Below are positions 1-64,000 of a stretch of 64,000 bases of DNA, piece by piece; the first letter of the stretch is position 1; every line of letters starts with the position of its first letter. Source of the DNA: Spirulina subsalsa PCC 9445 (lineage in GTDB: Bacteria; Cyanobacteriota; Cyanobacteriia; Cyanobacteriales; Spirulinaceae). Below the pieces are notes generated by a model. The model worked only from the letters and a program-made list of their open reading frames with translations, was not told the origin of the DNA and made no database searches. Location of the stretch: contig NZ_JH980292.1 in NCBI RefSeq assembly GCF_000314005.1, positions 3,384,121 to 3,448,120 on the forward strand. Reading direction: 5' to 3'. The position numbers and the translations under genes were made by a program.

Positions 1-966
1 CGGACTCAAGGCATTAGCGATATAGGTAGCCGGGTCAGGCGACCAGCGAATGGCGTCAATTTTTTCCCCCCGCAATTCGTTGACCACGGCCTGAATGCGG
101 GACCCTCTCGCCCCAATACAAGCCCCCACAGGGTCTACATCGCGTTCGAGGGTATCGACCGCAATTTTCGTGCGTGGCCCCACATGACGGGAGGGCGGAT
201 TAGCTTCTCGGGCGACGGCCACAATACGCACCACCTCATCCTCAATTTCCGGGACTTCCGTAGCAAACAAATCCACCACTAGACCCGCGGCCGCCCGGGA
301 GACAATTAATTGCGGTCCCCGATGGACACCATCCCGCACCTTTTTCAACCAGACTTTAAATGTCGCCCCAGAGCGATAATTATCATTGGGTAGTTGTTCC
401 CGTTTCGGTAACTCGGCCTCAACTTCTGGTTTACCGTAGCCACTACTGACAGCCATCACCACGGATTGCCGTTCAAAGCGTAACACTCGCGCCTGTAAAA
501 CCGTCCCTTCTAATTCTTGGAACTCTTCCTGAATCATTTTCCGTTGCTGGTCGCGCAACTTTTGCAACAGCACCTGTTTGGTTTGAATGGCGGCCATCCG
601 GCCAAATTCTTTCTGGTCGGGGGTAACATCCAATACCACAGAGTCCCCAATTTGGGCTTCGGAAGTAACTTCTTGGACTTCTTTTAAGGCAATGTGATGA
701 TCGGTATTTTCAATCTCATCCACAATAATTTTGGTGGAGAGAATGCGAAATCCTTCCTCGTCTGTATCGAGTTCCACTTCAAAATTATCGAAGTAGTCCT
801 CAGCATACATTTGTTTCTTCTCCATTTGTTGCGCTCTGCGATAGCGCTCATAGCCTTTCAGTAAGGCTTCTCGCAGGGCATCCCGCACCGCAGATTCCGG
901 TAGGCGGTGCAGATCACTAATTTCGACAATCATTTGCTTTAGACCGGGCAAATTTACCAGGGACAT
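1..966 (-). CDS. nusA: Transcription termination/antitermination factor NusA (3' end outside window)
   Basis: Encodes the first 322 residues of NusA, the RNA polymerase-binding factor that modulates pausing, termination and antitermination. The N-terminal domain is followed by an S1 domain and the start of the KH region, where the conserved stretch DPVGACIGARGSRI is readable just before the window edge. The start is ATG at 964-966, preceded by a good AAGGAGA ribosome binding site, and begins MSLVNLPGLKQ. It lies 99 bases downstream of rimP on the same strand, the usual rimP-nusA order. The stop codon lies beyond base 1. Identification is secure from the KH motif, the length of matching sequence and the context. 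Confidence 0.95.
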   Translation of the reverse strand, partial: MSLVNLPGLKQMIVEISDLHRLPESAVRDALREALLKGYERYRRAQQMEKKQMYAEDYFDNFEVELDTDEEGFRILSTKIIVDEIENTDHHIALKEVQEVTSEAQIGDSVVLDVTPDQKEFGRMAAIQTKQVLLQKLRDQQRKMIQEEFQELEGTVLQARVLRFERQSVVMAVSSGYGKPEVEAELPKREQLPNDNYRSGATFKVWLKKVRDGVHRGPQLIVSRAAAGLVVDLFATEVPEIEDEVVRIVAVAREANPPSRHVGPRTKIAVDTLERDVDPVGACIGARGSRIQAVVNELRGEKIDAIRWSPDPATYIANALSP

Positions 967-1065
967 AGGCAAAATCTCCTTTGACGCTATGCTCTATAGA
1001 GGTTTACAAATTGTGCAATCGGGGAAACTTCCAAAGACGAGAACGGAGGCCCTTGGGCAAGGTCA

Positions 1066-1527
1066 TTATTCGGGATTATCCAGTAGCACTTGAGCCACTA
1101 AATCTCGCGGAATTTTGAGGGTTTTTCCCTTCTGGTTGAGATACACCGTTTCTTCATCACGACCTTGTAGGCGACCTTGCCATTGTTGTTTCCCCCCGTG
1201 AGGTGCAGAGGTTTTGACGAGAACCGAAAAGCCCTTAAACACGCTAAAATCTCGATCGGTTGTGAGGGTTTGGGAAACACCCGGGCTAGAAATTTCTAAG
1301 ACATAAGCATTCGGAATTAACCCGGTGGTATCTAGTTGTTCTTCTAGCGCCCGGCTCATCCGTTCACAGTCATCTAAACTGGTGTCATCCGTTGGGTTGC
1401 GGATATCTACTCGTAACACCGGAGGACTTTTGCTGGTTTGGAATACGGCTTCTACCACTTCTAAGCCGAGTTGTTCAGCTAGGGGGGTGGCTAACTCCAG
1501 AATGGATGGGATAAGAGGATGAGTCAT
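1066..1527 (-). CDS. rimP: Ribosome maturation factor RimP
   Basis: RimP (YhbC/DUF150 family) is needed for maturation of the 30S ribosomal subunit. The 153-residue product starts MTHPLIPSILEL and carries the family signature YVLEISSPGVSQTL near residue 75-90, followed by the Sm-like C-terminal barrel. I chose the ATG at 1525-1527 rather than an upstream in-frame ATG, because the extra 19 residues (MMSLGSGYSPL...) do not resemble RimP and the length from the inner ATG is typical. No clear Shine-Dalgarno sequence is visible. It is followed by nusA on the same strand, a widely conserved arrangement. Confidence 0.93.
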   Translation of the reverse strand: MTHPLIPSILELATPLAEQLGLEVVEAVFQTSKSPPVLRVDIRNPTDDTSLDDCERMSRALEEQLDTTGLIPNAYVLEISSPGVSQTLTTDRDFSVFKGFSVLVKTSAPHGGKQQWQGRLQGRDEETVYLNQKGKTLKIPRDLVAQVLLDNPE

Positions 1528-1654
1528 GCAGGCAAAAGGATTCAACAAAAAAAGCGGGCTGTACCCACTTCCCAAAGACATCAACGTTTGGCAGTTGGTT
1601 TGAACTCCCGGAGGGGAGTTACCAAGCGTTTCTCATTATACCATGTTGTGGGGG

Positions 1655-1705
1655 TAGGAAGTCGGGAGTCGGGGGTAGGGAGTCGGGGGGCAGGGGGGCA
1701 GGGGA
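1655..1705. repeat. Short tandem repeat (GGGAGTCGG / GGGGCAGG units)
   Basis: Degenerate tandem heptamer-to-nonamer units with GGAGTCGGG and GGGGCAGG cores. They are the same kind of short tandem repeat that occurs elsewhere in this window, around 5450-5480, 23705-23830, 27865-27985 and 60765-61045. This type is common between cyanobacterial genes (STRR-like). Confidence 0.75.
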
Positions 1706-1726
1706 TTGCTTCGTACCTTCCTTCGG

Positions 1727-1771
1727 AACGCTACGCGTTCACTTCGTGACGCTCCGCGAACGCGTAGCGTT
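1727..1771. repeat. Inverted repeat with 14-bp perfect arms (CGCTACGCG family)
   Basis: The left arm AACGCTACGCGTTC (1727-1740) is the perfect reverse complement of the right arm GAACGCGTAGCGTT (1758-1771), with a 17-base loop. The loop segment CACTTCGTGACGCTCCGCG recurs exactly at about 60921-60939, next to another CGCTACGCG palindrome. This therefore looks like a dispersed palindromic family and not a simple terminator. Confidence 0.85.
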
Positions 1772-1804
1772 GCGCAGCAAACCCAATGACATTACTCCCG
1801 ATTC

Positions 1805-1931
1805 ACCCTCGTTTCACCCTCGTTACTTGGCTGGTGCCAAGTAACACCCTCTCTCTGCCTCCATTGCAGGCGGCAGAGCCGCACAATACCCGTGTCACGG
1901 CTTGGGCCATGATACGAGACGAGAGAGGGAG
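1805..1931. repeat. Composite foldback element
   Basis: The segment contains a perfect 10-bp hairpin (GTTACTTGGC at 1822-1831, TGGT loop, GCCAAGTAAC at 1836-1845) and a TCTGCC/GGCAGA hairpin (1855-1860 with 1872-1877). The outer edges are rich in CCCTCGT and ACGAG/GAGAGGG, which pair roughly with each other. It resembles the degenerate GGCAGAGCC-type dispersed repeats of cyanobacteria; no coding content is visible. Confidence 0.5.
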
Positions 1932-1990
1932 GAGTTGATTACTGATTACGGATTACGGTTTACTGGTTACTGGTTACTGTTTACTGAAAT

Positions 1991-3196
1991 ATGACTGTGT
2001 GGTTTTCTGTCCTAGCTCTCCTCACCCTCGTCTTTAGTCTTCCTCCCTTCTTCATTGGGTTAGCCCGTCTGTTGAAAGGCCCCAGTCGCCGCCCCCCGGT
2101 TGCGCCTCAAAGTCCTACCCTCGAACAGTTGGGGACGGTGACGGTAGTCGTGCCGACCTTGAATGAAGCGGCGCGGATTGCTCCCTGTTTGGGGGGGTTG
2201 ACTCGACAAAGTTATGAGGTGCGGGAAATTTTGGTCGTGGATAGTCGTTCAACGGATGGCACGCCGGAACGGGTCAAGGCGGCACAGGCTAAGGATCCCC
2301 GCTTTCGATTGTTAAATGATGATCCCCTGCCCAAGGATTGGGTAGGTCGTCCTTGGGCGCTGCATCATGGGTTTTTAGCCAGTTCTCCGCGCAGTGAATG
2401 GGTGTTGGGGATTGATGCGGATACCCAGCCTCAAGTGGGTTTGGTGGCGGGGTTGTTGCGGGTGGCGGAGGCGGAGGGGTTTGATCTGATTTCTCTGTCC
2501 CCTCAGTTTATTTTACGGGAGCCGGGGGAGTGGTGGTTACAGCCTGCTTTGTTGATGACGCTGTTGTTTCGGTTTGACCCTTCGGGGAGTGATGCGACGG
2601 TGCCGGAACGGGTGATGGCCAATGGACAGTGTTTCTTCTGTCGTCGTCGGGTGTTGGAAGCGGTGGGGGGGTATGAGTTGGCGAAGGGGTCGTTTTGTGA
2701 TGATGTGACCTTGGCGCGGGAGATTGCTAAACGAGGGTATAAGGTGGGGTTTTTGGATGGGCAACGGGTGATTAAGGTGCGGATGTATGAGGGGTTTGGG
2801 GAAACGTGGCGGGAGTGGGGGCGATCGCTTGATCTCAAGGATGCTACCTCTAAAGCCGAACTGTGGGGGGATTTGTGGCTTTTAACGATTATGCAGGGTT
2901 TACCGTTGCCCTCTCTGGTGTTTTGGGGGATTCTGGTCAGTCAGGGGGTGAGTGGTGGTCTGATTTGGGGGGTGCTGGGACTCAATGGGGCGCTGGTGTT
3001 GATGCGGTTTGCTTTGTTGTGGGCGATCGCACCCTCCTATGATCGTTCGACTCCAACCTCCGGCCGTTGGTGCTTTTGGCTCTCTCCCTTGGCGGATTCC
3101 TTGGCGGTTTTACGGATTTTCCTCTCCGCCCAACAAGTCCCCCAACAGTGGCGCGGTCGCTTATATTTGGGAAAGGAACAGGAAACCAAGCCCTAA
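1991..3196 (+). CDS. cruG: Glycosyltransferase family 2, CruG-like (carotenoid 2'-O-glycosyltransferase)
   Basis: A 401-residue membrane-associated GT-A glycosyltransferase. A hydrophobic N-terminal segment (residues 3-25) precedes the GT2 start VVVPTLNEAARI (about 53-63), the VVDSRSTDGT loop (82-91) and the metal-binding IDADTQP motif (141-147). A cluster of hydrophobic C-terminal segments (about 290-350) anchors the protein. The layout and sequence match the cyanobacterial CruG family, which glycosylates the 2'-hydroxyl of myxol-type carotenoids; this specific role rests on family resemblance. No obvious Shine-Dalgarno site precedes the ATG. The gene is clearly GC-richer than the ATPase gene that follows it. 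A generic GT2 enzyme of other specificity is the main alternative. Confidence 0.75.
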   Translation: MTVWFSVLALLTLVFSLPPFFIGLARLLKGPSRRPPVAPQSPTLEQLGTVTVVVPTLNEAARIAPCLGGLTRQSYEVREILVVDSRSTDGTPERVKAAQAKDPRFRLLNDDPLPKDWVGRPWALHHGFLASSPRSEWVLGIDADTQPQVGLVAGLLRVAEAEGFDLISLSPQFILREPGEWWLQPALLMTLLFRFDPSGSDATVPERVMANGQCFFCRRRVLEAVGGYELAKGSFCDDVTLAREIAKRGYKVGFLDGQRVIKVRMYEGFGETWREWGRSLDLKDATSKAELWGDLWLLTIMQGLPLPSLVFWGILVSQGVSGGLIWGVLGLNGALVLMRFALLWAIAPSYDRSTPTSGRWCFWLSPLADSLAVLRIFLSAQQVPQQWRGRLYLGKEQETKP

Positions 3197-3229
3197 GCAA
3201 GCTCAACGACTTTTACTAATTGCAGCCCT

Positions 3230-4375
3230 ATGGACAGATTTGAAAATATATCAGTTAGAGGCTTTCGCCGCCTGCGACAAGTTGACCTTGAGATGAGGGA
3301 TCTTATTGTTATGATTGGGGCGAATGGAGTCGGAAAAACTTCGTTTTTGGATGTTGTTTCAACACTCGCTGCTTCAGCCAATGGTAAGTTACAAGAAACG
3401 TTACAATCTAAAGGTGGATTAAATGAGATTTTAACCCGAGGTAAAGCCCAAGAACTTGGGATTACTGTGTCGATGACAGTACCTGAAAGAGAGCCGTTGA
3501 AGTATGGATTAAGCTTGTCCCCCAAAAGCTTGTCCTACGAAATTCAGGAAGAGAGTTTAACACAGCAAAGCAATCCAACTGCACCTCAACCTTTCAAATA
3601 TATTGAATCCGTTGGTTTGGACATTAAATATTTTAGTCAAGAAGATCGTAAACTACTCAGACCAAATTGGGATCATAATTATCTAGAAACCTCTCTTTCC
3701 CAAGTTCCTAAAATGTATCGTGAACCTGAAAACTTGAGAAAAAGTCTGGCTTCTTGTACTTACTACGGAGCCCTTGATGTTTCTGAGAAAAGCCCGATTC
3801 GCTTACCTCAGCCCATGCGTCCCACAAAACTACCCGGTGCAAGGGGTGAAGGTTTAGTGTCCTGTCTCTATGATCTTCGGGAAACAGATAGAGATCGTTT
3901 TGAAATGGTTGAGGATGTTCTTTCTACAGCATTTCCAGATTTTGAGCGGTTAAATTTTCCTCCTGTCGCTGCCGGAACTATTTCCATGACTTGGACAGAC
4001 AGAAACTTTTCCCAACCCATATATCTGCATGAACTATCAGAAGGAACATTACGTTTTCTTTGGTTAATAAGCCTACTGCAAAGCCAAAGTTTAACGACAA
4101 TTACTTTACTAGATGAGCCAGAAGTTAGCTTACATCCTGAGCTTTTGAGACATTTAGTATATTTGATGAGAGAAGCTTCAAAATACACACAGCTTATAGT
4201 AGCCACTCATTCAGGACTCATCAGGTTTCTTGACCCCCATGAGGTTTTAATCTGTGATATTGAAGAAGGTGAGGTAAGAATGACTTGGGCAGATACGCTA
4301 GATTTAGATAAATGGTTAGAAGACTACAGCCTTGATCAAGTTTGGGCAATGAATTTAATGGGAGGTCGCCCATGA
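3230..4375 (+). CDS. AAA family ATPase (RecF/OLD-like, AAA_21 type)
   Basis: A 381-residue ABC/SMC-class ATPase of the type paired with nuclease partners in defence-like modules. Walker A GANGVGKTS lies at residues 30-38. A signature-like HELSEGTLRFLWL is at about 265-280, and Walker B plus catalytic Glu TLLDEPEVSLHPE starts at about 292. A D-loop/H-loop region LIVATHSGLIRFL follows. Only a short insertion separates the ATPase halves, so it is not a full SMC. Its stop codon overlaps the ATG of a broken DUF4276 gene (4371), the usual translationally coupled partner. The gene is AT-richer than its upstream neighbour and has little HIP1, suggesting separate origin. Its cellular role without an intact partner is unknown. 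Confidence 0.85.
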   Translation: MDRFENISVRGFRRLRQVDLEMRDLIVMIGANGVGKTSFLDVVSTLAASANGKLQETLQSKGGLNEILTRGKAQELGITVSMTVPEREPLKYGLSLSPKSLSYEIQEESLTQQSNPTAPQPFKYIESVGLDIKYFSQEDRKLLRPNWDHNYLETSLSQVPKMYREPENLRKSLASCTYYGALDVSEKSPIRLPQPMRPTKLPGARGEGLVSCLYDLRETDRDRFEMVEDVLSTAFPDFERLNFPPVAAGTISMTWTDRNFSQPIYLHELSEGTLRFLWLISLLQSQSLTTITLLDEPEVSLHPELLRHLVYLMREASKYTQLIVATHSGLIRFLDPHEVLICDIEEGEVRMTWADTLDLDKWLEDYSLDQVWAMNLMGGRP

Positions 4376-4534
4376 AAATTGCTATCTTAGTTGAGGGATT
4401 ATAACAAGCCTATTCAGGGCCAAAAATTTTTGAAAAAAAATGATTTGATGCTTGCCATTCAAGCTTGTCCAGAACTGAAAGCTTTTATTAATCGAATTAT
4501 TTCTCTTTGTGATGAAAGCAAAGTAATTCCTTGA
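4371..4534 (+). pseudogene. Remnant of DUF4276 (TOPRIM-like) partner gene
   Basis: The ATG at 4371-4373 overlaps the ATPase stop. It encodes MKIAILVEGL, the typical beta-strand and acidic start of DUF4276/TOPRIM-like proteins, then hits TAA at once. In another frame, from about 4403, the sequence reads NKPIQGQKFLKKNDLMLAIQ and continues through CPELKAFINR to a stop at 4532-4534, which resembles the C-terminal end of the same family. The natural reading is one gene that lost most of its middle by deletion and frameshift. DUF4276 assignment is by family memory and is moderately certain; the broken state is seen directly. Confidence 0.7.
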
Positions 4535-4662
4535 GATTAATTTTACTGGTTGATATTCACTGAGGAAAACAGTTCTCTGAGAAAATTGTACTCAACTCTA
4601 TTACCTCTTGCCTATTCCCTATTCCCCGTTCCCTGTTCCCTATTCCCCACTAATTGATAACT

Positions 4663-5301
4663 ATGAACGTTTTACCTGTGACCATTATTGATCATCCCTT
4701 AGTCCAACATAAATTAACCCTGATGCGACAAGGGGAAACCAGTACGACGAAATTCCGCCAACTGCTTAAAGAAATTGGGATGTTATTGGCCTATGAAGTG
4801 ACAAGGGATCTCCCCCTGAAAAACCAAACTATCCAGACTCCTCTGGCCTCCATGGAAGCCCCTATGTTGGCCTCAGATAAAAAGCTGGTGATTGTCCCCA
4901 TTTTACGCGCTGGACAAGGGCTATTAGATGGGATGTTAGAACTCATTCCCTCGGCAAGGGTGGGACATATTGGCCTCTATCGAGATCCCACGACTCATAT
5001 TGCGGTGGAATATTATTTTAAACTGCCCCATGATGTGGAGCATCGGGATGTATTGGTGGTGGATCCCATGTTGGCGACGGGGAATTCTGCGGTGGCGGCG
5101 GTGGATCGGATTAAGGAATATACCCCCCACTCGATCAAGTTTATCTGTTTGTTGGCTGCCCCGGAAGGGATTGCCCATTTTCAAGAACAGCATCCTAATG
5201 TCCCCATTTTCACGGCGGCGGTGGATGACAAACTGGACGAACACGGCTACATTTTGCCCGGTTTGGGGGATGCAGGCGATCGCCTTTATGGAACGAAATA
5301 G
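4663..5301 (+). CDS. upp: Uracil phosphoribosyltransferase
   Basis: Upp converts uracil and PRPP to UMP in pyrimidine salvage. The 212-residue product has the expected length, with [13 protein letters not shown] near residues 85-97 and the PRPP-binding loop [14 protein letters not shown] near 130-143. The C-terminal uracil-binding [12 protein letters not shown] is also present. I prefer the ATG at 4663 over a TTG three codons upstream. The gene stands alone here. However, URC1-like and URC4-like genes lie elsewhere in the window (44.5 and 54.1 kb), and Upp is the third member of the URC uracil-degradation set, so it may also serve that route. Confidence 0.95.
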
Positions 5302-5544
5302 GACGAGTTGGGGAGGGAGTCGGGAATAGGGAATAGGCAACCTTAACAAGTTAGGCTTGTGTGCATTTTGTCAAGTCCCATATATAGCGTTCCACAAATT
5401 GGACAACACTATTTATGGACTATTCACGATTGGACACAACCGCATTTTCCCGACTCCCGACTCCCGACTCCCGACTCCCGACACCTTGACTTCTAACGTT
5501 GAGCCTTAACTTGTCAAGATTGCCCGTTCCCCGTTCCCTAGAAT
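5302..5544. repeat. Short tandem repeats downstream of upp
   Basis: The gene-free gap between the convergent upp and PRC-barrel genes contains GGGAATAGG units (about 5310-5335), a tandem CGACTCCCGACTCCC run (about 5452-5482) and a GTTCCCCGTTCCC run (about 5524-5540). These are the same short tandem repeat types found across the window. No gene or clear terminator is visible. Confidence 0.65.
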
Positions 5545-6504
5545 TCAACCATCCTCATATTCCGGGGTGCGAGTGCGTTCGGGAATATTGACCCGTGCGG
5601 GTTTATAGGGTTCTTCCTCCCGGCTATCATCCCAAATGTCCGCCTCAACATCATGATCATAATCCGGTTCTGGCTCCACATAGGCGCGCTGTTGATAGCT
5701 GGGAGTATCCCCCCAGTTTGACTCCTCATATTCTGGTTCTGGCACGTCTTGGTAACGCACCGCTTCCGCTTGACGACGGGGTAAAGAACGGGGTTGGGCG
5801 TCTTGCCATTCGTCCTCATCCCAAGCGGGTTCATAGGCCGCTGGACGGGCTTCAATAGGCTTATTCGACACCGGAGGGTTAATGGGGATCCCCGTGGGGA
5901 GTTGGTTCTCTGGCCGCGCTGTGGGGGTATAGTAGGGGTCTTCTTCGTCTCGCTCCCACGGGGGACGACCAATCCCTAAGCGCTCTAAGAATCCTACAGT
6001 TACTTGCACTAAACGCTCTTCTGCCCCTTCAAAAACAATAATTCGGTTGGGGCCACTACTGACAATTTCTTCCACAGGCAGTTCATAGGTACTTAAAACC
6101 TGTTCGGGAATTTGGGGTAAACCAATGGAGGCGATAATCAACGAGGAGATTTTGCCATCTTCTAGGCTAAATTGAAAATCCCGCACCCGACCCAAGAGTT
6201 CCCCCGCTTCGGTGATCACCTCGCAGTTAATTAATTTACTGTAGGCCTCAACGTCTACGTCTTCAATAACATCTTCATCGGGGACTAAAATCACATCCCC
6301 CGTTTTTTCAATCATGTTGAGGTACATATAACGGGGCATTCCGGCCACCGACAGGATATTGTCCCGTAGCCCCAATGCTACAACTTCCCGACGGTCGATA
6401 TCCACCAGCAGACTTTTAACAATACCCAACTGTCGGGCGGTGTTGTTGGCGATGACTTTGGTATTAATAAATTCAGAGCGTAGACGGATAGTATCTGTGG
6501 TCAT
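5545..6504 (-). CDS. PRC-barrel domain protein
   Basis: A 319-residue protein with two PRC-barrel-like modules in its N-terminal half (residues about 5-80 and 85-165), starting TTDTIRLRSEFINTKVI. The C-terminal half (about 180-319) is acidic, rich in Pro, Glu, Asp and Tyr, and probably disordered. PRC barrels occur in photosystem-assembly and RNA-processing proteins. This architecture is common in cyanobacteria, but I know of no assigned function. I chose the ATG at 6504 because homologues begin MTTDTIRLRSEF; in-frame ATGs exist 9 and 14 codons upstream. It lies downstream of smc on the same strand, so co-transcription is possible. Confidence 0.8.
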   Translation of the reverse strand: MTTDTIRLRSEFINTKVIANNTARQLGIVKSLLVDIDRREVVALGLRDNILSVAGMPRYMYLNMIEKTGDVILVPDEDVIEDVDVEAYSKLINCEVITEAGELLGRVRDFQFSLEDGKISSLIIASIGLPQIPEQVLSTYELPVEEIVSSGPNRIIVFEGAEERLVQVTVGFLERLGIGRPPWERDEEDPYYTPTARPENQLPTGIPINPPVSNKPIEARPAAYEPAWDEDEWQDAQPRSLPRRQAEAVRYQDVPEPEYEESNWGDTPSYQQRAYVEPEPDYDHDVEADIWDDSREEEPYKPARVNIPERTRTPEYEDG

Positions 6505-6702
6505 TGTGTCTTTTAGTTGAAGCTCTCGCATTCTATAGGGGTTCAATATTGTGTAGTCGGAATACCCTAACGGGGGTTTTGGGCGATCGCACTAGAGAAT
6601 CCCAGTGAATAATCCCAAACTGACGCAATTGTACTCAATTTATTGATATAACTTAACAAATCATAACCTATTCCTCAATCCCTCTGGCGGAATCCCGACG
6701 GG

Positions 6703-9700
6703 CTAGAGTTTAATTCCCAGCACCTGAGTATAAGCCCCTCTCGCTTGGGTTACACCAATCGTGCGCTCCGCCGATTCAATCATGGGTCGGCGTAAACTCA
6801 CTACAATAAACTGAGCTTGTTGAGCCTGTTGTTTAATCATTTTAGCTAATCGTTCGACGTTTGCCCCGTCTAAGAACATATCCACCTCATCAAAGGCATA
6901 GAAGGGAGAAGGGCGATAACGTTGGAGGGAAAAGATGAAACTTAAGGCCGTGAGGGACTTTTCCCCCCCAGACATAGAACTGAGGCGCTGAACGGGTTTC
7001 CCTTTGGGGTGAGCAATCAAATTAAGACCACCCCCAAAGGGGTTTTCCGGGTTATCTAGTTCTAAGTAACCATCCCCTTCAGAAAGGGTGGCGAAGATGG
7101 TTTTAAAGTTCTCGTTCACCGCATCAAAGGCCTCATGAAAAGCTCGTTGACGGAGGGTGGTAAAGTTTTCAATGCGCAGTAATAATTCTGTCCGTTCTCC
7201 TTCTAAGGTGGTGAGTTTGTCGGTGAGTTCTTGTAAGCGGGTTTGGGTTTGTTCATATTCTGTTAAGGCCAACATATTGACCGGTTCCATGCCTTCTAGA
7301 CGTTTTTGGGCATAGCGTAGGTCTTTCTGTAGGTTTTCTAGGTAGGGGGGGAGTTGTTCGGGGGTGAGGTTTTGCGCGTCGGGAGGGAGTTCTGGCAAGG
7401 GTTCCGGGAGGTCTTGCCGTTGGGTTTGTTCTTGGTCCTGGAGGTGGGCTAAATCCTGCTGACGTTGTTGTTGGCTTTCTTGGAGTTTTTCCCGTTGCCA
7501 TTGGGCTTGTTGCTGTTGGGTTTGCAGGTGTTGTAAGGTGTCTTCCGTGCGATCGCGCTCTTGTTTAACAGCCCCCAATTGTGCCGTCAATTCCCCCAGT
7601 CGGGTTTCTGTTTCTTGAATTTGGGTTTCTAGGCTGTGACGTTCCAAAGTTAAGGTCTGCAACTGCTCCCGACTGGTAGAAACCTGTTGACGTTTTTGTT
7701 GGGTTGTTTGTTGGGCTTGGTCAATTTTTTCCTGCAAACGCGACGCTTGATTAGTCAGTTCTAACTGTCGCCCTTGAGTCTCCCGCAGCCTCTGTTCTTT
7801 CTCCTCTAACCTCTGTTCTTGAGCTTTAATTTGTTGTTGAATAGCCTGCCACTCGCTAGAAGTTTGGGAGGCTTCCAATTCCGCTAGTTTTTGTTGTTCT
7901 AACTGCAATTCCTCCTCTTGTAACGGAATCGTCTCCCCAAGGGTTTGCAAATGTTGGGTTAAGGTTTCATATTCCGCCTCATTCTCGGCTAATTGTTGAC
8001 TAATTTGGGCGTTTTGTTGGCTTAACTTTGCCCGTTCCTTTTCCAGTTGTTCCTTTCTTAACTGCTGCTCCCGCAACTGCTGACGCAATTCGACTAATTC
8101 CTGAGAAATTTCCTTACTTTTTTCTGTAATTTCTTGCAAATTAGACTCACAATAGGCTATAATCTTGTCAAGTTCTATTAGGCGATTTTGTAACTCCTCA
8201 AGCTCCCGAGATTCCCCCTGTAAACTTGTGCCGAAATGGAGGGTATGGCGGCTTGATTGACTGCCCCCCGTCATCGCCCCGCTACTTTCCAGTAATTCCC
8301 CCTCTAAGGTGACAATCCGCACCTTTCCTAAGTGTTGCCGCGCATCATTGAGGGTTGCAAAAACTACCGTATTGCCGAAAACATAGCCAAAGATTTTTTT
8401 ATAACGGGGTTCACAATAAACCAGTTCAATGGCATAATTAACAAAGCCTCTGGCTTGACGCAACGAAAGAATTTCCTGAAAATGGGGGGGATTAATTTTA
8501 TTCAACGGTAAAAAAGTAGCCCGTCCTGCCCGCTTATTTTTCAATAGTTGAATCCCCTGGGCAGCCACCCCATCATCTTCTACGACAATATGACCTAATC
8601 TTGCCCCGGCCGCCGTTTCTAAAGCCAATTGATAACGAGCATCGACTTGTCCCAACTGAGCCACTAAACCACAAACCCCCCGGATATTTTCCTGTAAAAT
8701 AATTTGGGAAGCGTGAGTACCTTGGGCTTCTCGTTGCGCTTGATTAGTGGCCTCTAGTTTATCCAGTTGTCGGTTTTTCTCCCGTTGTTCTTTCAGCAAA
8801 CGATCTCGGGTTTGTTCTGCCACAGTTCGCTCTTGATCTAACCCCGCTAAAGCTTGAGCAAGATCGGCAATTTTTCCCTCTGCCGCCGCAAGATTAAACC
8901 CTTTTAAACTCTGCTCTTGACTGCCCAACTCTTGGTTAATTTCTATTAACTGTTGCCGTTGCTTTTCTATATTTTGGGTCAGTTGGTTATATCGCTCCGT
9001 TGCCCTCGCTTGCTCTGTTTTTTGGGGATTTAAACGATTTTGAATATCTTGGATTTGTTTAGTAATCGCCGATTGTTCTTGTACCCAAATTTCCGAAGCC
9101 GCCGCAATACTATCCGCTTGTTGGCGATAGTCTGCTAATATTTGTTTCGCCTCATCCCGCTCTTGGGTTAAATATCCCCTAATCCCTTCTTCTAATTCCC
9201 CTTGTTCCTGATTAACCTGATTAAACTGTTGGCTATAGGTAATTAATTCTTGCCCCTTTCGCTCAATCAACTCCTCCCCGTCTCGGATTAAATTTTCCAA
9301 TTCACTATAACGCTGTTGTAGTTGGGAACGCTTCAACTTTTGGCTAGCCAGTTTAGAGTTAAACGACAGTTGTTCATCCTCCCCCAACGCCTTCACCCGA
9401 CGGTTTAAATCCTGTAGTTCTGCCGTTTTCGTGGCAATTTGACCCGCCAGATTGTGTAATTGTTCCTCTAGATTTTGCTGTTCCTGTTCCCCCTTTTTTA
9501 GGGTGTTTTGGAGTTGTTGGACTTGGTGCTGAAGAGAACGCCAAATTAACACCATTTCCCAGCCTTGTTTCTGGTGAATTTGGTCTTTCAGTTTTTGATA
9601 TTTCTCCGCTTTTGCCCGATCACTCGCCAATTTTTCTAAAGAGCGTTGTAACTCCTGCTCAATAATTCGATAGCGTTCCTCTCGCTCTCGTACCTCGTCT

Positions 9701-10341
9701 AAAGTAGACTTCACCTGTTCAATTTTGCGGTCAAATTCTGCCACCCCGGCCAACTCATCAATAATCTCCCGTCGCTCCCGTGCATTCATCGTAATAATGC
9801 GCGTCACATCCCCTTGTAGAACCACATTGTAGCCTTCAGGATAAATGCGCAAACGGCGTAAATATTCGTGAAGTTCCCCGGCCGTTGTTGGTTCTCCATT
9901 AATGAAGAAATTAGAGGAATAATTCCCCCCCTTTGTCACCCGTAAACGCCTTGTTACAGACCATTCTAGGGATTCTGCATCAGGGGCCAAGGAGGGGGAA
10001 TCGGAGGCTTCTGGGGACTCGCTGGGGGGCTGTGGGGGGGTTTCTGTCAGGGCAGTGGGATCTTGCCATGCCCAATCGGACAAATCAAAGGTTACGGTAA
10101 CACTCACTTCTGATGTGCCCCGTTGATTGACTTGATTATGGTTGACTAAATCGGGCAACCGTTCCGCTCGCATCCCTTTTGAACTGGCTAATCCCAAGCA
10201 AAAGAGCAGCGCATCGAGAATGTTAGACTTTCCTGAACCATTGGGGCCAGAAATCACCGTAAATCCGGTTAAAAGTGGGACATCTGTTGTCCCACCAAAG
10301 GATTTAAAGTGAGACAATTCGACGCGCTTAATATGAACCAT
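6703..10341 (-). CDS. smc: Chromosome segregation protein SMC
   Basis: The 1212-residue SMC ATPase is the core of condensin, which compacts and segregates the chromosome. Walker A GPNGSGKSN is at residues 32-40. Long coiled coils flank a hinge near residues 540-680, which includes ENIRGVCGLVAQL and the Gly-rich SGAMTGGS segment. The C-terminal head has the ABC signature LSSMSGGEKSL and Walker B FYAFDEVDMFLD. Start MVHIKRVELSHFKSFGG is canonical. Length and domain order are as expected. Neither scpA nor scpB is present in this window. Confidence 0.97.
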   Translation of the reverse strand: MVHIKRVELSHFKSFGGTTDVPLLTGFTVISGPNGSGKSNILDALLFCLGLASSKGMRAERLPDLVNHNQVNQRGTSEVSVTVTFDLSDWAWQDPTALTETPPQPPSESPEASDSPSLAPDAESLEWSVTRRLRVTKGGNYSSNFFINGEPTTAGELHEYLRRLRIYPEGYNVVLQGDVTRIITMNARERREIIDELAGVAEFDRKIEQVKSTLDEVREREERYRIIEQELQRSLEKLASDRAKAEKYQKLKDQIHQKQGWEMVLIWRSLQHQVQQLQNTLKKGEQEQQNLEEQLHNLAGQIATKTAELQDLNRRVKALGEDEQLSFNSKLASQKLKRSQLQQRYSELENLIRDGEELIERKGQELITYSQQFNQVNQEQGELEEGIRGYLTQERDEAKQILADYRQQADSIAAASEIWVQEQSAITKQIQDIQNRLNPQKTEQARATERYNQLTQNIEKQRQQLIEINQELGSQEQSLKGFNLAAAEGKIADLAQALAGLDQERTVAEQTRDRLLKEQREKNRQLDKLEATNQAQREAQGTHASQIILQENIRGVCGLVAQLGQVDARYQLALETAAGARLGHIVVEDDGVAAQGIQLLKNKRAGRATFLPLNKINPPHFQEILSLRQARGFVNYAIELVYCEPRYKKIFGYVFGNTVVFATLNDARQHLGKVRIVTLEGELLESSGAMTGGSQSSRHTLHFGTSLQGESRELEELQNRLIELDKIIAYCESNLQEITEKSKEISQELVELRQQLREQQLRKEQLEKERAKLSQQNAQISQQLAENEAEYETLTQHLQTLGETIPLQEEELQLEQQKLAELEASQTSSEWQAIQQQIKAQEQRLEEKEQRLRETQGRQLELTNQASRLQEKIDQAQQTTQQKRQQVSTSREQLQTLTLERHSLETQIQETETRLGELTAQLGAVKQERDRTEDTLQHLQTQQQQAQWQREKLQESQQQRQQDLAHLQDQEQTQRQDLPEPLPELPPDAQNLTPEQLPPYLENLQKDLRYAQKRLEGMEPVNMLALTEYEQTQTRLQELTDKLTTLEGERTELLLRIENFTTLRQRAFHEAFDAVNENFKTIFATLSEGDGYLELDNPENPFGGGLNLIAHPKGKPVQRLSSMSGGEKSLTALSFIFSLQRYRPSPFYAFDEVDMFLDGANVERLAKMIKQQAQQAQFIVVSLRRPMIESAERTIGVTQARGAYTQVLGIKL

Positions 10342-10419
10342 AGGCGCAGAGGGGCGATAAAGGTACAGGCGTATTTTTTGAGTTTACCAGAGAGGAAGAA
10401 GAGAGCGGCAAAGTTCGGC

Positions 10420-13400
10420 TTAAACTTCCAATAACTGCAAAATCCGTTGCAGGGTAATCTCTACCCAATCTTGCCGTCGGTCTAACTCCCGACTTAACTC
10501 CTGAATAGCCTTTTCTAACAAATAGGCATCAAGTAGCACCTGTAATTCCTGCTCGGTTTTGGGTAAAAAGGTTAGGCTAGAACCGTCCTCTCCCGTTAAA
10601 TAAGCATTAAGGAAGGTGATATTAACCCAACTTTGCCAGAATTGCGCCCACTGTTCCATCATGGGCAGAGTATCGGGTCGAATTATACCGCTTTCGACTT
10701 CTCGGCGAAGGGCAATATTCACAGCGTAGTTAAAGGAGAGTAACATTCCCGCTACATCGCGCAGGGGCGATCGCTTCATTCGTCGTTCACTCAGAGGACG
10801 GTTCTTCTCCCCTTTAAAATCAATGATGGTGAAGTCCTTCCCGGTATATAAAACCTGCCCCAAATGATAGGCCCCGTGGGAACGAGTCCGTAAAGCGGTG
10901 ATTTTTTGGTTCAACACTAGGCGAAATCGCCCCAGAATTTGCTCTTGTCGGTTTAAGACCGTTTGGGCGAGTTGTTGTAAGGGTTCCGGGAAATGAGTTA
11001 AGCGCTTTTTGAGATTCAGAAAGACTTGTCCGGTTAAATTGCGACTGTATTGGTAAATCGACCGTTGATAGAAGGAGGTAAAAGGTTCTGGGGCAAAATC
11101 GGGGTTGTCGGGGTCGGAGGCGAGGGTAATATGTAATTCAGCCGTCCGTTGTCCTAATAACTGCACGGAGCCTAAATAAGTCCCGATGATTTCATAGACG
11201 AAATCCGGTAACTCCAGTGTTTGAGCGGCTCCGAGGTCGTTGGGAGCAAAAATGACATCATTGATGTCCGGTTGTTGCACCATCACCTGTTCAAAGTACC
11301 CCCGCAGATGATCTAGGGTGTAAGACCAAGCGTCTCGGGTGTCGGGGATGTAGCCTTGGAGTACCCCTAGGGTAATGGTGCCATTATTCGAGCGTTGGTA
11401 CTCAATCGCGCCGCCAATGGGGGCGAAATGGTCTTTTTGTTGTTTGGTGGCTAAGAAACGCCCTACTTCAAAATCGGGGTTAATGCCTTCCTCGACACGA
11501 CGGTAGAGTTTGAGGATTAAATGATTGCCGTAGATGATGGAACTATTATCTTGTAGGCCTCGGTAGAGATGGGGGTCAAGGGAGGTGGCTTCTTGGGTAA
11601 TGGTTTTGAATAGTTTGGTGGAAGTGCCGATGATTTGCCCCTGACTGCCTTTATAGCGCCGTTTTTTGGCGATCGCATCCAAAGGCAATGTTAGATAGTC
11701 TGGGTCTTGTAGAGAGGGATATAGCACCCCTTCCCCCTCCTTACAGACAATTTTCAGGATGGCCTGTTCCTGACTGTCTAAACTGAAGCTTAAGTGCAGT
11801 ACATAGCTTTCTGGAAAGCCTTCGGTATAGTCCATTTGCAGGATGACAATTTGCCCTTCTTTATCCCGGTAGCTAATGGGAATAACATCCAGAATGGTGC
11901 TAGTCTGAACAACCCGATTGCGACCTTGAAACCAAGGGCAGGTCTGCACATAATCCCCTAATGCCCGTTCAAGGGTCGGTCTAGTCCCTTTTTGGGTGAA
12001 CACGGCCTGCCATTTACTGTTTACGGTGAGGGTGGGGAGATTTTTGGTCGAGATGGGGGTAGGAGTCTTAACATACAAACTATCGACAGGTTGCAGGATA
12101 AACCAATAGAAGTTATAGGGGCCCACAGAAAGGAAATAGGGCGACCCGGTAATGGCTGGGAAGCGGGTACGACCGAAGATTTCCACGGGGATCATATTTT
12201 GGAAGGCCGCTAGGTCTAATTCCACCGTTTGGACAAAGCGGGAGAGATTGGCCACGACAAGGATATGTTCCCCGGCATAGGTGCGGGTAAAAGCAATGAC
12301 CTTGCGGTTTTCGGGATAAAGTAGTTCAAAAGTTCCACGACCAAAAGCCTGATGACGGGCGCGGGTGGCGAGGAGGCGCTTAGTCCACCACCAGAGAGAG
12401 GTGGGATTAGCTCGTTGGGCTTCTACGTTGACCGCTTCATAGTGATATTCTGAGTCTAAAATCACCGGGAGATAGAGACGTTGGGGGGGGGTGCGACTAA
12501 ATCCGGCGTTGCGGTCGGCGGTCCACTGCATGGGGGTACGAACTCCATCGCGATCGCCTAAATAAATATTATCCCCCATACCAATCTCATCCCCGTAGTA
12601 TAAAACCGGAGTACCGGGCATAGACATTAACAGGACATTCATTAATTCAATTTGGCGGCGGTCATTGCCCAATAGGGGGGCCAAACGGCGACGAATCCCC
12701 AGATTGATGCGGGCTTGGGGGTCTTGGGCATAACTGCGATACATATAATCCCGGTCTTCATCGCTGACCATTTCCAAGGTTAATTCATCATGGTTGCGGA
12801 GAAAGAGGGCCCATTGACAGTTACTGGGAATAGCGGGAGTTTGTTTGAGAATATCGGCGATGGGGAAATTATCCTCCATACGCAGAGACATAAACAGACG
12901 AGGCATGAGGGGGAAGTGAAAGTTCATGTGGCACTCATTACCCCGCCCAAAATAGGCCGCCGCGTCTTCAGGCCATTGATTCGCCTCAGCCAGTAACATG
13001 ATATTGCGGAAATTTTCGTCAATGTGCGATCGCAACTTTTGTAAAAAGATATGGGTTTCCGGCAGATTCTCGCAGTTCGTGCCTTCCTTTTCGTAGAGAT
13101 AGGGCACCGCATCCAAGCGTAACCCATCCACCCCCATCCCCAGCCAAAAATCCACCACATTAAACACCGCCTCCTGTACAGCCGGATTGCGGTAATTTAA
13201 ATCCGGTTGATGGGAATAAAACCGGTGCCAATAATAGGCCCTCGCCACCGGGTCCCAGGTCCAGTTAGAGGTTTCAAAATCTTGGAAAATAATCCGCACA
13301 TCGGGATACTTTTCCGGGGTGTCACTCCAGACATAAAAATCCCGTTCCACACTACCGGGGGGGGCTTTGCGGGCTTGTTGGAACCAGGGATGGCGATCGC

Positions 13401-13734
13401 TTGTATGATTGACAATTAACTCAATAATCACCCGAATTCCCCGATCATGGGCTTCATCCAACAGTTCTTGAAAATCCTCCAAAGAACCATAAACCGGATT
13501 AACCTGCATATAATCGGCAATATCATAGCCATCATCCCGTTGAGGCGAAGGGAAAAAAGGCAACAACCAAATCGCCGTAATCCCCAAATCCTGAATATAA
13601 TCCAGCTTTTCCGTCAATCCCCGAAAATCACCAACCCCATCCCCATCACTATCGGCAAAGGCTTTTATCGGAACTTCATAAATAATGGCATCTTTAAACC
13701 ACAGGGGATCATCTTTGAGGAGCGTCGTATTCAT
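10420..13734 (-). CDS. treS: Trehalose synthase / maltokinase fusion
   Basis: A 1104-residue bifunctional protein. Residues 1 to about 560 form a GH13 trehalose synthase (maltose glucosyltransferase) that interconverts maltose and trehalose: DGLRLDAVPYL holds the nucleophile Asp208, LLAEANQWPED the acid/base Glu250 and FLRNHDELT the transition-state pair His315-Asp316. Residues of about 580-1104 form a maltokinase (Pep2-like) domain with RSHGAYHLGQ, IIDFKGE and SPLRDVAGM motifs, which makes maltose 1-phosphate from maltose and ATP. The chosen ATG at 13734 starts NTTLLKDDPLWFKDA, the family start; an upstream in-frame ATG adds 20 unrelated residues. The fusion fits a TreS-Pep2-GlgE route to alpha-glucan or compatible-solute turnover; glgE is not in view. 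Confidence 0.93.
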   Translation of the reverse strand: MNTTLLKDDPLWFKDAIIYEVPIKAFADSDGDGVGDFRGLTEKLDYIQDLGITAIWLLPFFPSPQRDDGYDIADYMQVNPVYGSLEDFQELLDEAHDRGIRVIIELIVNHTSDRHPWFQQARKAPPGSVERDFYVWSDTPEKYPDVRIIFQDFETSNWTWDPVARAYYWHRFYSHQPDLNYRNPAVQEAVFNVVDFWLGMGVDGLRLDAVPYLYEKEGTNCENLPETHIFLQKLRSHIDENFRNIMLLAEANQWPEDAAAYFGRGNECHMNFHFPLMPRLFMSLRMEDNFPIADILKQTPAIPSNCQWALFLRNHDELTLEMVSDEDRDYMYRSYAQDPQARINLGIRRRLAPLLGNDRRQIELMNVLLMSMPGTPVLYYGDEIGMGDNIYLGDRDGVRTPMQWTADRNAGFSRTPPQRLYLPVILDSEYHYEAVNVEAQRANPTSLWWWTKRLLATRARHQAFGRGTFELLYPENRKVIAFTRTYAGEHILVVANLSRFVQTVELDLAAFQNMIPVEIFGRTRFPAITGSPYFLSVGPYNFYWFILQPVDSLYVKTPTPISTKNLPTLTVNSKWQAVFTQKGTRPTLERALGDYVQTCPWFQGRNRVVQTSTILDVIPISYRDKEGQIVILQMDYTEGFPESYVLHLSFSLDSQEQAILKIVCKEGEGVLYPSLQDPDYLTLPLDAIAKKRRYKGSQGQIIGTSTKLFKTITQEATSLDPHLYRGLQDNSSIIYGNHLILKLYRRVEEGINPDFEVGRFLATKQQKDHFAPIGGAIEYQRSNNGTITLGVLQGYIPDTRDAWSYTLDHLRGYFEQVMVQQPDINDVIFAPNDLGAAQTLELPDFVYEIIGTYLGSVQLLGQRTAELHITLASDPDNPDFAPEPFTSFYQRSIYQYSRNLTGQVFLNLKKRLTHFPEPLQQLAQTVLNRQEQILGRFRLVLNQKITALRTRSHGAYHLGQVLYTGKDFTIIDFKGEKNRPLSERRMKRSPLRDVAGMLLSFNYAVNIALRREVESGIIRPDTLPMMEQWAQFWQSWVNITFLNAYLTGEDGSSLTFLPKTEQELQVLLDAYLLEKAIQELSRELDRRQDWVEITLQRILQLLEV

Positions 13735-14053
13735 TAAATCAAGTCTCAGGAAATGAGTGCATCTGAAAACCATTATAGGACGACACCCCCTCACTCCCCA
13801 AATCCCTCACAGCACAAGCCCTAACCCCAGATTAATGGGAGGGGGGGATGGGTTGATTACTGTTGCATGAGTGCCTATTCCCGACTCCCTAGGGCGCAAG
13901 CATTGCGCCCCTACACCGACACCCAACACCCGACACCCGACTCAATGCTAAAATAAAGACTTGACGGAGATGTAGGATAGGGATCTCATCATCAGTTGAC
14001 CTCCCATCCACAATATCCATCACAATCATGGGGAGTGAGACAAAACGACACAG
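13735..14053. other. Gene-free divergent spacer with repeats
   Basis: The spacer lies between the divergent treS and aldo/keto reductase genes. It contains a CCCGACTCCC unit, a GGGCGCAA/TTGCGCCC palindrome (13892-13910) and a run of CCGACACCC units (about 13915-13942). Promoters for both flanking genes must lie here, but I could not pick out convincing -35/-10 pairs. Confidence 0.6.
13892..13910. repeat. Dispersed palindrome GGGCGCAA-N3-TTGCGCCC
   Basis: Perfect 8-bp arms surround a 3-base loop (GCA). The same palindrome with loop GTA occurs at 27940-27958, and in both places it is followed by CCTA(C/T)ACCGACACCC-type repeats. A related GTAGGGG-AATTCATGAATT palindrome lies at 26643-26670. 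This is a dispersed small palindromic family. Confidence 0.8.
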
Positions 14054-15004
14054 ATGAATATGGAGCAGGATAAGATTTCTGATTCTTTTATGGTGGGATG
14101 CTGGCAACTGGATGATCGAAGTTGGAAAGCACTATCAGAAATCGATGTTGAGCGAACAATTGGGACATATTTAGCTTGGGGAATTAAACGATTTGATACA
14201 GCCGATATCTATGGTCGTAGCGAGAAACTTTTAGGCAAATGTTTAAAAGGGCGTTCTGATTGTGAAATTTGGACAAAAGCCGTCTTTTTTGGTGCCGTTC
14301 CTACCTTGCCACAAATCCAGTATAAAATAGACAGTTCCCTGCGCAATTTACAACGGGATCATCTCGATTGTGTCCAAATCCATTGGCATGATCCTAGTTT
14401 AGATTTTGCATCCACCTTTGAAGTCTTTAATCAATACTTAGAAAGCGGCAAAATTCGTCAATTAGGCGTGACTAATTTCAACACCGCCATGTTAAAACGG
14501 GCGTTAGAATACGCTCCCATAAAAACCCATCAGGTGCAATACAATCTGATTGATCGGCGAGTAGAAACCTCCATGCAAGCCCTTTGTCTTCAACATAAAA
14601 TTCCTCTCATTGCCTATGGCAGTTTGGCCGGAGGATTCCTTTCTAATAGATTTCTAGGGGTAAAAATCCCCCCAGCCGAAGGAGAACATTGTCGGGGATT
14701 TTATTATAATCATATGATTGCTAAACACGGGGGATGGAGTGCGGTACAGGAGTTATTGCAAACTATGGCAGAAGTGGCGCAAAAAAATCAGCTAACCATT
14801 GCTCAAGTCGCTTTAAATTGGCTTAACCAACAACCGGGAATTGGGGCAATTCTTTTAGGCTTAACAGAAAATCGCCAGCAAATTAAGACCGATCTAGAGG
14901 CATTAAAAATGTCTCTAGATCCCATAGATATTCAGAAATTATCCAAACGTTCCCAAGAATTATTTCAACAAGTGGGAGATATTTATTCCTACGAACGACA
15001 ATAA
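14054..15004 (+). CDS. Aldo/keto reductase
   Basis: A 316-residue NAD(P)H-dependent aldo/keto reductase with a TIM-barrel fold. The catalytic tetrad region is readable: RFDTADIYGRSEKLLG (Asp and Tyr, about residues 48-63), WTKAVFF for the Lys position and VQIHWHDPS for the His (about 115). GVTNFN and the C-terminal IGAILLGLTENRQQI cofactor-binding segment fit the family. Its substrate cannot be told from sequence. It is divergent from treS and convergent with the Uma2 gene, so it is probably a single-gene unit. The GATAAGATT-rich start region lacks a clear Shine-Dalgarno site. Confidence 0.88.
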   Translation: MNMEQDKISDSFMVGCWQLDDRSWKALSEIDVERTIGTYLAWGIKRFDTADIYGRSEKLLGKCLKGRSDCEIWTKAVFFGAVPTLPQIQYKIDSSLRNLQRDHLDCVQIHWHDPSLDFASTFEVFNQYLESGKIRQLGVTNFNTAMLKRALEYAPIKTHQVQYNLIDRRVETSMQALCLQHKIPLIAYGSLAGGFLSNRFLGVKIPPAEGEHCRGFYYNHMIAKHGGWSAVQELLQTMAEVAQKNQLTIAQVALNWLNQQPGIGAILLGLTENRQQIKTDLEALKMSLDPIDIQKLSKRSQELFQQVGDIYSYERQ

Positions 15005-15011
15005 AACCCCC

Positions 15012-15758
15012 TTAATCCATCTCAATTCCCCGTGCTTTGAGTTGTTCCAACAGAGCTTGATAACGTTGCCGTTCTTGGGATAACTCATCTAAGGCACTAT
15101 CAGCCCGCAATTTTTCCCGTTCTGCTCGTTGCTTCTCCTGTTCTAATTCCTCTATGGCCTGTTCGGCCCGTTGGCGTTCCTGTTCTCGCACTTCATCAAG
15201 TTCCACCGGGGTTAAAAACTTGCGCCCACTGGTCGTATAAATTTCTAATGTGTCCGGCAGTAGTTGAAAGCGAATATTGAGCAAAGGACTAATCCACCCA
15301 TTCATCTGCTCAATACTTTCTAATAAATCCCCCTGACGTAGCGCTCCCGCTAACTGGTTGCGATGGGGGCTATACATATAATACTCTTGTACGCCGTATT
15401 TTTGATAAAAGAGTAACTTGCTCTGCATTTCTAGAGGATGATTGCTAGGGGAGAGAATTTCAAATACCACTTGGGGGGGGATATTATCTTCTTCCCATTG
15501 TTTATAAGATCCTCGCTCCCCTTTGGGTCGTCCAAACACCACTAACACATCGGGGGCTTGACAAATCCTATTTTGACCTTGTACAGGATACCAGAGTAAG
15601 TCTCCAGCGACAAAAACATCAGGTTGACGGGCAAAGCCAATCTCCAGATTCTCCTTAATCGTCACAATCCAGCGAAACTGTAGGGTATTATCTGCCATCG
15701 ACTGACCATCACTTTCAGGATACTCGATGTCTGTATTGTTTAAGAGGTCTTGGAGCAT
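15012..15758 (-). CDS. Uma2 family endonuclease (DUF820) with C-terminal coiled coil
   Basis: A 248-residue PD-(D/E)XK-fold protein of the Uma2 family, which is greatly expanded in cyanobacteria and has no well-defined role. Motifs seen are QAPDVLVVFG (Asp) and VVFEILSPSNHP (Glu), followed by YQKYGVQEYYMYSPH. The last 70 or so residues are a charged coiled coil of EQERQRAEQ / EKQRAEREK type. Nuclease activity has been inferred for the family from its fold only. It ends 7 bases from the convergent aldo/keto reductase. Confidence 0.85.
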   Translation of the reverse strand: MLQDLLNNTDIEYPESDGQSMADNTLQFRWIVTIKENLEIGFARQPDVFVAGDLLWYPVQGQNRICQAPDVLVVFGRPKGERGSYKQWEEDNIPPQVVFEILSPSNHPLEMQSKLLFYQKYGVQEYYMYSPHRNQLAGALRQGDLLESIEQMNGWISPLLNIRFQLLPDTLEIYTTSGRKFLTPVELDEVREQERQRAEQAIEELEQEKQRAEREKLRADSALDELSQERQRYQALLEQLKARGIEMD

Positions 15759-16087
15759 AGGTCTTCGGGGAGAGGAATGTCCCTAGATTTTAACAAATTT
15801 GCCGGAAATTCCCCATGCCGCAAGTGGAGTAGTTCGCCCCATCTCTCCCAAAGGTTGAGGATTTGCTCACAAGGACGCACAATCTGTTACCAAAACTTGT
15901 TACAGTCAAAAAGTAATCCTAACCTGTTAACTCTGAACAGAGAGATCGGTATCCTATAGAGATCCGACTCTCTTTTTTTTTGGTACGCTATAAAGGCATC
16001 GGGGGGAGGAAAGCGTGGTAAATAACTTCTTCCCCCTTTCTTAAATGTCGCAAGAGGACTCCCGTTACAGCGCAGCTTAACGGTAAC
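15759..16087. other. Gene-free stretch upstream of the TnpB remnant
   Basis: I see no credible gene here. A few short frames exist on both strands, but none has family-like features. The segment is composed of mixed AT-rich sequence, with a T-run at 15973-15980, and probably contains decayed insertion-sequence DNA given the TnpB fragment that follows. Confidence 0.5.
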
Positions 16088-16231
16088 ATGAATGACGACC
16101 AAGTAACTCCGACTGAACGCAGCGAATCCTTGCTACAGCAATCATTAATGAATTTGGGGACGGCGTTCACTAACTTCTTTGAAGGAAGGGAGAAGTTTCC
16201 TAAATTCAAAAGTAAACATGAGATATCCTGA
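16088..16231 (+). pseudogene. TnpB (IS200/IS605 family) fragment
   Basis: A 47-codon frame contains SLLQQSLMNLGTAFTNFFEG followed by REKFPKFKSKHE, which matches the conserved N-terminal region of TnpB/OrfB proteins (LQQALRDL..AF.NFF.GRAKFP.FKKK). It ends in TGA at 16229-16231, and neither the RuvC-like catalytic part nor the zinc finger follows. It is therefore a small relic of an IS200/IS605-type element and not a functional gene. The immediate neighbour downstream is the hybrid kinase, starting 39 bases later. Confidence 0.8.
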
Positions 16232-16269
16232 TTTGCGATTAACTGTTACCGACCCGAAAATCTAAAATA

Positions 16270-19200
16270 ATGATGTGGGAAGCTTTGGAATTTTTGATAT
16301 CACCTGATTTGTACCAACCTCAAGGGAGTTGTTATCTTTGGCAAACGCCCCTCCTTTGGTTATTTGCGGTTAGTGATATCGGTATAGCGATCGCATTTTT
16401 TACCCTTCCCATCCTTTTGTTGTATTTTTTCTGGCGCAGACGGGATCTGCCTTTCTCGGGGATTTTTGCGATTCTCGCGGCGTTTCTCCTATCGGCTGGA
16501 CTCAGTACCTTACTTAATTTATGGACTGTTTGGTATTCCAACTATTGGCTATCTGGGGCTTTTAGATTGCTGACAGCCATCTTTGCTCTGCTAACTGTGG
16601 TTAGGGTTGTTCAAGTTTTTCCCGCTAGTTTATCCTTAAAAACTCCAGAATTTTTGGAAGATTTGAATCAAAAGTTAAAACAGGAAATTCAAGAACGGCA
16701 AAAGGTTGAGATAGCCCTACAAACCCTAGTAACAGGTACAGCCTCAGTTACTGGTCGTGAATTTTTTCCCGCCTTAGTTAAACATCTTGCCCAAGCTTTA
16801 GAAGTCGATGCCATTATGGTGACAAAAATTATGGCTGATTCTCCTTGTGTCCTAAAAACTCTGGCGTGTTGGCAGGATGGAAAATTACAAGAAAATCGGG
16901 ATTATTGTTATTTAGGTTCACCTTGTAGCCAAGTGATTGAACAGGGCGAAAGCTACTATTTTGCTATGAATTTACAGCAATATTTCCCCAACAGTGAACT
17001 CTATCAAAATCTACCCGCAGATGGCTATTATAGTGTTCCCCTTTGTGATGGTCAAAAACGGGTAATCGGTAGTTTGTGTTTAATCCATCGTCAGCCGTTA
17101 TTACTAACTGAACAAACCCAAGCCATTTTAAAAGTTTTTGCCGCCCGTGCTAGCACCGAATTACAACGACAAAAAGCCTTAGAAGCTCTCCACCAAGCCT
17201 ATGATGAATTGGAGGAACGAGTGGCAGAACGGACAAGAGAATTGGTGCAAGCTAACCAAACCTTAGAGGCAGAAATCCAGATGCGTTGTGCAACGGAAAC
17301 TGCCTTGCAGGAAAGTCAAGATTTTCTAGATCGCGTGTTAAATGCGATCGCCGATCCTATTTATGTTAAAGATCGTCAGCACCGCATCACGACTATTAAT
17401 GAGGCTTTTTGTGACATGGTAGGTTGTCCTCGGGAACGTATTCTAGGGAAAACTGATTTTGATCTATTTTTCCCCGAAGAAGCTGAGGCTCTTTGGAAAG
17501 CCGATGAGAAAGTATTTATCCGTCAACAGGCAACTAATAATGAAGAAACTTTAACCACCCCCTCGGGAGCCGTGCGGGTTTTTTCTAGCAAAAAAATCAC
17601 CTTTAGAGATGCTTCTGGGGAATTGCGCTTAGTGGGGATTAGTCGAGACATTACCCAGCGTAAACAAATGGAAATTAACCTGCGCAAAGTGGCTGAACGA
17701 GAACAGGCTATTTCTCGCGTCATTCAACGGATGCGGCAGTCTTTAAATCTCCAAGATATCTTTAATGTCACCACGAAAGAACTCCGTCATGCGGTGAAGT
17801 GCGATCGCGTTCTCATCTATCGTTTTAAACCTGACTGGAGCGGGGAATTAGTCGCTGAATCCGTTGCCAGAGGCTGGAAAGTTCTTGTTTCTGAACAAAG
17901 TAATCCGACTCTGACCCAAGTTGCTATTAATAAAGCCGAATGTGCGGTTAAAAACCTAGACAGTGACAATGTTCTGATTCAAGATACCTATTTACAAAGC
18001 AACCAAGGCGTTTTTACGAGACAACGTTCAAGTTACCGTTGTGTGATTGACGTAGAATTAGCGGGTTTTGATGCGTGTTACTTGGATTTATTAAAAGAAA
18101 TTGAAGCAAAAGCCTATATTATTGTTCCGATTTTTCGGAGCAATCAACTGTGGGGTTTACTGGCTGTTTATCAAAATACATCCCCCCGGTATTGGCAAGA
18201 ATCGGAGATTAAAATGGTTATGCAAATTGCCATTCATTTAGGCGTAGCCGTGCAACAAGCGGAACTATTCTCCCAAACCCAAGAACAAGCCGAACAACTG
18301 CGCCAAGCCAAAGAAATCGCCGACCAAGCCAACCGAGCAAAGAGCGAATTTCTCGCCAATATGAGCCACGAGTTACGCACTCCTTTAAATGCTATTTTAG
18401 GCTTTGCTCAACTGATGGCGCGTCATCCTAATCTAATTGCTGAACAACGCCAATATGTAGATATTATCAATCGTAGTGGGGAACATTTATTGGATTTAAT
18501 TAACAACATTCTCACTATGTCTAAGATTGAAGCAAGACAGGAACAATTAACCCTGAAACACTTTCATCTTCCTCAATTTTTAGAAGCGTTAGAAGCGATG
18601 TTAGTTCTCAAGGCTGTTAGTAAGGGGATTAGTTTAAACTTTGATCTTGCTCCGGATCTACCTTGTTTTATCATCACAGATGAAAATCGACTGCGCCAAG
18701 TTTTGCTGAATTTATTAGGCAATGCCTTGAAATTTACAGAACAAGGGGGTGTCACCCTGGGTGTGGGTTTTTTGAGGCAGGAGGAAACCCCGGAGATGCT
18801 CCAACTAGACAACTCCTCAGATGAAATGTCCTCCTCGTCTTGTTGGCTCTGTTTTGAGGTTCAAGATACTGGCCCGGGTATTGCAGAACATGAACTGGCT
18901 CAACTCTTTGACCCCTTTACTCAAACGTCAACGGGTCTAAAATCGGGGCAGGGTACGGGTTTAGGGTTGCCTATTGCCCAGCAGTTTGTGGGGCTGATGG
19001 GGGGTGAAATTACGGTGCAAAGTGTGGTCAATCAGGGGACTTGTTTCCGGGTTATCCTGCCTGTGGAGGTGGTGGAAGATTCTCCCGAAAGTCCATCGGA
19101 AGGGAGTAGTTCTCTCGGACAAGTGTTAGCTCCTCATCAACCTATTTATCGGATTTTGGTGGTGGAAGATCAAATGACCAACCGTTTGGCTTTGGTGACG

Positions 19201-19788
19201 TTGTTGGTACAGATGGGTTTCCAAGTGCGGGAGGCGAAAAATGGTCAGGAGGCGATCGCGATTTGGGAAACTTGGCAACCTCATTTAATCTGGATGGACT
19301 TACGGATGCCTGTTTTGGATGGTTACGAAGCAACCCGCCAAATCCGCACTAAGGAGCGTCAAGGGGAGTCTCCCACCGCTTTCCCCGTGAAGATTATCGC
19401 TCTAACCGCTAGCGCCTTTGAAGAAGAACAGGAGCAGATTCGGGAGGCTGGATGTGATGATATTGTGCGCAAACCCTTCCGAGAAAAAGATCTAATTCAA
19501 ACCTTACAAGATCATTTAGGGGCGGAGTATGTCTCCACCCCTAACCCTGTTTACTTGGCTGTTACTCCTTCCCCCAATCTATCAACATCGGATTCTTTAG
19601 AGGAGCTAATTGAACAGCTACCTGCGGCTTGGAAACAAGAGTTTTTGTATGGGGTGCAAGCTTGTAGCGATCGCCTCTGTCAAGAATTAATCGACCAACT
19701 CCCCCCAGAATACGACCAGTTAGCCCAGCAACTCCATCAACTCATTGATGACTTTCGCTTTGACCAACTCTTAACCCTGCTAGAGTGA
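16270..19788 (+). CDS. Hybrid sensor kinase with ethylene-receptor-like membrane domain, GAF, PAS, CBCR-like GAF, HK and receiver
   Basis: 1172 residues. Residues 28-115 form three membrane helices closely patterned on the ETR1 ethylene-binding domain (VSDIGIAIAFFTLPILLLYF, then GLSTLLNLWT), but the positions of the copper ligands Cys65 and His69 are Ala76 and Thr80. Next come a GAF domain (about 150-295), a coiled coil, a PAS domain (about 345-475) and a phytochrome-type GAF (about 490-670). That GAF has WSGELVAESVARGW and an ACYLDLL motif with Cys603 at the cyanobacteriochrome bilin site. A histidine kinase follows (H-box MSHELRTPLNA, His700; DTGPGIA; GTGLGLPIA), then a receiver with phospho-acceptor Asp1010 in WMDLRMP. 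The architecture recalls SynEtr1/UirS plus a receiver. The domain reading is strong; ligand and light sensing are inference. ATG at 16273 is an equally possible start. Confidence 0.92.
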   Translation: MMWEALEFLISPDLYQPQGSCYLWQTPLLWLFAVSDIGIAIAFFTLPILLLYFFWRRRDLPFSGIFAILAAFLLSAGLSTLLNLWTVWYSNYWLSGAFRLLTAIFALLTVVRVVQVFPASLSLKTPEFLEDLNQKLKQEIQERQKVEIALQTLVTGTASVTGREFFPALVKHLAQALEVDAIMVTKIMADSPCVLKTLACWQDGKLQENRDYCYLGSPCSQVIEQGESYYFAMNLQQYFPNSELYQNLPADGYYSVPLCDGQKRVIGSLCLIHRQPLLLTEQTQAILKVFAARASTELQRQKALEALHQAYDELEERVAERTRELVQANQTLEAEIQMRCATETALQESQDFLDRVLNAIADPIYVKDRQHRITTINEAFCDMVGCPRERILGKTDFDLFFPEEAEALWKADEKVFIRQQATNNEETLTTPSGAVRVFSSKKITFRDASGELRLVGISRDITQRKQMEINLRKVAEREQAISRVIQRMRQSLNLQDIFNVTTKELRHAVKCDRVLIYRFKPDWSGELVAESVARGWKVLVSEQSNPTLTQVAINKAECAVKNLDSDNVLIQDTYLQSNQGVFTRQRSSYRCVIDVELAGFDACYLDLLKEIEAKAYIIVPIFRSNQLWGLLAVYQNTSPRYWQESEIKMVMQIAIHLGVAVQQAELFSQTQEQAEQLRQAKEIADQANRAKSEFLANMSHELRTPLNAILGFAQLMARHPNLIAEQRQYVDIINRSGEHLLDLINNILTMSKIEARQEQLTLKHFHLPQFLEALEAMLVLKAVSKGISLNFDLAPDLPCFIITDENRLRQVLLNLLGNALKFTEQGGVTLGVGFLRQEETPEMLQLDNSSDEMSSSSCWLCFEVQDTGPGIAEHELAQLFDPFTQTSTGLKSGQGTGLGLPIAQQFVGLMGGEITVQSVVNQGTCFRVILPVEVVEDSPESPSEGSSSLGQVLAPHQPIYRILVVEDQMTNRLALVTLLVQMGFQVREAKNGQEAIAIWETWQPHLIWMDLRMPVLDGYEATRQIRTKERQGESPTAFPVKIIALTASAFEEEQEQIREAGCDDIVRKPFREKDLIQTLQDHLGAEYVSTPNPVYLAVTPSPNLSTSDSLEELIEQLPAAWKQEFLYGVQACSDRLCQELIDQLPPEYDQLAQQLHQLIDDFRFDQLLTLLE

Positions 19789-19823
19789 CAACCCAGAAAG
19801 ATAGAAACAGTCCCCATCTCCCC

Positions 19824-20264
19824 TTAATTGCCTTGGCAATAGGTGTTAATCCCTTGGACTAGCTCCTGTTCCGGTTGGGTTGCTCGTTGTAAATTGGCCA
19901 GGGCTGCTTCTGCTCTAGGACGGTCTTTTTTCTCGAAGGCATCGACAAAATTTCGGGTCGCTTCTGCGGTTTGAGCATACATTTCAATAAAACCGCTTTG
20001 GTAGGTTTGCAGTTGCTCATCGGTCAATTCTAGTGCTTTCATTCCCTCTGCGGCCTGTTCCATCGCATCAGCCGCTTGTAACATGGCTTGGGGTTCGTTG
20101 GTTTGTCCACCGTTAGTCAGCTTTTTCGCTTCCTCTACGGCTCCATTAGCAATTTGAATAATACTTTTGCACTGAGCATCCCGACTGGGAGCGCAGCCTA
20201 AAGCGGTGAAGGCGAGTATAACCGCAAGAACTATTGTCAGGGTTGAACAAGGCAAGGCGCGCAT
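19824..20264 (-). CDS. Small hypothetical lipoprotein
   Basis: A 146-residue protein with a lipoprotein signal: basic and hydrophobic residues 1-20, then the lipobox ALGC with the acylated Cys at about residue 24. The mature part is Ala/Glu/Gln-rich and probably alpha-helical (NGAVEEAKKL, AADAMEQAAEGMKAL, RAEAALANLQRA). I do not recognise a functional domain. A location anchored in the plasma or outer membrane is inferred from the lipobox. It is convergent with the hybrid kinase and divergent from the methyltransferase. Confidence 0.75.
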   Translation of the reverse strand: MRALPCSTLTIVLAVILAFTALGCAPSRDAQCKSIIQIANGAVEEAKKLTNGGQTNEPQAMLQAADAMEQAAEGMKALELTDEQLQTYQSGFIEMYAQTAEATRNFVDAFEKKDRPRAEAALANLQRATQPEQELVQGINTYCQGN

Positions 20265-20430
20265 AGGACTCTCCTAAGATCAATTCGGCTAAAAGTCTAA
20301 AGTTGTGGGTTAGCAAATGACGAGGATGTGTTGTTTCTTCACCGTTGGAGAGAGCTACTCCGGAAATGGTCTTCCACTCAAAAAGCCTTGCTATACAATA
20401 CAATATTAGGACGATTCTCAGGTTCATCTG

Positions 20431-21297
20431 ATGGAGTGGAGTCTGATGGCAGTTGGTCAAAATACCCTATGGGAGAGATTTCTCCAACCCGTGATCCGTC
20501 CTTTGATTAATGAGGCGGAAATTAATCAACTCTATGAAGGGATTGATTGGGACACAGAAGGCGATCGCCTGCGCAACCCTAATGTAGTCTATCCCGATTA
20601 TTACAAAAGCCAAAACTTTCACGGTATCGCGGAAGGGTACTTGAATCCCCGCGCGGCTGTCTCCTATGATCCCATCACTCAGTATGTTCTCCCCCCCAAT
20701 GAACTCTGGGTGCGTCAAGCCTTAATTGAACAAATTGGCGGTACTCCCCACCGTATCCTTGATTTAGGTTGTGGTACGGGTTCAACGACTCTCTTGTTGA
20801 AAAAAGCCTTTCCTCAAGCGACGGTGATCGGGGTGGATTTATCCCCCTATATGCTGGTTATGGCTGCCTATAAAGGGGAAAAAGCGGGCTTAAGGATTGA
20901 TTGGCGACAAGATAGGGCTGAAAGTACCCAGTTTCCCAGTCAGTCTTTTGATTTAGTCACGGCCTCTCTTCTGTTCCACGAAACCCCCCCCGAGGTTGCC
21001 CAACGAGTTTTAAAGGAAGCTTTTCGCTTGCTGGTTCCGAATGGGCAGGTTTTGATTCTAGACGGCAATCAAAAAACCCTCCGTTTTAGCAGTTGGCTGA
21101 CAGAAATTTTTGAGGAGCCCTATATTCAAGATTATGCTCAAGGGAATGTCGATGCTTGGATGGGATCGGCTGGCTTTGAAGCGGTGAGAACGGAGGATTT
21201 TTGGTTTCTGCACCAAATTACACGAGGTCTAAAACCCCACCCAGTTCGTCATCCGGAGTCTCCGGTGAATTTCTCGGGGATGCCTTTTCCGGCATAA
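20431..21297 (+). CDS. Class I SAM-dependent methyltransferase
   Basis: A 288-residue methyltransferase. SAM-binding motif I is RILDLGCGTGSTT (about residues 107-119), with VIGVDLSPYML as motif II and SFDLVTASLLFHE as motif III. The N-terminal 90 residues (YEGIDWDTEGDRLRNPNVVYP) are specific to a cyanobacterial subgroup whose substrate I do not know. An alternative start MAVGQ lies five codons inside (20446). No operon partner is evident; tRNA-Thr follows. Confidence 0.85.
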   Translation: MEWSLMAVGQNTLWERFLQPVIRPLINEAEINQLYEGIDWDTEGDRLRNPNVVYPDYYKSQNFHGIAEGYLNPRAAVSYDPITQYVLPPNELWVRQALIEQIGGTPHRILDLGCGTGSTTLLLKKAFPQATVIGVDLSPYMLVMAAYKGEKAGLRIDWRQDRAESTQFPSQSFDLVTASLLFHETPPEVAQRVLKEAFRLLVPNGQVLILDGNQKTLRFSSWLTEIFEEPYIQDYAQGNVDAWMGSAGFEAVRTEDFWFLHQITRGLKPHPVRHPESPVNFSGMPFPA

Positions 21298-21386
21298 GGG
21301 GTTGTAGTATGGCATGGCTTGTCACTGATGGACAAGTTCGCTATAATGAGTAATGGCTTGCTGGGGTATGCCCTAGTCATTCCAAC

Positions 21387-21459
21387 GCTCTCTTAGCTCA
21401 ATTGGCAGAGCAACTCACTTGTAATGAGTAGGTTATCGGTTCAAGTCCGATAGAGAGCT
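21387..21459 (+). tRNA. tRNA-Thr (anticodon UGU)
   Basis: The cloverleaf is complete: acceptor GCTCTCT pairs with AGAGAGC, the D-arm is in TAGCTCAATTGGCAGAGCA, and the anticodon stem ACTCA/TGAGT encloses loop CTTGTAA with TGT at 21420-21422. The T-arm is ATCGG-TTCAAGT-CCGAT and the discriminator base is T at 21459. CCA is not encoded. It reads ACA (and by wobble other ACN) codons. Confidence 0.95.
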
Positions 21460-21528
21460 TACCTGAAAAAAGCTTATACAGCTTAGGGGTTGTGGGGATT
21501 TACTCAGTCACCACACATCCCTATTTAC

Positions 21529-22176
21529 TCAGTGTTTACTCAATTCTCGAAGGTTGTTCATCACCTGCCATAGTCGGGCGACTTTCTGTAAATCTTTATC
21601 TCCGGGCGATCGCTCCACACCACTAGAAAGGTCGATCCCACTAGGCTGGACTTGCTTTAAGGCTTCCCTAATATTCTCCGGTGTGAGTCCCCCGGCTAAA
21701 AACCAAGGCACGGGGGGCGCAAAATCCATTAAGTCCGCCCAGTTCAAAACCTGACCTGTTCCCCCATACTGTTGGGGGTGGTAGGCATCCAACAGGACAG
21801 CATCCACAAAAGGGGCGTAGTCCTCCACCGTCTGGAGATGTTGGGGGGTTTTGACGCGCAGGGCTTTCCACAATTCTACACCTGGCACTTCTTGCCTCAA
21901 GGCTTGACAAAAACGGGGGGACTCCTCCCCATGTAGCTGTATCCCGGTTAAGCCTGTCAGGGTCACAATCTCTTGAATTTCCGCTAAAGATGCGTTGACA
22001 AATACCCCTATTTTGTGCAGTCCGGGGGGCAAGGTCGCGAGTAGGTTTTTGAGGTGGGGAGGGGAAATAAAACGGGGGGAACGCTCAACACAAATGAAAC
22101 CCAAGGTGGTGATTCCCAATGCGGCGATCGCCTGTCCCTGTTCCGGTTGGGTAATTCCACAGATTTTGATACGCAT
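21529..22176 (-). CDS. trpF: Phosphoribosylanthranilate isomerase
   Basis: TrpF carries out the Amadori rearrangement of phosphoribosylanthranilate in tryptophan synthesis. The 215-residue TIM barrel begins MRIKICGITQPEQG with the catalytic Cys in KICGIT. GIQLHGEES, the catalytic-Asp region VDAVLLDAYHPQQYGGTG, WFLAGGLTPENI and GIDLSSGVERSPGDKD (phosphate binding) complete the family pattern. I chose the ATG at 22176; an in-frame ATG five codons upstream is not part of the family. No other trp gene is adjacent. Confidence 0.95.
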   Translation of the reverse strand: MRIKICGITQPEQGQAIAALGITTLGFICVERSPRFISPPHLKNLLATLPPGLHKIGVFVNASLAEIQEIVTLTGLTGIQLHGEESPRFCQALRQEVPGVELWKALRVKTPQHLQTVEDYAPFVDAVLLDAYHPQQYGGTGQVLNWADLMDFAPPVPWFLAGGLTPENIREALKQVQPSGIDLSSGVERSPGDKDLQKVARLWQVMNNLRELSKH

Positions 22177-22329
22177 TATTACGAATGACAAATAATTATA
22201 AAGATTTATTGTATTTTATGAATTCAAGTGTGAAGTATTTCAACAAAGATCCAAGGAAGAGGGCGGAAATTTTTATAATTTGGGGGAATTTTTTAAGTAT
22301 TTTAGCAAAAACGAGGAGTAAAATTCCCT

Positions 22330-22605
22330 ATGATGACGACAAGCCTATTGCCCCTATTGGCGACCACCGCCAGCACCTCGGAATGGAATTTATCCATTGG
22401 GATTGTGATGATTGTCTGTAATTTAGTGGCGATCGCCCTAGGTCGTTTTGCCATCAAAAACCCCGGCCAAGGCCCTGACCTCCCCATTTCTAAACCCGCA
22501 CTATGGGAAGGTTTCGGACTCACTGAACTCCTAGCGACCGGAAGTTTTGGTCATATTTTAGGAGCAGGGGTTATTTTAGGTCTGACCAACGCGGGAGTTC
22601 TTTAA
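22330..22605 (+). CDS. psaK: Photosystem I subunit PsaK
   Basis: A 91-residue membrane protein with two transmembrane helices (about 20-38 and 64-88) and the conserved loop ALGRFAIKNPGQGPDLP. PsaK sits at the outer edge of photosystem I and takes part in antenna association. A second ATG directly follows the first, and GAGGAG lies 12-18 bases upstream. The gene is monocistronic by appearance; a strong hairpin lies 75 bases downstream. Confidence 0.92.
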   Translation: MMTTSLLPLLATTASTSEWNLSIGIVMIVCNLVAIALGRFAIKNPGQGPDLPISKPALWEGFGLTELLATGSFGHILGAGVILGLTNAGVL

Positions 22606-23193
22606 CAAATTTTCCGGGAATTCCCCAGACTACAATCCGTTTTACGGCGGTGAGAAGGTCAAGACCAGAAACTAGATTCAGACAGCATAGGGAGATCCAG
22701 CATAAGCCCCCAGCGACTCTCCCTGTGCTGTCTTAGCTGTTTTAGGGGGGAGTCCGTCAGGAATGAATTTTGGTCAAGCAATCAACTAGGATATCAGGTT
22801 AGAGTTGGGGGCGTTTTGAGTATGATCTCAATTACCCGGATCTTAGTCGGATGGCTCGGAAAATAATGAGTAGGATTGCCCTTGTCCTTGAATCAGGAAA
22901 CTTCATTCTTGCTTTTGGCCGGATGGAGTAGTTCCCCTCAGTGAGTTGTCAGATGAAAGAGTTAAGCCCTAAAATGACAAGTACCCAGTCACCCAGTCCC
23001 CAGTTTAATTATTCCCAGTTCAAGCAACTAAGCGCGATCGCCTGGTTTCATTCCCACTCTTCCATTCAGACCCGCCCATTCAGACGGCATCCCGGTCTAG
23101 AGTTACGCTGATCTAACAGCAAGGGCAGGATATTATATCTAGGACATTCTTCCTCGGATACTACTCCTTGCCTTAACTCTGATCCATACTAGA
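22606..23193. other. Gene-free stretch between psaK and the FHA gene
   Basis: These 588 bases hold no credible protein gene. The notable structure is the long hairpin at 22680-22733. The remainder is ordinary spacer, with an isolated CCCAGTCACCCAGTCCCCAG repeat at about 22984-23003, one HIP1 site (about 23035) and an AT-rich segment ATATTATATCTAGG near 23131 that could belong to the FHA gene's promoter. An unannotated small RNA here is possible but unproven. Confidence 0.55.
22680..22733 (+). terminator. 16-bp hairpin downstream of psaK (terminator-like or small RNA)
   Basis: The arm AGACAGCATAGGGAGA (22680-22695) pairs with TCTCCCTGTGCTGTCT (22718-22733) over 16 bp with a single wobble pair, around a 22-base loop. 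There is no long U-tract, only TTAGCTGTTTTAG, so it is not a textbook Rho-independent terminator. It may stabilise the psaK transcript 3' end or belong to a small RNA. Confidence 0.55.
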
Positions 23194-23640
23194 GTGCTGG
23201 ACTCAAAAACAGCAAATGTCAATCTATTAAACCCCAAGCAAGCATCAGTGATCACTCTAACTCTGCTGCATCCTCTCCAAGCGGTTCCAGTACAAAGCTG
23301 GACTTTTGAACCCAATTCTGTCATTCGTATTGGGCGATCTACCGATAATGAAGTTGTTTTATATAGTGCAGTTGTTTCTCGTCATCATGTGGAAATCCGC
23401 CCAGGTGCCACCACAGACTGGGAAATTGTCAACTTGGGGGCTAATGGAACCTATATTGATGGCAAGCGCATCACCCGCACCGAGGTTGTGAATGGGATGG
23501 TCATTCGTTTAGCAAGTTCAGGACCACAGATTCAGATTCGGATTGAAGAAAAAGACGGGGATGATACTAAGTCCTCTTCCTCCAAACGGCCCTTACCACC
23601 TTTGGGAGAAGATCGTTCCAAAGACACCTTAATCACCTGA
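23194..23640 (+). CDS. FHA domain protein
   Basis: A 148-residue protein made almost entirely of one forkhead-associated domain, which binds phosphothreonine. The family core residues are IRIGRSTDNEVVL, VSRHHVEI and NLGANGTYIDGKRI (about residues 46-95). The last 30 residues are a Ser/Lys-rich tail. The frame starts at GTG 23194, but no ATG or clear ribosome binding site lies nearby, so the start is uncertain. The upstream kinase partner cannot be identified here. Confidence 0.82.
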   Translation: MLDSKTANVNLLNPKQASVITLTLLHPLQAVPVQSWTFEPNSVIRIGRSTDNEVVLYSAVVSRHHVEIRPGATTDWEIVNLGANGTYIDGKRITRTEVVNGMVIRLASSGPQIQIRIEEKDGDDTKSSSSKRPLPPLGEDRSKDTLIT

Positions 23641-23685
23641 TATTCAGGGCAATAGGGGCAGAACTCGCTTTTTTCAACAGCAATG

Positions 23686-23706
23686 TAGGGTTTGCTGAAT
23701 AAGTCC
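23686..23706 (+). repeat. Dispersed GGGTTTGCTGAATAAGTCC motif, copy 1
   Basis: GTAGGGTTTGCTGAATAAGTC recurs in near-identical form at 27987-28006 (reverse), 30906-30927 (reverse), 39028-39046 (reverse, degenerate) and 39679-39698 (forward). Copies usually sit just beyond stop codons and next to short tandem repeats. It could be a remnant terminal repeat of an insertion sequence. Confidence 0.6.
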
Positions 23707-23830
23707 GAGAGTCAGGTATCGGGAGTCAGGTATCGGGAGTCGGGAATCAGGAATCGGAAAAAGGCAATAGTCAAGAGTTTTGGCTATTCACTATTCCCCT
23801 GCTCCCCCGCTCCCCTGCTCCCCCATTCCC
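23705..23830. repeat. Short tandem repeats (GGGAGTCAGGTATC and CTCCCCCG units)
   Basis: Two copies of GTCAGGTATCGGGA are followed by GTCGGGAATCAGGAATCGG. A CCCCTGCTCCCCCGCTCCCC series follows further on (about 23796-23825). This is the same iterated class as the other short tandem repeat stretches in the window. Confidence 0.7.
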
Positions 23831-23880
23831 TAGCCCAGTTGTTCGGCAGACGCTAGGGTAGGGTTTGTTGGCGATCGCCG

Positions 23881-24660
23881 TCAAAGGAAAGCGCTTTCCT
23901 GTGCCAGTTGATTCTCATAGACTTTAGCCTGCCAAAAGTTGAGGATTTGTTGTCCCACTTCTTGGGGGTAGAAGTAATGGAAAAAATAGCGTCCTCGGGG
24001 ATATTGCCAAAGGCGATCGCATTTTTTCAGCCAACAAGACCATTCCTCACACATTTCGTGACCCACCACCTCATCATCCTCACTGCCACAAACCAACAGA
24101 GGAACATCGACCATCCGGGGGTGAAATTGCAACTGTTTCGCCAAAGTATGAGGAGAGATGGAGGTTTGTAGATCCTCCTCCAACAGTCGCACTAATTGAT
24201 GACTCATAAAACCCGATTGATAGCCAAAGAGACTATTCACCATTTGCAACAACAGAGGTTGTCGTAAACAGGGCAGTTGGGACATTTTGCGGTAATAGTA
24301 GGCCTGCCAATCCATCCCCCCATCAACCCCAACGGATAATAAGGTGAGCGATCGCACCTTTTCGGGATAGCACTGCCCATAGAGTAAGCCCAACAAGCCA
24401 CTAATCCCATGACCCACCAAATGGACAGGATGCTCTAAGGTCTTTAAGTAATGATGCAGCAGAATCACCACATCTTCCAAACACAAAGGTTTGTCTAAAT
24501 TCGGACAATATTCCCAGTGAGCCACGGTACAATACCGAACCAGATATTTTAACAACGGTCGATCTAATTTTTGCAACGCCGGACTCCCATTCAACCAAAC
24601 CACATCAGGCGTTTTTTTCAGTCGAGAATGTTCTACCAGTTTCACCACACTATACTCCAA
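23881..24660 (-). CDS. Alpha/beta-hydrolase-fold protein of the isi cluster, nucleophile Ser replaced
   Basis: A 259-residue alpha/beta-hydrolase-fold protein. At the nucleophile elbow the sequence reads VHLVGHGISGLLGLLYG where active family members read GHSxGG, so the catalytic Ser position is Gly. A downstream acid region LLVCGSEDDEVV and a FFHYFYP His region remain. It overlaps the end of isiB by 11 bases on the same strand, so it is probably the last gene of the isiA-ZnR-isiB transcript. An alpha/beta hydrolase in this place corresponds to what some cyanobacteria call isiC, but I am not sure of that name here. It may have a binding role instead of a catalytic one. Confidence 0.8.
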   Translation of the reverse strand: MEYSVVKLVEHSRLKKTPDVVWLNGSPALQKLDRPLLKYLVRYCTVAHWEYCPNLDKPLCLEDVVILLHHYLKTLEHPVHLVGHGISGLLGLLYGQCYPEKVRSLTLLSVGVDGGMDWQAYYYRKMSQLPCLRQPLLLQMVNSLFGYQSGFMSHQLVRLLEEDLQTSISPHTLAKQLQFHPRMVDVPLLVCGSEDDEVVGHEMCEEWSCWLKKCDRLWQYPRGRYFFHYFYPQEVGQQILNFWQAKVYENQLAQESAFL

Positions 24661-25162
24661 ATTCTTGTTTAATCTGTGCCACCCAAGCTTTAACCCGACT
24701 CTCCGTTAAATCACTTTGATTATCTTCATCAAGTGCCAACCCCACAAAACGATTATTTTTCACCGCTTTGGACTCATTAAAATCATAGCCATTCGTCGGC
24801 CAATATCCGACCGTCTTTCCTCCATTTTGGCTAATTTTTTCCTCTAAAATTCCCATAGCATCTTGAAAATTATCAGCATAACCAATCTGATCCCCCGCGC
24901 CAAAATAAGCCACCTTTTTTCCTGAAAAGTTAATCTCATCCAACTCATCATAAAAGCCTTCCCAATCACTTTGGAGTTCCCCCACATTCCAAGTGGGACA
25001 GCCGATAATTAAACACTCGTATTGCTCAAAGTCTCCCGCTTCGGCTTTAGAAATATCCTGAAGTGTAACCACACTGTCCCCACCGAATACCTGCTGAATC
25101 AGTTCAGCAATCGTTTCAGTATTGCCCGTTTGCGTGCCGTAAAATAAGCCAATTTTTGCCAT
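24650..25162 (-). CDS. isiB: Flavodoxin IsiB
   Basis: A 170-residue long-chain flavodoxin that replaces ferredoxin as photosystem I electron acceptor when iron is scarce. The FMN phosphate loop YGTQTGNTETIAE is at residues 9-21. The flavin-flanking CPTWNVGELQSDWEGF and FGAGDQIGYADNFQDA segments are intact. ATG at 25162 follows a typical short leader. It lies in a same-strand cluster isiA - zinc ribbon - isiB - alpha/beta hydrolase, and iron regulation is expected through the Fur-like site before isiA. Confidence 0.97.
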   Translation of the reverse strand: MAKIGLFYGTQTGNTETIAELIQQVFGGDSVVTLQDISKAEAGDFEQYECLIIGCPTWNVGELQSDWEGFYDELDEINFSGKKVAYFGAGDQIGYADNFQDAMGILEEKISQNGGKTVGYWPTNGYDFNESKAVKNNRFVGLALDEDNQSDLTESRVKAWVAQIKQEFGV

Positions 25163-25202
25163 GATTTTTCACTCCATGTAAGTTAGTCAGATCAAAAATT
25201 CT

Positions 25203-25382
25203 CTAAGCCAGCCATCCTGACAATTTGGATGGCTGCACTCCTGAAACAGAACAAGACTGATGTTCAGGGGTTTCTATTACATCAATCAGGGGTAAAATTT
25301 GACGACAATTGGGACAATACCAATACAATCCTCGGTGATTGATATGTCGTAAAAGTTTGTTAGAACAACAAGGACAATCCAT
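25203..25382 (-). CDS. Small zinc-ribbon protein between isiA and isiB
   Basis: A 59-residue protein beginning MDCPCCSNKLLRHINH with a second knuckle YWYCPNCRQILP, giving two CxxC pairs that should bind zinc. The C-terminal 25 residues are variable. I chose ATG at 25382 over the TTG two codons upstream. Short proteins of this CPCC...LLRH...YW.C..C pattern recur in cyanobacteria without known function. It lies 67 bases after isiA and 40 bases before isiB on the same strand, so it is probably co-transcribed with them under iron stress. Confidence 0.75.
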   Translation of the reverse strand: MDCPCCSNKLLRHINHRGLYWYCPNCRQILPLIDVIETPEHQSCSVSGVQPSKLSGWLA

Positions 25383-25449
25383 GATCAAATAGTGTGAGAG
25401 ACTGAGGTTTTAAATGAGGGAAAAAACACATCCCTCAATGGTAATAGGC

Positions 25450-26478
25450 TTAGGATTCTAAGGAATTAAATGCCCGTTCAATGCGCCGAAAATCAAAACC
25501 TAGAGCGCGGAGTGCGTGCCACAAATGCCCTTGTAAGAAGAAAAAGGCTAGGAAGAAATGGGCATTGGCTAACCAACAACGGGCTGTATGAGTCCCAAAG
25601 GGTAAAGAGGCGGTATCCGCAAAATAAGGAGCAATGCCTAGTTTAATTTCTAGGGGCGCGCCGTAAAATTCAACCGGATAAGCCAGGGGATTCACTGCGC
25701 AGAAATAAGCGGCGACAAATCCAGCAAGAGCAATCCCCCCCAAAGAGTAGGAAAGAATCGCTTCCCCCGAAAAAATCAGCACTTTTTTCGCCCAAGGAAG
25801 GGGGGGAACTAAGATATGCCAAACACCGCCTAAAATGAGCATTATTCCTACATAAATATGACCGCCCACCAAGTCCTCTAAATTATCTAGGGAGGCAAAA
25901 TGGGTCTGATAGCCGTAGATGATGGCAGGATTAAGGGTGGGTTCCGTCACGACGCGCACTGTTTGGCTGGCCACGTCATACAGTCCACCCCAGTACATGG
26001 CTTTCCCTACCAGTAAAAGGGCTCCCATACCGAGAAAGAGCAGATGATGACCTAAAATCAAGCCCAACTGTTTGGAATCATCCCATTGGAAATGGAACTT
26101 TTTCGCCTGACCAGATGCGGTTTTCAGGTCTTCTGGAGCTTTAAAGGTATGGAAAAGAGCTCCCGCACCGAGGACGGCTGAGGCAATCAGGTGAATCACT
26201 CCCACCACAAAGTAGGGGTAAGTGTCCACCACTTCGCCCCCTTGACCGACACCGAAACCCAAGGTCGCTAGATGGGGCAGTAAAATCAGCCCCTGTTCTC
26301 CCATGGGACGCAGGGGGTCAAACCATGAGATTTCGTAGAGGGTAAATGAGCCAGCCCAAAAGGTAATTAGGGCGGCTTGGGCAACATGAGCGGCAATAAA
26401 TAAACCCGAGAGATTGGCAAAGCGAGCGTTTCCCGCCCACCAGTTGTACTGGACTTTGGGATTGTCGTAAGTTTGCAT
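25450..26478 (-). CDS. isiA: Iron-stress chlorophyll-binding protein IsiA
   Basis: A 342-residue CP43-like chlorophyll a antenna (CP43'), lacking the large lumenal loop of CP43. It is made of six transmembrane segments with conserved His residues for chlorophyll, for example [62 protein letters not shown] and [19 protein letters not shown]. IsiA forms rings around photosystem I in iron-starved cells. Pairing with isiB supports IsiA over other Pcb proteins. A putative Fur-like site and a TATAGT -10 lie upstream. Confidence 0.95.
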
Positions 26479-26517
26479 ATTGAGTCAATTACAGATGGTT
26501 TTGTTGGCTACTTATTG

Positions 26518-26570
26518 ACTATAACTTGCAATAAGCTTTCAAAAATTAGTTTAGAAGAATTCTCAATAAA
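26518..26570 (-). promoter_or_regulatory. isiA promoter with putative Fur-like site
   Basis: Read on the minus strand, TATAGT (26523-26518) is a good -10. A 25-base AT-rich motif containing TTTATTGAGAATTCTTCTAA (26570-26551) covers the upstream -35 zone. On the plus strand its core is AATTCTCAATAAA, nearly the same as AATTCTCATTAAT between futC and futB (29171-29190). No convincing -35 is seen, as is usual for repressed iron promoters. Fur binding is inferred. Confidence 0.5.
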
Positions 26571-26642
26571 AAAATGTTAAGTTTTGTTAAGCTTGGGCAA
26601 AGGGGGGAGTCGGGAAAATGCCTTTTTATCAAATGGTCTGTA

Positions 26643-26670
26643 GTAGGGGTAATTCATGAATTACTCCTAC
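26643..26670. repeat. Imperfect palindrome GTAGGGGTAATTC/GAATTACTCCTAC
   Basis: A 28-bp inverted repeat with one mismatch and a perfect 16-bp core GTAATTCATGAATTAC (26649-26664). The GTAGGGG-CCTAC edges resemble the dispersed palindromes at 13892 and 27940. It lies in the spacer before the stress-protein gene. Confidence 0.75.
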
Positions 26671-26879
26671 ACCCCACTCGGGAGTTGAGAATGGGCTGTT
26701 ATCTCCAATAGGGACTACTCCATCTTGAATTTTGGTAGCAAGTTAGTGAATAAGTTTCTCAAATAGAGAGGGAATAGGAAAGAGAATTATTAGTAATAAT
26801 GGGGGGGAGTCCCCTTGGCGGCTCATCCGGTGAGATGATAGAGATAGCGCCACCATGCAATGGGGAGGGAGGACGCATC

Positions 26880-27851
26880 ATGACAGAAACACGAGAATCC
26901 ATTAAATATCAACGGGTCTTAGTCGGGGTGGACTGCTCCACACAGGCGGAATTTGTGGTAGAACAGGCTATTCGCATGGCTCAATACCATCACGCTCAAT
27001 TGTTGATTTTCCATGCTTTACCTTTTGATACAGACTTGAATGCGGGGTCTTATAGTGATCTTTATGGCCAGAATTTGAGCTATTTTGCCCGCACTATGCA
27101 GGAAAAACTGGAGGCGGAAGGGGAACAGGTGCGGGAATGGCTCTCGGCTTATTGCGATCGCGCTACACAAGCAGGAGTCCAAGCGGATTGGGATTGGCGA
27201 GTGGGAGATCCTGGCCGGAAGATTCAGGAATATGCCAAAAAATGGCAGGCTGACCTGATTGTTTTAGGCCGTCGGGGGGTGAATGGCTTGCTCGAAATGT
27301 TTATGGGGAGCGTGAGTAATTATGTGGTGCATCATAGTCAGTGTTCGGTGTTTGTGGTGCAAGGTCTGCCCAAAGATACCGAACAAGTTACCCACCAACG
27401 CATTTTGATCCCTCTCGACCAGTCTAAACATACTGACAAAATTTTGGCTCTGGGGCTACAGATGGCTAAACAGGAAAAAGCGGGGGTGATGCTACTCCAT
27501 TGTCAACCCTTAGAAGACCGAATTGATTATTTCCGCGAGGCTTATAGTGAGGAGTTTTTACACCGCACTCAGGCTTTACAGAATGAAATTGTGCAGAATA
27601 CGCAACGAGACGAAAAATGGCTCTCGGACTATGCCCAAGAAGCGATCGCCCAAGAAATTCCTACAGAATGGGAGATTAAACAGGGGGATGCGGGTTTTTG
27701 GATTCGCAAAGTAGCCGAAACGTGGCAAGCGGATCTGATTGTCATTGGTCGTCAAGGTCACTCGACTTTAACGGAGTTTTTCCTCGGTAGTGTGAGCAAT
27801 TATGTCATTCACCATGCCCCTTGTTCGGTTTTGGTTCATCAAAAACACTAG
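26880..27851 (+). CDS. Universal stress protein with two UspA domains
   Basis: A 323-residue tandem UspA protein. Domain 1 (about 10-155) ends in the nucleotide-binding motif GRRGVNGLLEMFMGSVSNYV; domain 2 (about 170-320) ends in GRQGHSTLTEFFLGSVSNYV. Both match the ATP-binding G-2X-G-9X-G(S/T) pattern. The ATG at 26880 is preceded by GGGAGGAC, a better start than the in-frame ATG 27 codons upstream, whose added residues look like untranslated leader. Such proteins aid survival under starvation and redox stress; the exact role is unknown. It stands alone, divergent from isiA. Confidence 0.92.
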   Translation: MTETRESIKYQRVLVGVDCSTQAEFVVEQAIRMAQYHHAQLLIFHALPFDTDLNAGSYSDLYGQNLSYFARTMQEKLEAEGEQVREWLSAYCDRATQAGVQADWDWRVGDPGRKIQEYAKKWQADLIVLGRRGVNGLLEMFMGSVSNYVVHHSQCSVFVVQGLPKDTEQVTHQRILIPLDQSKHTDKILALGLQMAKQEKAGVMLLHCQPLEDRIDYFREAYSEEFLHRTQALQNEIVQNTQRDEKWLSDYAQEAIAQEIPTEWEIKQGDAGFWIRKVAETWQADLIVIGRQGHSTLTEFFLGSVSNYVIHHAPCSVLVHQKH

Positions 27852-27864
27852 AATTCATGGCAAG

Positions 27865-28006
27865 GGAACGGGGAGCAGGGGAGCGGGGGAGCAGGGGAAT
27901 AGCTAAAACTCTTGACTATTCGCGACACCCGATTCCCTAGGGCGCAAGTATTGCGCCCCTATACCGACACCCGACACCCGACTCTCGGACTTATTCCGCA
28001 AGCCCC
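27865..28006. repeat. Repeat cluster between the Usp and futC genes
   Basis: The cluster includes GGGAGCAGGGGAGCGGGGGA tandem units (27870-27895), a GGGCGCAA/TTGCGCCC palindrome (27940-27958), CCGACACCC units (27966-27982) and the reverse copy of the GGGTTTGCTGAATAAGTCC motif (GGACTTATTCCGCAAGCCC, about 27987-28005). The whole set duplicates features found near 13870-13945 and 23686-23830. Confidence 0.7.
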
Positions 28007-28009
28007 ACC

Positions 28010-29086
28010 CTAGGACGCGGCAGGAGTGGGGAGGTCTAGGGGGAATAAGCGCAGACTTTGGGGGATGACCGAGATTTGCACCTTAGTCCCAATGGCTAAG
28101 GCTTTTTGCTGGGTGGTGCGTGCCATTAATCGCTGTCCGGTGGTGGTTTCGAGGCTGTAATAGTGTTCGCGACCTAAAAATTGGCGATCGCGAATCACCC
28201 CATTTCCCCCCTCATCAGGCTGCAAAATCAGATCCTCCTGACGCACCATAATTTCCCCCAACTCCTCCTGAGTCTCGGGCAACTCAAAAAACCCCAACTC
28301 CGTTTTCCAACCCTCCGGTCGTCGTTGGGCGGGCAAAAAGTTCGCCTGGGTGACAAATTCTGCCACAAAACGGGAAGACGGTTCTAAATACACCCTCTCT
28401 GGTGTCCCTAACTGTTCTAAATTGCCTTGCTGCATCACCCCCACCCAGTCAGAAATCGATAAGGCCTCCTCTTGGTCATGGGTGACAAAAACTGCTGCCG
28501 TATGAGCCGCCTTGAGAATCATCCGCAACTCTTGCCGCAAACGCAACCGGACTTGAACATCTAAGTTGCTTAATGGTTCATCTAGCAACACCAAAGCCGG
28601 ACGAGGGGCCAACGCCCGAGCCAAGGCAACACGCTGTTGTTGTCCCCCAGACAGTTGATAGGGGTAGCGTTGGGCTAAACCTTCCAACCCCACTAAATGG
28701 AGGACTTCCCCGACACGCTGGCGCACACTCTGGCTCATTTTCTTGCCCTGTTGCAACCCAAAGGCAATATTATTCGCCACCGTGAGATGGGGAAACAGAG
28801 CATAGTCCTGAAAAACCATCCCCACCCCCCGCCTTTCTGGGGGCAACCATTGCCCTTGGCCGGCCACCCTTGTTCCCCCAATCTCTACCCAGCCCTGATC
28901 TGGTTCTTCAAACCCCGCAATCAACCGTAAGAGGGTGGTTTTGCCACAACCCGACGGGCCAAGTAAGCCCAGTAAGTCCCCTTCTTGTAGCTGAAGACTC
29001 ACTTGATTAACCGCCGGAATGCTTCCGGCGGCGTAGGTTTTACTCACGTTTTCGAGGGTGAGAATAATGAGTGATTGAGCAGTCAT
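28010..29086 (-). CDS. futC: Iron(III) ABC transporter, ATP-binding protein
   Basis: A 358-residue ABC ATPase of the ferric-iron (Fbp/Fut) and related MOI family. It has Walker A GPSGCGKTTLL (about 43-53), a Q-loop FQDYALFPH, the signature LSGGQQQRVALARAL, Walker B ALVLLDEPLSNLD and H-loop VTHDQEEALS. A C-terminal TOBE-like regulatory region follows. It is divergent from futB across a 134-base spacer with a Fur-like motif, which supports an iron substrate; no FutA-type binding protein is in this window. Other anion or polyamine substrates cannot be excluded from the ATPase alone. Confidence 0.85.
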   Translation of the reverse strand: MTAQSLIILTLENVSKTYAAGSIPAVNQVSLQLQEGDLLGLLGPSGCGKTTLLRLIAGFEEPDQGWVEIGGTRVAGQGQWLPPERRGVGMVFQDYALFPHLTVANNIAFGLQQGKKMSQSVRQRVGEVLHLVGLEGLAQRYPYQLSGGQQQRVALARALAPRPALVLLDEPLSNLDVQVRLRLRQELRMILKAAHTAAVFVTHDQEEALSISDWVGVMQQGNLEQLGTPERVYLEPSSRFVAEFVTQANFLPAQRRPEGWKTELGFFELPETQEELGEIMVRQEDLILQPDEGGNGVIRDRQFLGREHYYSLETTTGQRLMARTTQQKALAIGTKVQISVIPQSLRLFPLDLPTPAAS

Positions 29087-29220
29087 GGGCAGGTTAAAAA
29101 CAGACGAACAGTAAGGAAAAGCTAAAACTTCTCAAAAACAGACCGAATTTTATTGTAAAGTAGTTTTTGCAAGTAATTCTCATTAATTTTTAAATTTAGT
29201 CTTTCGGAGTTGCAGTTAAA
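29087..29220. promoter_or_regulatory. Divergent futC/futB control region with Fur-like motif
   Basis: AT-rich 134-base spacer. The motif AAGTAATTCTCATTAATTTT (29171-29190) shares AATTCTCA with the site upstream of isiA and reads ATTAATGAGAATTACT on the other strand, close to the Fur half-site pattern. It is placed so that one repressor could control both directions. No mapped promoters; binding is inferred. Confidence 0.45.
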
Positions 29221-30897
29221 TTGTCCACTTTTTCCTTCCCAGTCAAAGAACGCCTATCCTTGAAAGCCCTACCCTTCAATGGGTGGACTCTGGGGGTGGG
29301 TGCGATCGCGCTCTTAATTGCCTGTCCGGTTTTGTTTGTTCTCAGCAACCTATTCACCGATTCCAGTGAGATTTGGAGTCATTTAGCCGCCACCGTCCTC
29401 AAAGATTATGTGGTCAATTCCCTCTGGTTAATGTTCGGGGTAGGGATTGGGGTATTAGTCCTTGGCACTAGCACCGCTTGGCTCGTCACCGTTTGCCGTT
29501 TTTGGGGGAGTGGCTGGTTTGAGTGGTTGCTGCTTTTGCCCCTCGCTGCTCCAGCCTATTTATTAGCCTATGTTTATACAGATATTTTAGATTATTTCGG
29601 TCCGGTCCAGCGCTTCCTGCGCAACCTCTTCGGCTGGACCAGTATTCAAGATTATTGGTTTCCCTCGGTGCGCTCCCTCCCCGGTGCGATCGCCATGTTA
29701 GTGATCGTCCTCTATCCCTACGTCTACCTCCTCGCCCGCGTCGCCTTCCTAGAACAATGTACCTGTACCCTAGAAGCCAGTCGCACCCTCGGTTGTAACC
29801 CCTGGCAAAGCTTCTTTAAAGTCGCCCTCCCCCTCGCCCGCCCCTCCCTCACCGCCGGATTAGCCCTCGCCCTCATGGAAACCCTCAACGATCTCGGCAC
29901 CGTCGAATACTTTGGGGTTCCCACCTTCACCACAGGCATCTATCGCACCTGGTTAGGTATGAGAGAACGCAACGCCGCCGCCCAACTCGCTGCCGTCTTA
30001 TTACTCTTTATCCTTACCCTGATTGTCCTAGAACGGGTGTCCCGTCGCCAAGCCCGCTACTACCAAGGCACAGGAGATTCCAAACCCCTCCAGCCCTACA
30101 CGTTAAAAGGGTGGCGCGCTAGTTTAGCCATTATTGTTTGCAGTATACCTGTATTATTAGGATTCGTCATTCCCAGTGGTTTCCTCTTGGACATGACCTT
30201 AACCCATCTCAACCGTTCCTTTACCAGCAGTTTCTGGCAACTCGCCCGCCATAGTTTCATTCTGGCCAGTATTACCGCCTTCTTAGGCGTAGTCATTGCC
30301 CTGATTATGGCCTACGGGCAACGATTACAAAATAACTGGGCAATGGGAACAGCCGTGCGCATTGCCTCAATGGGTTATGCGGTACCAGGTTCCGTCATTG
30401 CCGTCGGGGTTTTGATTCCCATGGGTAACTTTGACAATACAGTTGATCAATGGATGCGTTCCACCTTTAATATTTCCACCGGATTGTTATTAAGTGGCAC
30501 CATAACCGCCCTAATTTTTGCCTATTTAGTCCGTTTCCTCGCCGTCTCCTTCCACACCGTCGAATCCAGCCTAGGCAAAATCAAACCCAGTTTAGATGAA
30601 GCCTCCCGCAGCTTAGGACAAACCCCCACTAAGACCCTAATTAAAATTCATGCGCCCTTAATGGGAGGGGGGTTACTAACAGCCGTGATGCTCATTTTTG
30701 TAGACGTAATGAAAGAACTCCCGGCCACCTTAGTTATTCGCCCCTTTAACTTTGACACCCTCGCCATCCGAGTCTATCAATACGCCTCCGATGAACGCCT
30801 AACAGAAGCGGCTGCTCCTGCTCTGGCGATTATTTTAGTCGGTTTACTCCCGGTGTTATTCCTCAGTTATCGCATTGCCCGTTCTCGGGCTTGGTAA
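29221..30897 (+). CDS. futB: Iron(III) ABC transporter permease
   Basis: A 558-residue permease made of two fused binding-protein-dependent transport domains, with about twelve hydrophobic segments. The first EAA loop region reads EASRTLGCNPWQSFFKVALP and the second DEASRSLGQTPTKTLIKIHAPL, each matching the family contact with the ATPase. This fused form is typical of FutB/FbpB iron uptake. The likely start is TTG at 29221, with CGGAGT 15 bases upstream; no nearby ATG gives a sensible N-terminus. It is divergent from futC. Confidence 0.87.
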   Translation: MSTFSFPVKERLSLKALPFNGWTLGVGAIALLIACPVLFVLSNLFTDSSEIWSHLAATVLKDYVVNSLWLMFGVGIGVLVLGTSTAWLVTVCRFWGSGWFEWLLLLPLAAPAYLLAYVYTDILDYFGPVQRFLRNLFGWTSIQDYWFPSVRSLPGAIAMLVIVLYPYVYLLARVAFLEQCTCTLEASRTLGCNPWQSFFKVALPLARPSLTAGLALALMETLNDLGTVEYFGVPTFTTGIYRTWLGMRERNAAAQLAAVLLLFILTLIVLERVSRRQARYYQGTGDSKPLQPYTLKGWRASLAIIVCSIPVLLGFVIPSGFLLDMTLTHLNRSFTSSFWQLARHSFILASITAFLGVVIALIMAYGQRLQNNWAMGTAVRIASMGYAVPGSVIAVGVLIPMGNFDNTVDQWMRSTFNISTGLLLSGTITALIFAYLVRFLAVSFHTVESSLGKIKPSLDEASRSLGQTPTKTLIKIHAPLMGGGLLTAVMLIFVDVMKELPATLVIRPFNFDTLAIRVYQYASDERLTEAAAPALAIILVGLLPVLFLSYRIARSRAW

Positions 30898-30905
30898 AAC
30901 ATATC

Positions 30906-30927
30906 GAGACTTATTTAGCAAGCCCTA
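30906..30927 (-). repeat. Dispersed GGGTTTGCTGAATAAGTCC motif, reverse copy
   Basis: GAGACTTATTTAGCAAGCCCTA lies between the convergent futB and dehydratase stop codons, in reverse orientation to the copy at 23686. Both stop codons are within 15 bases of it. Confidence 0.55.
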
Positions 30928-30929
30928 AC

Positions 30930-31913
30930 TTAGGAACAAAAACGTAAGACCTTATCAAGCTCGACATTTCCTCCTGTGATCACCACCCCCACCTTAGAAC
31001 CTGCCGGAGGGGTAAACTTGCGCTGTAATAATGCCGTTGCGGCTAAGGCCCCTGTTGGCTCAATGATGACCTTTAAGCGCTCCCAAAGGTAAAACATTGT
31101 TGCCACAATGGCATCGTCCTTGACCGTCACCATATCATCAACATAGTGAAGAATCAGGGGGAAGGTGAGACTTCCTAAACAAGGAGTGCGAGCGCCATCG
31201 GCAATAGTATCTGGGTTTTCGACCCGTTGCAGGGTTTTGGTGTAAAACGAACGAGTGGCATCATCCCCCGCTCTGGGTTCTACCCCAATGATGCGACAAT
31301 GGGGAGAGAGGGTTTTCGCGGCGATCGCACAACCGGACAATAATCCCCCACCGCCACAACAAACCATTAAGTAATCTAAATCCCCCACGTCTTCCAATAA
31401 TTCCTGAGCCGTCGTCCCTTGTCCCGCAATAACAGGCTCATAATTGTAGGGTGGAATCACTGTCATTCCCCGTTCCCCAGCAATCCGTTGCGCCAATTCC
31501 TCCCGCACCGCTTCGGCCCGATTATACAAAATCACCTCGGCTCCATAGCCTTGGGTTGCCTCAATTTTGACCCGGGGGGCATCTTTGGGCATCACAATAG
31601 TTGTTTTAATCCCCAATAATCGTCCGGCATGGGCGATCGCCTGAGCATGATTCCCCGACGAGTAAGTAATCACCCCCCCCTGTTTCTGGGACTCCGAGAG
31701 TTGAGATAAGGCATTATAAGCCCCACGAAACTTAAAAGACCCCGTTTTCTGGAAATTTTCCGCCTTAAAAAATACCTGACAATCCACCTTTTCATTAATC
31801 AGACGAGAGGTTAAAACCGGGGTACGGTGGGCAACCCCCCGAAGCCGTTCGGCAGCGGCTGTGATATCCTCATAGGTCGGAGATAACTGGGTTAACGGTT
31901 GAACTTGGGTCAT
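30930..31913 (-). CDS. Threonine/serine dehydratase (PLP enzyme)
   Basis: A 327-residue fold-type II PLP enzyme. The Schiff-base lysine is in TGSFKFRGA (Lys61), the Gly-rich phosphate cup is CCGGGGLLSG and SSGNHAQAIA is the substrate-binding loop. It has no C-terminal ACT regulatory domain, so it resembles catabolic-type threonine dehydratase or serine racemase more than full-length biosynthetic IlvA. The ATG at 31913 (MTQVQPLTQL) gives a normal length; an upstream in-frame start adds 24 atypical residues. Its reaction is 2-oxobutanoate or pyruvate formation with ammonia release; the physiological substrate is uncertain. Confidence 0.88.
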   Translation of the reverse strand: MTQVQPLTQLSPTYEDITAAAERLRGVAHRTPVLTSRLINEKVDCQVFFKAENFQKTGSFKFRGAYNALSQLSESQKQGGVITYSSGNHAQAIAHAGRLLGIKTTIVMPKDAPRVKIEATQGYGAEVILYNRAEAVREELAQRIAGERGMTVIPPYNYEPVIAGQGTTAQELLEDVGDLDYLMVCCGGGGLLSGCAIAAKTLSPHCRIIGVEPRAGDDATRSFYTKTLQRVENPDTIADGARTPCLGSLTFPLILHYVDDMVTVKDDAIVATMFYLWERLKVIIEPTGALAATALLQRKFTPPAGSKVGVVITGGNVELDKVLRFCS

Positions 31914-32030
31914 AGTTTTTGTTGGGTGGTATTTCTTCTGGATTCGTCCTAGAGAAAACAAGTTTCTGGGATAATGGTCTAACAAAGATTGTCAACGAAA
32001 ACACTCTATCGATTGCGAGAGAAATTAAAC

Positions 32031-33080
32031 ATGGCTGCCAAAATTCCCGTCACGGTCATCACTGGGTTTTTAGGGGCAGGGAAAACCACCCTTATCCGTC
32101 ATTTACTGCAAAATAACCAAGGTCGGAAAATCGCCGTATTAGTCAACGAATTTGGCGAAATCGGCATTGATGGGGAACTCTTGCGAGATTGCCAGATTTG
32201 CGACGAGGGAGAACAAGCAACGGATAATATTGTGGAATTGACCAATGGCTGCCTCTGTTGCACGGTACAAGAGGAATTTTACCCCACCATGCAGCAAATT
32301 TTAGCTCGGCGCGATCGCCTCGATTCCATCCTCATTGAAACCTCCGGCCTCGCCCTCCCTAAACCCCTCATTCAAGCCTTCCGCTGGCAGGAAATTCGCA
32401 ATCACGCCACCGTTGATGGTGTCGTAACCGTTGTCGATAGTCAAGCCCTCGCCAGTGGCGCCCTCGTCGGCGATCTAGCCGCCCTCGAAGCCCAACGCCA
32501 AGCCGATCCCAACCTTGACCATGAAACCCCCCTCGAAGAACTCTTTGAGGATCAACTGGCCTGCGCCGATTTAGTCCTCTTAACCAAAGCGGATCTACTT
32601 GAAGCACAAGAACTGGAAAAAGTCAAGGTTTGGTTAGAAAAAGAAAGTCCCGCCGGAGCCAAAATCATCCCTTGTCAGGACGGAAAAATCAGCCCCGACC
32701 TGTTGTTAGGCTTCAATGCTGCTGTAGAAGACCAACTTGAACAGCGCCCGAGTCACCACGACCAAGAAGAAGATCATGATCACGACGACGAGATCAACTC
32801 CGTCGAGTGGATTACAGACCAAGCCTTTGATCCCAAATATCTCACCCAACAATTAAAACACCTAGTACAACAGCAAGAAATTTATCGCATTAAAGGGTTT
32901 GTCGCCGTCCCCAATAAACCCATGCGCTTAGTCTTACAAGGAGTTGGGAAATCTATCCAGTCCTTCTATGATCGTCCTTGGCGACCCGAAGAACCCCGCC
33001 AAACTCGCCTCGTTTTTATTGGTCAATCCTTAAATCGTGACGACATTCTGACTAGCATTCAGGGAATGGGGAATCAGTAA
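32031..33080 (+). CDS. G3E (CobW/YjiA-type) GTPase, probable metallochaperone
   Basis: A 349-residue GTPase. It has Walker A GFLGAGKTT (residues 12-20), the metal-binding CxCC motif GCLCCTV (Cys74, Cys76, Cys77), Walker B LIETSGLA, the specificity loop TKADL and a CobW C-terminal domain. A His/Asp-rich stretch around residues 240-260 (HHDQEEDHDHDDE) would bind zinc or nickel. Such proteins insert or sense metals, often zinc; cobalamin synthesis cannot be assumed. ATG at 32031 is chosen over a TTG 14 codons upstream. It starts 117 bases from the divergent dehydratase. Confidence 0.9.
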   Translation: MAAKIPVTVITGFLGAGKTTLIRHLLQNNQGRKIAVLVNEFGEIGIDGELLRDCQICDEGEQATDNIVELTNGCLCCTVQEEFYPTMQQILARRDRLDSILIETSGLALPKPLIQAFRWQEIRNHATVDGVVTVVDSQALASGALVGDLAALEAQRQADPNLDHETPLEELFEDQLACADLVLLTKADLLEAQELEKVKVWLEKESPAGAKIIPCQDGKISPDLLLGFNAAVEDQLEQRPSHHDQEEDHDHDDEINSVEWITDQAFDPKYLTQQLKHLVQQQEIYRIKGFVAVPNKPMRLVLQGVGKSIQSFYDRPWRPEEPRQTRLVFIGQSLNRDDILTSIQGMGNQ

Positions 33081-33292
33081 GAGGGGGGAGTCGGTGGTCA
33101 TTGCATCTCGGCTACGCTCGATAACTGCATAGTCAAAGTGGAGTCGGGAGAGGGGGTAAAAATCTGAGAAAAGTAAACTTTTTTTAACACTCTGCTAAGA
33201 TTGCGGCAACAAATTCCCCTTCACTGCCTAAAATAAGACAACCTCAACATTTGTATGAGCTTGCTTACAATTACCTAAGAGGAGATGGCAAT

Positions 33293-33799
33293 ATGCCAGA
33301 TTTGATCAAACCTTATTATGATGACGAGTTCGCCCCCTTTAAAGGGCATTTAGCAACTCCTGTTTCAGCTTCGGGTTTCACAAAAGCGTTTATTGGCAAT
33401 TTGCCTGCTTACCGGAAAGGGATTTCCCCCATCGTGCGCGGCCTAGAAGTGGGTATGGCTCACGGTTACTTTATGTTGGGCCCCTGGGTTGTAGTCGGCC
33501 CCCTGCGCGACTATCCCGACGCGGCGAACTTAGGCGGTTTAGTTTCTGCGATCGCCTTAATTCTCATCGCCACGGCCGGAATGTCTGCCTATGGTTTAGT
33601 GTCCTTCCCCCAAGACAACAGCAAAGCCGCCTACATTGAAAACACCGTCGGCGCTCCCGAAGAACTGAAAACCGGCCAAGGTTGGAGTCAGTTCACGGCT
33701 GGCTTCTTCGTCGGTGCAATGGGTGGCGCGTTTGTGGCTTACTTCTTGTTGGAAAACTTTATCAGCGTAGATGCCATCCTCAGAGGTTTAGTCAACTAG
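33293..33799 (+). CDS. psaL: Photosystem I subunit XI PsaL
   Basis: A 168-residue membrane protein that holds photosystem I trimers together. The N-terminus MPDLIKPYYDDEFAP leads to the family core FTKAFIGNLPAYRKGISP and GLEVGMAHGYFMLGPWV, followed by three hydrophobic helices. The ATG at 33293 has AAGAGGAG in the ten bases before it, supporting this start over an in-frame upstream ATG. psaI follows 146 bases downstream, so the two are probably one transcript ending at the terminator at 34130-34165. Confidence 0.96.
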   Translation: MPDLIKPYYDDEFAPFKGHLATPVSASGFTKAFIGNLPAYRKGISPIVRGLEVGMAHGYFMLGPWVVVGPLRDYPDAANLGGLVSAIALILIATAGMSAYGLVSFPQDNSKAAYIENTVGAPEELKTGQGWSQFTAGFFVGAMGGAFVAYFLLENFISVDAILRGLVN

Positions 33800-33945
33800 A
33801 GCTAAGGGAGATTTTGGGCGATCGCGCTCCCTCCCTCAACCTTTCTATGCAGAGAGGTTGAACACTAACCCTCTTTTCAACCCAGAATAGAGGTTAGGCT
33901 TACAATTTTGTTTGTCAAAACTTTGAAAATAAGGAAATACTGGAT

Positions 33946-34062
33946 ATGACAGGCGCATACGCAGCTTCTTACCTGCCTTGGATTCTGATTCCCCTCGTCT
34001 GCTGGCTCATGCCTGCTGTAGTGATGGGTTTACTCTTCATCCACATTGAAAGTGATGCCTAA
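33946..34062 (+). CDS. psaI: Photosystem I subunit VIII PsaI (38 residues)
   Basis: A short frame of 38 residues starting [20 protein letters not shown] and ending [12 protein letters not shown]. It has one transmembrane helix and the conserved C-terminal HIES sequence of PsaI. AAGGAA lies 9 bases upstream of the ATG. PsaI partners with PsaL in the trimer-forming region of photosystem I, and the adjacent psaL supports the call. Too short for most gene finders. Confidence 0.95.
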
Positions 34063-34129
34063 TCAGGATCGAATCCCTGAACAATAGATAGAATTCAGGA
34101 TCTATCTAATATAGTTAGGGTTTTCCCCT

Positions 34130-34165
34130 CCCCACGTCTCCCTTACAGGGCGGCGTGGGGTTTTT
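34130..34165 (+). terminator. Rho-independent terminator of psaL-psaI
   Basis: CCCCACG (34130-34136) pairs with CGTGGGG (34154-34160) and is followed at once by TTTTT (34161-34165). It lies 68 bases after the psaI stop. Confidence 0.85.
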
Positions 34166-34487
34166 CTCGGGCTGGATGGCTAATCCAACCAACCCGAAAC
34201 CAAACAAACACCAAAAAACAAACACCAAAAAACAAACGCCCTGCCACGAGGCAGAGCATTACCTTAAATTATCAATTATCAATTCACCCCATTATAGCTC
34301 ATCCTTCCCCAGCGACACCCCTTGAGCGCAAAAATTTTCTCTCAATAACGAATTGTGGATAAAATGAGCATTTTTACTTATCGTTTTTGAGTTTTTGTTA
34401 AGATTATTAAAAATTGTAAAAAATGCTGCTGTTTGCTTTACGAAGGTAACGCATCATGCAGCAACAAGCGAATCTAGGAAAAGCTCT
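34166..34487. other. Gene-free stretch with A-rich tandem repeats
   Basis: No gene is visible. ACCAAAAAACAAAC units repeat about three times (34201-34239), then GCCCTGCC-ACGAGGCAGAGC makes a GGCAGAG-type small hairpin (about 34238-34258). The last 150 bases are AT-rich (TTTTTGTTAAGATTATTAAA) and should contain the promoter of the lyase gene that follows. Confidence 0.55.
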
Positions 34488-35024
34488 ATGCAAAACGTGA
34501 CACAAGCGGTTGAACTATCCCCAGAAATGCTAGCTCAGGAATTCTTTCAGGATTCCGCCGGAGACTGGCACTCTCAACGGCGTTATTACACCCTGAGTAA
34601 TGGGGAAGCGCAAGAAGTGGTCAGTTTAATCCATGTTCGCTATATCGAACCCGGAGCCCCTGAATTGATTCAACTAGCTAAAATGCACCATTTAGACAAT
34701 TTAGAGGTCTTTATTTGTGGTTCAGAGGTCACTTGGGAAAGTAGCTATACCGGAACCGAGCGAAAACCTTCTAAAGGATCTACCCTCTTTGGTGTTTTAG
34801 GGAATGAACTTTATCGCGATCGCGGTTTTGCCACCCCCAAACCCATCAAAGCGCAATATTACTTTTCTCAACCTAAAACCATGTGCCTCCGCTCTGAGTA
34901 TAAAGGCTCAGTGTTTGAAGAAGAATTGAAACTGATCGGCGAACTTTATCGCACTCGCCAGACCATCATCTCCCGTGCTGGACAAGAACAGATGATTGGT
35001 CAGTACCTCGAAAAACGGATTTAA
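34488..35024 (+). CDS. Phycobiliprotein lyase, CpcS/CpeS family
   Basis: A 178-residue lipocalin-like chromophore lyase. Family features are FFQDSAGDWHSQRRYY near the start, followed by LIHVRYIEPG, then GSEVTWESS and the KGSTLFGVLGNELYRDRGF region. LRSEYKGSVFEEELKL forms the later strands. Such lyases attach phycocyanobilin to Cys82/84 sites of phycobiliproteins. The ATG at 34488 is preceded by CTAGGAAAAG; the in-frame start 31 codons earlier gives a leader unlike the family. It lies just upstream of cpcB but has its own terminator. I cannot tell from sequence which CpcS subgroup it belongs to. Confidence 0.85.
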   Translation: MQNVTQAVELSPEMLAQEFFQDSAGDWHSQRRYYTLSNGEAQEVVSLIHVRYIEPGAPELIQLAKMHHLDNLEVFICGSEVTWESSYTGTERKPSKGSTLFGVLGNELYRDRGFATPKPIKAQYYFSQPKTMCLRSEYKGSVFEEELKLIGELYRTRQTIISRAGQEQMIGQYLEKRI

Positions 35025-35131
35025 CCCCTATTTTGGGATGTTTTCCGGCAAAAGCAGGCAAAGTTGCCCCACAGACCCAACTTAGCCCCCGCTTATGCTC
35101 TTAGCTTTGGTCTAGTCAACGATTCTCCCAT

Positions 35132-35168
35132 ATCTCCCCGGCTTATTACCTAGGGGGGATTTTTTTTG
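35132..35168 (+). terminator. Rho-independent terminator after the CpcS-family gene
   Basis: ATCTCCCC (35132-35139) pairs with GGGGGGAT (35153-35160) with one wobble, followed by eight T residues (35161-35168). It separates the lyase transcript from the cpc promoter. Confidence 0.85.
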
Positions 35169-35260
35169 CCAGCCAAACTTCCTATTGTAGGCATGGCAAA
35201 CGTAAAAAAACGTTAAGAAAATTAAAAAAATCCCCCAAAATTTACTTAATAATTTGTAAC

Positions 35261-35289
35261 TTTAAAATGACCCGGAAGCAGTGTATAAA
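35261..35289 (+). promoter_or_regulatory. Candidate cpc operon promoter
   Basis: TATAAA at 35284-35289 with TTTAAA at 35261-35266, 17 bases apart, gives a weak -35 and fair -10. The position, 120 bases beyond a terminator and about 290 bases before cpcB, is right for the cpc promoter. No start-site mapping is possible from sequence. Confidence 0.4.
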
Positions 35290-35587
35290 GATAACCGGAA
35301 GGTTTAAACAAGAGGTCAAGCTCTAGTCGAGCAAGCCACCGTGAAGTTAGACCCAATTCTCATAAAACAAGAATATCCCTCTCAGGAAATTCGTTCTGTA
35401 AGTATAAATACACAATGAAACTGAGAAAGGAAGATAAAGCTTCACAAACGGTTACAAACTCACTAAGCAAAGACCAAGTTTTAAGAAAAGGGTTTTAAGC
35501 CCGTCTGATGCCTTTCAAATCTGAAGTAGCTAGAGCAAAAATCTAGCCAACCATCAAAACGAACCATAACAAGAGGAGATTGACTCA

Positions 35588-36106
35588 ATGTTTGACGCAT
35601 TTACAAGGGTTGTTTCTCAAGCAGACTCTCGCGGCGAATTCCTGAGCGGCGAACAGTTAGACGCTTTATCCGCCATGGTTGCTGACGGCAACAAACGCTT
35701 AGACGTTGTGAACCGCATCACCAGCAACTCTGCTGCTATCGTGACCGACGCTGCTCGCGCTCTGTTCGCTGAACAGCCCCAACTGGTGCAACCCGGTGGA
35801 AATGCCTACACCAACCGTCGTATGGCTGCTTGTTTGCGCGACATGGAAATCATCCTGCGCTATGTTAGCTACGCTACCTTAGCCGGCGATGCTAGCGTTC
35901 TCGAAGATCGTTGTTTAAACGGTCTGCGTGAAACCTACCAAGCTCTGGGTGTTCCTGGTGCTTCCGTTGCGGCTGGCGTTGCCAAAATGAAAGACGCTGC
36001 GGTTAAAATTGCTAACGACCCCAACGGCATCACCCAAGGGGATTGCAGCCAATTAATGTCTGAAGTTGCTAGCTACTTCGATCGCGCTGCTGCTGCTGTT
36101 GCCTAG
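35588..36106 (+). CDS. cpcB: Phycocyanin beta subunit
   Basis: The 172-residue beta chain of C-phycocyanin, the rod pigment of the phycobilisome. Bilin-attachment cysteines are Cys82 (RMAACLRDM) and Cys153 (QGDCSQLM), and Asn72, normally N-methylated, is present in [18 protein letters not shown] lies ten bases before the ATG. It is the first gene of cpcB-A-C-D-E-F and shows the strongly selected codon use of a very highly expressed gene. Confidence 0.98.
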
Positions 36107-36225
36107 AAATAGCCTTGTCTATCCGGTCTAGAGCAATTAGACCTGCTCAATTAGACCTTCGGCACAAATTTTTTAATCACAAACAATCCGGAAACAGAGT
36201 TTAAGTTTAGGAGAATCCGAGAACA

Positions 36226-36714
36226 ATGAAGACCCCTATCACCGAAGCAATTTCTTCTGCTGATTCCCAAGGACGCTTTCTGAGCAACAGCGAACTGCAA
36301 TCTGTACGTGGCCGCTTCGAGCGCGCTACTGCCAGCATGGAAGCGGCTCGCGCTTTAACTCAGAATTCTAGCTCCTTAGTAAGCGGTGCGGCTAACGCCG
36401 TTTACCAAAAATTCCCTTACACCACCCAAATGCAAGGGCCTAACTACGCTTACGACCAACGCGGTAAAGACAAATGCGCTCGTGACATCGGTCACTACCT
36501 GCGCATGGTGACTTACTGCCTGATTTCTGGTGGTACCGGTCCTATGGATGAGTACTTAATTGCTGGTTTAGATGAAATCAACAGCACCTTTGAACTCTCT
36601 CCTAGCTGGTATGTTGAAGCTCTGAAATACATCAAAGCTAACCACGGTTTGAGCGGTCAAGCGGCTAACGAAGCCAACACCTACATTGACTACGCTATCA
36701 ACGCTCTGAGCTAG
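36226..36714 (+). CDS. cpcA: Phycocyanin alpha subunit
   Basis: The 162-residue alpha chain of C-phycocyanin. The single bilin-binding Cys84 lies in [24 protein letters not shown] precedes the ATG. It lies 119 bases after cpcB in the same transcript; the CpcE/CpcF lyase that loads its chromophore is encoded downstream. A strong hairpin right after its stop limits readthrough or protects the cpcBA messenger. Confidence 0.98.
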
Positions 36715-36729
36715 TCATCGCGGTTCCGT

Positions 36730-36789
36730 TGCCCGGAAAAATGAGCGAGTGTTGGCAAACTTGCTAGCAGTTGCCGATTTTTCCGGGCA
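36730..36789 (+). terminator. Intercistronic hairpin between cpcA and cpcC
   Basis: TGCCCGGAAAAAT (36730-36742) and ATTTTTCCGGGCA (36777-36789) are perfect 13-bp inverted repeats around a 34-base loop, 15 bases after the cpcA stop. Such a hairpin can attenuate readthrough into cpcC or stabilise the cpcBA mRNA, explaining the excess of subunits over linker. Confidence 0.75.
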
Positions 36790-36842
36790 TTGTCTTTTCA
36801 AGCTCAAATCGAAAACCTCTGCTAATTGGGAGAAAAGTGCTT

Positions 36843-37697
36843 ATGGCCACTTTAGTCGCCGCCAATTTAAAAGAAGCAGGCAGACTTGGCTTAGATTCCT
36901 TTGATGGAAGCAAAGTCGAGTTGCGTCCTGACTGGACAGAAGATGAAGTGCAGAATGTGATTCGTGCCGCTTACCGTCAGGTATTTGGTAATGATTACAT
37001 TATGTCTTCCCAGCGTCTGACCTCCGCAGAATCTTTACTGCGTCAAGGGAATATCAGCGTGCGGGATTTTGTCCGTGCTTTGGCGAAATCAGATTTATAC
37101 AAAGAAAAGTTTTTCCTCTCGAATAATAATCAACGTTTTGTGGAAGTGAACTTTAAGCACTTGTTGGGTCGTGCGCCTTACGATCAGGAAGAGCTAGCTT
37201 ACCACACTAACCTTTGTGAAGATCAAGGTTTTGATGCGGAGATTGACTCCTATTTTGAGAGCGAAGAATACGCTCAGAAGTTTGGTGACAATATTGTGCC
37301 TTACTTCACGGGCTTTGGCGTAGATGCCGGTTCGAGAACTGTGGGTTTTACACGGATGTTTAACCTCTATCGGGGTTATGCTACCAGCGATCGCACCCAA
37401 GCGGGTGGGATGGTTGCCCGTTTAAACCGTCAACTGGCTACCAACGTTGCCGCTTCAATTACCGTTCCGACTGGGAGTGGCGAAGCTTACCAAGTGCCTC
37501 AAAGTTCTTTTGGTGGGATTGGCAATGAAGAAGGTCGGATCTATCGGATTGAAGTGACAGGCTTAATCAGCCGTCAAATTCGCCCGGTGATTCCCCGGAG
37601 CAAAACCGCCTACCTCGTCCCCTATGAGCAGCTGTCTCAACGGATGCAGCAAATTCTGCGTTCTGGGGGCAAAATCATCAGCGTGCGCCCTGCGTAA
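36843..37697 (+). CDS. cpcC: Phycobilisome rod linker CpcC
   Basis: A 284-residue rod linker polypeptide. The N-terminal PBS-linker domain (about 15-180) includes [34 protein letters not shown] and [16 protein letters not shown]. The C-terminal CpcD-like domain (about 230-284) begins [18 protein letters not shown] at 36843 ([13 protein letters not shown]) with GGGAGAA upstream fits; an in-frame start 24 codons earlier would begin inside the hairpin. Only one rod linker of this type is present, so rods here may be short (inference). Confidence 0.95.
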
Positions 37698-37814
37698 ATA
37701 GATCAGTGCTAATAGGACAGGTGATGAGTCAAGAGATCAAGTCAAGATGGGCAGTTTTGAGTTTGAATCGTCCCAACTCTCCCCCGTCCTAAACTGCACT
37801 GCTCGTTGTTCAAC

Positions 37815-37847
37815 GATGATGGTAGGCTTTCCTAGCTTACCATCATC
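37815..37847 (+). terminator. Intercistronic hairpin between cpcC and cpcD
   Basis: GATGATGGTAGGCT (37815-37828) pairs with AGCTTACCATCATC (37834-37847) over 14 bp with one wobble and a 5-base loop. It lies 118 bases past cpcC without a T-tract, so it resembles an mRNA-stabilising or attenuating element more than a full terminator. Confidence 0.65.
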
Positions 37848-37902
37848 TCTGCTATAAAAATTGTCTTTCAGTTGTTTATTTAAGTTAGGAGCAATTTCCA
37901 CG

Positions 37903-38163
37903 ATGTACGGTCAAACTACAGTAGCTAATGTTGCCGCCGATGCTCGGATGTTCCGCTTTGAAGTGGAAGGGATGCGCCAAAATGGGGAAACCAATAAGCG
38001 CAAGTTTCCTGTCCGTCGCAGTGGTAGCACGTTTATCACCGTGTCCTATGACCGGATGAGTGATGAGTACAAGCGGATTACCCGTTTAGGGGGTCGGATT
38101 GTGAACATTCAACCCCTAGATGGCAGCGAAGCACCTGCGGCGGCTGAGTCTGAGGAAGATTAA
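37903..38163 (+). CDS. cpcD: Phycobilisome rod-capping linker CpcD
   Basis: An 86-residue protein that caps the distal end of phycocyanin rods. The CpcD domain spans FRFEVEGMRQNGETNKRKFP and GSTFITVSYDRMSDEYKRI, ending RLGGRIVNIQPL. ATG at 37903 is preceded by TTAGGAG; an in-frame start 14 codons upstream is not supported by family length. The C-terminus is acidic (AESEED). Confidence 0.95.
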   Translation: MYGQTTVANVAADARMFRFEVEGMRQNGETNKRKFPVRRSGSTFITVSYDRMSDEYKRITRLGGRIVNIQPLDGSEAPAAAESEED

Positions 38164-38202
38164 GACTAGAGGGGAACGATTGGCACAAGGGAGGGAGTCA
38201 AG

Positions 38203-39018
38203 ATGGAGCAAGGGGTAGAAGGGTTAACGGTTGAACAGGCGATCGCCAATCTCCAACAAACCGAGGATTTAGGGCTGCGTTATTATGCCGCTTGGTGGTT
38301 GGGGAAGTTTCGCGTTAGCCAACCGGAAGCCATTGATGCCTTGCTCAGGGCACTAGAGGATGAAGCCGATCGTTCCCCTGATGGGGGCTATCCCCTGCGC
38401 CGCAATGCCGCCCGCGCTTTGGGCAAGTTAAACGAACCTAGGGTTGTTCCGGCGTTGATTCAGGGCCTAGACTGCCCGGATTATTATGTGCGGGAAGCTG
38501 CTGCCCAAGCTTTGGAACAGTTGGGGGATCAAAGTTGTGGATCCGCGCTGATCAACCTATTAGCGGGGGGGGTAGAGGCGGCCATTCCGGTGCCGGGGAA
38601 ACCCCATTTAGTCCAGCCCTATGAGGCAATTTTAGAAGCATTAGGGACGTTGGGCCTAGAGGAAACGGTGCCCTTGATTCAGCCTTTTTTAAGTCATCCA
38701 GTAGAAAAAGTCCAGTTAGCGGCCGCCCGGGCGTTATACCAGTTAACCCAAGAGCCACAATATGGGGAACGACTGGTGCAAGGGTTACAGGCGGATAAGT
38801 TACCGTTGCGGCGTTCGGCGTTGATTGATTTGGGAGCGGTGGGGTATTTGTCGGGGGCTGATGCGATCGCCCAAACCCTAGCCGAAAATAGTTTAAAAGT
38901 AATTGCCCTCAAAGGTTTGTTAGAATACTCCCTGCGCCATCTCCCCTCCTCCCCTGAAACCGGGGAATTTTCCCCTGAGAGCATTCACATTATGCAATTA
39001 ATGGACGGATTGCTTTAA
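38203..39018 (+). CDS. cpcE: Phycocyanobilin lyase subunit CpcE
   Basis: A 271-residue protein of HEAT-like repeats (for example YPLRRNAARALGKLNEPRVV and YYVREAAAQALEQLGDQ). CpcE pairs with CpcF to attach phycocyanobilin to Cys84 of CpcA. The start MEQGVEGLTVEQAI follows GGGAGGG. It lies 39 bases after cpcD in the same operon and 43 bases before cpcF. Confidence 0.95.
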   Translation: MEQGVEGLTVEQAIANLQQTEDLGLRYYAAWWLGKFRVSQPEAIDALLRALEDEADRSPDGGYPLRRNAARALGKLNEPRVVPALIQGLDCPDYYVREAAAQALEQLGDQSCGSALINLLAGGVEAAIPVPGKPHLVQPYEAILEALGTLGLEETVPLIQPFLSHPVEKVQLAAARALYQLTQEPQYGERLVQGLQADKLPLRRSALIDLGAVGYLSGADAIAQTLAENSLKVIALKGLLEYSLRHLPSSPETGEFSPESIHIMQLMDGLL

Positions 39019-39061
39019 TACACCTGACTGATTCAGCAAGCCCTACTTAATCACTGATTCC

Positions 39062-39676
39062 ATGACCCACGTTCAACAACTAATTACCGCCATTGAACAG
39101 GCCACCTCTCCGAATACTTTGGTTCAAGCGGTTTGGAATTTGGCCAACGCGCAGGATCTCGACGCGATTCCGACCTTAATCGAAGTCTTGGGCTACAATA
39201 ACCCCGGCGCGGCCGTGGCGGCTGTGGAGGGACTGGTTAAACTGGGGGAACAAGCCGTTCCCATTCTCTTGGAAAATATTGACGGTTATGATTATGGGGC
39301 GAGAGCTTGGGCGAATCGCGCTCTGGCTCGGATTGGGGATCCTCGGGCCTTGGAGATGCTCCTAGAGGCGGCTAGTCAGGATTTCGCCTTAAGTGTTCGT
39401 CGGGCGGCGGCTAAGGGTTTGGGGGGGATCCAGTGGGAGAAACTGCCCCCGAAGGAGCGAACAACTGCCCAAGAACGCACCTTGACCACCTTAGCGCATA
39501 TCTTAACCAAGGATGAGGAATGGGTGGTGAGGTATGCGGCCGTTGTGGGATTGGAGGGCTTAGGGCAACAACAGAGTCAGTTTCGGGAGCGGATTGGGGA
39601 GATTTGGCGATCGCATTTGTCCCAAGAATCGGAACTGGCTGTACGCGCTCGCCTTCAATGGGCGAACAAAATTTAG
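39062..39676 (+). CDS. cpcF: Phycocyanobilin lyase subunit CpcF
   Basis: A 204-residue HEAT-repeat protein, the partner of CpcE. Repeats include YDYGARAWANRALARIGDPR, SVRRAAAKGLGG and WVVRYAAVVGLEGLGQQQ. The frame is complete and of normal length, ending RLQWANKI. A second, internally deleted copy of its sequence lies 2.2 kb downstream (41903-42131), with a BglII-like restriction-modification pair between the two. A short copy of the GCTTGCTGAATAAGTCC motif follows the stop. Confidence 0.95.
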   Translation: MTHVQQLITAIEQATSPNTLVQAVWNLANAQDLDAIPTLIEVLGYNNPGAAVAAVEGLVKLGEQAVPILLENIDGYDYGARAWANRALARIGDPRALEMLLEAASQDFALSVRRAAAKGLGGIQWEKLPPKERTTAQERTLTTLAHILTKDEEWVVRYAAVVGLEGLGQQQSQFRERIGEIWRSHLSQESELAVRARLQWANKI

Positions 39677-39678
39677 CG

Positions 39679-39698
39679 AAGGCTTGCTGAATAAGTCC
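39679..39698 (+). repeat. Dispersed GGGTTTGCTGAATAAGTCC motif, forward copy after cpcF
   Basis: AGGCTTGCTGAATAAGTCCT is close to the copy at 23686. A degenerate reverse copy (GACTGATTCAGCAAGCCCTA) lies just before cpcF at 39028-39046, so two inverted copies flank cpcF. Confidence 0.55.
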
Positions 39699-39964
39699 TG
39701 GAGTTAGGAATAGGGCGGAGGGGGGAAGAGGTCAACTGTTCCCCCCTCCCCGAACCTTCCCCTTTTGCACACAACTCAAGTTAAATTGATATTAAGACTG
39801 ATGTATTGCTTAAGAGGAAATCACCAGATACAATGGAATCCTAAGCTGATAGGCATTTAACCGCCGATTCCATACGCTAAAACCTTTGACTCCCTTGGAT
39901 TGAGATAGAAATTTAAATGATTAACAGCTTAAGTTCCAAACTAGACTTGTCATTAGACCTTGAA

Positions 39965-40040
39965 CAAAAATAGCAACGCATTCCCCCACCTCGCCCTAGG
40001 TAGGTGGGGGGAGCCTCATTGGTAGTTAATCTCCCAAATT
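39965..40040 (+). mobile_element. Possible solo end of an IS200/IS605-type element
   Basis: The layout GCAACGCATTCCCCCACCT, then a loop, then AGGTGGGGGGAGCCTCATTGG recalls the hairpin ends of IS605-family elements, in which a GCATTC-type stretch precedes a C-rich/G-rich stem. The perfect stem is CCCCCACCT (39983-39991) with AGGTGGGGG (40002-40010). No transposase is attached, so a terminator-like hairpin is the alternative. Confidence 0.35.
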
Positions 40041-40044
40041 TTTG

Positions 40045-41166
40045 ATGAATTCGATGAACGAAACCACTCAGCACCAATATCTACCCATTAATGCCTTGTA
40101 TTTGGGGGATTGCCTGACCTTCCTGCGGTCGTTGCCTGATCAATCTGTAGACTTAATCTTATCATCTCCGCCCTACAATTTAGGCAAAGAATATGAATCC
40201 AGAAAAGCACTTGATCTCTATCTGACAGAGCAGCGTAAGGTATTAAAAGAATGCGCCCGATTGTTAAAGTCTTCTGGTTCAATTTTTTGGCAGGTTGGGG
40301 CTTTTTCTCAATCTGGCTCTTTGATTCCATTGGATATCCGTTTTTTCCCAATTCTAGAGTCACTGGGGTTATATCCTCGGAATCGAATTGTTTGGATCAG
40401 ACAACATGGTTTACATAGTCGCAACAAATTTTCTTGTAGACACGAAACAATTTTATGGTTTACAAAAAGTGATCAATACACTTTTAATCTTGATCCAATT
40501 CGAGTTCCACAAAAATATAAAAATAAAAAGCACTATCGCGGCGCAAAAAAAGGAGAATTTTCCTGTCATCCTGACGGAAAGAATCCTGGAGATATTTGGC
40601 TATTCCGCAATGTGAAACATAATCATGAGGAACAAACGATTCACCCTTGTCAGTTTCCCGAAGATTTAGTAGCGAGAATAATTCTATCTACTACGAATGA
40701 AGGTAATATTGTGCTTGATCCTTATATGGGATCGGGAACAGTTGCTGTAGTTGCACAAAATCATAATCGATACTATATGGGTTCAGAAATCGATGCCCAT
40801 TATTATAAAGTTGCTCAAAGAAGATTATTAGGCATTCCGGATCAAGATAATTATTTCCCCAATTTAAAAACGTTACGTTCTTATGTAGAAAAAACAGGCG
40901 AACCTATTGAGAAATTTAAGTTTGACAAGCAAGTTGGTAAGTTTGCGACCCCTCAATCTCAAGCTTGTATTTATCCTGAAAGTTATCATCGTCAAGAATT
41001 AGAGAGACGCTTAGAGTATGAAGAATCAGTCTTTTCTGCAAAACTGAGAGAGGAAGCAGAACCAGAGGATTATTTTGAGGGAGGTCAAGTTAAAAATCAG
41101 TCAAATAGTCAAGAGACTTCTTGGAAAACATTACCTCTTTTCGAGAATATTAACCAATCGCTCTAA
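40045..41166 (+). CDS. DNA methyltransferase, SPPY type (BglII-like R-M partner)
   Basis: A 373-residue DNA N6/N4 methyltransferase. The catalytic motif SPPYNLG (residues 41-47) precedes the SAM-binding DPYMGSGT (225-232), the beta-class order; SPPY is typical of N4-cytosine enzymes. A target-recognition region lies between. The C-terminal 100 residues are charged. The gene is AT-richer than the cpc genes next to it. It faces a BglII-like endonuclease gene, overlapping its 3' end by 17 bases, so together they form a type II restriction-modification system. ATG at 40045 is preferred over the TTG one codon before. m4C and AGATCT specificity are inferences from the partner. Confidence 0.9.
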   Translation: MNSMNETTQHQYLPINALYLGDCLTFLRSLPDQSVDLILSSPPYNLGKEYESRKALDLYLTEQRKVLKECARLLKSSGSIFWQVGAFSQSGSLIPLDIRFFPILESLGLYPRNRIVWIRQHGLHSRNKFSCRHETILWFTKSDQYTFNLDPIRVPQKYKNKKHYRGAKKGEFSCHPDGKNPGDIWLFRNVKHNHEEQTIHPCQFPEDLVARIILSTTNEGNIVLDPYMGSGTVAVVAQNHNRYYMGSEIDAHYYKVAQRRLLGIPDQDNYFPNLKTLRSYVEKTGEPIEKFKFDKQVGKFATPQSQACIYPESYHRQELERRLEYEESVFSAKLREEAEPEDYFEGGQVKNQSNSQETSWKTLPLFENINQSL

Positions 41167-41809
41167 TTTTAAAAGTTTTGCCACTTTTTTGAACCATACA
41201 ATTGATGGGGGTTTGAGATTCAATCCTGCGACTCTGGGGAGACTGGTACTGGGTAAAAATCGCTTGGATCTCGTTTTCTATATCCACATTAAGTCCGACA
41301 ATCCTAGTGGGTAAACTAAAGATATTTGCTGTTTCAATAACGAGCAGTTGCTCAACCGCTTGGGTATAATGGAGTGAACTATTTGCAGATGGTAATATAT
41401 CGAACTTTGTTACTAAAACCATCAGAGCAACGGAGTGGCTATTGAGTGCTGATCTTGATTTGAAAAAAACTTCACTTCTGATAATATTATTCAGCAAGAA
41501 TGCGTAGTGAGAAAACTGGATCTCTAATAAAACAGTATTTTTAGTAAAATCAACATCTTTGCCCAATGGGTTTATATGTTCTGGTATGGCTGCATTAGCG
41601 ATCCATCCTTTAGATTGAAGACTGTTCTTGATATAAGCATTGGTTGCAATGGGATCAAAAACCATATTTCCTTTTATACCTTGCTGGTTTGATCCTTTGA
41701 CATAAAGTGGCATAGAACATAACGTTTGCTCAACTTCCATCCACTCAGAGGCAAATTTTCGACTCAAATCCTCGTTCTGATTATTAAAATCTGTATACTC
41801 AATTAACAT
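41150..41809 (-). CDS. BglII-family type II restriction endonuclease
   Basis: A 219-residue endonuclease closely patterned on R.BglII from the first residues (MLIEYTDFNN.., MPLYVKGSNQQ, FDPIATNAYIKN) through the active site. Asp87 in GKDVDF and Glu96/Gln98 in LLEIQF keep the spacing of the BglII catalytic set D-x8-E-x-Q. LNNIIRSEVFFKS and SANSSLHYTQAVEQL also match. BglII cuts A^GATCT; the same site is likely but not proven here. It is convergent with the methyltransferase and overlaps its end by 17 bases. The gene is AT-rich compared with the cpc operon, consistent with transfer. Confidence 0.88.
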   Translation of the reverse strand: MLIEYTDFNNQNEDLSRKFASEWMEVEQTLCSMPLYVKGSNQQGIKGNMVFDPIATNAYIKNSLQSKGWIANAAIPEHINPLGKDVDFTKNTVLLEIQFSHYAFLLNNIIRSEVFFKSRSALNSHSVALMVLVTKFDILPSANSSLHYTQAVEQLLVIETANIFSLPTRIVGLNVDIENEIQAIFTQYQSPQSRRIESQTPINCMVQKSGKTFKIRAIG

Positions 41810-41902
41810 TACCTGGGATTCTTAAAAAAATTTGCAATGAATGAGGTCTAAGGATAATTTACTACATGATTCCCTCCCTAGACATCGGAGACAAGGCAAT
41901 GC

Positions 41903-42131
41903 GCGCAGGATCTCGCCGCGATTCCGACCTTAATTGAAGTCTTATATCTTAGCCAAGGATGAGGAGTGGGTGGTGAGGTATGCGGCCGTTGTGGGATTGG
42001 AGGGCTTAGGACAACAACAGGATCTATTTCGGGAGCGGATTGGGGAGATTTGGCGATCGCACCTACCCCAAGAATCAGAACTAGCTGTGCGCGCTCGCCT
42101 TCAATGGGCGCAACAGAATCTACTTTTGTGA
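41903..42131 (+). pseudogene. Truncated second copy of cpcF
   Basis: The block GCGCAGGATCTCG to GAAGTCTT (41903-41943) matches cpcF 39150-39190 with few changes. It is joined directly to a block from ATATCTTAGCC (about 41945) that matches cpcF from about 39498 to its 3' end. Roughly 305 bases of cpcF are missing at the join, and the join shifts the frame. A 65-codon frame from 41934 remains (ending RLQWAQQNLLL), but it lacks most of CpcF. The two 3' halves are highly alike, so the duplication or exchange is recent. It sits 94 bases from the endonuclease start, on the far side from intact cpcF. Confidence 0.9.
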
Positions 42132-42202
42132 TTTGGGCGGGAAATCCCTTGGTGGGCAAACTACCCCAGCGACAAGGGAATGGGGAATTGGCGGCCATCT
42201 GG

Positions 42203-42901
42203 TTAAATCGGCAAGCGCTTAATATCTTCATTGGAACCAATCACGACCATAGCGGTACCTTGACTTAAACGACGATTGGGCAGGGGATTAATCTCAAATT
42301 TCTTGTCATCTTCAGCGACAGCAATTAAGGTTAAACCATACCGACCCCGCAGTTGAATTTCTGCAATGGTTTTACCGTGAAACTCTTCGGGAACTAACAC
42401 CTCTACAATACTGTGGTCGGGGTCAAGGTCAAACCGCTCTAAAATGGCGGGTTTGGTGAGAGTATAAGCCAAAGCACAGCCCGCTTCATATTCCGGAAAC
42501 ACTACCTGATCCGCCCCGACTCGTTCTAAGAGTTTGCCATGAATTTCTGAGGAGGCCTTAGCGACAACGTGCTTCACTCCCGCTTCTTTGACGTTAAGGG
42601 TGGTAATAATGCTTTCCTGCACATAGTTACCGATGGCAACAATCACGGTATCAAATTCAAAGATTCCCGCTTCTTTGAGCGCGTTGGGATCCGTGGAATC
42701 TAGGGAGATGGCATGGGTGGCGACTTTATCATTTAGGGCCTGGGCCACTAATTTTTCGCTGATATCGGTGCCTAGGACTTCATACCCCATTTTGTGCAGG
42801 GCCCCGGCAACGGAGCGCCCAAAACGCCCTAGGCCAATTACGGCGAATTGTTTGTTGTCTTGACCGAGACTGGTTAAAAATTTAAGCGATCGCAAGTTCA
42901 C
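42203..42901 (-). CDS. ktrA: Potassium uptake regulator KtrA (TrkA family)
   Basis: A 232-residue RCK protein with an N-terminal TrkA-N Rossmann domain (VIGLGRFGRSVAGALHKMG, about residues 21-39; LDSTDPNALKEAG) and a TrkA-C domain (about 150-232). It gates the KtrB channel in response to nucleotides. GTG at 42901 is preferred because AAGGAT lies 7 bases ahead of it; a TTG two codons upstream is possible. It lies 79 bases after ktrB on the same strand. The truncated cpcF copy is convergent to it. Confidence 0.93.
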   Translation of the reverse strand: MNLRSLKFLTSLGQDNKQFAVIGLGRFGRSVAGALHKMGYEVLGTDISEKLVAQALNDKVATHAISLDSTDPNALKEAGIFEFDTVIVAIGNYVQESIITTLNVKEAGVKHVVAKASSEIHGKLLERVGADQVVFPEYEAGCALAYTLTKPAILERFDLDPDHSIVEVLVPEEFHGKTIAEIQLRGRYGLTLIAVAEDDKKFEINPLPNRRLSQGTAMVVIGSNEDIKRLPI

Positions 42902-42980
42902 ACCCAATCATCCTTTTTTGCTCTCATAGGAATTGATCTCAAATTATCCCCTGTTTTGCCTCTCTCGTCTTCCTCCCCCC

Positions 42981-44318
42981 TTAGCCAACTAATAAATTTT
43001 CCTCGGGATATTGCAAACTGGTAGGACGCGGATCGCCGAAAATCGCCGCCATAAAGACTAAAATCCCAATCCGTCCGGTGTACATCGTGAAAATCAAGAC
43101 CAATTTACTGATATTGGATAAATCTGCCGTGATTCCGGTAGAAAGCCCCACAGTGGCAAAGGCGGATACCACTTCAAACACTAGATGGATAAAATCAAAT
43201 TTCCCAGCTTCGGTAATTGATAAAATCGTGGTGACGCTCACCACCATGGTGGCTGATCCCAAGACAACAGCAATGGCTTTATAAATCAGGGTGTTAGGAA
43301 TCTTGCGACCGTGCATAATCACCTGTTCATTGCCTCGTAGGGTGGAACGAGTACAATTAATTAAAATCCCCAAGGTGGTGGTTTTCAGACCCCCTCCGGT
43401 GCCACTAGGACTAGCCCCGATAAACATAAAGGCAATGGTAATAAATAAGGCAGTGTCGCTCATACTGCCAAAATCCAGACTATTAAATCCTGCGGTTCTG
43501 GTCGTGACCGACTGAAACCAAGCCGCGAAAATTTTTTCTTTTAACGTGAGTTCACCTAATGTATTTGGGTTTAAAAATTCCGTGGTAAAAAAACCAATTG
43601 TTCCGAGAATTAATAAAAACGCTGTCACGCGAACTACTACTTTAGTATTAAGCGAAAAAATAGATAACACTCTTTGTCCATTTAGTTTGGATTTTAACCA
43701 ATATTGGAGTTCTAAAATAACTTGATAGCCAATGCCTCCAAAAATAATTAATAATGGAATCACTAGATTAATTGAAACGGAGTTTTGATAGCTAATCAAG
43801 CTGTCTTCAAACAAGCTAAATCCGGCATTATTCCAAGCACTAATACTGTGAAAAAAAGCTAGCCATAATCCTTGGAAAAAACCATGATCTTTTTGAAAAG
43901 TTTGCAACGTGAGCAACATTCCTGTAAATTCAAAAAACAGGGTTGTTATAAAAATAGACCGAATTAAATGGCGGCTACCTTGTAAAAAAGGACGATCAAA
44001 AGATTCTTGAATGGCCAGCTTTTGCCGTAAGTCAAACTTACGACGCAAGACTAAAATTAAAAAGGTACTGGTGGTCATGTACCCCAGACCGCCAATTTGA
44101 ATTAATAACAAAATAAAACACTGACCCAATGGAGAAAAATGAGTTCCAGTATCGACAACAATTAACCCAGTGACACAGACCGCAGAAGTGGCGGTAAAGA
44201 GGGCAACAATCGGACTATTCCAATGACCGCTACTGGTGGAGATGGGCAGCAAGAGGAGCAATGTTCCGACGGAAATCACGGCCAAAAAACCTAAACAAAT
44301 GGTGCGCGCAATAGTCAT
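42981..44318 (-). CDS. ktrB: Potassium uptake transporter KtrB (TrkH family)
   Basis: A 445-residue membrane transporter with four M1-P-M2 repeats. Selectivity-filter-like segments include FTATSAVCVTGLIVVDTGT, FSISAWNNAGFSLFEDSL, QSVTTRTAGFNSLDFGSM and VSAFATVGLSTGITADLS. Its partner KtrA follows. The Ktr system gives Na+-dependent K+ uptake, important in osmotic stress. ATG at 44318 begins TIARTICLGFLAVISVG, the first helix. A KtrE-like third subunit is not in the window. Confidence 0.94.
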   Translation of the reverse strand: MTIARTICLGFLAVISVGTLLLLLPISTSSGHWNSPIVALFTATSAVCVTGLIVVDTGTHFSPLGQCFILLLIQIGGLGYMTTSTFLILVLRRKFDLRQKLAIQESFDRPFLQGSRHLIRSIFITTLFFEFTGMLLTLQTFQKDHGFFQGLWLAFFHSISAWNNAGFSLFEDSLISYQNSVSINLVIPLLIIFGGIGYQVILELQYWLKSKLNGQRVLSIFSLNTKVVVRVTAFLLILGTIGFFTTEFLNPNTLGELTLKEKIFAAWFQSVTTRTAGFNSLDFGSMSDTALFITIAFMFIGASPSGTGGGLKTTTLGILINCTRSTLRGNEQVIMHGRKIPNTLIYKAIAVVLGSATMVVSVTTILSITEAGKFDFIHLVFEVVSAFATVGLSTGITADLSNISKLVLIFTMYTGRIGILVFMAAIFGDPRPTSLQYPEENLLVG

Positions 44319-44465
44319 AAAGTTTCGGCGATTTCAGAAAACTGAACAAATGGTAAAGCAGGAGGATCAAAAGGTTCTGCTGAGAAAATCGTCCTGGAGT
44401 TTCCCCCCATTCTCAAGCAAATTGCTACAATCAGGGCTTATTTATAGCATGAGCCGTTACAGAAA

Positions 44466-45734
44466 ATGAATCAGCCAAAACCTACGTCTAAGCCCAAGCA
44501 TATTGTTCTCACCTCTCATCCCAACCGTCAAGGATCCTCGGTCTTACCTATTGACTGGGGGAATCCAGATCCCCTCAAACGAGGTGCGATTATTGGCAGT
44601 TTGACCCACCAAAGCCACCGTAACGTGATCGGGACTCATTCGGGGTCTTATGCCGTTTATCGGGCTTTAGCGGTGGCCAGTGGCTCCCTACAGCCCGATC
44701 ACCGCGCTGATTTGACCCATACCGCCCCTCCGGTACAAATGGGGCCTTATCCAAGTTGGGGAGATCCCCATCGGATTGTTTCCCTCGATCCCTTTGGGGC
44801 GATGGTGGAGGAGGTTTATGGGTCTTTGATTGAACAGGGGTATGATATTCGCCCGACGATTGCTGTTACCAAAGCCCAGATTAATTTGCCGGAGTTGCAG
44901 GAGGCGATCGCACAAAACAGAATTGAAGTCGATGGGACTATTGTCAAAGCCAATGCCAGTTTATCGGTGATTAAAGTGGCCATTGACCCGGTGTGGTATC
45001 TCCCCGGTATTGCTCAACGGATTGGGGTCAAAGAAAGTGATCTGCGACGGATTTTGTTCCAACAGACGGGGGGAATGTTCCCGGAATTGGTCACTCGTCC
45101 CGATCTTCATGTGTTTTTGCCCCCCATTGGCGGCATGACGGTTTATATTTTGGGGGAATTAGAGGCCATTACGGATGAGAGGAAACCTGTCGCGGTGCGC
45201 GTTCACGATGAATGTAATGGGTCGGATGTGTTTGGGTCGGATATTTGTACTTGTCGCCCCTATTTAGTGCATGGGATTGAGGTTTGTATTCAAACCGCCC
45301 AGGAGGGAGGGGCGGGGGTGATTGTTTATAATCGTAAGGAGGGACGCGCTTTAGGGGAAGTGACTAAGTTTTTGGTCTACAATGCGCGGAAACGTCAGGA
45401 AGGAGGCGATCGCGCGGATGCCTATTTTACCCGCACAGAATGCGTCGCTGGGGTGCAGGATATGCGTTTTCAGGAGTTAATGCCCGATGTTTTACAGTGG
45501 TTAGGCATGACCCGGATTGATCGTCTTGTCTCCATGAGTAATTTAAAATACAACGCCATCACCCATTCGGGGATTGAAGTGGTGGAACGTATCCCCATCC
45601 CCCCCCACTATATCCCCGAAGATGCCCAGGTGGAAATTGCGGCCAAAATGGCGGCGGGCTACTACACGGAGGGGGAAGTTCCCGATGAGGAAAAACTCGC
45701 CCAAATTAGTGGGCGTGGTTTACAAGATTATTAG
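44466..45734 (+). CDS. GTP cyclohydrolase II-like protein (URC1 type)
   Basis: A 422-residue protein whose C-terminal half is a RibA-like GTP cyclohydrolase II domain. Zinc ligands are the three Cys in VRVHDECNG and DVFGSDICTCRP. The catalytic loop is VIVYNRKEGRALGEVTKF. The long N-terminal half (about 1-220) is characteristic of the URC1-like family rather than of riboflavin RibA/RibBA, which is shorter or carries DHBP synthase. URC1 acts in the URC pyrimidine-degradation pathway. upp and a URC4-like gene lie in the same window, which supports that role. Riboflavin synthesis is the alternative. Confidence 0.82.
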   Translation: MNQPKPTSKPKHIVLTSHPNRQGSSVLPIDWGNPDPLKRGAIIGSLTHQSHRNVIGTHSGSYAVYRALAVASGSLQPDHRADLTHTAPPVQMGPYPSWGDPHRIVSLDPFGAMVEEVYGSLIEQGYDIRPTIAVTKAQINLPELQEAIAQNRIEVDGTIVKANASLSVIKVAIDPVWYLPGIAQRIGVKESDLRRILFQQTGGMFPELVTRPDLHVFLPPIGGMTVYILGELEAITDERKPVAVRVHDECNGSDVFGSDICTCRPYLVHGIEVCIQTAQEGGAGVIVYNRKEGRALGEVTKFLVYNARKRQEGGDRADAYFTRTECVAGVQDMRFQELMPDVLQWLGMTRIDRLVSMSNLKYNAITHSGIEVVERIPIPPHYIPEDAQVEIAAKMAAGYYTEGEVPDEEKLAQISGRGLQDY

Positions 45735-45959
45735 GGGGTAAGTCTTCTTAACCCATTATCCTTGGTTTCGTCTTGCCCTGTTTTTACTTTCGGGGTAGGA
45801 TTAACTGAAAATTAAACAGCCAATCAGGGTAAGTTAAAGCTGTTCCCCCTCACCCAGGAGGGATAACTGGAGGAACTGTAGGCCGAGAAAGTAGAACTAG
45901 AGTATTAAACCTGAAAGCCTACTGTTCCTATCCGCCGCCATGAATCATGATGGATTGAC

Positions 45960-46964
45960 ATGATAGATTTAACAGTGGTCATTCCGACCTATAACGGGGA
46001 GAAGCGTTTACCAGATGTATTGGAAAAGTTGCGATCGCAAGTCAGCACAGAAGGACTCTCATGGGAAGTTTTAGTTGTTGATAATAACAGTTCTGATGGC
46101 ACAGCCGCAGTAGTCCAGCAATTTCAGAAAAACTGGTCGCAACAAATTCCTTTACGCTATATATTAGAAACTAAACAAGGGGCTGCTTTTGCCCGTCAGC
46201 GTTCCGTCAGAGAATCCCAAGCCGAATTAATTGGCTTTCTAGATGATGATAACATCCCCGAATTAGATTGGGTCAAGCAAGCCGTTCAATTTGCCCGAGA
46301 ACACCCCCAAGCCGGGGCCTATGGCAGTCAAATTCATGGATGCTTTAAGCAAGAACCTCCCCCTAATTTTTCCCGCATTCAATCCTTTTTTGCCATCATA
46401 GAATGGGGAGATGAACCTATACGTTATAATCCTCAAAATAATCTCGTTCCTCCTTCGGCTGGGCTAGTTGTGCGACGGAAAGTTTGGCTACAATTTGTCC
46501 CAGAAAACTGCATTTTGAGCGGTCGAATTCAAGGAAGTATGCTCACCGGAGAAGACCTGGAAGCCTTATCTTATATTCACCATTTATCTAACTGGGAAAT
46601 TTGGTATAATCCCGCCATGCAGATTGATCATAAAATACCCCCTAAACGCCTAGAAGCGGAATATCTCATTCCCTTCTTTCGCGGCATTGGATTGAGTCGT
46701 TATGTCACTCGTATGGTGGGAGTTAAACCTATTTTAAGACCCTTTTTGACAACAGCTTACTGGGTCAACGACTCGCGAAAATTACTCCTTCATGTCTTCC
46801 GTTATGGTTTATCGGTTCAAGATAAGATTGCCGCTTGTGAACGGGCTTTATTAATCGGGAGTTTAAACAGCTTTTGTTATCTGTGGTCTAACGGTTACTT
46901 AAAGCGAAGAAATCGGCACAGACAACTTCCTAATTCCCCCGTCGGAGTAGTTGTGAATGAATAA
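45960..46964 (+). CDS. hpsE: Glycosyltransferase family 2, HpsE-like (first copy)
   Basis: A 334-residue GT2 enzyme. The nucleotide-sugar region is VVIPTYNGEKRLPDVLEKL (about 6-25), VVDNNSSDGTA follows, and the metal-binding motif is FLDDDNIPELDW (about 93-104). The mid-region SRIQSFFAIIEWGDEPIRYNP is shared with the next gene, with which it forms a tandem pair. Homologues are named HpsE, for hormogonium polysaccharide synthesis in filamentous cyanobacteria. The name follows family resemblance. First gene of a plus-strand polysaccharide run reaching 51394. Confidence 0.8.
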   Translation: MIDLTVVIPTYNGEKRLPDVLEKLRSQVSTEGLSWEVLVVDNNSSDGTAAVVQQFQKNWSQQIPLRYILETKQGAAFARQRSVRESQAELIGFLDDDNIPELDWVKQAVQFAREHPQAGAYGSQIHGCFKQEPPPNFSRIQSFFAIIEWGDEPIRYNPQNNLVPPSAGLVVRRKVWLQFVPENCILSGRIQGSMLTGEDLEALSYIHHLSNWEIWYNPAMQIDHKIPPKRLEAEYLIPFFRGIGLSRYVTRMVGVKPILRPFLTTAYWVNDSRKLLLHVFRYGLSVQDKIAACERALLIGSLNSFCYLWSNGYLKRRNRHRQLPNSPVGVVVNE

Positions 46965-46979
46965 TTAGGTTTTTTCTTT

Positions 46980-47939
46980 ATGACCCATGATTCATCTTTT
47001 CTCACCGTCGCGATTCCCACCTATAACGGAGCAAAACGTCTACCTGAAGTCCTAGATGCTTTAGGGAAACAGAGCCATACTGAACCCATCAACTGGGACA
47101 TTATTATCATTGATAATAATAGCACAGATACCACCCATCAAGTGATTGAACATTATCAAAAAAATTGGTTGTACCCCTATCCCCTTAAATACTATTTTGA
47201 ACCCAATCAAGGCCTTGCTTTTGCCAGAGAACGAGCCATTCAAGAAGCACAAGGAACTTATATCGCCTTCTTAGATGATGATAACATTCCAGCCCCAGAC
47301 TGGGTTTCCTCCATCTACGAATTTAGCCAAAACTACCCCCAAGCGGGAGCATTTAGCGGACAAATTCACGGCGAATACGAGATAGAACCTCCTGCAAACT
47401 TTCAACAAATTGCCGCCTTTTTAGCCATTCGAGAACATGGTTTAGAACCCTTCCGTTTTGACCCCGATAACTTAAGATTACCCCCCGGTGCTGGATTAGT
47501 GGTTCAAAAACAAGCTTGGCAAGAAGCCGTTCCCAAAACCCCTCAAGTTGTTGGGAATCAGGGGACTATTTTAGCCAGAGGAGACGATTATGCACCCTTA
47601 CTTTATCTCCACCAACAAGGCTGGGAAATTTGGTATAATCCCCAAATGCACATCAACCATAAAATCCCCGCATTTCGCTTAGAACGGGATTATTTATTGT
47701 CCTTAGCGCGGGCCTGTGGTTTAGCCACTTGTCAGTTACGGATGATCAATGCCAAAAATTCGCAAAAACCCGCCATTGTACTAAAAACAATTATAGGAAA
47801 TTTACGCCGGATTGTCAAGCATTATTTACAGTACAAAAAACAGGTGCAGTCAGACCTCATTCCTGCCTTTGAAATGGAGTTTTATCGTGCAAGTTTAATC
47901 GGTGTATTCCATTGGTTAAATCAGGCAAGGAGTCGTTAA
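46980..47939 (+). CDS. Glycosyltransferase family 2, HpsE-like (second copy)
   Basis: A 319-residue paralogue of the preceding gene with the same GT2 core: VAIPTYNGAKRLPEVLDAL, IDNNSTDTT and FLDDDNIPAPDWV. The segment AFLAIREHGLEPFRFDPDN aligns with FFAIIEWGDEPIRYNPQN of its neighbour, and WEIWYNPQMHINHKIPAFRLE with WEIWYNPAMQIDHKIPPKRLE. A local duplication followed by divergence is evident. It starts 15 bases after the first copy's stop, so translation is probably coupled. Confidence 0.85.
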   Translation: MTHDSSFLTVAIPTYNGAKRLPEVLDALGKQSHTEPINWDIIIIDNNSTDTTHQVIEHYQKNWLYPYPLKYYFEPNQGLAFARERAIQEAQGTYIAFLDDDNIPAPDWVSSIYEFSQNYPQAGAFSGQIHGEYEIEPPANFQQIAAFLAIREHGLEPFRFDPDNLRLPPGAGLVVQKQAWQEAVPKTPQVVGNQGTILARGDDYAPLLYLHQQGWEIWYNPQMHINHKIPAFRLERDYLLSLARACGLATCQLRMINAKNSQKPAIVLKTIIGNLRRIVKHYLQYKKQVQSDLIPAFEMEFYRASLIGVFHWLNQARSR

Positions 47940-47974
47940 GATACGCTTAAAAATTAGTGACTTGGGGAGATAAC

Positions 47975-48934
47975 ATGGCGGCTATTTCGGTAATTATTCC
48001 AGCCTATAATGCGGCAAAAACTATTCAGGCAACGGCTGAGTCGGTTTTAAATCAAAGCTTTAAGGATTTAGAGTTAATTATTATTAATGATGGGTCTACA
48101 GATAACACAGTAGAGGTCATTTCTAGTCTCTCAGATGACCGAATTCGTCTCTTTTCTTACCCCAACGCTGGCCCCCAAAAAAGTCGCAATCGAGGGGTTG
48201 AACAAGCAACGGGAGACTATCTGGCTTTTTTGGATGCTGATGATTTATGGACAACGGATAAATTAGAATCTCAATGGACGGCATTACAAGAAAATCCAGA
48301 TTGTGCGGTGGCCTATAGTTGGACAGATTTTATTGATGAATTTGGGAATAAACTGCCGGGAGGTCAACATTTTGGGTTTAAAAATCAGGTCTATGAACAG
48401 CTTTTATTAGGGGATTTTATTGGCAGTGGTTCTAATCCCTTAATTCGCAAAGATGCCTTGTTAGCGGTGGGTCCCTTTGATGAGTCACTCCTTGGGGGTC
48501 AAGACTGGGAAATGTGGATTAGATTAGCCTCTCAATACCCCTTTGCCTTAGTGCCTAAAACCCAAGTCTTTTATCGTCAGTCTATTGGGTCTTGGTCTGC
48601 GAATTTGGAACGACAGGAACGGGGATATAAACAGGTAATTGATAAATGTTTAGCTACGGCACCAGAACGGATTCAGCAGCGCCGCAAGGAAATTATTGGC
48701 AATCGCTATAAATTTCTCACCTTTGATGCGCTAGCCTATGGTATTAATCAGAAACAGAGTTTAATGGCTGCCCGTTTTTTGTGGACGGCTTTAAAACATC
48801 AACCTATTTTTTTAAAAAATAAGGTGATTTGGATTGTTCTGGTTAAAATTATACTCGGATTGCTACTTCCGAGTCAAGCCGCAAGAACCGTTTTAAGTCA
48901 AATTAAACGATTAAATCCCCAAAAGGTATCGTAA
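47975..48934 (+). CDS. Glycosyltransferase family 2
   Basis: A 319-residue GT2 enzyme of WcaA type: VIIPAYNAAKTIQATAESVL, IINDGSTDNT and LDADDLWTTDK (DxD). Later motifs GQDWEMWIRLASQYPF and QSIGSWSANLERQ are typical of O-antigen or capsule glycosyltransferases. ATG at 47975 has GGGGAGATAAC before it, and an in-frame start six codons upstream is disfavoured. Sugar and acceptor cannot be told. It lies in the same run as the two HpsE-like genes. Confidence 0.88.
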   Translation: MAAISVIIPAYNAAKTIQATAESVLNQSFKDLELIIINDGSTDNTVEVISSLSDDRIRLFSYPNAGPQKSRNRGVEQATGDYLAFLDADDLWTTDKLESQWTALQENPDCAVAYSWTDFIDEFGNKLPGGQHFGFKNQVYEQLLLGDFIGSGSNPLIRKDALLAVGPFDESLLGGQDWEMWIRLASQYPFALVPKTQVFYRQSIGSWSANLERQERGYKQVIDKCLATAPERIQQRRKEIIGNRYKFLTFDALAYGINQKQSLMAARFLWTALKHQPIFLKNKVIWIVLVKIILGLLLPSQAARTVLSQIKRLNPQKVS

Positions 48935-48970
48935 AATAGGTTCAGATTAAGCCATTTATTGTCAAGATTA

Positions 48971-49609
48971 ATGTTTATCACGAAACCCACTCAGTTCTTG
49001 CTAAAAAATCTCATTAAAGCTTCGGCTTATAAGCTTAAAAAAGGCCCCCACATCACCCGTTACTATATGTATCAGCATTTGTCCGGTATTTTAAAGCCAA
49101 GAATCGCCCCCGGAAAAATTCTTTCTATTAGCCATTCTACGAATCTGTGCCGACAGTTTTTTGATTTAACTCAATCGGAGTTACAAGAAGCAAACTATCC
49201 GGATTGTAATTTTGTAGACTTACCCTTTGAAAACAATCAGTTTGATTATGTGGTGAGTGATCAGGTTTTAGAACATATCGAAGGCAATCCTCAGCAAGCT
49301 ATTGATGAAAGTTGGCGCGTTCTAAAACCGGGAGGATTAGCCATTCATACTACTTGTTTTATTAATCCGATTCATGAATATCCGGGAGATTTTTGGCGTT
49401 TTACTCCTCAAGCTTTAACCTTTTTATGTGGTCAATTTTCTAATATTATTGAAGTAGGAGGGTGGGGAAATCGGTATGTTTGGGTAATGGATGCGGTGGG
49501 ACTGCGTTATCAAGCGATTCCCGAAGCCCGTTGGCATCCTTTACATAAGATTGCAGAATATAATGATGAAAAATGGCCGGTTGTGACTTGGGTCATTGCC
49601 GAAAAATAG
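48971..49609 (+). CDS. SAM-dependent methyltransferase (type 11 fold)
   Basis: A 212-residue methyltransferase-fold protein. The SAM-binding Gly loop is weak (ILSISHSTNLCRQFF replaces the usual GCGxG), but NNQFDYVVSDQVLEHIEGNP and SWRVLKPGGLAIHTTCFI are clear motif III/IV regions. I chose ATG 48971 over the in-frame TTG four codons upstream; neither has a good ribosome binding site. It may modify a sugar or a polysaccharide precursor, given its neighbours; catalytic competence is open because of the unusual motif I. Confidence 0.78.
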   Translation: MFITKPTQFLLKNLIKASAYKLKKGPHITRYYMYQHLSGILKPRIAPGKILSISHSTNLCRQFFDLTQSELQEANYPDCNFVDLPFENNQFDYVVSDQVLEHIEGNPQQAIDESWRVLKPGGLAIHTTCFINPIHEYPGDFWRFTPQALTFLCGQFSNIIEVGGWGNRYVWVMDAVGLRYQAIPEARWHPLHKIAEYNDEKWPVVTWVIAEK

Positions 49610-49697
49610 GTTAATTCGGGGGTAAACGAAAGCCTAGATAGGTCCGATTTAAGCTGATTTAAACCAGTTTTTTTAGTTAAATTGAGCAGGAGGGAAA

Positions 49698-50303
49698 ATG
49701 CCGGGAGAGTATTTAACCAAGCAGAGAATGATCAGCCAATATAACCAAAAAAGGATGATCCGGTTATTGGGAGAGTCGGTTAAAAATGTGTTAGAGATTG
49801 GCATTTATAATTCTCTGTTTTATCATCTCTTATCCTCAGAAGGGTATCAGGTGACTCGTGCGGATTTTAACCCGGATTTAAAGCCAGATTTTGTTTTAGA
49901 TTTGAGAAGTGATTTTGAACTGCCAAGAGATACTTTTGATGCGATTGCTTTATTTCAGGTGTTGGAACATATTCCCTATGAGGATTTTGAGAAAGCCATT
50001 AAGCGATTGGCTGATTTTACTAAGAAATATCTTGTGATTTCCTTGCCTTATAATAGCAGTTATTTTAGCGTTCAGTTTCAACTCTCGTTTAATCGTCGTC
50101 CTCGGAGTTTGCTGTTACAAATTCCCAAGTTTTGGAGTACGGAAACTTACACTCGGGATGAGCATTACTGGGAAATTGGACTGAAAGGATATCCGAAAAA
50201 GCGTATCGTTGCATCTTTAGAAAGTGCTGGGTTAAAGATTCGTCAGGAATATCAAGATCCTCTCTATCCCTATCATTACTTTTTTATATTAGAGAAACCA
50301 TGA
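49698..50303 (+). CDS. SAM-dependent methyltransferase-like protein
   Basis: A 201-residue class I methyltransferase-fold protein. The SAM-loop region is VKNVLEIGIYNSLFYHLL, with only one glycine of the usual pattern kept. DTFDAIALFQVLEHIPYEDF is the acidic-helix region and LVISLPYNSSYFS follows. GAGCAGGAGGG precedes the ATG by a few bases, a strong site. Its stop overlaps the ATG of the esterase gene by 4 bases (ATGA), so the two are translationally coupled. Its substrate is probably a glycan or lipid carrier (inference). Confidence 0.78.
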   Translation: MPGEYLTKQRMISQYNQKRMIRLLGESVKNVLEIGIYNSLFYHLLSSEGYQVTRADFNPDLKPDFVLDLRSDFELPRDTFDAIALFQVLEHIPYEDFEKAIKRLADFTKKYLVISLPYNSSYFSVQFQLSFNRRPRSLLLQIPKFWSTETYTRDEHYWEIGLKGYPKKRIVASLESAGLKIRQEYQDPLYPYHYFFILEKP

Positions 50304-51394
50304 AGATTATTTATTTTTGGCTAAAGGTTGGCAGTTATATCGCGGTATTGTTGGGGTTTTTCTTGCCATTGAATGCGATCGCCATGATGAGTCCTACTTC
50401 AGAGGAAGGTAGAAGTCGAACAACTCCTTGTGTCTCTAGTTCACCGACTATTCCTTTGTTGATTTTGGCGGGTCAATCGAATATGGTGGGATATCGGTCT
50501 AATTTGGAGGATTTACCGCCTCAGTGGCGAGAGCCTCAGCCCGGTGTGTTATGGTACAGTGGGGAGGGGGAGTGGGTCACGCTACAAGTGCCGACGGAAC
50601 CCTTTGATTTTAGTCCTAGTGTGGCCAATGGGGAGGGATTTGGGCCGGAAATTACCCTCGGTGTGACGATGGCAAGACAGCTACAGCGACCTGTTGCCAT
50701 GGTTAAATATGCACAGAATGGGACGGATTTGGAGACTCAATGGAATCCTAAGTTAGAGGATTCGTTGTATCATGAGATGATGGCACGGGTACAAAGGGCG
50801 ATCGCACAACTTTGTGAGGTGGGGTATCGTCCCGAAGTAGCGGGGTTTTTCTGGATGCAGGGAGAGTCTGATGCAAAAGGGGATTCTCTGAACGAGACAC
50901 TAAGTGACCGCAATCGGGCCATGAATTACGCGCAAAACCTCACCCAGTTTATCTCTCGACTGCGACAAGATTTAAACTCCCCCCAACTGCCATTTATTCA
51001 AGGTCTAATTTTCCTAGAAAACGATCATCCTACCCTTAACTTTGGCACATTTGAGCATGGAAATACTGTCCGTCATGGACAATTAATCGTTGATCAAACG
51101 GTCAATTATACCCAAATTGTTGAAACTCGTTACTTTCCCCGACATGAAGATAATTTACACTTGGATTCCTTTGGGTTAATCCATTTAGGTTATTACTTCG
51201 CCTTAGAATGGTTAGAGATGCACGGATTGACCAGAAAAAGCAGGTCGAAGCTAAGTATTTTAGAGGATTCTTTCTCTTGTTTAATTCCGAATTCATTAAC
51301 CGATTATTCAGGTTTTAACCCCTCGACAAACTTCACCCACTCCGGGTTATTTTTCACCCAAACGGCTCGATCTTGGCGAATTTGTGCTAAATGA
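50300..51394 (+). CDS. Sialate O-acetylesterase-like SGNH hydrolase (CE6/SASA type)
   Basis: A 364-residue exported esterase. A signal peptide or membrane anchor covers about residues 1-28. The catalytic Ser block is LLILAGQSNMVGY, the middle motif FFWMQGESDAKGD and the Asp/His block HEDNLHLDSFGLIHLGYYF. Such enzymes remove acetyl groups from sugars. It is coupled to the preceding methyltransferase gene. The last 30 residues (51304-51394) are antisense to the end of the convergent SGNH-like gene and have no family match, so the frame seems to have been extended at its 3' end. Confidence 0.82.
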   Translation: MKIIYFWLKVGSYIAVLLGFFLPLNAIAMMSPTSEEGRSRTTPCVSSSPTIPLLILAGQSNMVGYRSNLEDLPPQWREPQPGVLWYSGEGEWVTLQVPTEPFDFSPSVANGEGFGPEITLGVTMARQLQRPVAMVKYAQNGTDLETQWNPKLEDSLYHEMMARVQRAIAQLCEVGYRPEVAGFFWMQGESDAKGDSLNETLSDRNRAMNYAQNLTQFISRLRQDLNSPQLPFIQGLIFLENDHPTLNFGTFEHGNTVRHGQLIVDQTVNYTQIVETRYFPRHEDNLHLDSFGLIHLGYYFALEWLEMHGLTRKSRSKLSILEDSFSCLIPNSLTDYSGFNPSTNFTHSGLFFTQTARSWRICAK

Positions 51395-52461
51395 TCTTTA
51401 AGATTATTAGGAGTCAATAACATCCCAAAATCTGGGGGAACTTGTTCAAGATTGTAGTTCAAGATTCGATTGAGGATTAAATCCCCGACTTCTTTCCGAT
51501 AGTGAGAACTTTCGATATAGTGAACCATTGAATCCGTGAGGGGTTCAGTAGTGATGCTATTGTAGCCGGAAAAGTCCCAGATCGGGGCAAGGTTAACAAG
51601 TTCTCGTTTCCACTGTTCAAATTCTGGCCAGAGTCCAGATACGCGAATAGCTTCCCATTGCATGGCATGGGAGGGAGAAATAAAGAGAGTTAAATCAATT
51701 CCTTGCGCTTGAGATGTTGTAATAATTGCCTTTAAGTCTTCTAGATAGTCTCGGGAAAGCTGATAGTTGCCATATAAATCTTCCCGCGTCATAAAATCTG
51801 CTAAAACTTTGGCAAAGCGAGCTTTTTTCGGTTGATTATGATAGGTTTTAGCTATATAAAAATCAGGATTAATACGACCATCAGGATAAAAAAAACCAAT
51901 TGCATCGGGTTCTCTTTGACTGCTTCTCAAGGTTCTAAAACTGGCAAGCAGTGCGCTTTTAGAGAATAGCACATCGAATAAATCTTTGAGAATAATGTGA
52001 CGCACTTCTAAGCGATATTCATTAAAATCGGGGGTGACTTGTTGGAACTGATTAAACATAAAAAAATCAAGCCCTAGAACAATTTTTTCAACCTCTGGCT
52101 GGGTCGCAATAACATGATCAAAATAACGTCTGACCTCATACATATTACCGCCACTAATGGCCAAATTATACCCCGGTTGTAGGTGACTTAAGGCGGGATG
52201 ATTTGAATCTAAACCGAATTCGGTTCGGGATGAACCGAGGAATACACTCTGGACTTGTAGGCGATTAATGGCGAGGGTTTTAAACAGTCGAACTTGAGTA
52301 TTCTTTTCTGGTTTAATATTATTAATTCCTCGAATTTGTCTTGTTCCAAGGGCTTCATAAGGGTCTATCCCTGCATTTAATCCGGCAATCAAACTTAAAC
52401 TGAGTAGGGTTAAAACCAATACCCGGAGGGTATAAAAATGATAGGAATTCTGCTGAGGCAT
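51304..52461 (-). CDS. SGNH/AlgJ-like membrane-anchored protein paired with MBOAT
   Basis: A 385-residue protein with one N-terminal transmembrane segment (about 10-30) followed by an extracytoplasmic domain. VQSVFLGSSRTEFGLD contains the GSSR-type motif of the AlgJ/DltD-like SGNH proteins that transfer acyl groups to exopolysaccharides after an MBOAT enzyme has moved them across the membrane. LFISPSHAMQWEA and DFSGYNSIT carry further candidate catalytic residues. ATG at 52461, 8 bases after the MBOAT stop, is chosen; the longer frame would overlap that gene. Acetyl transfer is inferred from context. Confidence 0.72.
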   Translation of the reverse strand: MPQQNSYHFYTLRVLVLTLLSLSLIAGLNAGIDPYEALGTRQIRGINNIKPEKNTQVRLFKTLAINRLQVQSVFLGSSRTEFGLDSNHPALSHLQPGYNLAISGGNMYEVRRYFDHVIATQPEVEKIVLGLDFFMFNQFQQVTPDFNEYRLEVRHIILKDLFDVLFSKSALLASFRTLRSSQREPDAIGFFYPDGRINPDFYIAKTYHNQPKKARFAKVLADFMTREDLYGNYQLSRDYLEDLKAIITTSQAQGIDLTLFISPSHAMQWEAIRVSGLWPEFEQWKRELVNLAPIWDFSGYNSITTEPLTDSMVHYIESSHYRKEVGDLILNRILNYNLEQVPPDFGMLLTPNNLKDHLAQIRQDRAVWVKNNPEWVKFVEGLKPE

Positions 52462-52469
52462 GGGGTCAA

Positions 52470-53945
52470 TTAGAACTGAAAATAGAGAAATTCTGAGACT
52501 TGATTCAGGGAAATAAAACAGGCTACACTTAAGAAGACAATCCACAGTGTCCAACCCCAACTAGGGGTAAATTTTGTAACCATTTGTTGTGTATTAGGAA
52601 CGGCAAAGACGAGCCAGGCACATCCGGCTAAAATTATCAGGGTTTGATTAATGAGTAATGGGGGTAAATAGGCAAAGTCGGCACTATTTTTAAATTGAAC
52701 ACCTAGGGGAGTTAACCATCCTAAAAATGGCTGATGTGCGGCGTGTAAAACGACTCCTTTGATGCCTAGCATGGACTGTAAAAGGGCTAAACTATCGGGG
52801 AAACTAGCGGCACGAAATAAAACCCAACTCGCGACTACCGCTAAAAAGGTGAGGAGAACACCAAGGAATTGAGGGAGAGGAATTCCCCATTTTCGCCAAG
52901 CGTGATTAATGCCTAAAAATAAGCCATGAAGTCCCCCCCAAATCACATAAGTCCATCCGGCACCGTGCCAGAGTCCACCTAATAACATGGTGAGCATTAA
53001 GTTCAGGATACGGCGGATTTCTCCTTGGCGACTTCCTCCGAGGGGGATATAGAGATAGTCCCGTAAAAAAGCAGATAGTGTCATGTGCCAACGCCGCCAA
53101 AAGTCAATAATTGAACGGGCTTTATAGGGGGAGTTAAAGTTAATGGGTAGGTTAATATTCACCATCCAACCTAAACCAATGGCCATGTCAGAATAACCGG
53201 AAAAGTCAAAATAGAGTTGAAAGGTATAGCTTAATGCACCTACCCATGATTCTAGGAAGGTGACAGAATCAGCATGACTAAAAACAGGTTCAACCCAAGG
53301 GGATAAGTTATCGGCAATTAGAACTTTTTTCGCTAAACCAAGGATAAATAAGGTTAAACCTTGGGCGAAATTTTGCTGAGAAAAGATGAAGTTTCGCGGT
53401 TGACGGAGTTGGGGAATGAGTTCATCATGACGGAGAATGGGGCCAGCGATTAATTGAGGATAAAAGGAGACAAAGAGGGTATAGGTGATAAACTCATAAC
53501 GGGAGTTTTTTGTTTCTCCTCGGTAGGCATCGACTAAATAAGCAATTTGAGTAAAGGTGTAGAAGGAGATGGCAAGGGGGAGAAAAATCTCGGGATTTTG
53601 CCAAGTTTGATTAAATAGGGTATTTAAAGAACGGACGAAAAAGGCGGCGTATTTATAATAGCCAATGAGAGCTAAATTTAGGGTAATGCCGAGGATCAGG
53701 AAGAATTTAGACTTGGGACTTTTGAGGGGGCGTGAGGCAATCCCACGGCCTAGGGTATAGTTTAAGGTAATGGAAACCAGCAACAGCAGCAAATAGGGGG
53801 GATTCCAGTACCCGTAAAAGAATAAGGAAGCTAGGGCCATCCAAACTAAGGCTACCCTAAGATAGTGTAGGCGGGTTAAGGAGAAATAGACGAGGAGGGT
53901 GAGGGGGAGAAAGGCGAAAATAAAAATGTAGGAGTTAAATAACAC
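52470..53945 (-). CDS. MBOAT family O-acyltransferase
   Basis: A 491-residue polytopic membrane protein of the membrane-bound O-acyltransferase family (AlgI/DltB-like). The conserved active-site His lies in LGGLWHGAGWTYVIWGGLHG, preceded by FWRRWHMTLSAFLRDYLYIP. About eleven hydrophobic segments are visible. MBOAT enzymes load acetyl groups for transfer to polysaccharide or teichoic acid by a periplasmic partner, here most likely the SGNH-like gene right after it. Together with the opposing glycosyltransferase run it implies an acetylated exopolysaccharide. Confidence 0.92.
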   Translation of the reverse strand: MLFNSYIFIFAFLPLTLLVYFSLTRLHYLRVALVWMALASLFFYGYWNPPYLLLLLVSITLNYTLGRGIASRPLKSPKSKFFLILGITLNLALIGYYKYAAFFVRSLNTLFNQTWQNPEIFLPLAISFYTFTQIAYLVDAYRGETKNSRYEFITYTLFVSFYPQLIAGPILRHDELIPQLRQPRNFIFSQQNFAQGLTLFILGLAKKVLIADNLSPWVEPVFSHADSVTFLESWVGALSYTFQLYFDFSGYSDMAIGLGWMVNINLPINFNSPYKARSIIDFWRRWHMTLSAFLRDYLYIPLGGSRQGEIRRILNLMLTMLLGGLWHGAGWTYVIWGGLHGLFLGINHAWRKWGIPLPQFLGVLLTFLAVVASWVLFRAASFPDSLALLQSMLGIKGVVLHAAHQPFLGWLTPLGVQFKNSADFAYLPPLLINQTLIILAGCAWLVFAVPNTQQMVTKFTPSWGWTLWIVFLSVACFISLNQVSEFLYFQF

Positions 53946-54101
53946 AGGCTGCCTAGAATAGAATGTTACTGAGTTTTCGATACTCCCTGATTTGGCGATC
54001 GCAATCTAATCTAGAGACTGGCATCATTCCGTAGCGTCTCGGAACGCAAATCGCCTAAAATAGCTACTTTGGCTTAATTGTACCCTCAGAATCAGCCCAT
54101 C

Positions 54102-55313
54102 ATGACCCTACCCCCCTTATATTTACAAACTCCCCTCGCCATTCGTCAAAGATGTGACATTTTGTTTCAAAAGGCTTGCCAAAATGAACTAAATCACTTT
54201 TTTTGTGACTTAACTCAACTGGATGCCGTCACAGACTATGTGCTAAAAATTACCCAAGAAACCTACCCTGATTTGAACATTCCTTTTCATAGTCGTTGGC
54301 GACATTTTGAAGTGGGAAATTATTCCCGTTTAGCTGAATTAAAAGCCGTGACTCAAACCCTTTCCCCCTTAGAACAAGCTAAAGTTTTAGTCGATTTGGT
54401 GATTGTGAGTGTGTTACTAGATGCAGGTGCAGGGGAGAAATGGCAGTATTTTGAACTCCAAACTGGGCAAATGTTTCAGCGTTCTGAAGGATTAGCCGTG
54501 GCTAGTTTCAGGATGTTTTGTTCTGGGGCGTTTTCCAGTGATAAAAACTCCCCGTTCCAAACCGATGGGTTAGGATTAGAAGGGTTGACGCTAGAGGAAC
54601 TTCGAGAACAGTTTCAAGTTAGTTCAGAGAATTCCTTAGTGGGGCTAGAAGGGCGACTAAATTTGTTGCAAAAACTAGGAAACGTGATGAGAAAGTCGCC
54701 GGAATTGTTTGGGAAGGATTGCCCCCGTTTAGGAAATTTGGTCGATTATTGGCTGAGTCAACAGGAGAAAGGGGGACAATTAAGCGCGGTGACGGTGTTC
54801 AATACCATCATTCAAGGACTGGGTGAAATTTGGCCAGGACGCTTTACCCTAGAGGGGGTAAACTTGGGGGATGTGTGGCAACATTCCGCCATTCCTGATG
54901 ATCATTTTGTGCCGTTTCATAAATTGAGTCAGTGGTTAACTTACTCGTTATTAGAACCTTTAGAAGGGGTGGGGCTAAAAATTAAGGACTTAGACCAACT
55001 CACGGGACTCGCTGAGTATCGGAATGGGGGACTTTGTATTGATTTGAAATTATTACAAGTCAAACAACCGAAAATATTAAAAATCCCCCATGTTCCCCGT
55101 TCAGAAGTGATTGTAGAATGGCGTGCTTTAACGGTTATTTTGTTAGATAAAATTGCTGAAAAAATGCGAGAAAAATTACAATTAACGGCCGCAGAATTGC
55201 CGCTAGTGAAGGTATTGCAAGGGGGGACTTGGACGGCAGGACGACGGATAGCGGCACAGTTACGGCAAGGCATTCCCCCGCTTACCTTAGAGAGTGATGG
55301 GACGGTATTTTGA
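54102..55313 (+). CDS. URC4/urg3 family protein (DUF1688)
   Basis: A 403-residue DUF1688 protein. Recognisable regions are YLQTPLAIRQRCDILF at the start, HSRWRHFEVGNYSRL (about 70-84), LLDAGAGEKWQYFE and the C-terminal VEWRALTVILLDKIA. URC4 is an essential but biochemically unresolved component of the URC pathway that degrades uracil. ATG at 54102 is preferred over TTG 54078. upp (4.7 kb) and the URC1-like gene (44.5 kb) make up the other recognised parts. It starts 156 bases from the divergent MBOAT gene. Confidence 0.85.
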   Translation: MTLPPLYLQTPLAIRQRCDILFQKACQNELNHFFCDLTQLDAVTDYVLKITQETYPDLNIPFHSRWRHFEVGNYSRLAELKAVTQTLSPLEQAKVLVDLVIVSVLLDAGAGEKWQYFELQTGQMFQRSEGLAVASFRMFCSGAFSSDKNSPFQTDGLGLEGLTLEELREQFQVSSENSLVGLEGRLNLLQKLGNVMRKSPELFGKDCPRLGNLVDYWLSQQEKGGQLSAVTVFNTIIQGLGEIWPGRFTLEGVNLGDVWQHSAIPDDHFVPFHKLSQWLTYSLLEPLEGVGLKIKDLDQLTGLAEYRNGGLCIDLKLLQVKQPKILKIPHVPRSEVIVEWRALTVILLDKIAEKMREKLQLTAAELPLVKVLQGGTWTAGRRIAAQLRQGIPPLTLESDGTVF

Positions 55314-55663
55314 TCTTGTCCCCCTCTGGGGTGAGGAACAAGGGTTTTATGAGAAAAAAACTTATTATTTTTTTACATTTTGCTTCAAACCTTTGCCGGG
55401 TAAATATTTCAGCCCATTGAGATAATTTTATGGTCAGAGAATTAGTTTAGGATCAAAGTATATGGACTGAGAAAATTCTGTTAGGTTTTCTGGGTTCACT
55501 ACGGTAATATAGGCTAGGTTCTGATTGGAACAATACTCACTCTACTTAAACTCTCTGTGTTTGCAACAGAGGGAATTAATGGGGTATATCTAACTCTAAT
55601 GTGACTCACTCTCACATTCCTATCAATGCCTAGCCTTTCTCTTGATACTCAAGGGGGAATTGT
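55314..55663. other. Gene-free stretch before the PEP-CTERM gene
   Basis: These 350 bases contain AT-rich spacer and a small CTCTCTGTGTTTGCAACAGAGGG hairpin (about 55550-55572). The strong ribosome binding site AAGGGGGAA lies just before the next gene. No gene is visible. A promoter for the PEP-CTERM gene must lie here; a convincing -35/-10 pair could not be chosen. Confidence 0.5.
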
Positions 55664-56602
55664 ATGATGTTAGGTAAACGTTCGTTGTTAGTGTTAACCA
55701 GTGGCTGTCTGGTTTGGGGTTGGGGTACTGGTGCGATTGCCGCTACATTTTACTCAATGTCCGTTTTGGGAATCTTCCCAACTGAAATGAGGATCGGGTA
55801 TGGAGACAATCTCTATAATGAAAGCCTGATTTTCCAAATTGATGAAACGGGAAAGGTAGACCTCAAACTTTATGGTAGTTGCAATTACTATGGGGGGCCT
55901 TTTGTCCGCAACTGTGAACAGATTAATTATGGGGATACTTTGGCGGTAAATAGCCAAGGTCAGGGGATTTTTAATGGTTTACCGATGCCCAATCCAGCCC
56001 AAGCGTATTTTAGCGCAGGAAGTGGGGCAATGCCCCAATTAATCGGCGCAGGGTTAGCGACAGATATTAATAATCACGGTTTAGTGACGTTTAATCTGGG
56101 GAATAATATTCTCCCGTTTTCGGGTGGGTGGGGCTATAATACCCCAGAAAATAGCACAGCTTACTTATGGAATAGTCAAGATAATAGCTGGCTGAATTTA
56201 GGGCAAGGAAAAGCCTTTGGGGTGAATGATTTCGGTCAGGTGGTGGGGAGTTTTGGGCTGTGGGATAATGGGGAGTTAATGACTCTGGCTATGGTGAATA
56301 ATGCCGTAGTGAATCGGGGATATAATATGCCGATGGAAGGCAATTATAACATTCTACAACTGCGTGCAATTAATAATCAAGGGCAAATTGTCGCCCTCGC
56401 AGAAGGGCCGTTAAAAATGCCGCAAATTGTGCTGTTAAACCCCTTTACTCCCGCAGAACCGAATCCTGAACCGGGGGATGGGGAGATAGTTAATCCTAAC
56501 CCAAATAAAGTCCCAGAACCGAGTTTTTGGTTAGGTTTATTGGGGTTAAGTGTGTGGGGATTTTTGCGAAATTGGCGGCTTAACGTTAAAGGGTTAGGGT
56601 GA
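55664..56602 (+). CDS. Secreted PEP-CTERM sorting domain protein
   Basis: A 312-residue exported protein. A signal peptide covers residues 1-27 (cleavage likely after GAIA-ATF). The central part contains Gly/Asn-rich repeats such as GLATDINNHGLVTFNLG and AINNQGQIVAL, which form the HAF-like motif of extracellular proteins. The C-terminus has VPEPSFW, a hydrophobic helix GLLGLSVWGFL and basic RNWRLNVKG, a standard PEP-CTERM signal for exosortase sorting. Such proteins are often part of biofilm or surface matrices. The function of the central domain is unknown. Its last 17 bases overlap the convergent kinase gene. Confidence 0.83.
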   Translation: MMLGKRSLLVLTSGCLVWGWGTGAIAATFYSMSVLGIFPTEMRIGYGDNLYNESLIFQIDETGKVDLKLYGSCNYYGGPFVRNCEQINYGDTLAVNSQGQGIFNGLPMPNPAQAYFSAGSGAMPQLIGAGLATDINNHGLVTFNLGNNILPFSGGWGYNTPENSTAYLWNSQDNSWLNLGQGKAFGVNDFGQVVGSFGLWDNGELMTLAMVNNAVVNRGYNMPMEGNYNILQLRAINNQGQIVALAEGPLKMPQIVLLNPFTPAEPNPEPGDGEIVNPNPNKVPEPSFWLGLLGLSVWGFLRNWRLNVKGLG

Positions 56603-57680
56603 TGGTAAAGGTACTCCCTTTTCCGGGTTCAGAATCTACGGTAATGTGTCCATGATGGGCGGCAATAATACACTGTGACAGGTGTAATCCTAACCCACTG
56701 CCAGCGCGGGTGTGGTCGCCTTGTCGGAAGCGTTGAAAGAGGTTTTTTTGCTCGTCGGGACTAATTCCTTGTCCGGTGTCTTGGACGGCTATTTTCACGT
56801 GTTGGGGGGTGTGGTGTAGGGCAATTTTCACGCCCCCTTGATCGGTGAATTTAATGGCATTGCCGATAATATTGATTAAAACCCGACGCAATTCTAAGGC
56901 ATCTCCTGAGACGGTGGGAAAGGTTTCTGTTGTGGGGTGATAACTAAGAGATAACCCTTTTTCTGTGGCCAGTGGGGTGAGTTCTTCGATCACTTCTAGG
57001 ATAATTTGGGGGAGATGAAGGGGGGTAATATTTAACCGTTTGCGGCCGGCTTCATAGCGATAGACATCTAGTAAAGTATTGACGAGGGCGAGTAAATTCT
57101 GATTACTACGAATCATAATAGATACGGCTTCCTGCATTTCTGAAGGAAGATCCCCGAAAGCGCCTTGTTGAAATAAATCTAACATCCGATCGGCCGCGAC
57201 TAGGGGGGTGCGGAGATCGTGGGTGAGTCGGGAAACAAAGTCTTCTCGTTGCCGTGCGATCGCATCTCGTTCATCGACACTCTGTTTTAAGCGCAAAAGC
57301 GATCGCACCCGCGCTAACAATTCCTCAATTTCAACGGGTTTGCGGATAAAATCATCCGCCCCACTGTCCAATCCCTGCACGACACTAGCTTGATCATAAG
57401 CCGTAATTAAGAGAATCGGAATATAGGAAAGATGGGGGTTTTCTCGAATCCTTCGCGTCACCTCAAACCCGTCCATTCCGGGCATCATCACGTCTAATAA
57501 AACCAAATCTGGGGGGTTTTCTTCAATCAGGGCGATCGCATCCTGTCCATTTTCCGCCAACTCACTCTCATACCCCTCCTCCTCTAAAATACTTTGAATC
57601 AAAAACAAATTATCCGGGGAATCATCCACCACCAAGATTTTATTCACTGCCGGAGTGGGTTCAAGTCGGAAAAAGCTCAT
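56586..57680 (-). CDS. Receiver-histidine kinase hybrid
   Basis: A 364-residue two-component protein with an N-terminal receiver (about 13-130) carrying the phospho-acceptor Asp63 in LVLLDVMMPGMDGF. A histidine kinase follows, with H-box VSRLTHDLRTPL (His154), N-box NIIGNAIKFTDQGG, G1 DTGQGIS and G2 GSGLGLHLS. There is no sensor domain or membrane segment, so input probably arrives through the receiver. Its partner and signal are unknown. The 3' end overlaps the convergent PEP-CTERM gene by 17 bases. Confidence 0.93.
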   Translation of the reverse strand: MSFFRLEPTPAVNKILVVDDSPDNLFLIQSILEEEGYESELAENGQDAIALIEENPPDLVLLDVMMPGMDGFEVTRRIRENPHLSYIPILLITAYDQASVVQGLDSGADDFIRKPVEIEELLARVRSLLRLKQSVDERDAIARQREDFVSRLTHDLRTPLVAADRMLDLFQQGAFGDLPSEMQEAVSIMIRSNQNLLALVNTLLDVYRYEAGRKRLNITPLHLPQIILEVIEELTPLATEKGLSLSYHPTTETFPTVSGDALELRRVLINIIGNAIKFTDQGGVKIALHHTPQHVKIAVQDTGQGISPDEQKNLFQRFRQGDHTRAGSGLGLHLSQCIIAAHHGHITVDSEPGKGSTFTITLTL

Positions 57681-57932
57681 CGGGATTACACCTTACAGGG
57701 GTTCAGATAGCCAGTCAGAAAACCTTCAGGGGGACTACAACTGACAGAAGTTCAAACACAGAAGAACAGGAGAAAGGGTATGATCTTAAAGGGTTTATCC
57801 TCCCCTTGAGACAACTTTGCTCTTGAACTCAAGGATCCCCCTTTATGCCATAGTGAGAAATAGCAACCAGCAATAGATCGGGAAAACACATCCTTATTCT
57901 GACCTCAATTCTGATTTTTTGATTCAACTTCT

Positions 57933-59126
57933 ATGCCCAGTCATCAAACACGAGTTATTTTAGTTCGCTATGGACAGAGTACCTACAATCAACAGGAGAA
58001 ATTTCAAGGACAATCCCCCCATTCACAACTAACGGAACAAGGGCATTGGGAAGCCCAACAAACCGGACTCGCCCTACAACGCCTCACCCCCACCACTATT
58101 TATAGCAGTCCCTTACCCCAAGCCCAACAAACCGCCGAGGTAATTTGGCAAAGCTTCCGTTCCCATCCCCCTCATTTCCAGATTACTGAATCCTTACGGG
58201 AGATTCATCTCCCCACTTGGCAGGGGTTATCCTATCGCGTGGTACAGGAACAATTTGCCCAAGAGTATCGCATTTGGCGACAAGATCCCCAACAGTTGCA
58301 AATGCCCACCCCGGAAAGGGTTTCCCTACTCCCTCCTTTAGGGGGTGATGGGGCTACTTCCCCCCTTTTTTATCCCGTTTTAGAACTGTATAACCAAGCG
58401 CGTCAATTCTGGCGGGAAATCTTACCCCAAAATGTGGGAAAAACGATTTTGTTAGTCACCCACCGAAGCACCATCCGGGCTTTAATTAGTACCGCTTTAG
58501 GTTTAGCCCCTCAACACTATCATCGCCTGCAACAAGGGAATTGTGGGATTACTGTACTAAATTTTGCTCTCTGTTCTCATCAATTAGAACAAGAGATTCC
58601 CCCATTCGGCCAACTGGAAACCCTTAATCTAACCAGCCATTTAGGGCAAACGCTGCCCCGGTTGAAGAGTGGACAGGAGGGTTTACGCTTATTGTTAGTG
58701 CCGTCTGGGGTAAATACAGATATCATTCAATGCGAACGTCTGTCCCAATGGTTACAAACGATTCCCATTCATTTTAGTCTGACGGGGGATCTCTTAGAGT
58801 CCGATCAACTGACGGATCATCTCTTGCGTTATCATCCCACAACGCTCCAGTTACAGGTGATGCGGGAGGATTTTCCCCAAGTGTGGCAGCGCACGTTACA
58901 AACTCGTCACGCTTTTTCCCCCCATCCGGATCATCCGTCTTTAGTGACAGGTTTAGTCGTAGCACGAGATTCTCTCATTCGGCAGTTTCTGGCACAGGTC
59001 ATTCAGTTACCCCCAGAACAACTCTGGCGGATTCAACTCCAAGGGGGGGCGGTAAGTGTGTTATATTGTCCCCTCAACGAGCATGGCGCTCCCACTCTTC
59101 AAGCACTGAATTTTAGGCCTTGTTGA
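57933..59126 (+). CDS. Histidine-phosphatase-fold protein with substituted catalytic residues
   Basis: A 397-residue protein with a phosphoglycerate-mutase/histidine-phosphatase N-terminal domain and a second, more diverged domain (about 215-397). The catalytic block reads ILVRYGQSTYN, with Tyr13 where the phospho-accepting His of the RHG motif belongs. The following conserved Arg in SSPLxRAxQTA is Gln63 (SSPLPQAQQTAE). The second catalytic His remains (LLVTHRSTIRAL, His177). The domain should therefore be catalytically weak or inactive. The second half contains TGLVVARDSLIR. ATG at 57933 gives the family start. Confidence 0.82.
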   Translation: MPSHQTRVILVRYGQSTYNQQEKFQGQSPHSQLTEQGHWEAQQTGLALQRLTPTTIYSSPLPQAQQTAEVIWQSFRSHPPHFQITESLREIHLPTWQGLSYRVVQEQFAQEYRIWRQDPQQLQMPTPERVSLLPPLGGDGATSPLFYPVLELYNQARQFWREILPQNVGKTILLVTHRSTIRALISTALGLAPQHYHRLQQGNCGITVLNFALCSHQLEQEIPPFGQLETLNLTSHLGQTLPRLKSGQEGLRLLLVPSGVNTDIIQCERLSQWLQTIPIHFSLTGDLLESDQLTDHLLRYHPTTLQLQVMREDFPQVWQRTLQTRHAFSPHPDHPSLVTGLVVARDSLIRQFLAQVIQLPPEQLWRIQLQGGAVSVLYCPLNEHGAPTLQALNFRPC

Positions 59127-59272
59127 AAGTGGAGCGCGGGAGAGAAGTTGATTACTATTCCCCATTCCCTTGACTTGTCGGCCTTGAATCGGGAAGGGGA
59201 AGAGATTCTCTAAAAAAGTAGACTATTGGGGACTGGAAACGCTATACTACCCATTACCTATTACCTAATTTG

Positions 59273-59332
59273 AGGATGGGGGGGAGTTCATCGAACAGTC
59301 GGGCAGATTGCCCCACCCCCCATCCTTTAGTT
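59273..59332 (+). terminator. Terminator-like hairpin after the phosphatase-fold gene
   Basis: AGGATGGGGGG (59273-59283) pairs with CCCCCCATCCT (59316-59326), followed by TTAGTTTT. The stem is 11 bp and GC-rich. Its loop is long (32 bases), so efficiency is uncertain. Confidence 0.6.
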
Positions 59333-59386
59333 TTGACCTTCTTCGGATGTTGACGGGTCAAGGTTGCCCATCCTCTAACTTTTTCC

Positions 59387-59415
59387 TTGCCATTCTCCTC
59401 CCCTTGTGTTACAAT
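59387..59415 (+). promoter_or_regulatory. Promoter of rimO
   Basis: TTGCCA (59387-59392), a 17-base spacer and TACAAT (59410-59415) form a near-consensus sigma-70-type promoter. A start site near 59422 would place the leader of rimO at about 25 bases before ATG 59447. This also argues against translation starting further upstream. Confidence 0.7.
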
Positions 59416-59446
59416 GGGGAGTCCGACATCCAAAAGAATGGAAAGC

Positions 59447-60772
59447 ATGGGCAACAAGCCAACCATTGCGCTCTCGCACTTGGGCTGTGAAAAAAACCGA
59501 GTTGATTCAGAACACATGATCGGTCTGCTAGTGGAAGCGGGCTATGGTGTGGACTCCAACGAAGAAACGGCTGATTATGTAATCGTTAACACTTGTAGCT
59601 TTATCCAAGCCGCACGGGAAGAATCAGTCCGCACCTTAGTTGAACTAGCAGAAGCCGATAAAAGAATTGTCATTACGGGCTGTATGGCCCAGCACTTTCA
59701 AGCAGAACTGTTAGCAGAAATCCCCGAAGCGGTGGCCGTGGTAGGCAGTGGGGACTATCACAAAATAGTCGATGTGATCCAACGGGTGGAAGAAGGGGAA
59801 CGGGTGCAGGAAGTCTCCGCCGAACCGGTGTATATTGCCGATGAAACGGTGCCGCGTTATCGCACTACAACGGAGGGGGTGGCTTATCTGCGGGTAGCAG
59901 AGGGCTGTAATTACCGTTGTGCCTTTTGTATTATTCCTCATTTGCGAGGGAACCAGCGATCGCGCTCCATTGAATCCATCGTCCAAGAAGCCCAGATGTT
60001 AGCAGATCAGGGCGTGCGGGAATTGGTCTTAATCTCCCAAATTACGACCAACTACGGTATAGATTTGTATGGAGAACCCAAACTCGCCGAACTGTTGCGG
60101 GCATTAGGTCGAGTTGATGTACCTTGGATACGGATGCACTATGCCTATCCCACAGGACTCACCCCGGCGGTATTAGCCGCCATGCAGGAAACCCCGAACG
60201 TTTTACCGTACTTAGACCTGCCCCTGCAACATTCCCACCCGGAGATTTTGCGCGCCATGAATCGTCCTTGGCAAGGGCGAGTGAATGACGAAATCATCGA
60301 GCAACTGAAAACCGCTTTGCCTGATGCCACCTTACGGACGACCTTTATTGTAGGTTTTCCGGGAGAGCAAGATCACCACTTCGAGCATTTAGCAGAATTT
60401 GTCCAACGTCACGAATTTGATCATGTGGGGGTGTTCACCTTCTCACCGGAAGAAGGCACCCCGGCTTATAACTTGCCCCAACAGGTCGATCAAGAGATTA
60501 TGGACGAACGGCGCGATCGCCTGATGTTGATACAACAACCCATTGCCACCCGCAAAAACCAAGCCCAAGTCGGGAAAACCGTACAAGTCTTAATTGAACA
60601 AGAAAACCCCGCCACTGGGGAGTTAATCGGTCGTTCAGCCCGCTTTGCCCCCGATGTAGATGGTTTAGTCTACGTGCAAGGTTCCGCCCATTTAGGCAGT
60701 CTAGTTCCTGTAAACATTACGGATGCGGATGTTTACGACCTCTACGGGGTTATTTCAGGGAACAGGGAATAG
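59447..60772 (+). CDS. rimO: Ribosomal protein S12 methylthiotransferase RimO
   Basis: A 441-residue radical SAM methylthiotransferase that modifies an aspartate of ribosomal protein S12. The UPF0004 domain holds the first Fe-S cluster (Cys14, Cys50, Cys79). The radical SAM motif [10 protein letters not shown] places Cys154, Cys158 and Cys161. A C-terminal TRAM domain closes the protein ([18 protein letters not shown]). ATG at 59447 ([14 protein letters not shown]) fits homologues; ATG 59438 is possible. The last three codons lie in the tandem GGGAACAGGGAATAG repeat, so the stop codon comes from the repeat. Confidence 0.95.
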
Positions 60773-60856
60773 GGAATAGGTAATAGGGAATAGGTAATAG
60801 GGAATAGGTAATGGGGAATAGGTAATGGGGAATAGGTAATGGGGAATGGGGAATAG
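60765..60856. repeat. Tandem repeat GGGAATAGGTAAT
   Basis: At least six units of GGGAATAGGTAAT(A/G) in direct succession, starting inside the rimO stop region and ending in GGGGAATGGGGAATAG. The same heptamer type appears around 4605-4650 on the other strand and 5310-5335. It is a cyanobacterial short tandem repeat, variable in copy number between strains. Confidence 0.85.
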
Positions 60857-60904
60857 TAATCAACTTCTCTGTCTCCCTCTCTCCCCCTCCCCCCGACTCC
60901 GGCC

Positions 60905-60975
60905 ACTGAGCGAAGTCGTTCACTTCGTGACGCTCCGCGTTTGCTGCGCAACGCTACGCGAACGCGTAGCGTGAC
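60905..60975. repeat. Second copy of the CGCTACGCG palindromic family
   Basis: Includes CACTTCGTGACGCTCCGCG (60921-60939), identical to part of the element at 1740-1758. A palindrome CGCTACGCGAACGCGTAGCG follows (60952-60971). A GCTGCGCAACG segment links them. Its arms and order differ from the copy at 1727-1771, so the two are rearranged members of one family. Confidence 0.8.
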
Positions 60976-60984
60976 CTAGGAAAG

Positions 60985-61045
60985 TGCCGATTCCCGACTC
61001 CCGACTCCCGACTCCCGACTCCCCACTCCCCACTCCCCACTCCCG
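60985..61045. repeat. Tandem repeat CCCGACT / CCCCACT
   Basis: About eight heptamer units: CCCGACT four or five times, then CCCCACT three times, then CCCGACT. A perfect 7-base STRR-like tract. It lies in the gap between rimO and the helicase gene. Confidence 0.9.
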
Positions 61046-61254
61046 ACTCCACAAGCCCTACCTACCCACCCAAACTCATCCAGAAGAAAGATTAACGGAC
61101 AGAAAGTAAGAAACCTTCTACAATGGGAAGTAAGCTTAGGATTTCTTAACAAAATGGGGTAAATTTAGAGAGTCCCCTTGACAATCCGCCCTTTTCCCTA
61201 TTTGCAAAATTCGTTAACTTTCCTAAACTATACGAAAGCAACAACAAGTAACCT

Positions 61255-62694
61255 ATGACAATTTCGTTCAAAAGCCTGGGACTGTCTGATGTGCGCGTCG
61301 AACATCTCGAAGCAATGGGTTTCAGTGAACCCACCGAGATTCAAACGCAAGCGATCCCGCAACTGTTAGCGGGGCGCGACGTAGTGGGTCAATCCCAAAC
61401 AGGAACAGGTAAAACCGCAGCTTATTCTTTACCCATCCTTGAACAGATTGATCTGCAAGGGTCCGAGGTGCAAGCCTTGATCTTGACTCCGACCCGTGAA
61501 CTCGCACAACAAGTCGCCCAGGCCATTGAAGATTTTTGGGTCAACCGGAAGTTACGAGTTTTAACCGTTTGTGGAGGTCAATCCATCGAGCGGCAAATTC
61601 GCAGCCTCCGCCGGGGGGTGCATATTGTTGTGGGAACACCGGGACGGGTGATTGATTTACTGGATCGCAATGAGTTAAATCTCGATCAATTACAATGGGT
61701 CGTCCTCGATGAAGCCGACGAAATGTTAAGCATGGGCTTCATTGACGATGTGAAGAAAATTTTACGAACCACGCCGGAACAACGGAAAACTTGCTGTTTT
61801 TCCGCTACCATGCCCGGAGCCATTCGGGAATTAGTCCAACAGTTCCTAAAATCTCCCGTCACAGTCACCGTCTCTCAGCCCAAAGCCGCACCGACTCGCA
61901 TTGAGCAGAAAATCTATATGGTGCCTCGCAGTTGGACTAAAATTAAAGCCCTACTGCCCATTTTGGAAATGGAAGATCCCGAATCTGGGATCATTTTTGT
62001 GCGCACGAAACGCAGTGCCGCCGAAATTACCAGCAAACTCCAAGATGCCGGCCACAGCGTAGACGAATATCACGGCGACTTGAGCCAAAACCAACGGGAA
62101 CGCTTAGTGCAACGCTTCCGTTCCGGTCAAGTGCGCTTAGTGGTGGCTACGGATATCGCGGCGCGGGGGTTAGATGTGGAAGACCTCAGCCATGTGATTA
62201 ACTACGACTTACCCGATAACACCGAAACCTATATTCACCGCATTGGACGGACAGGACGGGCTGGGAAAACCGGAACCGCTATTTCCCTGATTCAGCCGAT
62301 GGATCGTTATCTGTTACGTCGCATTGAACGACGGGTGCGCCAAACCTTGGCCGTGGATAAAATCCCCAGTCGTTCCGATGTGGAAGCCCATCGCTTGGAT
62401 AAATTACAAAGTAAGGTACAAGAGACGTTAGCCGGGGAACGGATGGCCTCCTTCCTCTCTACGGTTAAGGAATTGAGCGCGGAATATGATCCCCAAGCGA
62501 TCGCCGCGGCCGCCTTACAGATGGTCTATGACCAGTCCTGCCCCAATTGGTTAAAGTCAGATTGGGATGTGCCGAATGTTGACCCCAATAAACCGATTAA
62601 GCGGAGTCAGTTACGCAAACTGGGAAAGCAGAATAGCGAGGACTCGTCGGATTCCTTGCCGCGAAAATCGGCTGTTCCCAATAAAGCGCGTTAA
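61255..62694 (+). CDS. DEAD-box RNA helicase (CrhR/DeaD type)
   Basis: A 479-residue RNA helicase. It has a Q-motif (FSEPTEIQTQAIP, about 23-35), Walker A SQTGTGKT (about 47-54), Ib PTRELAQQ, TPGR, DEAD at residues 152-155, SAT and the C-terminal HRIGRTGRAGKTG. The tail (about 360-479) ends basic and Ser-rich. It belongs to the cold- and redox-linked cyanobacterial helicase group (CrhR/CrhB). Assignment to one of these is not certain. Two hairpins follow the gene. Confidence 0.92.
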   Translation: MTISFKSLGLSDVRVEHLEAMGFSEPTEIQTQAIPQLLAGRDVVGQSQTGTGKTAAYSLPILEQIDLQGSEVQALILTPTRELAQQVAQAIEDFWVNRKLRVLTVCGGQSIERQIRSLRRGVHIVVGTPGRVIDLLDRNELNLDQLQWVVLDEADEMLSMGFIDDVKKILRTTPEQRKTCCFSATMPGAIRELVQQFLKSPVTVTVSQPKAAPTRIEQKIYMVPRSWTKIKALLPILEMEDPESGIIFVRTKRSAAEITSKLQDAGHSVDEYHGDLSQNQRERLVQRFRSGQVRLVVATDIAARGLDVEDLSHVINYDLPDNTETYIHRIGRTGRAGKTGTAISLIQPMDRYLLRRIERRVRQTLAVDKIPSRSDVEAHRLDKLQSKVQETLAGERMASFLSTVKELSAEYDPQAIAAAALQMVYDQSCPNWLKSDWDVPNVDPNKPIKRSQLRKLGKQNSEDSSDSLPRKSAVPNKAR

Positions 62695-62708
62695 GCCATG
62701 AGGTTGGG

Positions 62709-62820
62709 GTGAAACTCCCGGTTTTCAATTCCCTTGGGGTTGAAGTCTGGGAGTTCACGCATTCAATGGAATAATGGAAAAAGAAGCTGGAAGGGCGCTC
62801 TTAAGGCTCTCTTCCAGCTT
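62709..62820 (+). terminator. Two hairpins after the helicase gene
   Basis: The first hairpin pairs GTGAAACTCCCGG (62709-62721) with CTGGGAGTTCAC (62747-62758) with a small bulge. The second pairs AAGCTGGAAG (62784-62793) with CTTCCAGCTT (62811-62820) perfectly around a GC-rich loop. No T-tract follows either. The second is a likely transcript end before thrC; a role as an attenuator of thrC is possible. Confidence 0.55.
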
Positions 62821-62847
62821 GTAATTGATGTTTAAGGTTCAAGGACT

Positions 62848-63957
62848 GTGGTTCTGAGTTATTCTGCAACAAATTCATCGGATCAAGTGGCTAATCGAGG
62901 GCAATGGCGAGGTTTGATTGAAGAGTATCGGGCGTTTTTGCCAGTGAGTGAAAATACCCCGGTGGTGACATTACAGGAAGGGAACACCCCCCTGATTCCG
63001 ACTCCGGCGATCGCACAACAAATCGGTCGGGGGGTGAAAGTCTATGTGAAATATGACGGCTTAAACCCCACAGGCAGCTTTAAAGACCGGGGGATGACTA
63101 TGGCCATCTCGAAGGCCAAGGAAGCGGGCGCTCAGGCTGTGATCTGCGCCAGTACCGGGAACACCTCGGCGGCGGCGGCGGCCTATGCCAGACGCGCCGG
63201 ACTCAAGGCGTTTGTGGTAATTCCCGATGGTTATGTGGCCTTGGGGAAATTGGCGCAGGCCTTAGTTTATGGGGCGGAAGTAATTGCCATTGAGGGCAAC
63301 TTCGACGACTGTTTAAACGCCGTGCGCACGATGGCTCAAGAGTATCCTGTAACCTTGGTGAATTCGGTGAATCCTTTCCGATTAGAAGGGCAAAAAACCG
63401 GGGCTTTTGAAGTGGTGGATGTTTTGGGAGACTCTCCCGACTGGCTTTGTATTCCCGTGGGGAATGCGGGGAACATTACGGCCTATTGGATGGGGTTTTG
63501 TGAGTATCATCAGGTGGGCAAGTGTCAAAAACTGCCCAAAATGATGGGGTTTCAAGCGGCGGGATCCGCCCCGATTATTCAGGGGCATCCTATCGCGGAT
63601 CCGAAAACCATTGCCACGGCCATCCGCATTGGCAATCCGGCGAGTTGGGATAAAGCGATCGCCGCCCAAGAAGCCTCCCAAGGGGCTTTTAATGCGGTGA
63701 CAGACGAGGAAATTTTAGCGGCCTATCGTTTATTGGCAAGTCAAGAAGGGGTATTTTGTGAACCCGCCAGTGCGGCCTCGGTGGCGGGATTACTGAAGGT
63801 GAAAGAACAAGTCCCCTCTGAGGCGACGGTGGTTTGTGTGTTGACGGGGAATGGCTTAAAAGACCCGGATTGTGCCATTCAAAACTGCAACAATCCCATT
63901 AAATCCGGCGTAGCCCCTAATGTGGGTGCGATCGCTCAAGCAATGGGGTTTTGTTAG
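62848..63957 (+). CDS. thrC: Threonine synthase
   Basis: A 369-residue fold-type II PLP enzyme that turns O-phosphohomoserine into threonine. The PLP lysine is Lys79 in [14 protein letters not shown], the N-terminal substrate region is [12 protein letters not shown], the Ser/Thr loop [13 protein letters not shown], and the phosphate cup [12 protein letters not shown]. Start is GTG at 62848 with AAGGA just upstream. Length and motifs match cyanobacterial ThrC. The gene is complete and ends 43 bases before the window edge. Confidence 0.95.
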
Positions 63958-64000
63958 GGGATAGGTAATCTTGAGCAGTTAATGCCCAAAGATTAGAAGT

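Follow-up and report, generated by a model that had tools for sequence, protein, structure and literature searches.

A tail fragment of cpcF, the gene of a phycocyanobilin lyase subunit, lies between a BglII-like restriction-modification (R-M) pair and a TrkA-domain gene in Spirulina subsalsa PCC 9445. It has the appearance of a scar left by a single recombination event between strains rather than of a dedicated docking site. The reading that we tentatively favor is that it marks a joint at which two related Spirulina chromosomes recombined. In the window, i.e. the whole stretch of 64,000 nucleotides that we analyzed, intact cpcF (39062-39676, plus strand) is followed by the methyltransferase gene M (40045-41166, plus strand), the endonuclease gene R (41150-41809, minus strand), the cpcF tail fragment and trkA (42203-42907, minus strand, assigned by a Pfam-type family match). 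The sequence order, the edges of the fragment, its absence between the R remnant and trkA in the congeneric genome FACHB-351 and the substitution counts were all read directly.

The fragment consists of two pieces, in the same orientation as cpcF and about 2.4-2.8 kb away from it. The 5' piece (41902-41943, plus strand) matches positions 39148-39189 of cpcF at 95%, and the 3' piece (41944-42110, plus strand) matches 39498-39664 at 92%, with homology extending past 42110 to about 42122-42123. Inside the fragment 308 bases of cpcF are missing, and the frame is shifted. Over 44 bases (39521-39564) the intact gene and the fragment are identical. When the genome was searched with the 3' piece, cpcF was found at E 1.3e-64, and the match of the fragment to cpcF is far beyond chance; no third copy appeared among the matches scored (40 of 89 candidates). 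The original prediction had described such a scrap of cpcF directly beyond the R-M pair, with 39150-39190 joined to 39498 onward and about 305 bases lost. The scrap, its orientation and the start of its second piece were borne out. The edges of the first piece and the size of the deletion needed slight correction, and the scrap does lie beyond R, but 86 bases (41810-41895) plus a few more separate it from the start of that gene.

When both cpcF segments were aligned into their flanks, as had been proposed, the homology ended at about 42123 and the 3' flanks were unlike. The fragment's own 3' flank (42124-42190, 67 bases) is not recognizably like that of intact cpcF (56 of 300 shuffles reach an equal or better score) or like the corresponding gap in FACHB-351, and no other copy of it was found in PCC 9445 or FACHB-351 among the matches listed. 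We count this flank in favor of a joint between two chromosomes. It also bears on a simpler history, in which part of cpcF was duplicated locally and ectopically, after the R-M pair and unrelated to it, and landed between R and trkA. The short distance and shared orientation of the two copies suit such a local duplication, but the 67 bases beyond the fragment, with no copy listed elsewhere, do not.

Intact cpcF matches the NCBIfam CpcF equivalog NF058515 at 290 bits (cut-off 220 bits). The gene is whole and is preceded in the window by cpcB, A, C, D and E, of which the names cpcB, A, C and D are our reading of the translations. In alignments its C-terminus reads WANKI where the fragment and FACHB-351 have WAQQ..., probably owing to a one-base deletion near the gene end. 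M matches Pfam N6_N4_Mtase (E 1.1e-60) and contains the SPPY motif, which is typical of N4-cytosine enzymes. R (219 aa) matches the BglII chains in PDB (1d2i) along its residues 1-197 (E 8.3e-48), Pfam Endonuc-BglII at E 1.4e-6 and PADLOC REase_II at E 3.3e-49. Its residues D, E and Q align with Asp84, Glu93 and Gln95 of BglII, which we take to be the active-site residues. The two genes converge, their ends overlapping by 17 bases. These family and PDB matches confirm the earlier claim that cpcF is followed by a methyltransferase gene and a convergent BglII-like endonuclease gene. Compared with the BglII R-M system (R.BglII, PDB 1d2i, 1dfm, 1es8), R is alike over the catalytic domain and an M of the N6_N4 type adjoins it; the present pair differs in lying beside a cpcF fragment, and AGATCT is its putative recognition sequence. 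The G+C content is 37.5% for M and 36.5% for R, compared with 55% for cpcF, 54% for the fragment and 47% for the window; trkH, near the locus, is also low at 41%.

The spacer between cpcF and M holds a dispersed short repeat (39736-39797), found at no fewer than 16 other places in the genome (40 of 250 candidates scored), and a 48-base block 3' of cpcF (39793-39840, plus strand) that is 88% conserved in FACHB-351. Within this block, TACAAT (39829-39834) stands with TTGCTT (39806-39811) 17 bases ahead, a possible promoter of M. In a promoter scan the pair scored below threshold and was absent from the nine sites listed, the number of sites found being about that in shuffles. Further on are a MITE-like repeat of about 91 bases with imperfect inverted ends (39842-39932), which matches four places in FACHB-351 at 78-80% (one of the four copies was read), and a dispersed short hairpin-like repeat (39960-40020) that recurs at 19 or more further places in the genome (40 of 250 candidates scored).

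This anatomy would be explained equally well if M-R had inserted into the 3' part of cpcF with duplication of some 530 bases of target, from 39148 to about 39676; the copy downstream would then have decayed, and FACHB-351 would later have lost its own. Direct repeats do flank the two-gene unit, and the upstream copy leaves cpcF whole. R-M systems that insert with long target duplications have been described (Nobusato 2000 and Furuta 2010, as cited in passages of PMC3031569), and in those accounts too a two-gene unit has a direct repeat from a host gene on either side, the upstream copy being intact. By contrast, the repeats in our case are 92-95% alike, and one of them carries the 308-base deletion. 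Two further differences, the state of the locus in FACHB-351 and the mostly synonymous changes of the fragment, distinguish our case from this type of insertion.

The genus comparison comprised two Spirulina genomes, PCC 9445, in which the pair is present, and S. subsalsa FACHB-351, which has a remnant of R on contig C78 (NZ_JAIHOM010000055.1). On contig C42 of FACHB-351, cpcF is followed by the flank with the conserved 48-base block and then by the end of a repeated element, which occurs at 21 or more places in that genome at 99-100%, the one on C42 included (40 of 45 candidates scored). Judged from its ends, we read this element as tnpB-like. Contig C78 starts in what appears to be the opposite end of an element of this kind; the R remnant with its flank (two pieces, 95% and 86%) comes next, and then trkA. 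From the order in the PCC 9445 window, C42 and C78 would adjoin. No match to M was found in FACHB-351 among those listed, and the cpcF fragment is absent between the R remnant and trkA. Since the R remnant stands before trkA without the fragment, the pair and the fragment are separable. This absence agrees with a local duplication in PCC 9445 and argues against a target duplication. A contig search with R returned one locus, that of FACHB-351 (own-genome records were possibly excluded).

The two genomes part company at the left edge of the fragment. The upstream flank of R (41810-41895) is common to both and ends in GAGACAAG. Between the R remnant and trkA, FACHB-351 has a palindrome with 15-base arms, the left arm ending in this same sequence; PCC 9445 matches FACHB-351 up to that point and then continues with the cpcF fragment instead of the other arm. 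The left edge of the fragment falls within the loop of a palindrome that FACHB-351 has intact. There it folds strongly (z -4.3; none of 200 shuffles as good), which makes it a plausible break point. The two-arm pattern occurs at no place in PCC 9445 and at two in FACHB-351, the second being on contig C249. That the fragment starts where the homology to FACHB-351 ends counts for a joint between two parental chromosomes.

How old is the fragment? Over 209 aligned sites, it differs from the cpcF of its own genome at 16 and from that of FACHB-351 at 24, and the two cpcF genes differ from each other at 21. Among the 30 variable sites, PCC 9445 cpcF agrees with the fragment at 14 and with FACHB-351 at 9, the fragment agrees with FACHB-351 at 6, and all three differ at one; the split of 14 versus 6 has P 0.12. 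At position 39606, G is shared by PCC 9445 cpcF and the fragment, with T in FACHB-351 and in all 16 outgroup rows. Ks is 0.24 between PCC 9445 cpcF and the fragment, 0.33 between the two cpcF genes and 0.42 between FACHB-351 cpcF and the fragment. Trees, built with 16 cpcF loci out of 28 fetched from outside the genus, joined the fragment with PCC 9445 cpcF at bootstrap values of 89-92. In AU tests on the 209 columns, p was 0.12 for PCC 9445 with FACHB-351 and 0.16 for FACHB-351 with the fragment; on the full alignment, p was 0.10 for PCC 9445 with FACHB-351. The tree of cpcF copies that the original prediction had proposed thus groups the fragment with the PCC 9445 gene, but AU values of 0.10-0.16 leave room for other placements. 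The fragment probably arose no earlier than the divergence of PCC 9445 and FACHB-351, although gene conversion could mislead here. Its closeness to its own cpcF (16 differences in 209) suits a local duplication. For a target duplication, it is adverse that the fragment is nearer to intact cpcF than the cpcF of FACHB-351 is, and that it groups with the PCC 9445 copy: the tree favors a repeat younger than the insertion (AU p 0.10-0.12 for the alternative), with gene conversion able to hide a greater age.

The kind of substitution is informative as well. Counted from codons, nine changes are private to the fragment and six of them are synonymous; adding the three-way site makes it 7 of 10. The neutral expectation is 24-32% (P 0.003-0.03, depending on transition bias and count). 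Four of the nine cluster in five bases (39616-39620); without this cluster, 3 of 5 or 4 of 6 are synonymous (P 0.03-0.18). Since a copy truncated from the start could not have worked as a gene, mostly synonymous changes suggest divergence as part of a working gene. We take this as a hint that the fragment is a tail that diverged in the working gene of another lineage, as opposed to a copy made here. The pattern counts for the two-parent joint and against both kinds of duplication, less so once the cluster is set aside. A target duplication fits the anatomy as well as the joint does, but it fits FACHB-351 and the substitution pattern less well, and we favor the joint and regard a target duplication as unlikely, though a serious competitor. 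A local duplication is the third option and is doubtful in our view. On the other hand, intact cpcF is not a clear mosaic: its Ks against FACHB-351 is 0.36 in the first 145 codons and 0.30 in the remainder, and a mosaic test against FACHB-351 gave no clear difference between the two parts, which counts against the joint.

The original prediction had proposed that the 3' end of cpcF serves as a dedicated address for island integration, in the manner of a tRNA gene. An intact gene on one side, a tail fragment on the other and the exact 44-base run in both copies speak for such an address, and an att-like core inside the repeats may be compatible with that run even though the repeats are only 92-95% alike overall. 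Nevertheless, no integrase was found between cpcF and trkA, where, besides M, R and the fragment, the ORFs of at least 60 aa are short ones (75-120 aa) that overlap these; Pfam on five short ORFs gave no match at E <=0.05 save one at chance level (0.05). Nor was the arrangement seen to recur in relatives. A CpcF search of 59 genomes, our own included, with matches listed down to E about 9e-5, matched 58 and hence 57 relatives, none of which had a second high-identity cpcF piece among the matches listed. Further CpcF matches in relatives were at most 45% identical and look like paralogues or other HEAT-repeat proteins, and three relatives gave only weak matches. No R-M gene was recognized within 1.5 kb downstream of cpcF in 28 of the 57 relatives, where the translation of the first ORF was read and later ORFs were judged by coordinates alone; the first ORFs were varied, one tnpB-like and two Uma2-like. 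Moreover, the pair lives elsewhere without these neighbors. Of the 388 genomes searched in the order, 25 have a match to R, PCC 9445 and FACHB-351 included. Among the 18 other genomes with a match below E 1e-10, M lies beside R and convergent to it in 17, with some genes broken, and in the 18th the locus sequence ends early; neither cpcF nor trkA was found near R in these 18 within the fetched 2.0-3.6 kb. A literature search, which left aside one review that mentions cpcF, integration sites and genomic islands, gave no description of cpcF as an integration site. Neither of the outcomes named in the original prediction as refuting it was observed, the Spirulina comparison comprising one genome with the pair and one with its remnant. 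We consider an integration address highly improbable. What stands of the proposed R-M island at cpcF is the AT-rich M and R, together with a fragment whose most plausible reading is the tail of a second cpcF allele, displaced next to an intact one.

Further signs of the history of the pair came from its putative target sequence and its divergence. AGATCT occurs 3 times versus 40.9 expected in 344 kb sampled from PCC 9445, where 11 other palindromes are rarer still, and 8 times versus 38.0 expected in 320 kb from FACHB-351, a difference between the genomes that is not significant (P 0.12). A relative in which R was not found had 15 versus 11.2 expected (120 kb), and another had 0 versus 2.6 expected (80 kb), too few to inform. 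The avoidance in PCC 9445 is strong and not specific, and is weak evidence of the residence of the pair. Between PCC 9445 and FACHB-351, R has a Ks of 0.12 (7 of 61.5 sites, 99 codons), below the expectation from Ks 0.40 (P 0.00025). This is the lowest value found: the 44 other genes compared, in sets of 21 (median 0.47) and 23 (median 0.40), span 0.13-1.09, with cpcA nearest at 0.13. The low Ks looks as if the pair had moved between lineages, and we count it for the two-parent joint. In the upstream flank of R the two genomes differ at 22 of 89 positions, counting the start codon, which sits poorly with the idea that the whole island was exchanged very recently. A regular form of spread, in which the pair passes among Spirulina strains with the cpcF tail as a homology arm, cpcF being rebuilt at each insertion and the tail of the resident left as the scar, appears improbable to us. 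By title, none of the matches listed in a literature search on Spirulina subsalsa and restriction concerned R-M systems.

Beyond the fragment, trkA and trkH have Ks values of 0.66 and 1.09 between the two genomes, against the medians of 0.47 and 0.40. An imported trkA-trkH tract was considered and rejected: one tract fails to explain both these genes and the fragment, which is only 0.24 from its own cpcF. Nor does the fragment come near the Ks of trkH, being at 0.24 from its own cpcF and 0.42 from that of FACHB-351, which counts against a single imported tract reaching from the fragment to trkH.

The joint that we favor might have arisen as follows. One parent would have carried cpcF-M-R, a decayed form of which would still be visible in the FACHB-351 lineage. 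The other, hypothetical parent would have had a cpcF allele before trkA without the R-M pair. On one side, the chromosomes would have paired homologously at the cpc operon or the trk genes; on the other, an illegitimate end would have fallen in the palindrome loop upstream of R, stranding the cpcF tail of the second allele between R and trkA. The 308-base deletion could have come along or occurred later. We infer both this two-parent history and the choice of donor side. The second parent is hypothetical because the analysis turned up no genome with cpcF-trkA and no island, and this counts against the joint. So does the small base of the substitution test, nine or ten changes with four of them clustered, which keeps our confidence just short of even. 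Comparable events are on record. Displaced gene remnants beside Vibrio T6SS modules have been attributed to homology-facilitated illegitimate recombination (PMC5361080), and recombination that is homologous at one end and illegitimate at the other was observed in E. coli at low frequency (PMC3240628). Our locus is alike in having the remnant of a displaced allele downstream of another module and one joint without homology; it differs in the genes concerned, that of a pigment lyase and an R-M pair, and in that donor and recipient are putative.

Even if the two-parent reading is true, the general picture would stay the same, as the literature already describes both illegitimate recombination at one end and insertion of R-M systems with direct repeats. 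In that case, this locus would be a readable example of R-M genes entering the chromosome at a core gene and leaving that gene unbroken, and it would also display the scars that such exchanges leave.

Toward the 3' end of the intact cpcF, at 39660-39676, one base seems to have been lost close to the gene end, and the final residues of the gene are therefore ANKI, as against the AQQ... found both in the fragment, a partial second cpcF copy, and in the cpcF of Spirulina subsalsa FACHB-351. The assembly of FACHB-351 is broken next to cpcF by the end of a tnpB-like element (positions 1-126 of its contig C42). This end occurs at 99-100% in at least 21 places in FACHB-351, with several of the copies sitting at contig ends.

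Two families of short dispersed repeats were found in the spacer between cpcF and the methyltransferase gene: family 1 (39736-39797) has at least 16 further places in the own genome, and family 2 (39960-40020) at least 19. A MITE-like stretch with imperfect inverted ends is located at 39842-39932. It matched four places in FACHB-351 at 78-80%, and no further own-genome place was present among the matches listed.

Together with trkA (42203-42907), trkH (42984-44321) looks like a recombination tract or an allele swap. The peak of divergence from FACHB-351 falls within trkH, whose Ks of 1.09 was above those of all 43 other genes compared, the runner-up value of 1.01 coming from a partial match. 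Its G+C content is low (41%). For ribA, the neighbor after trkH, the Ks was only 0.30.
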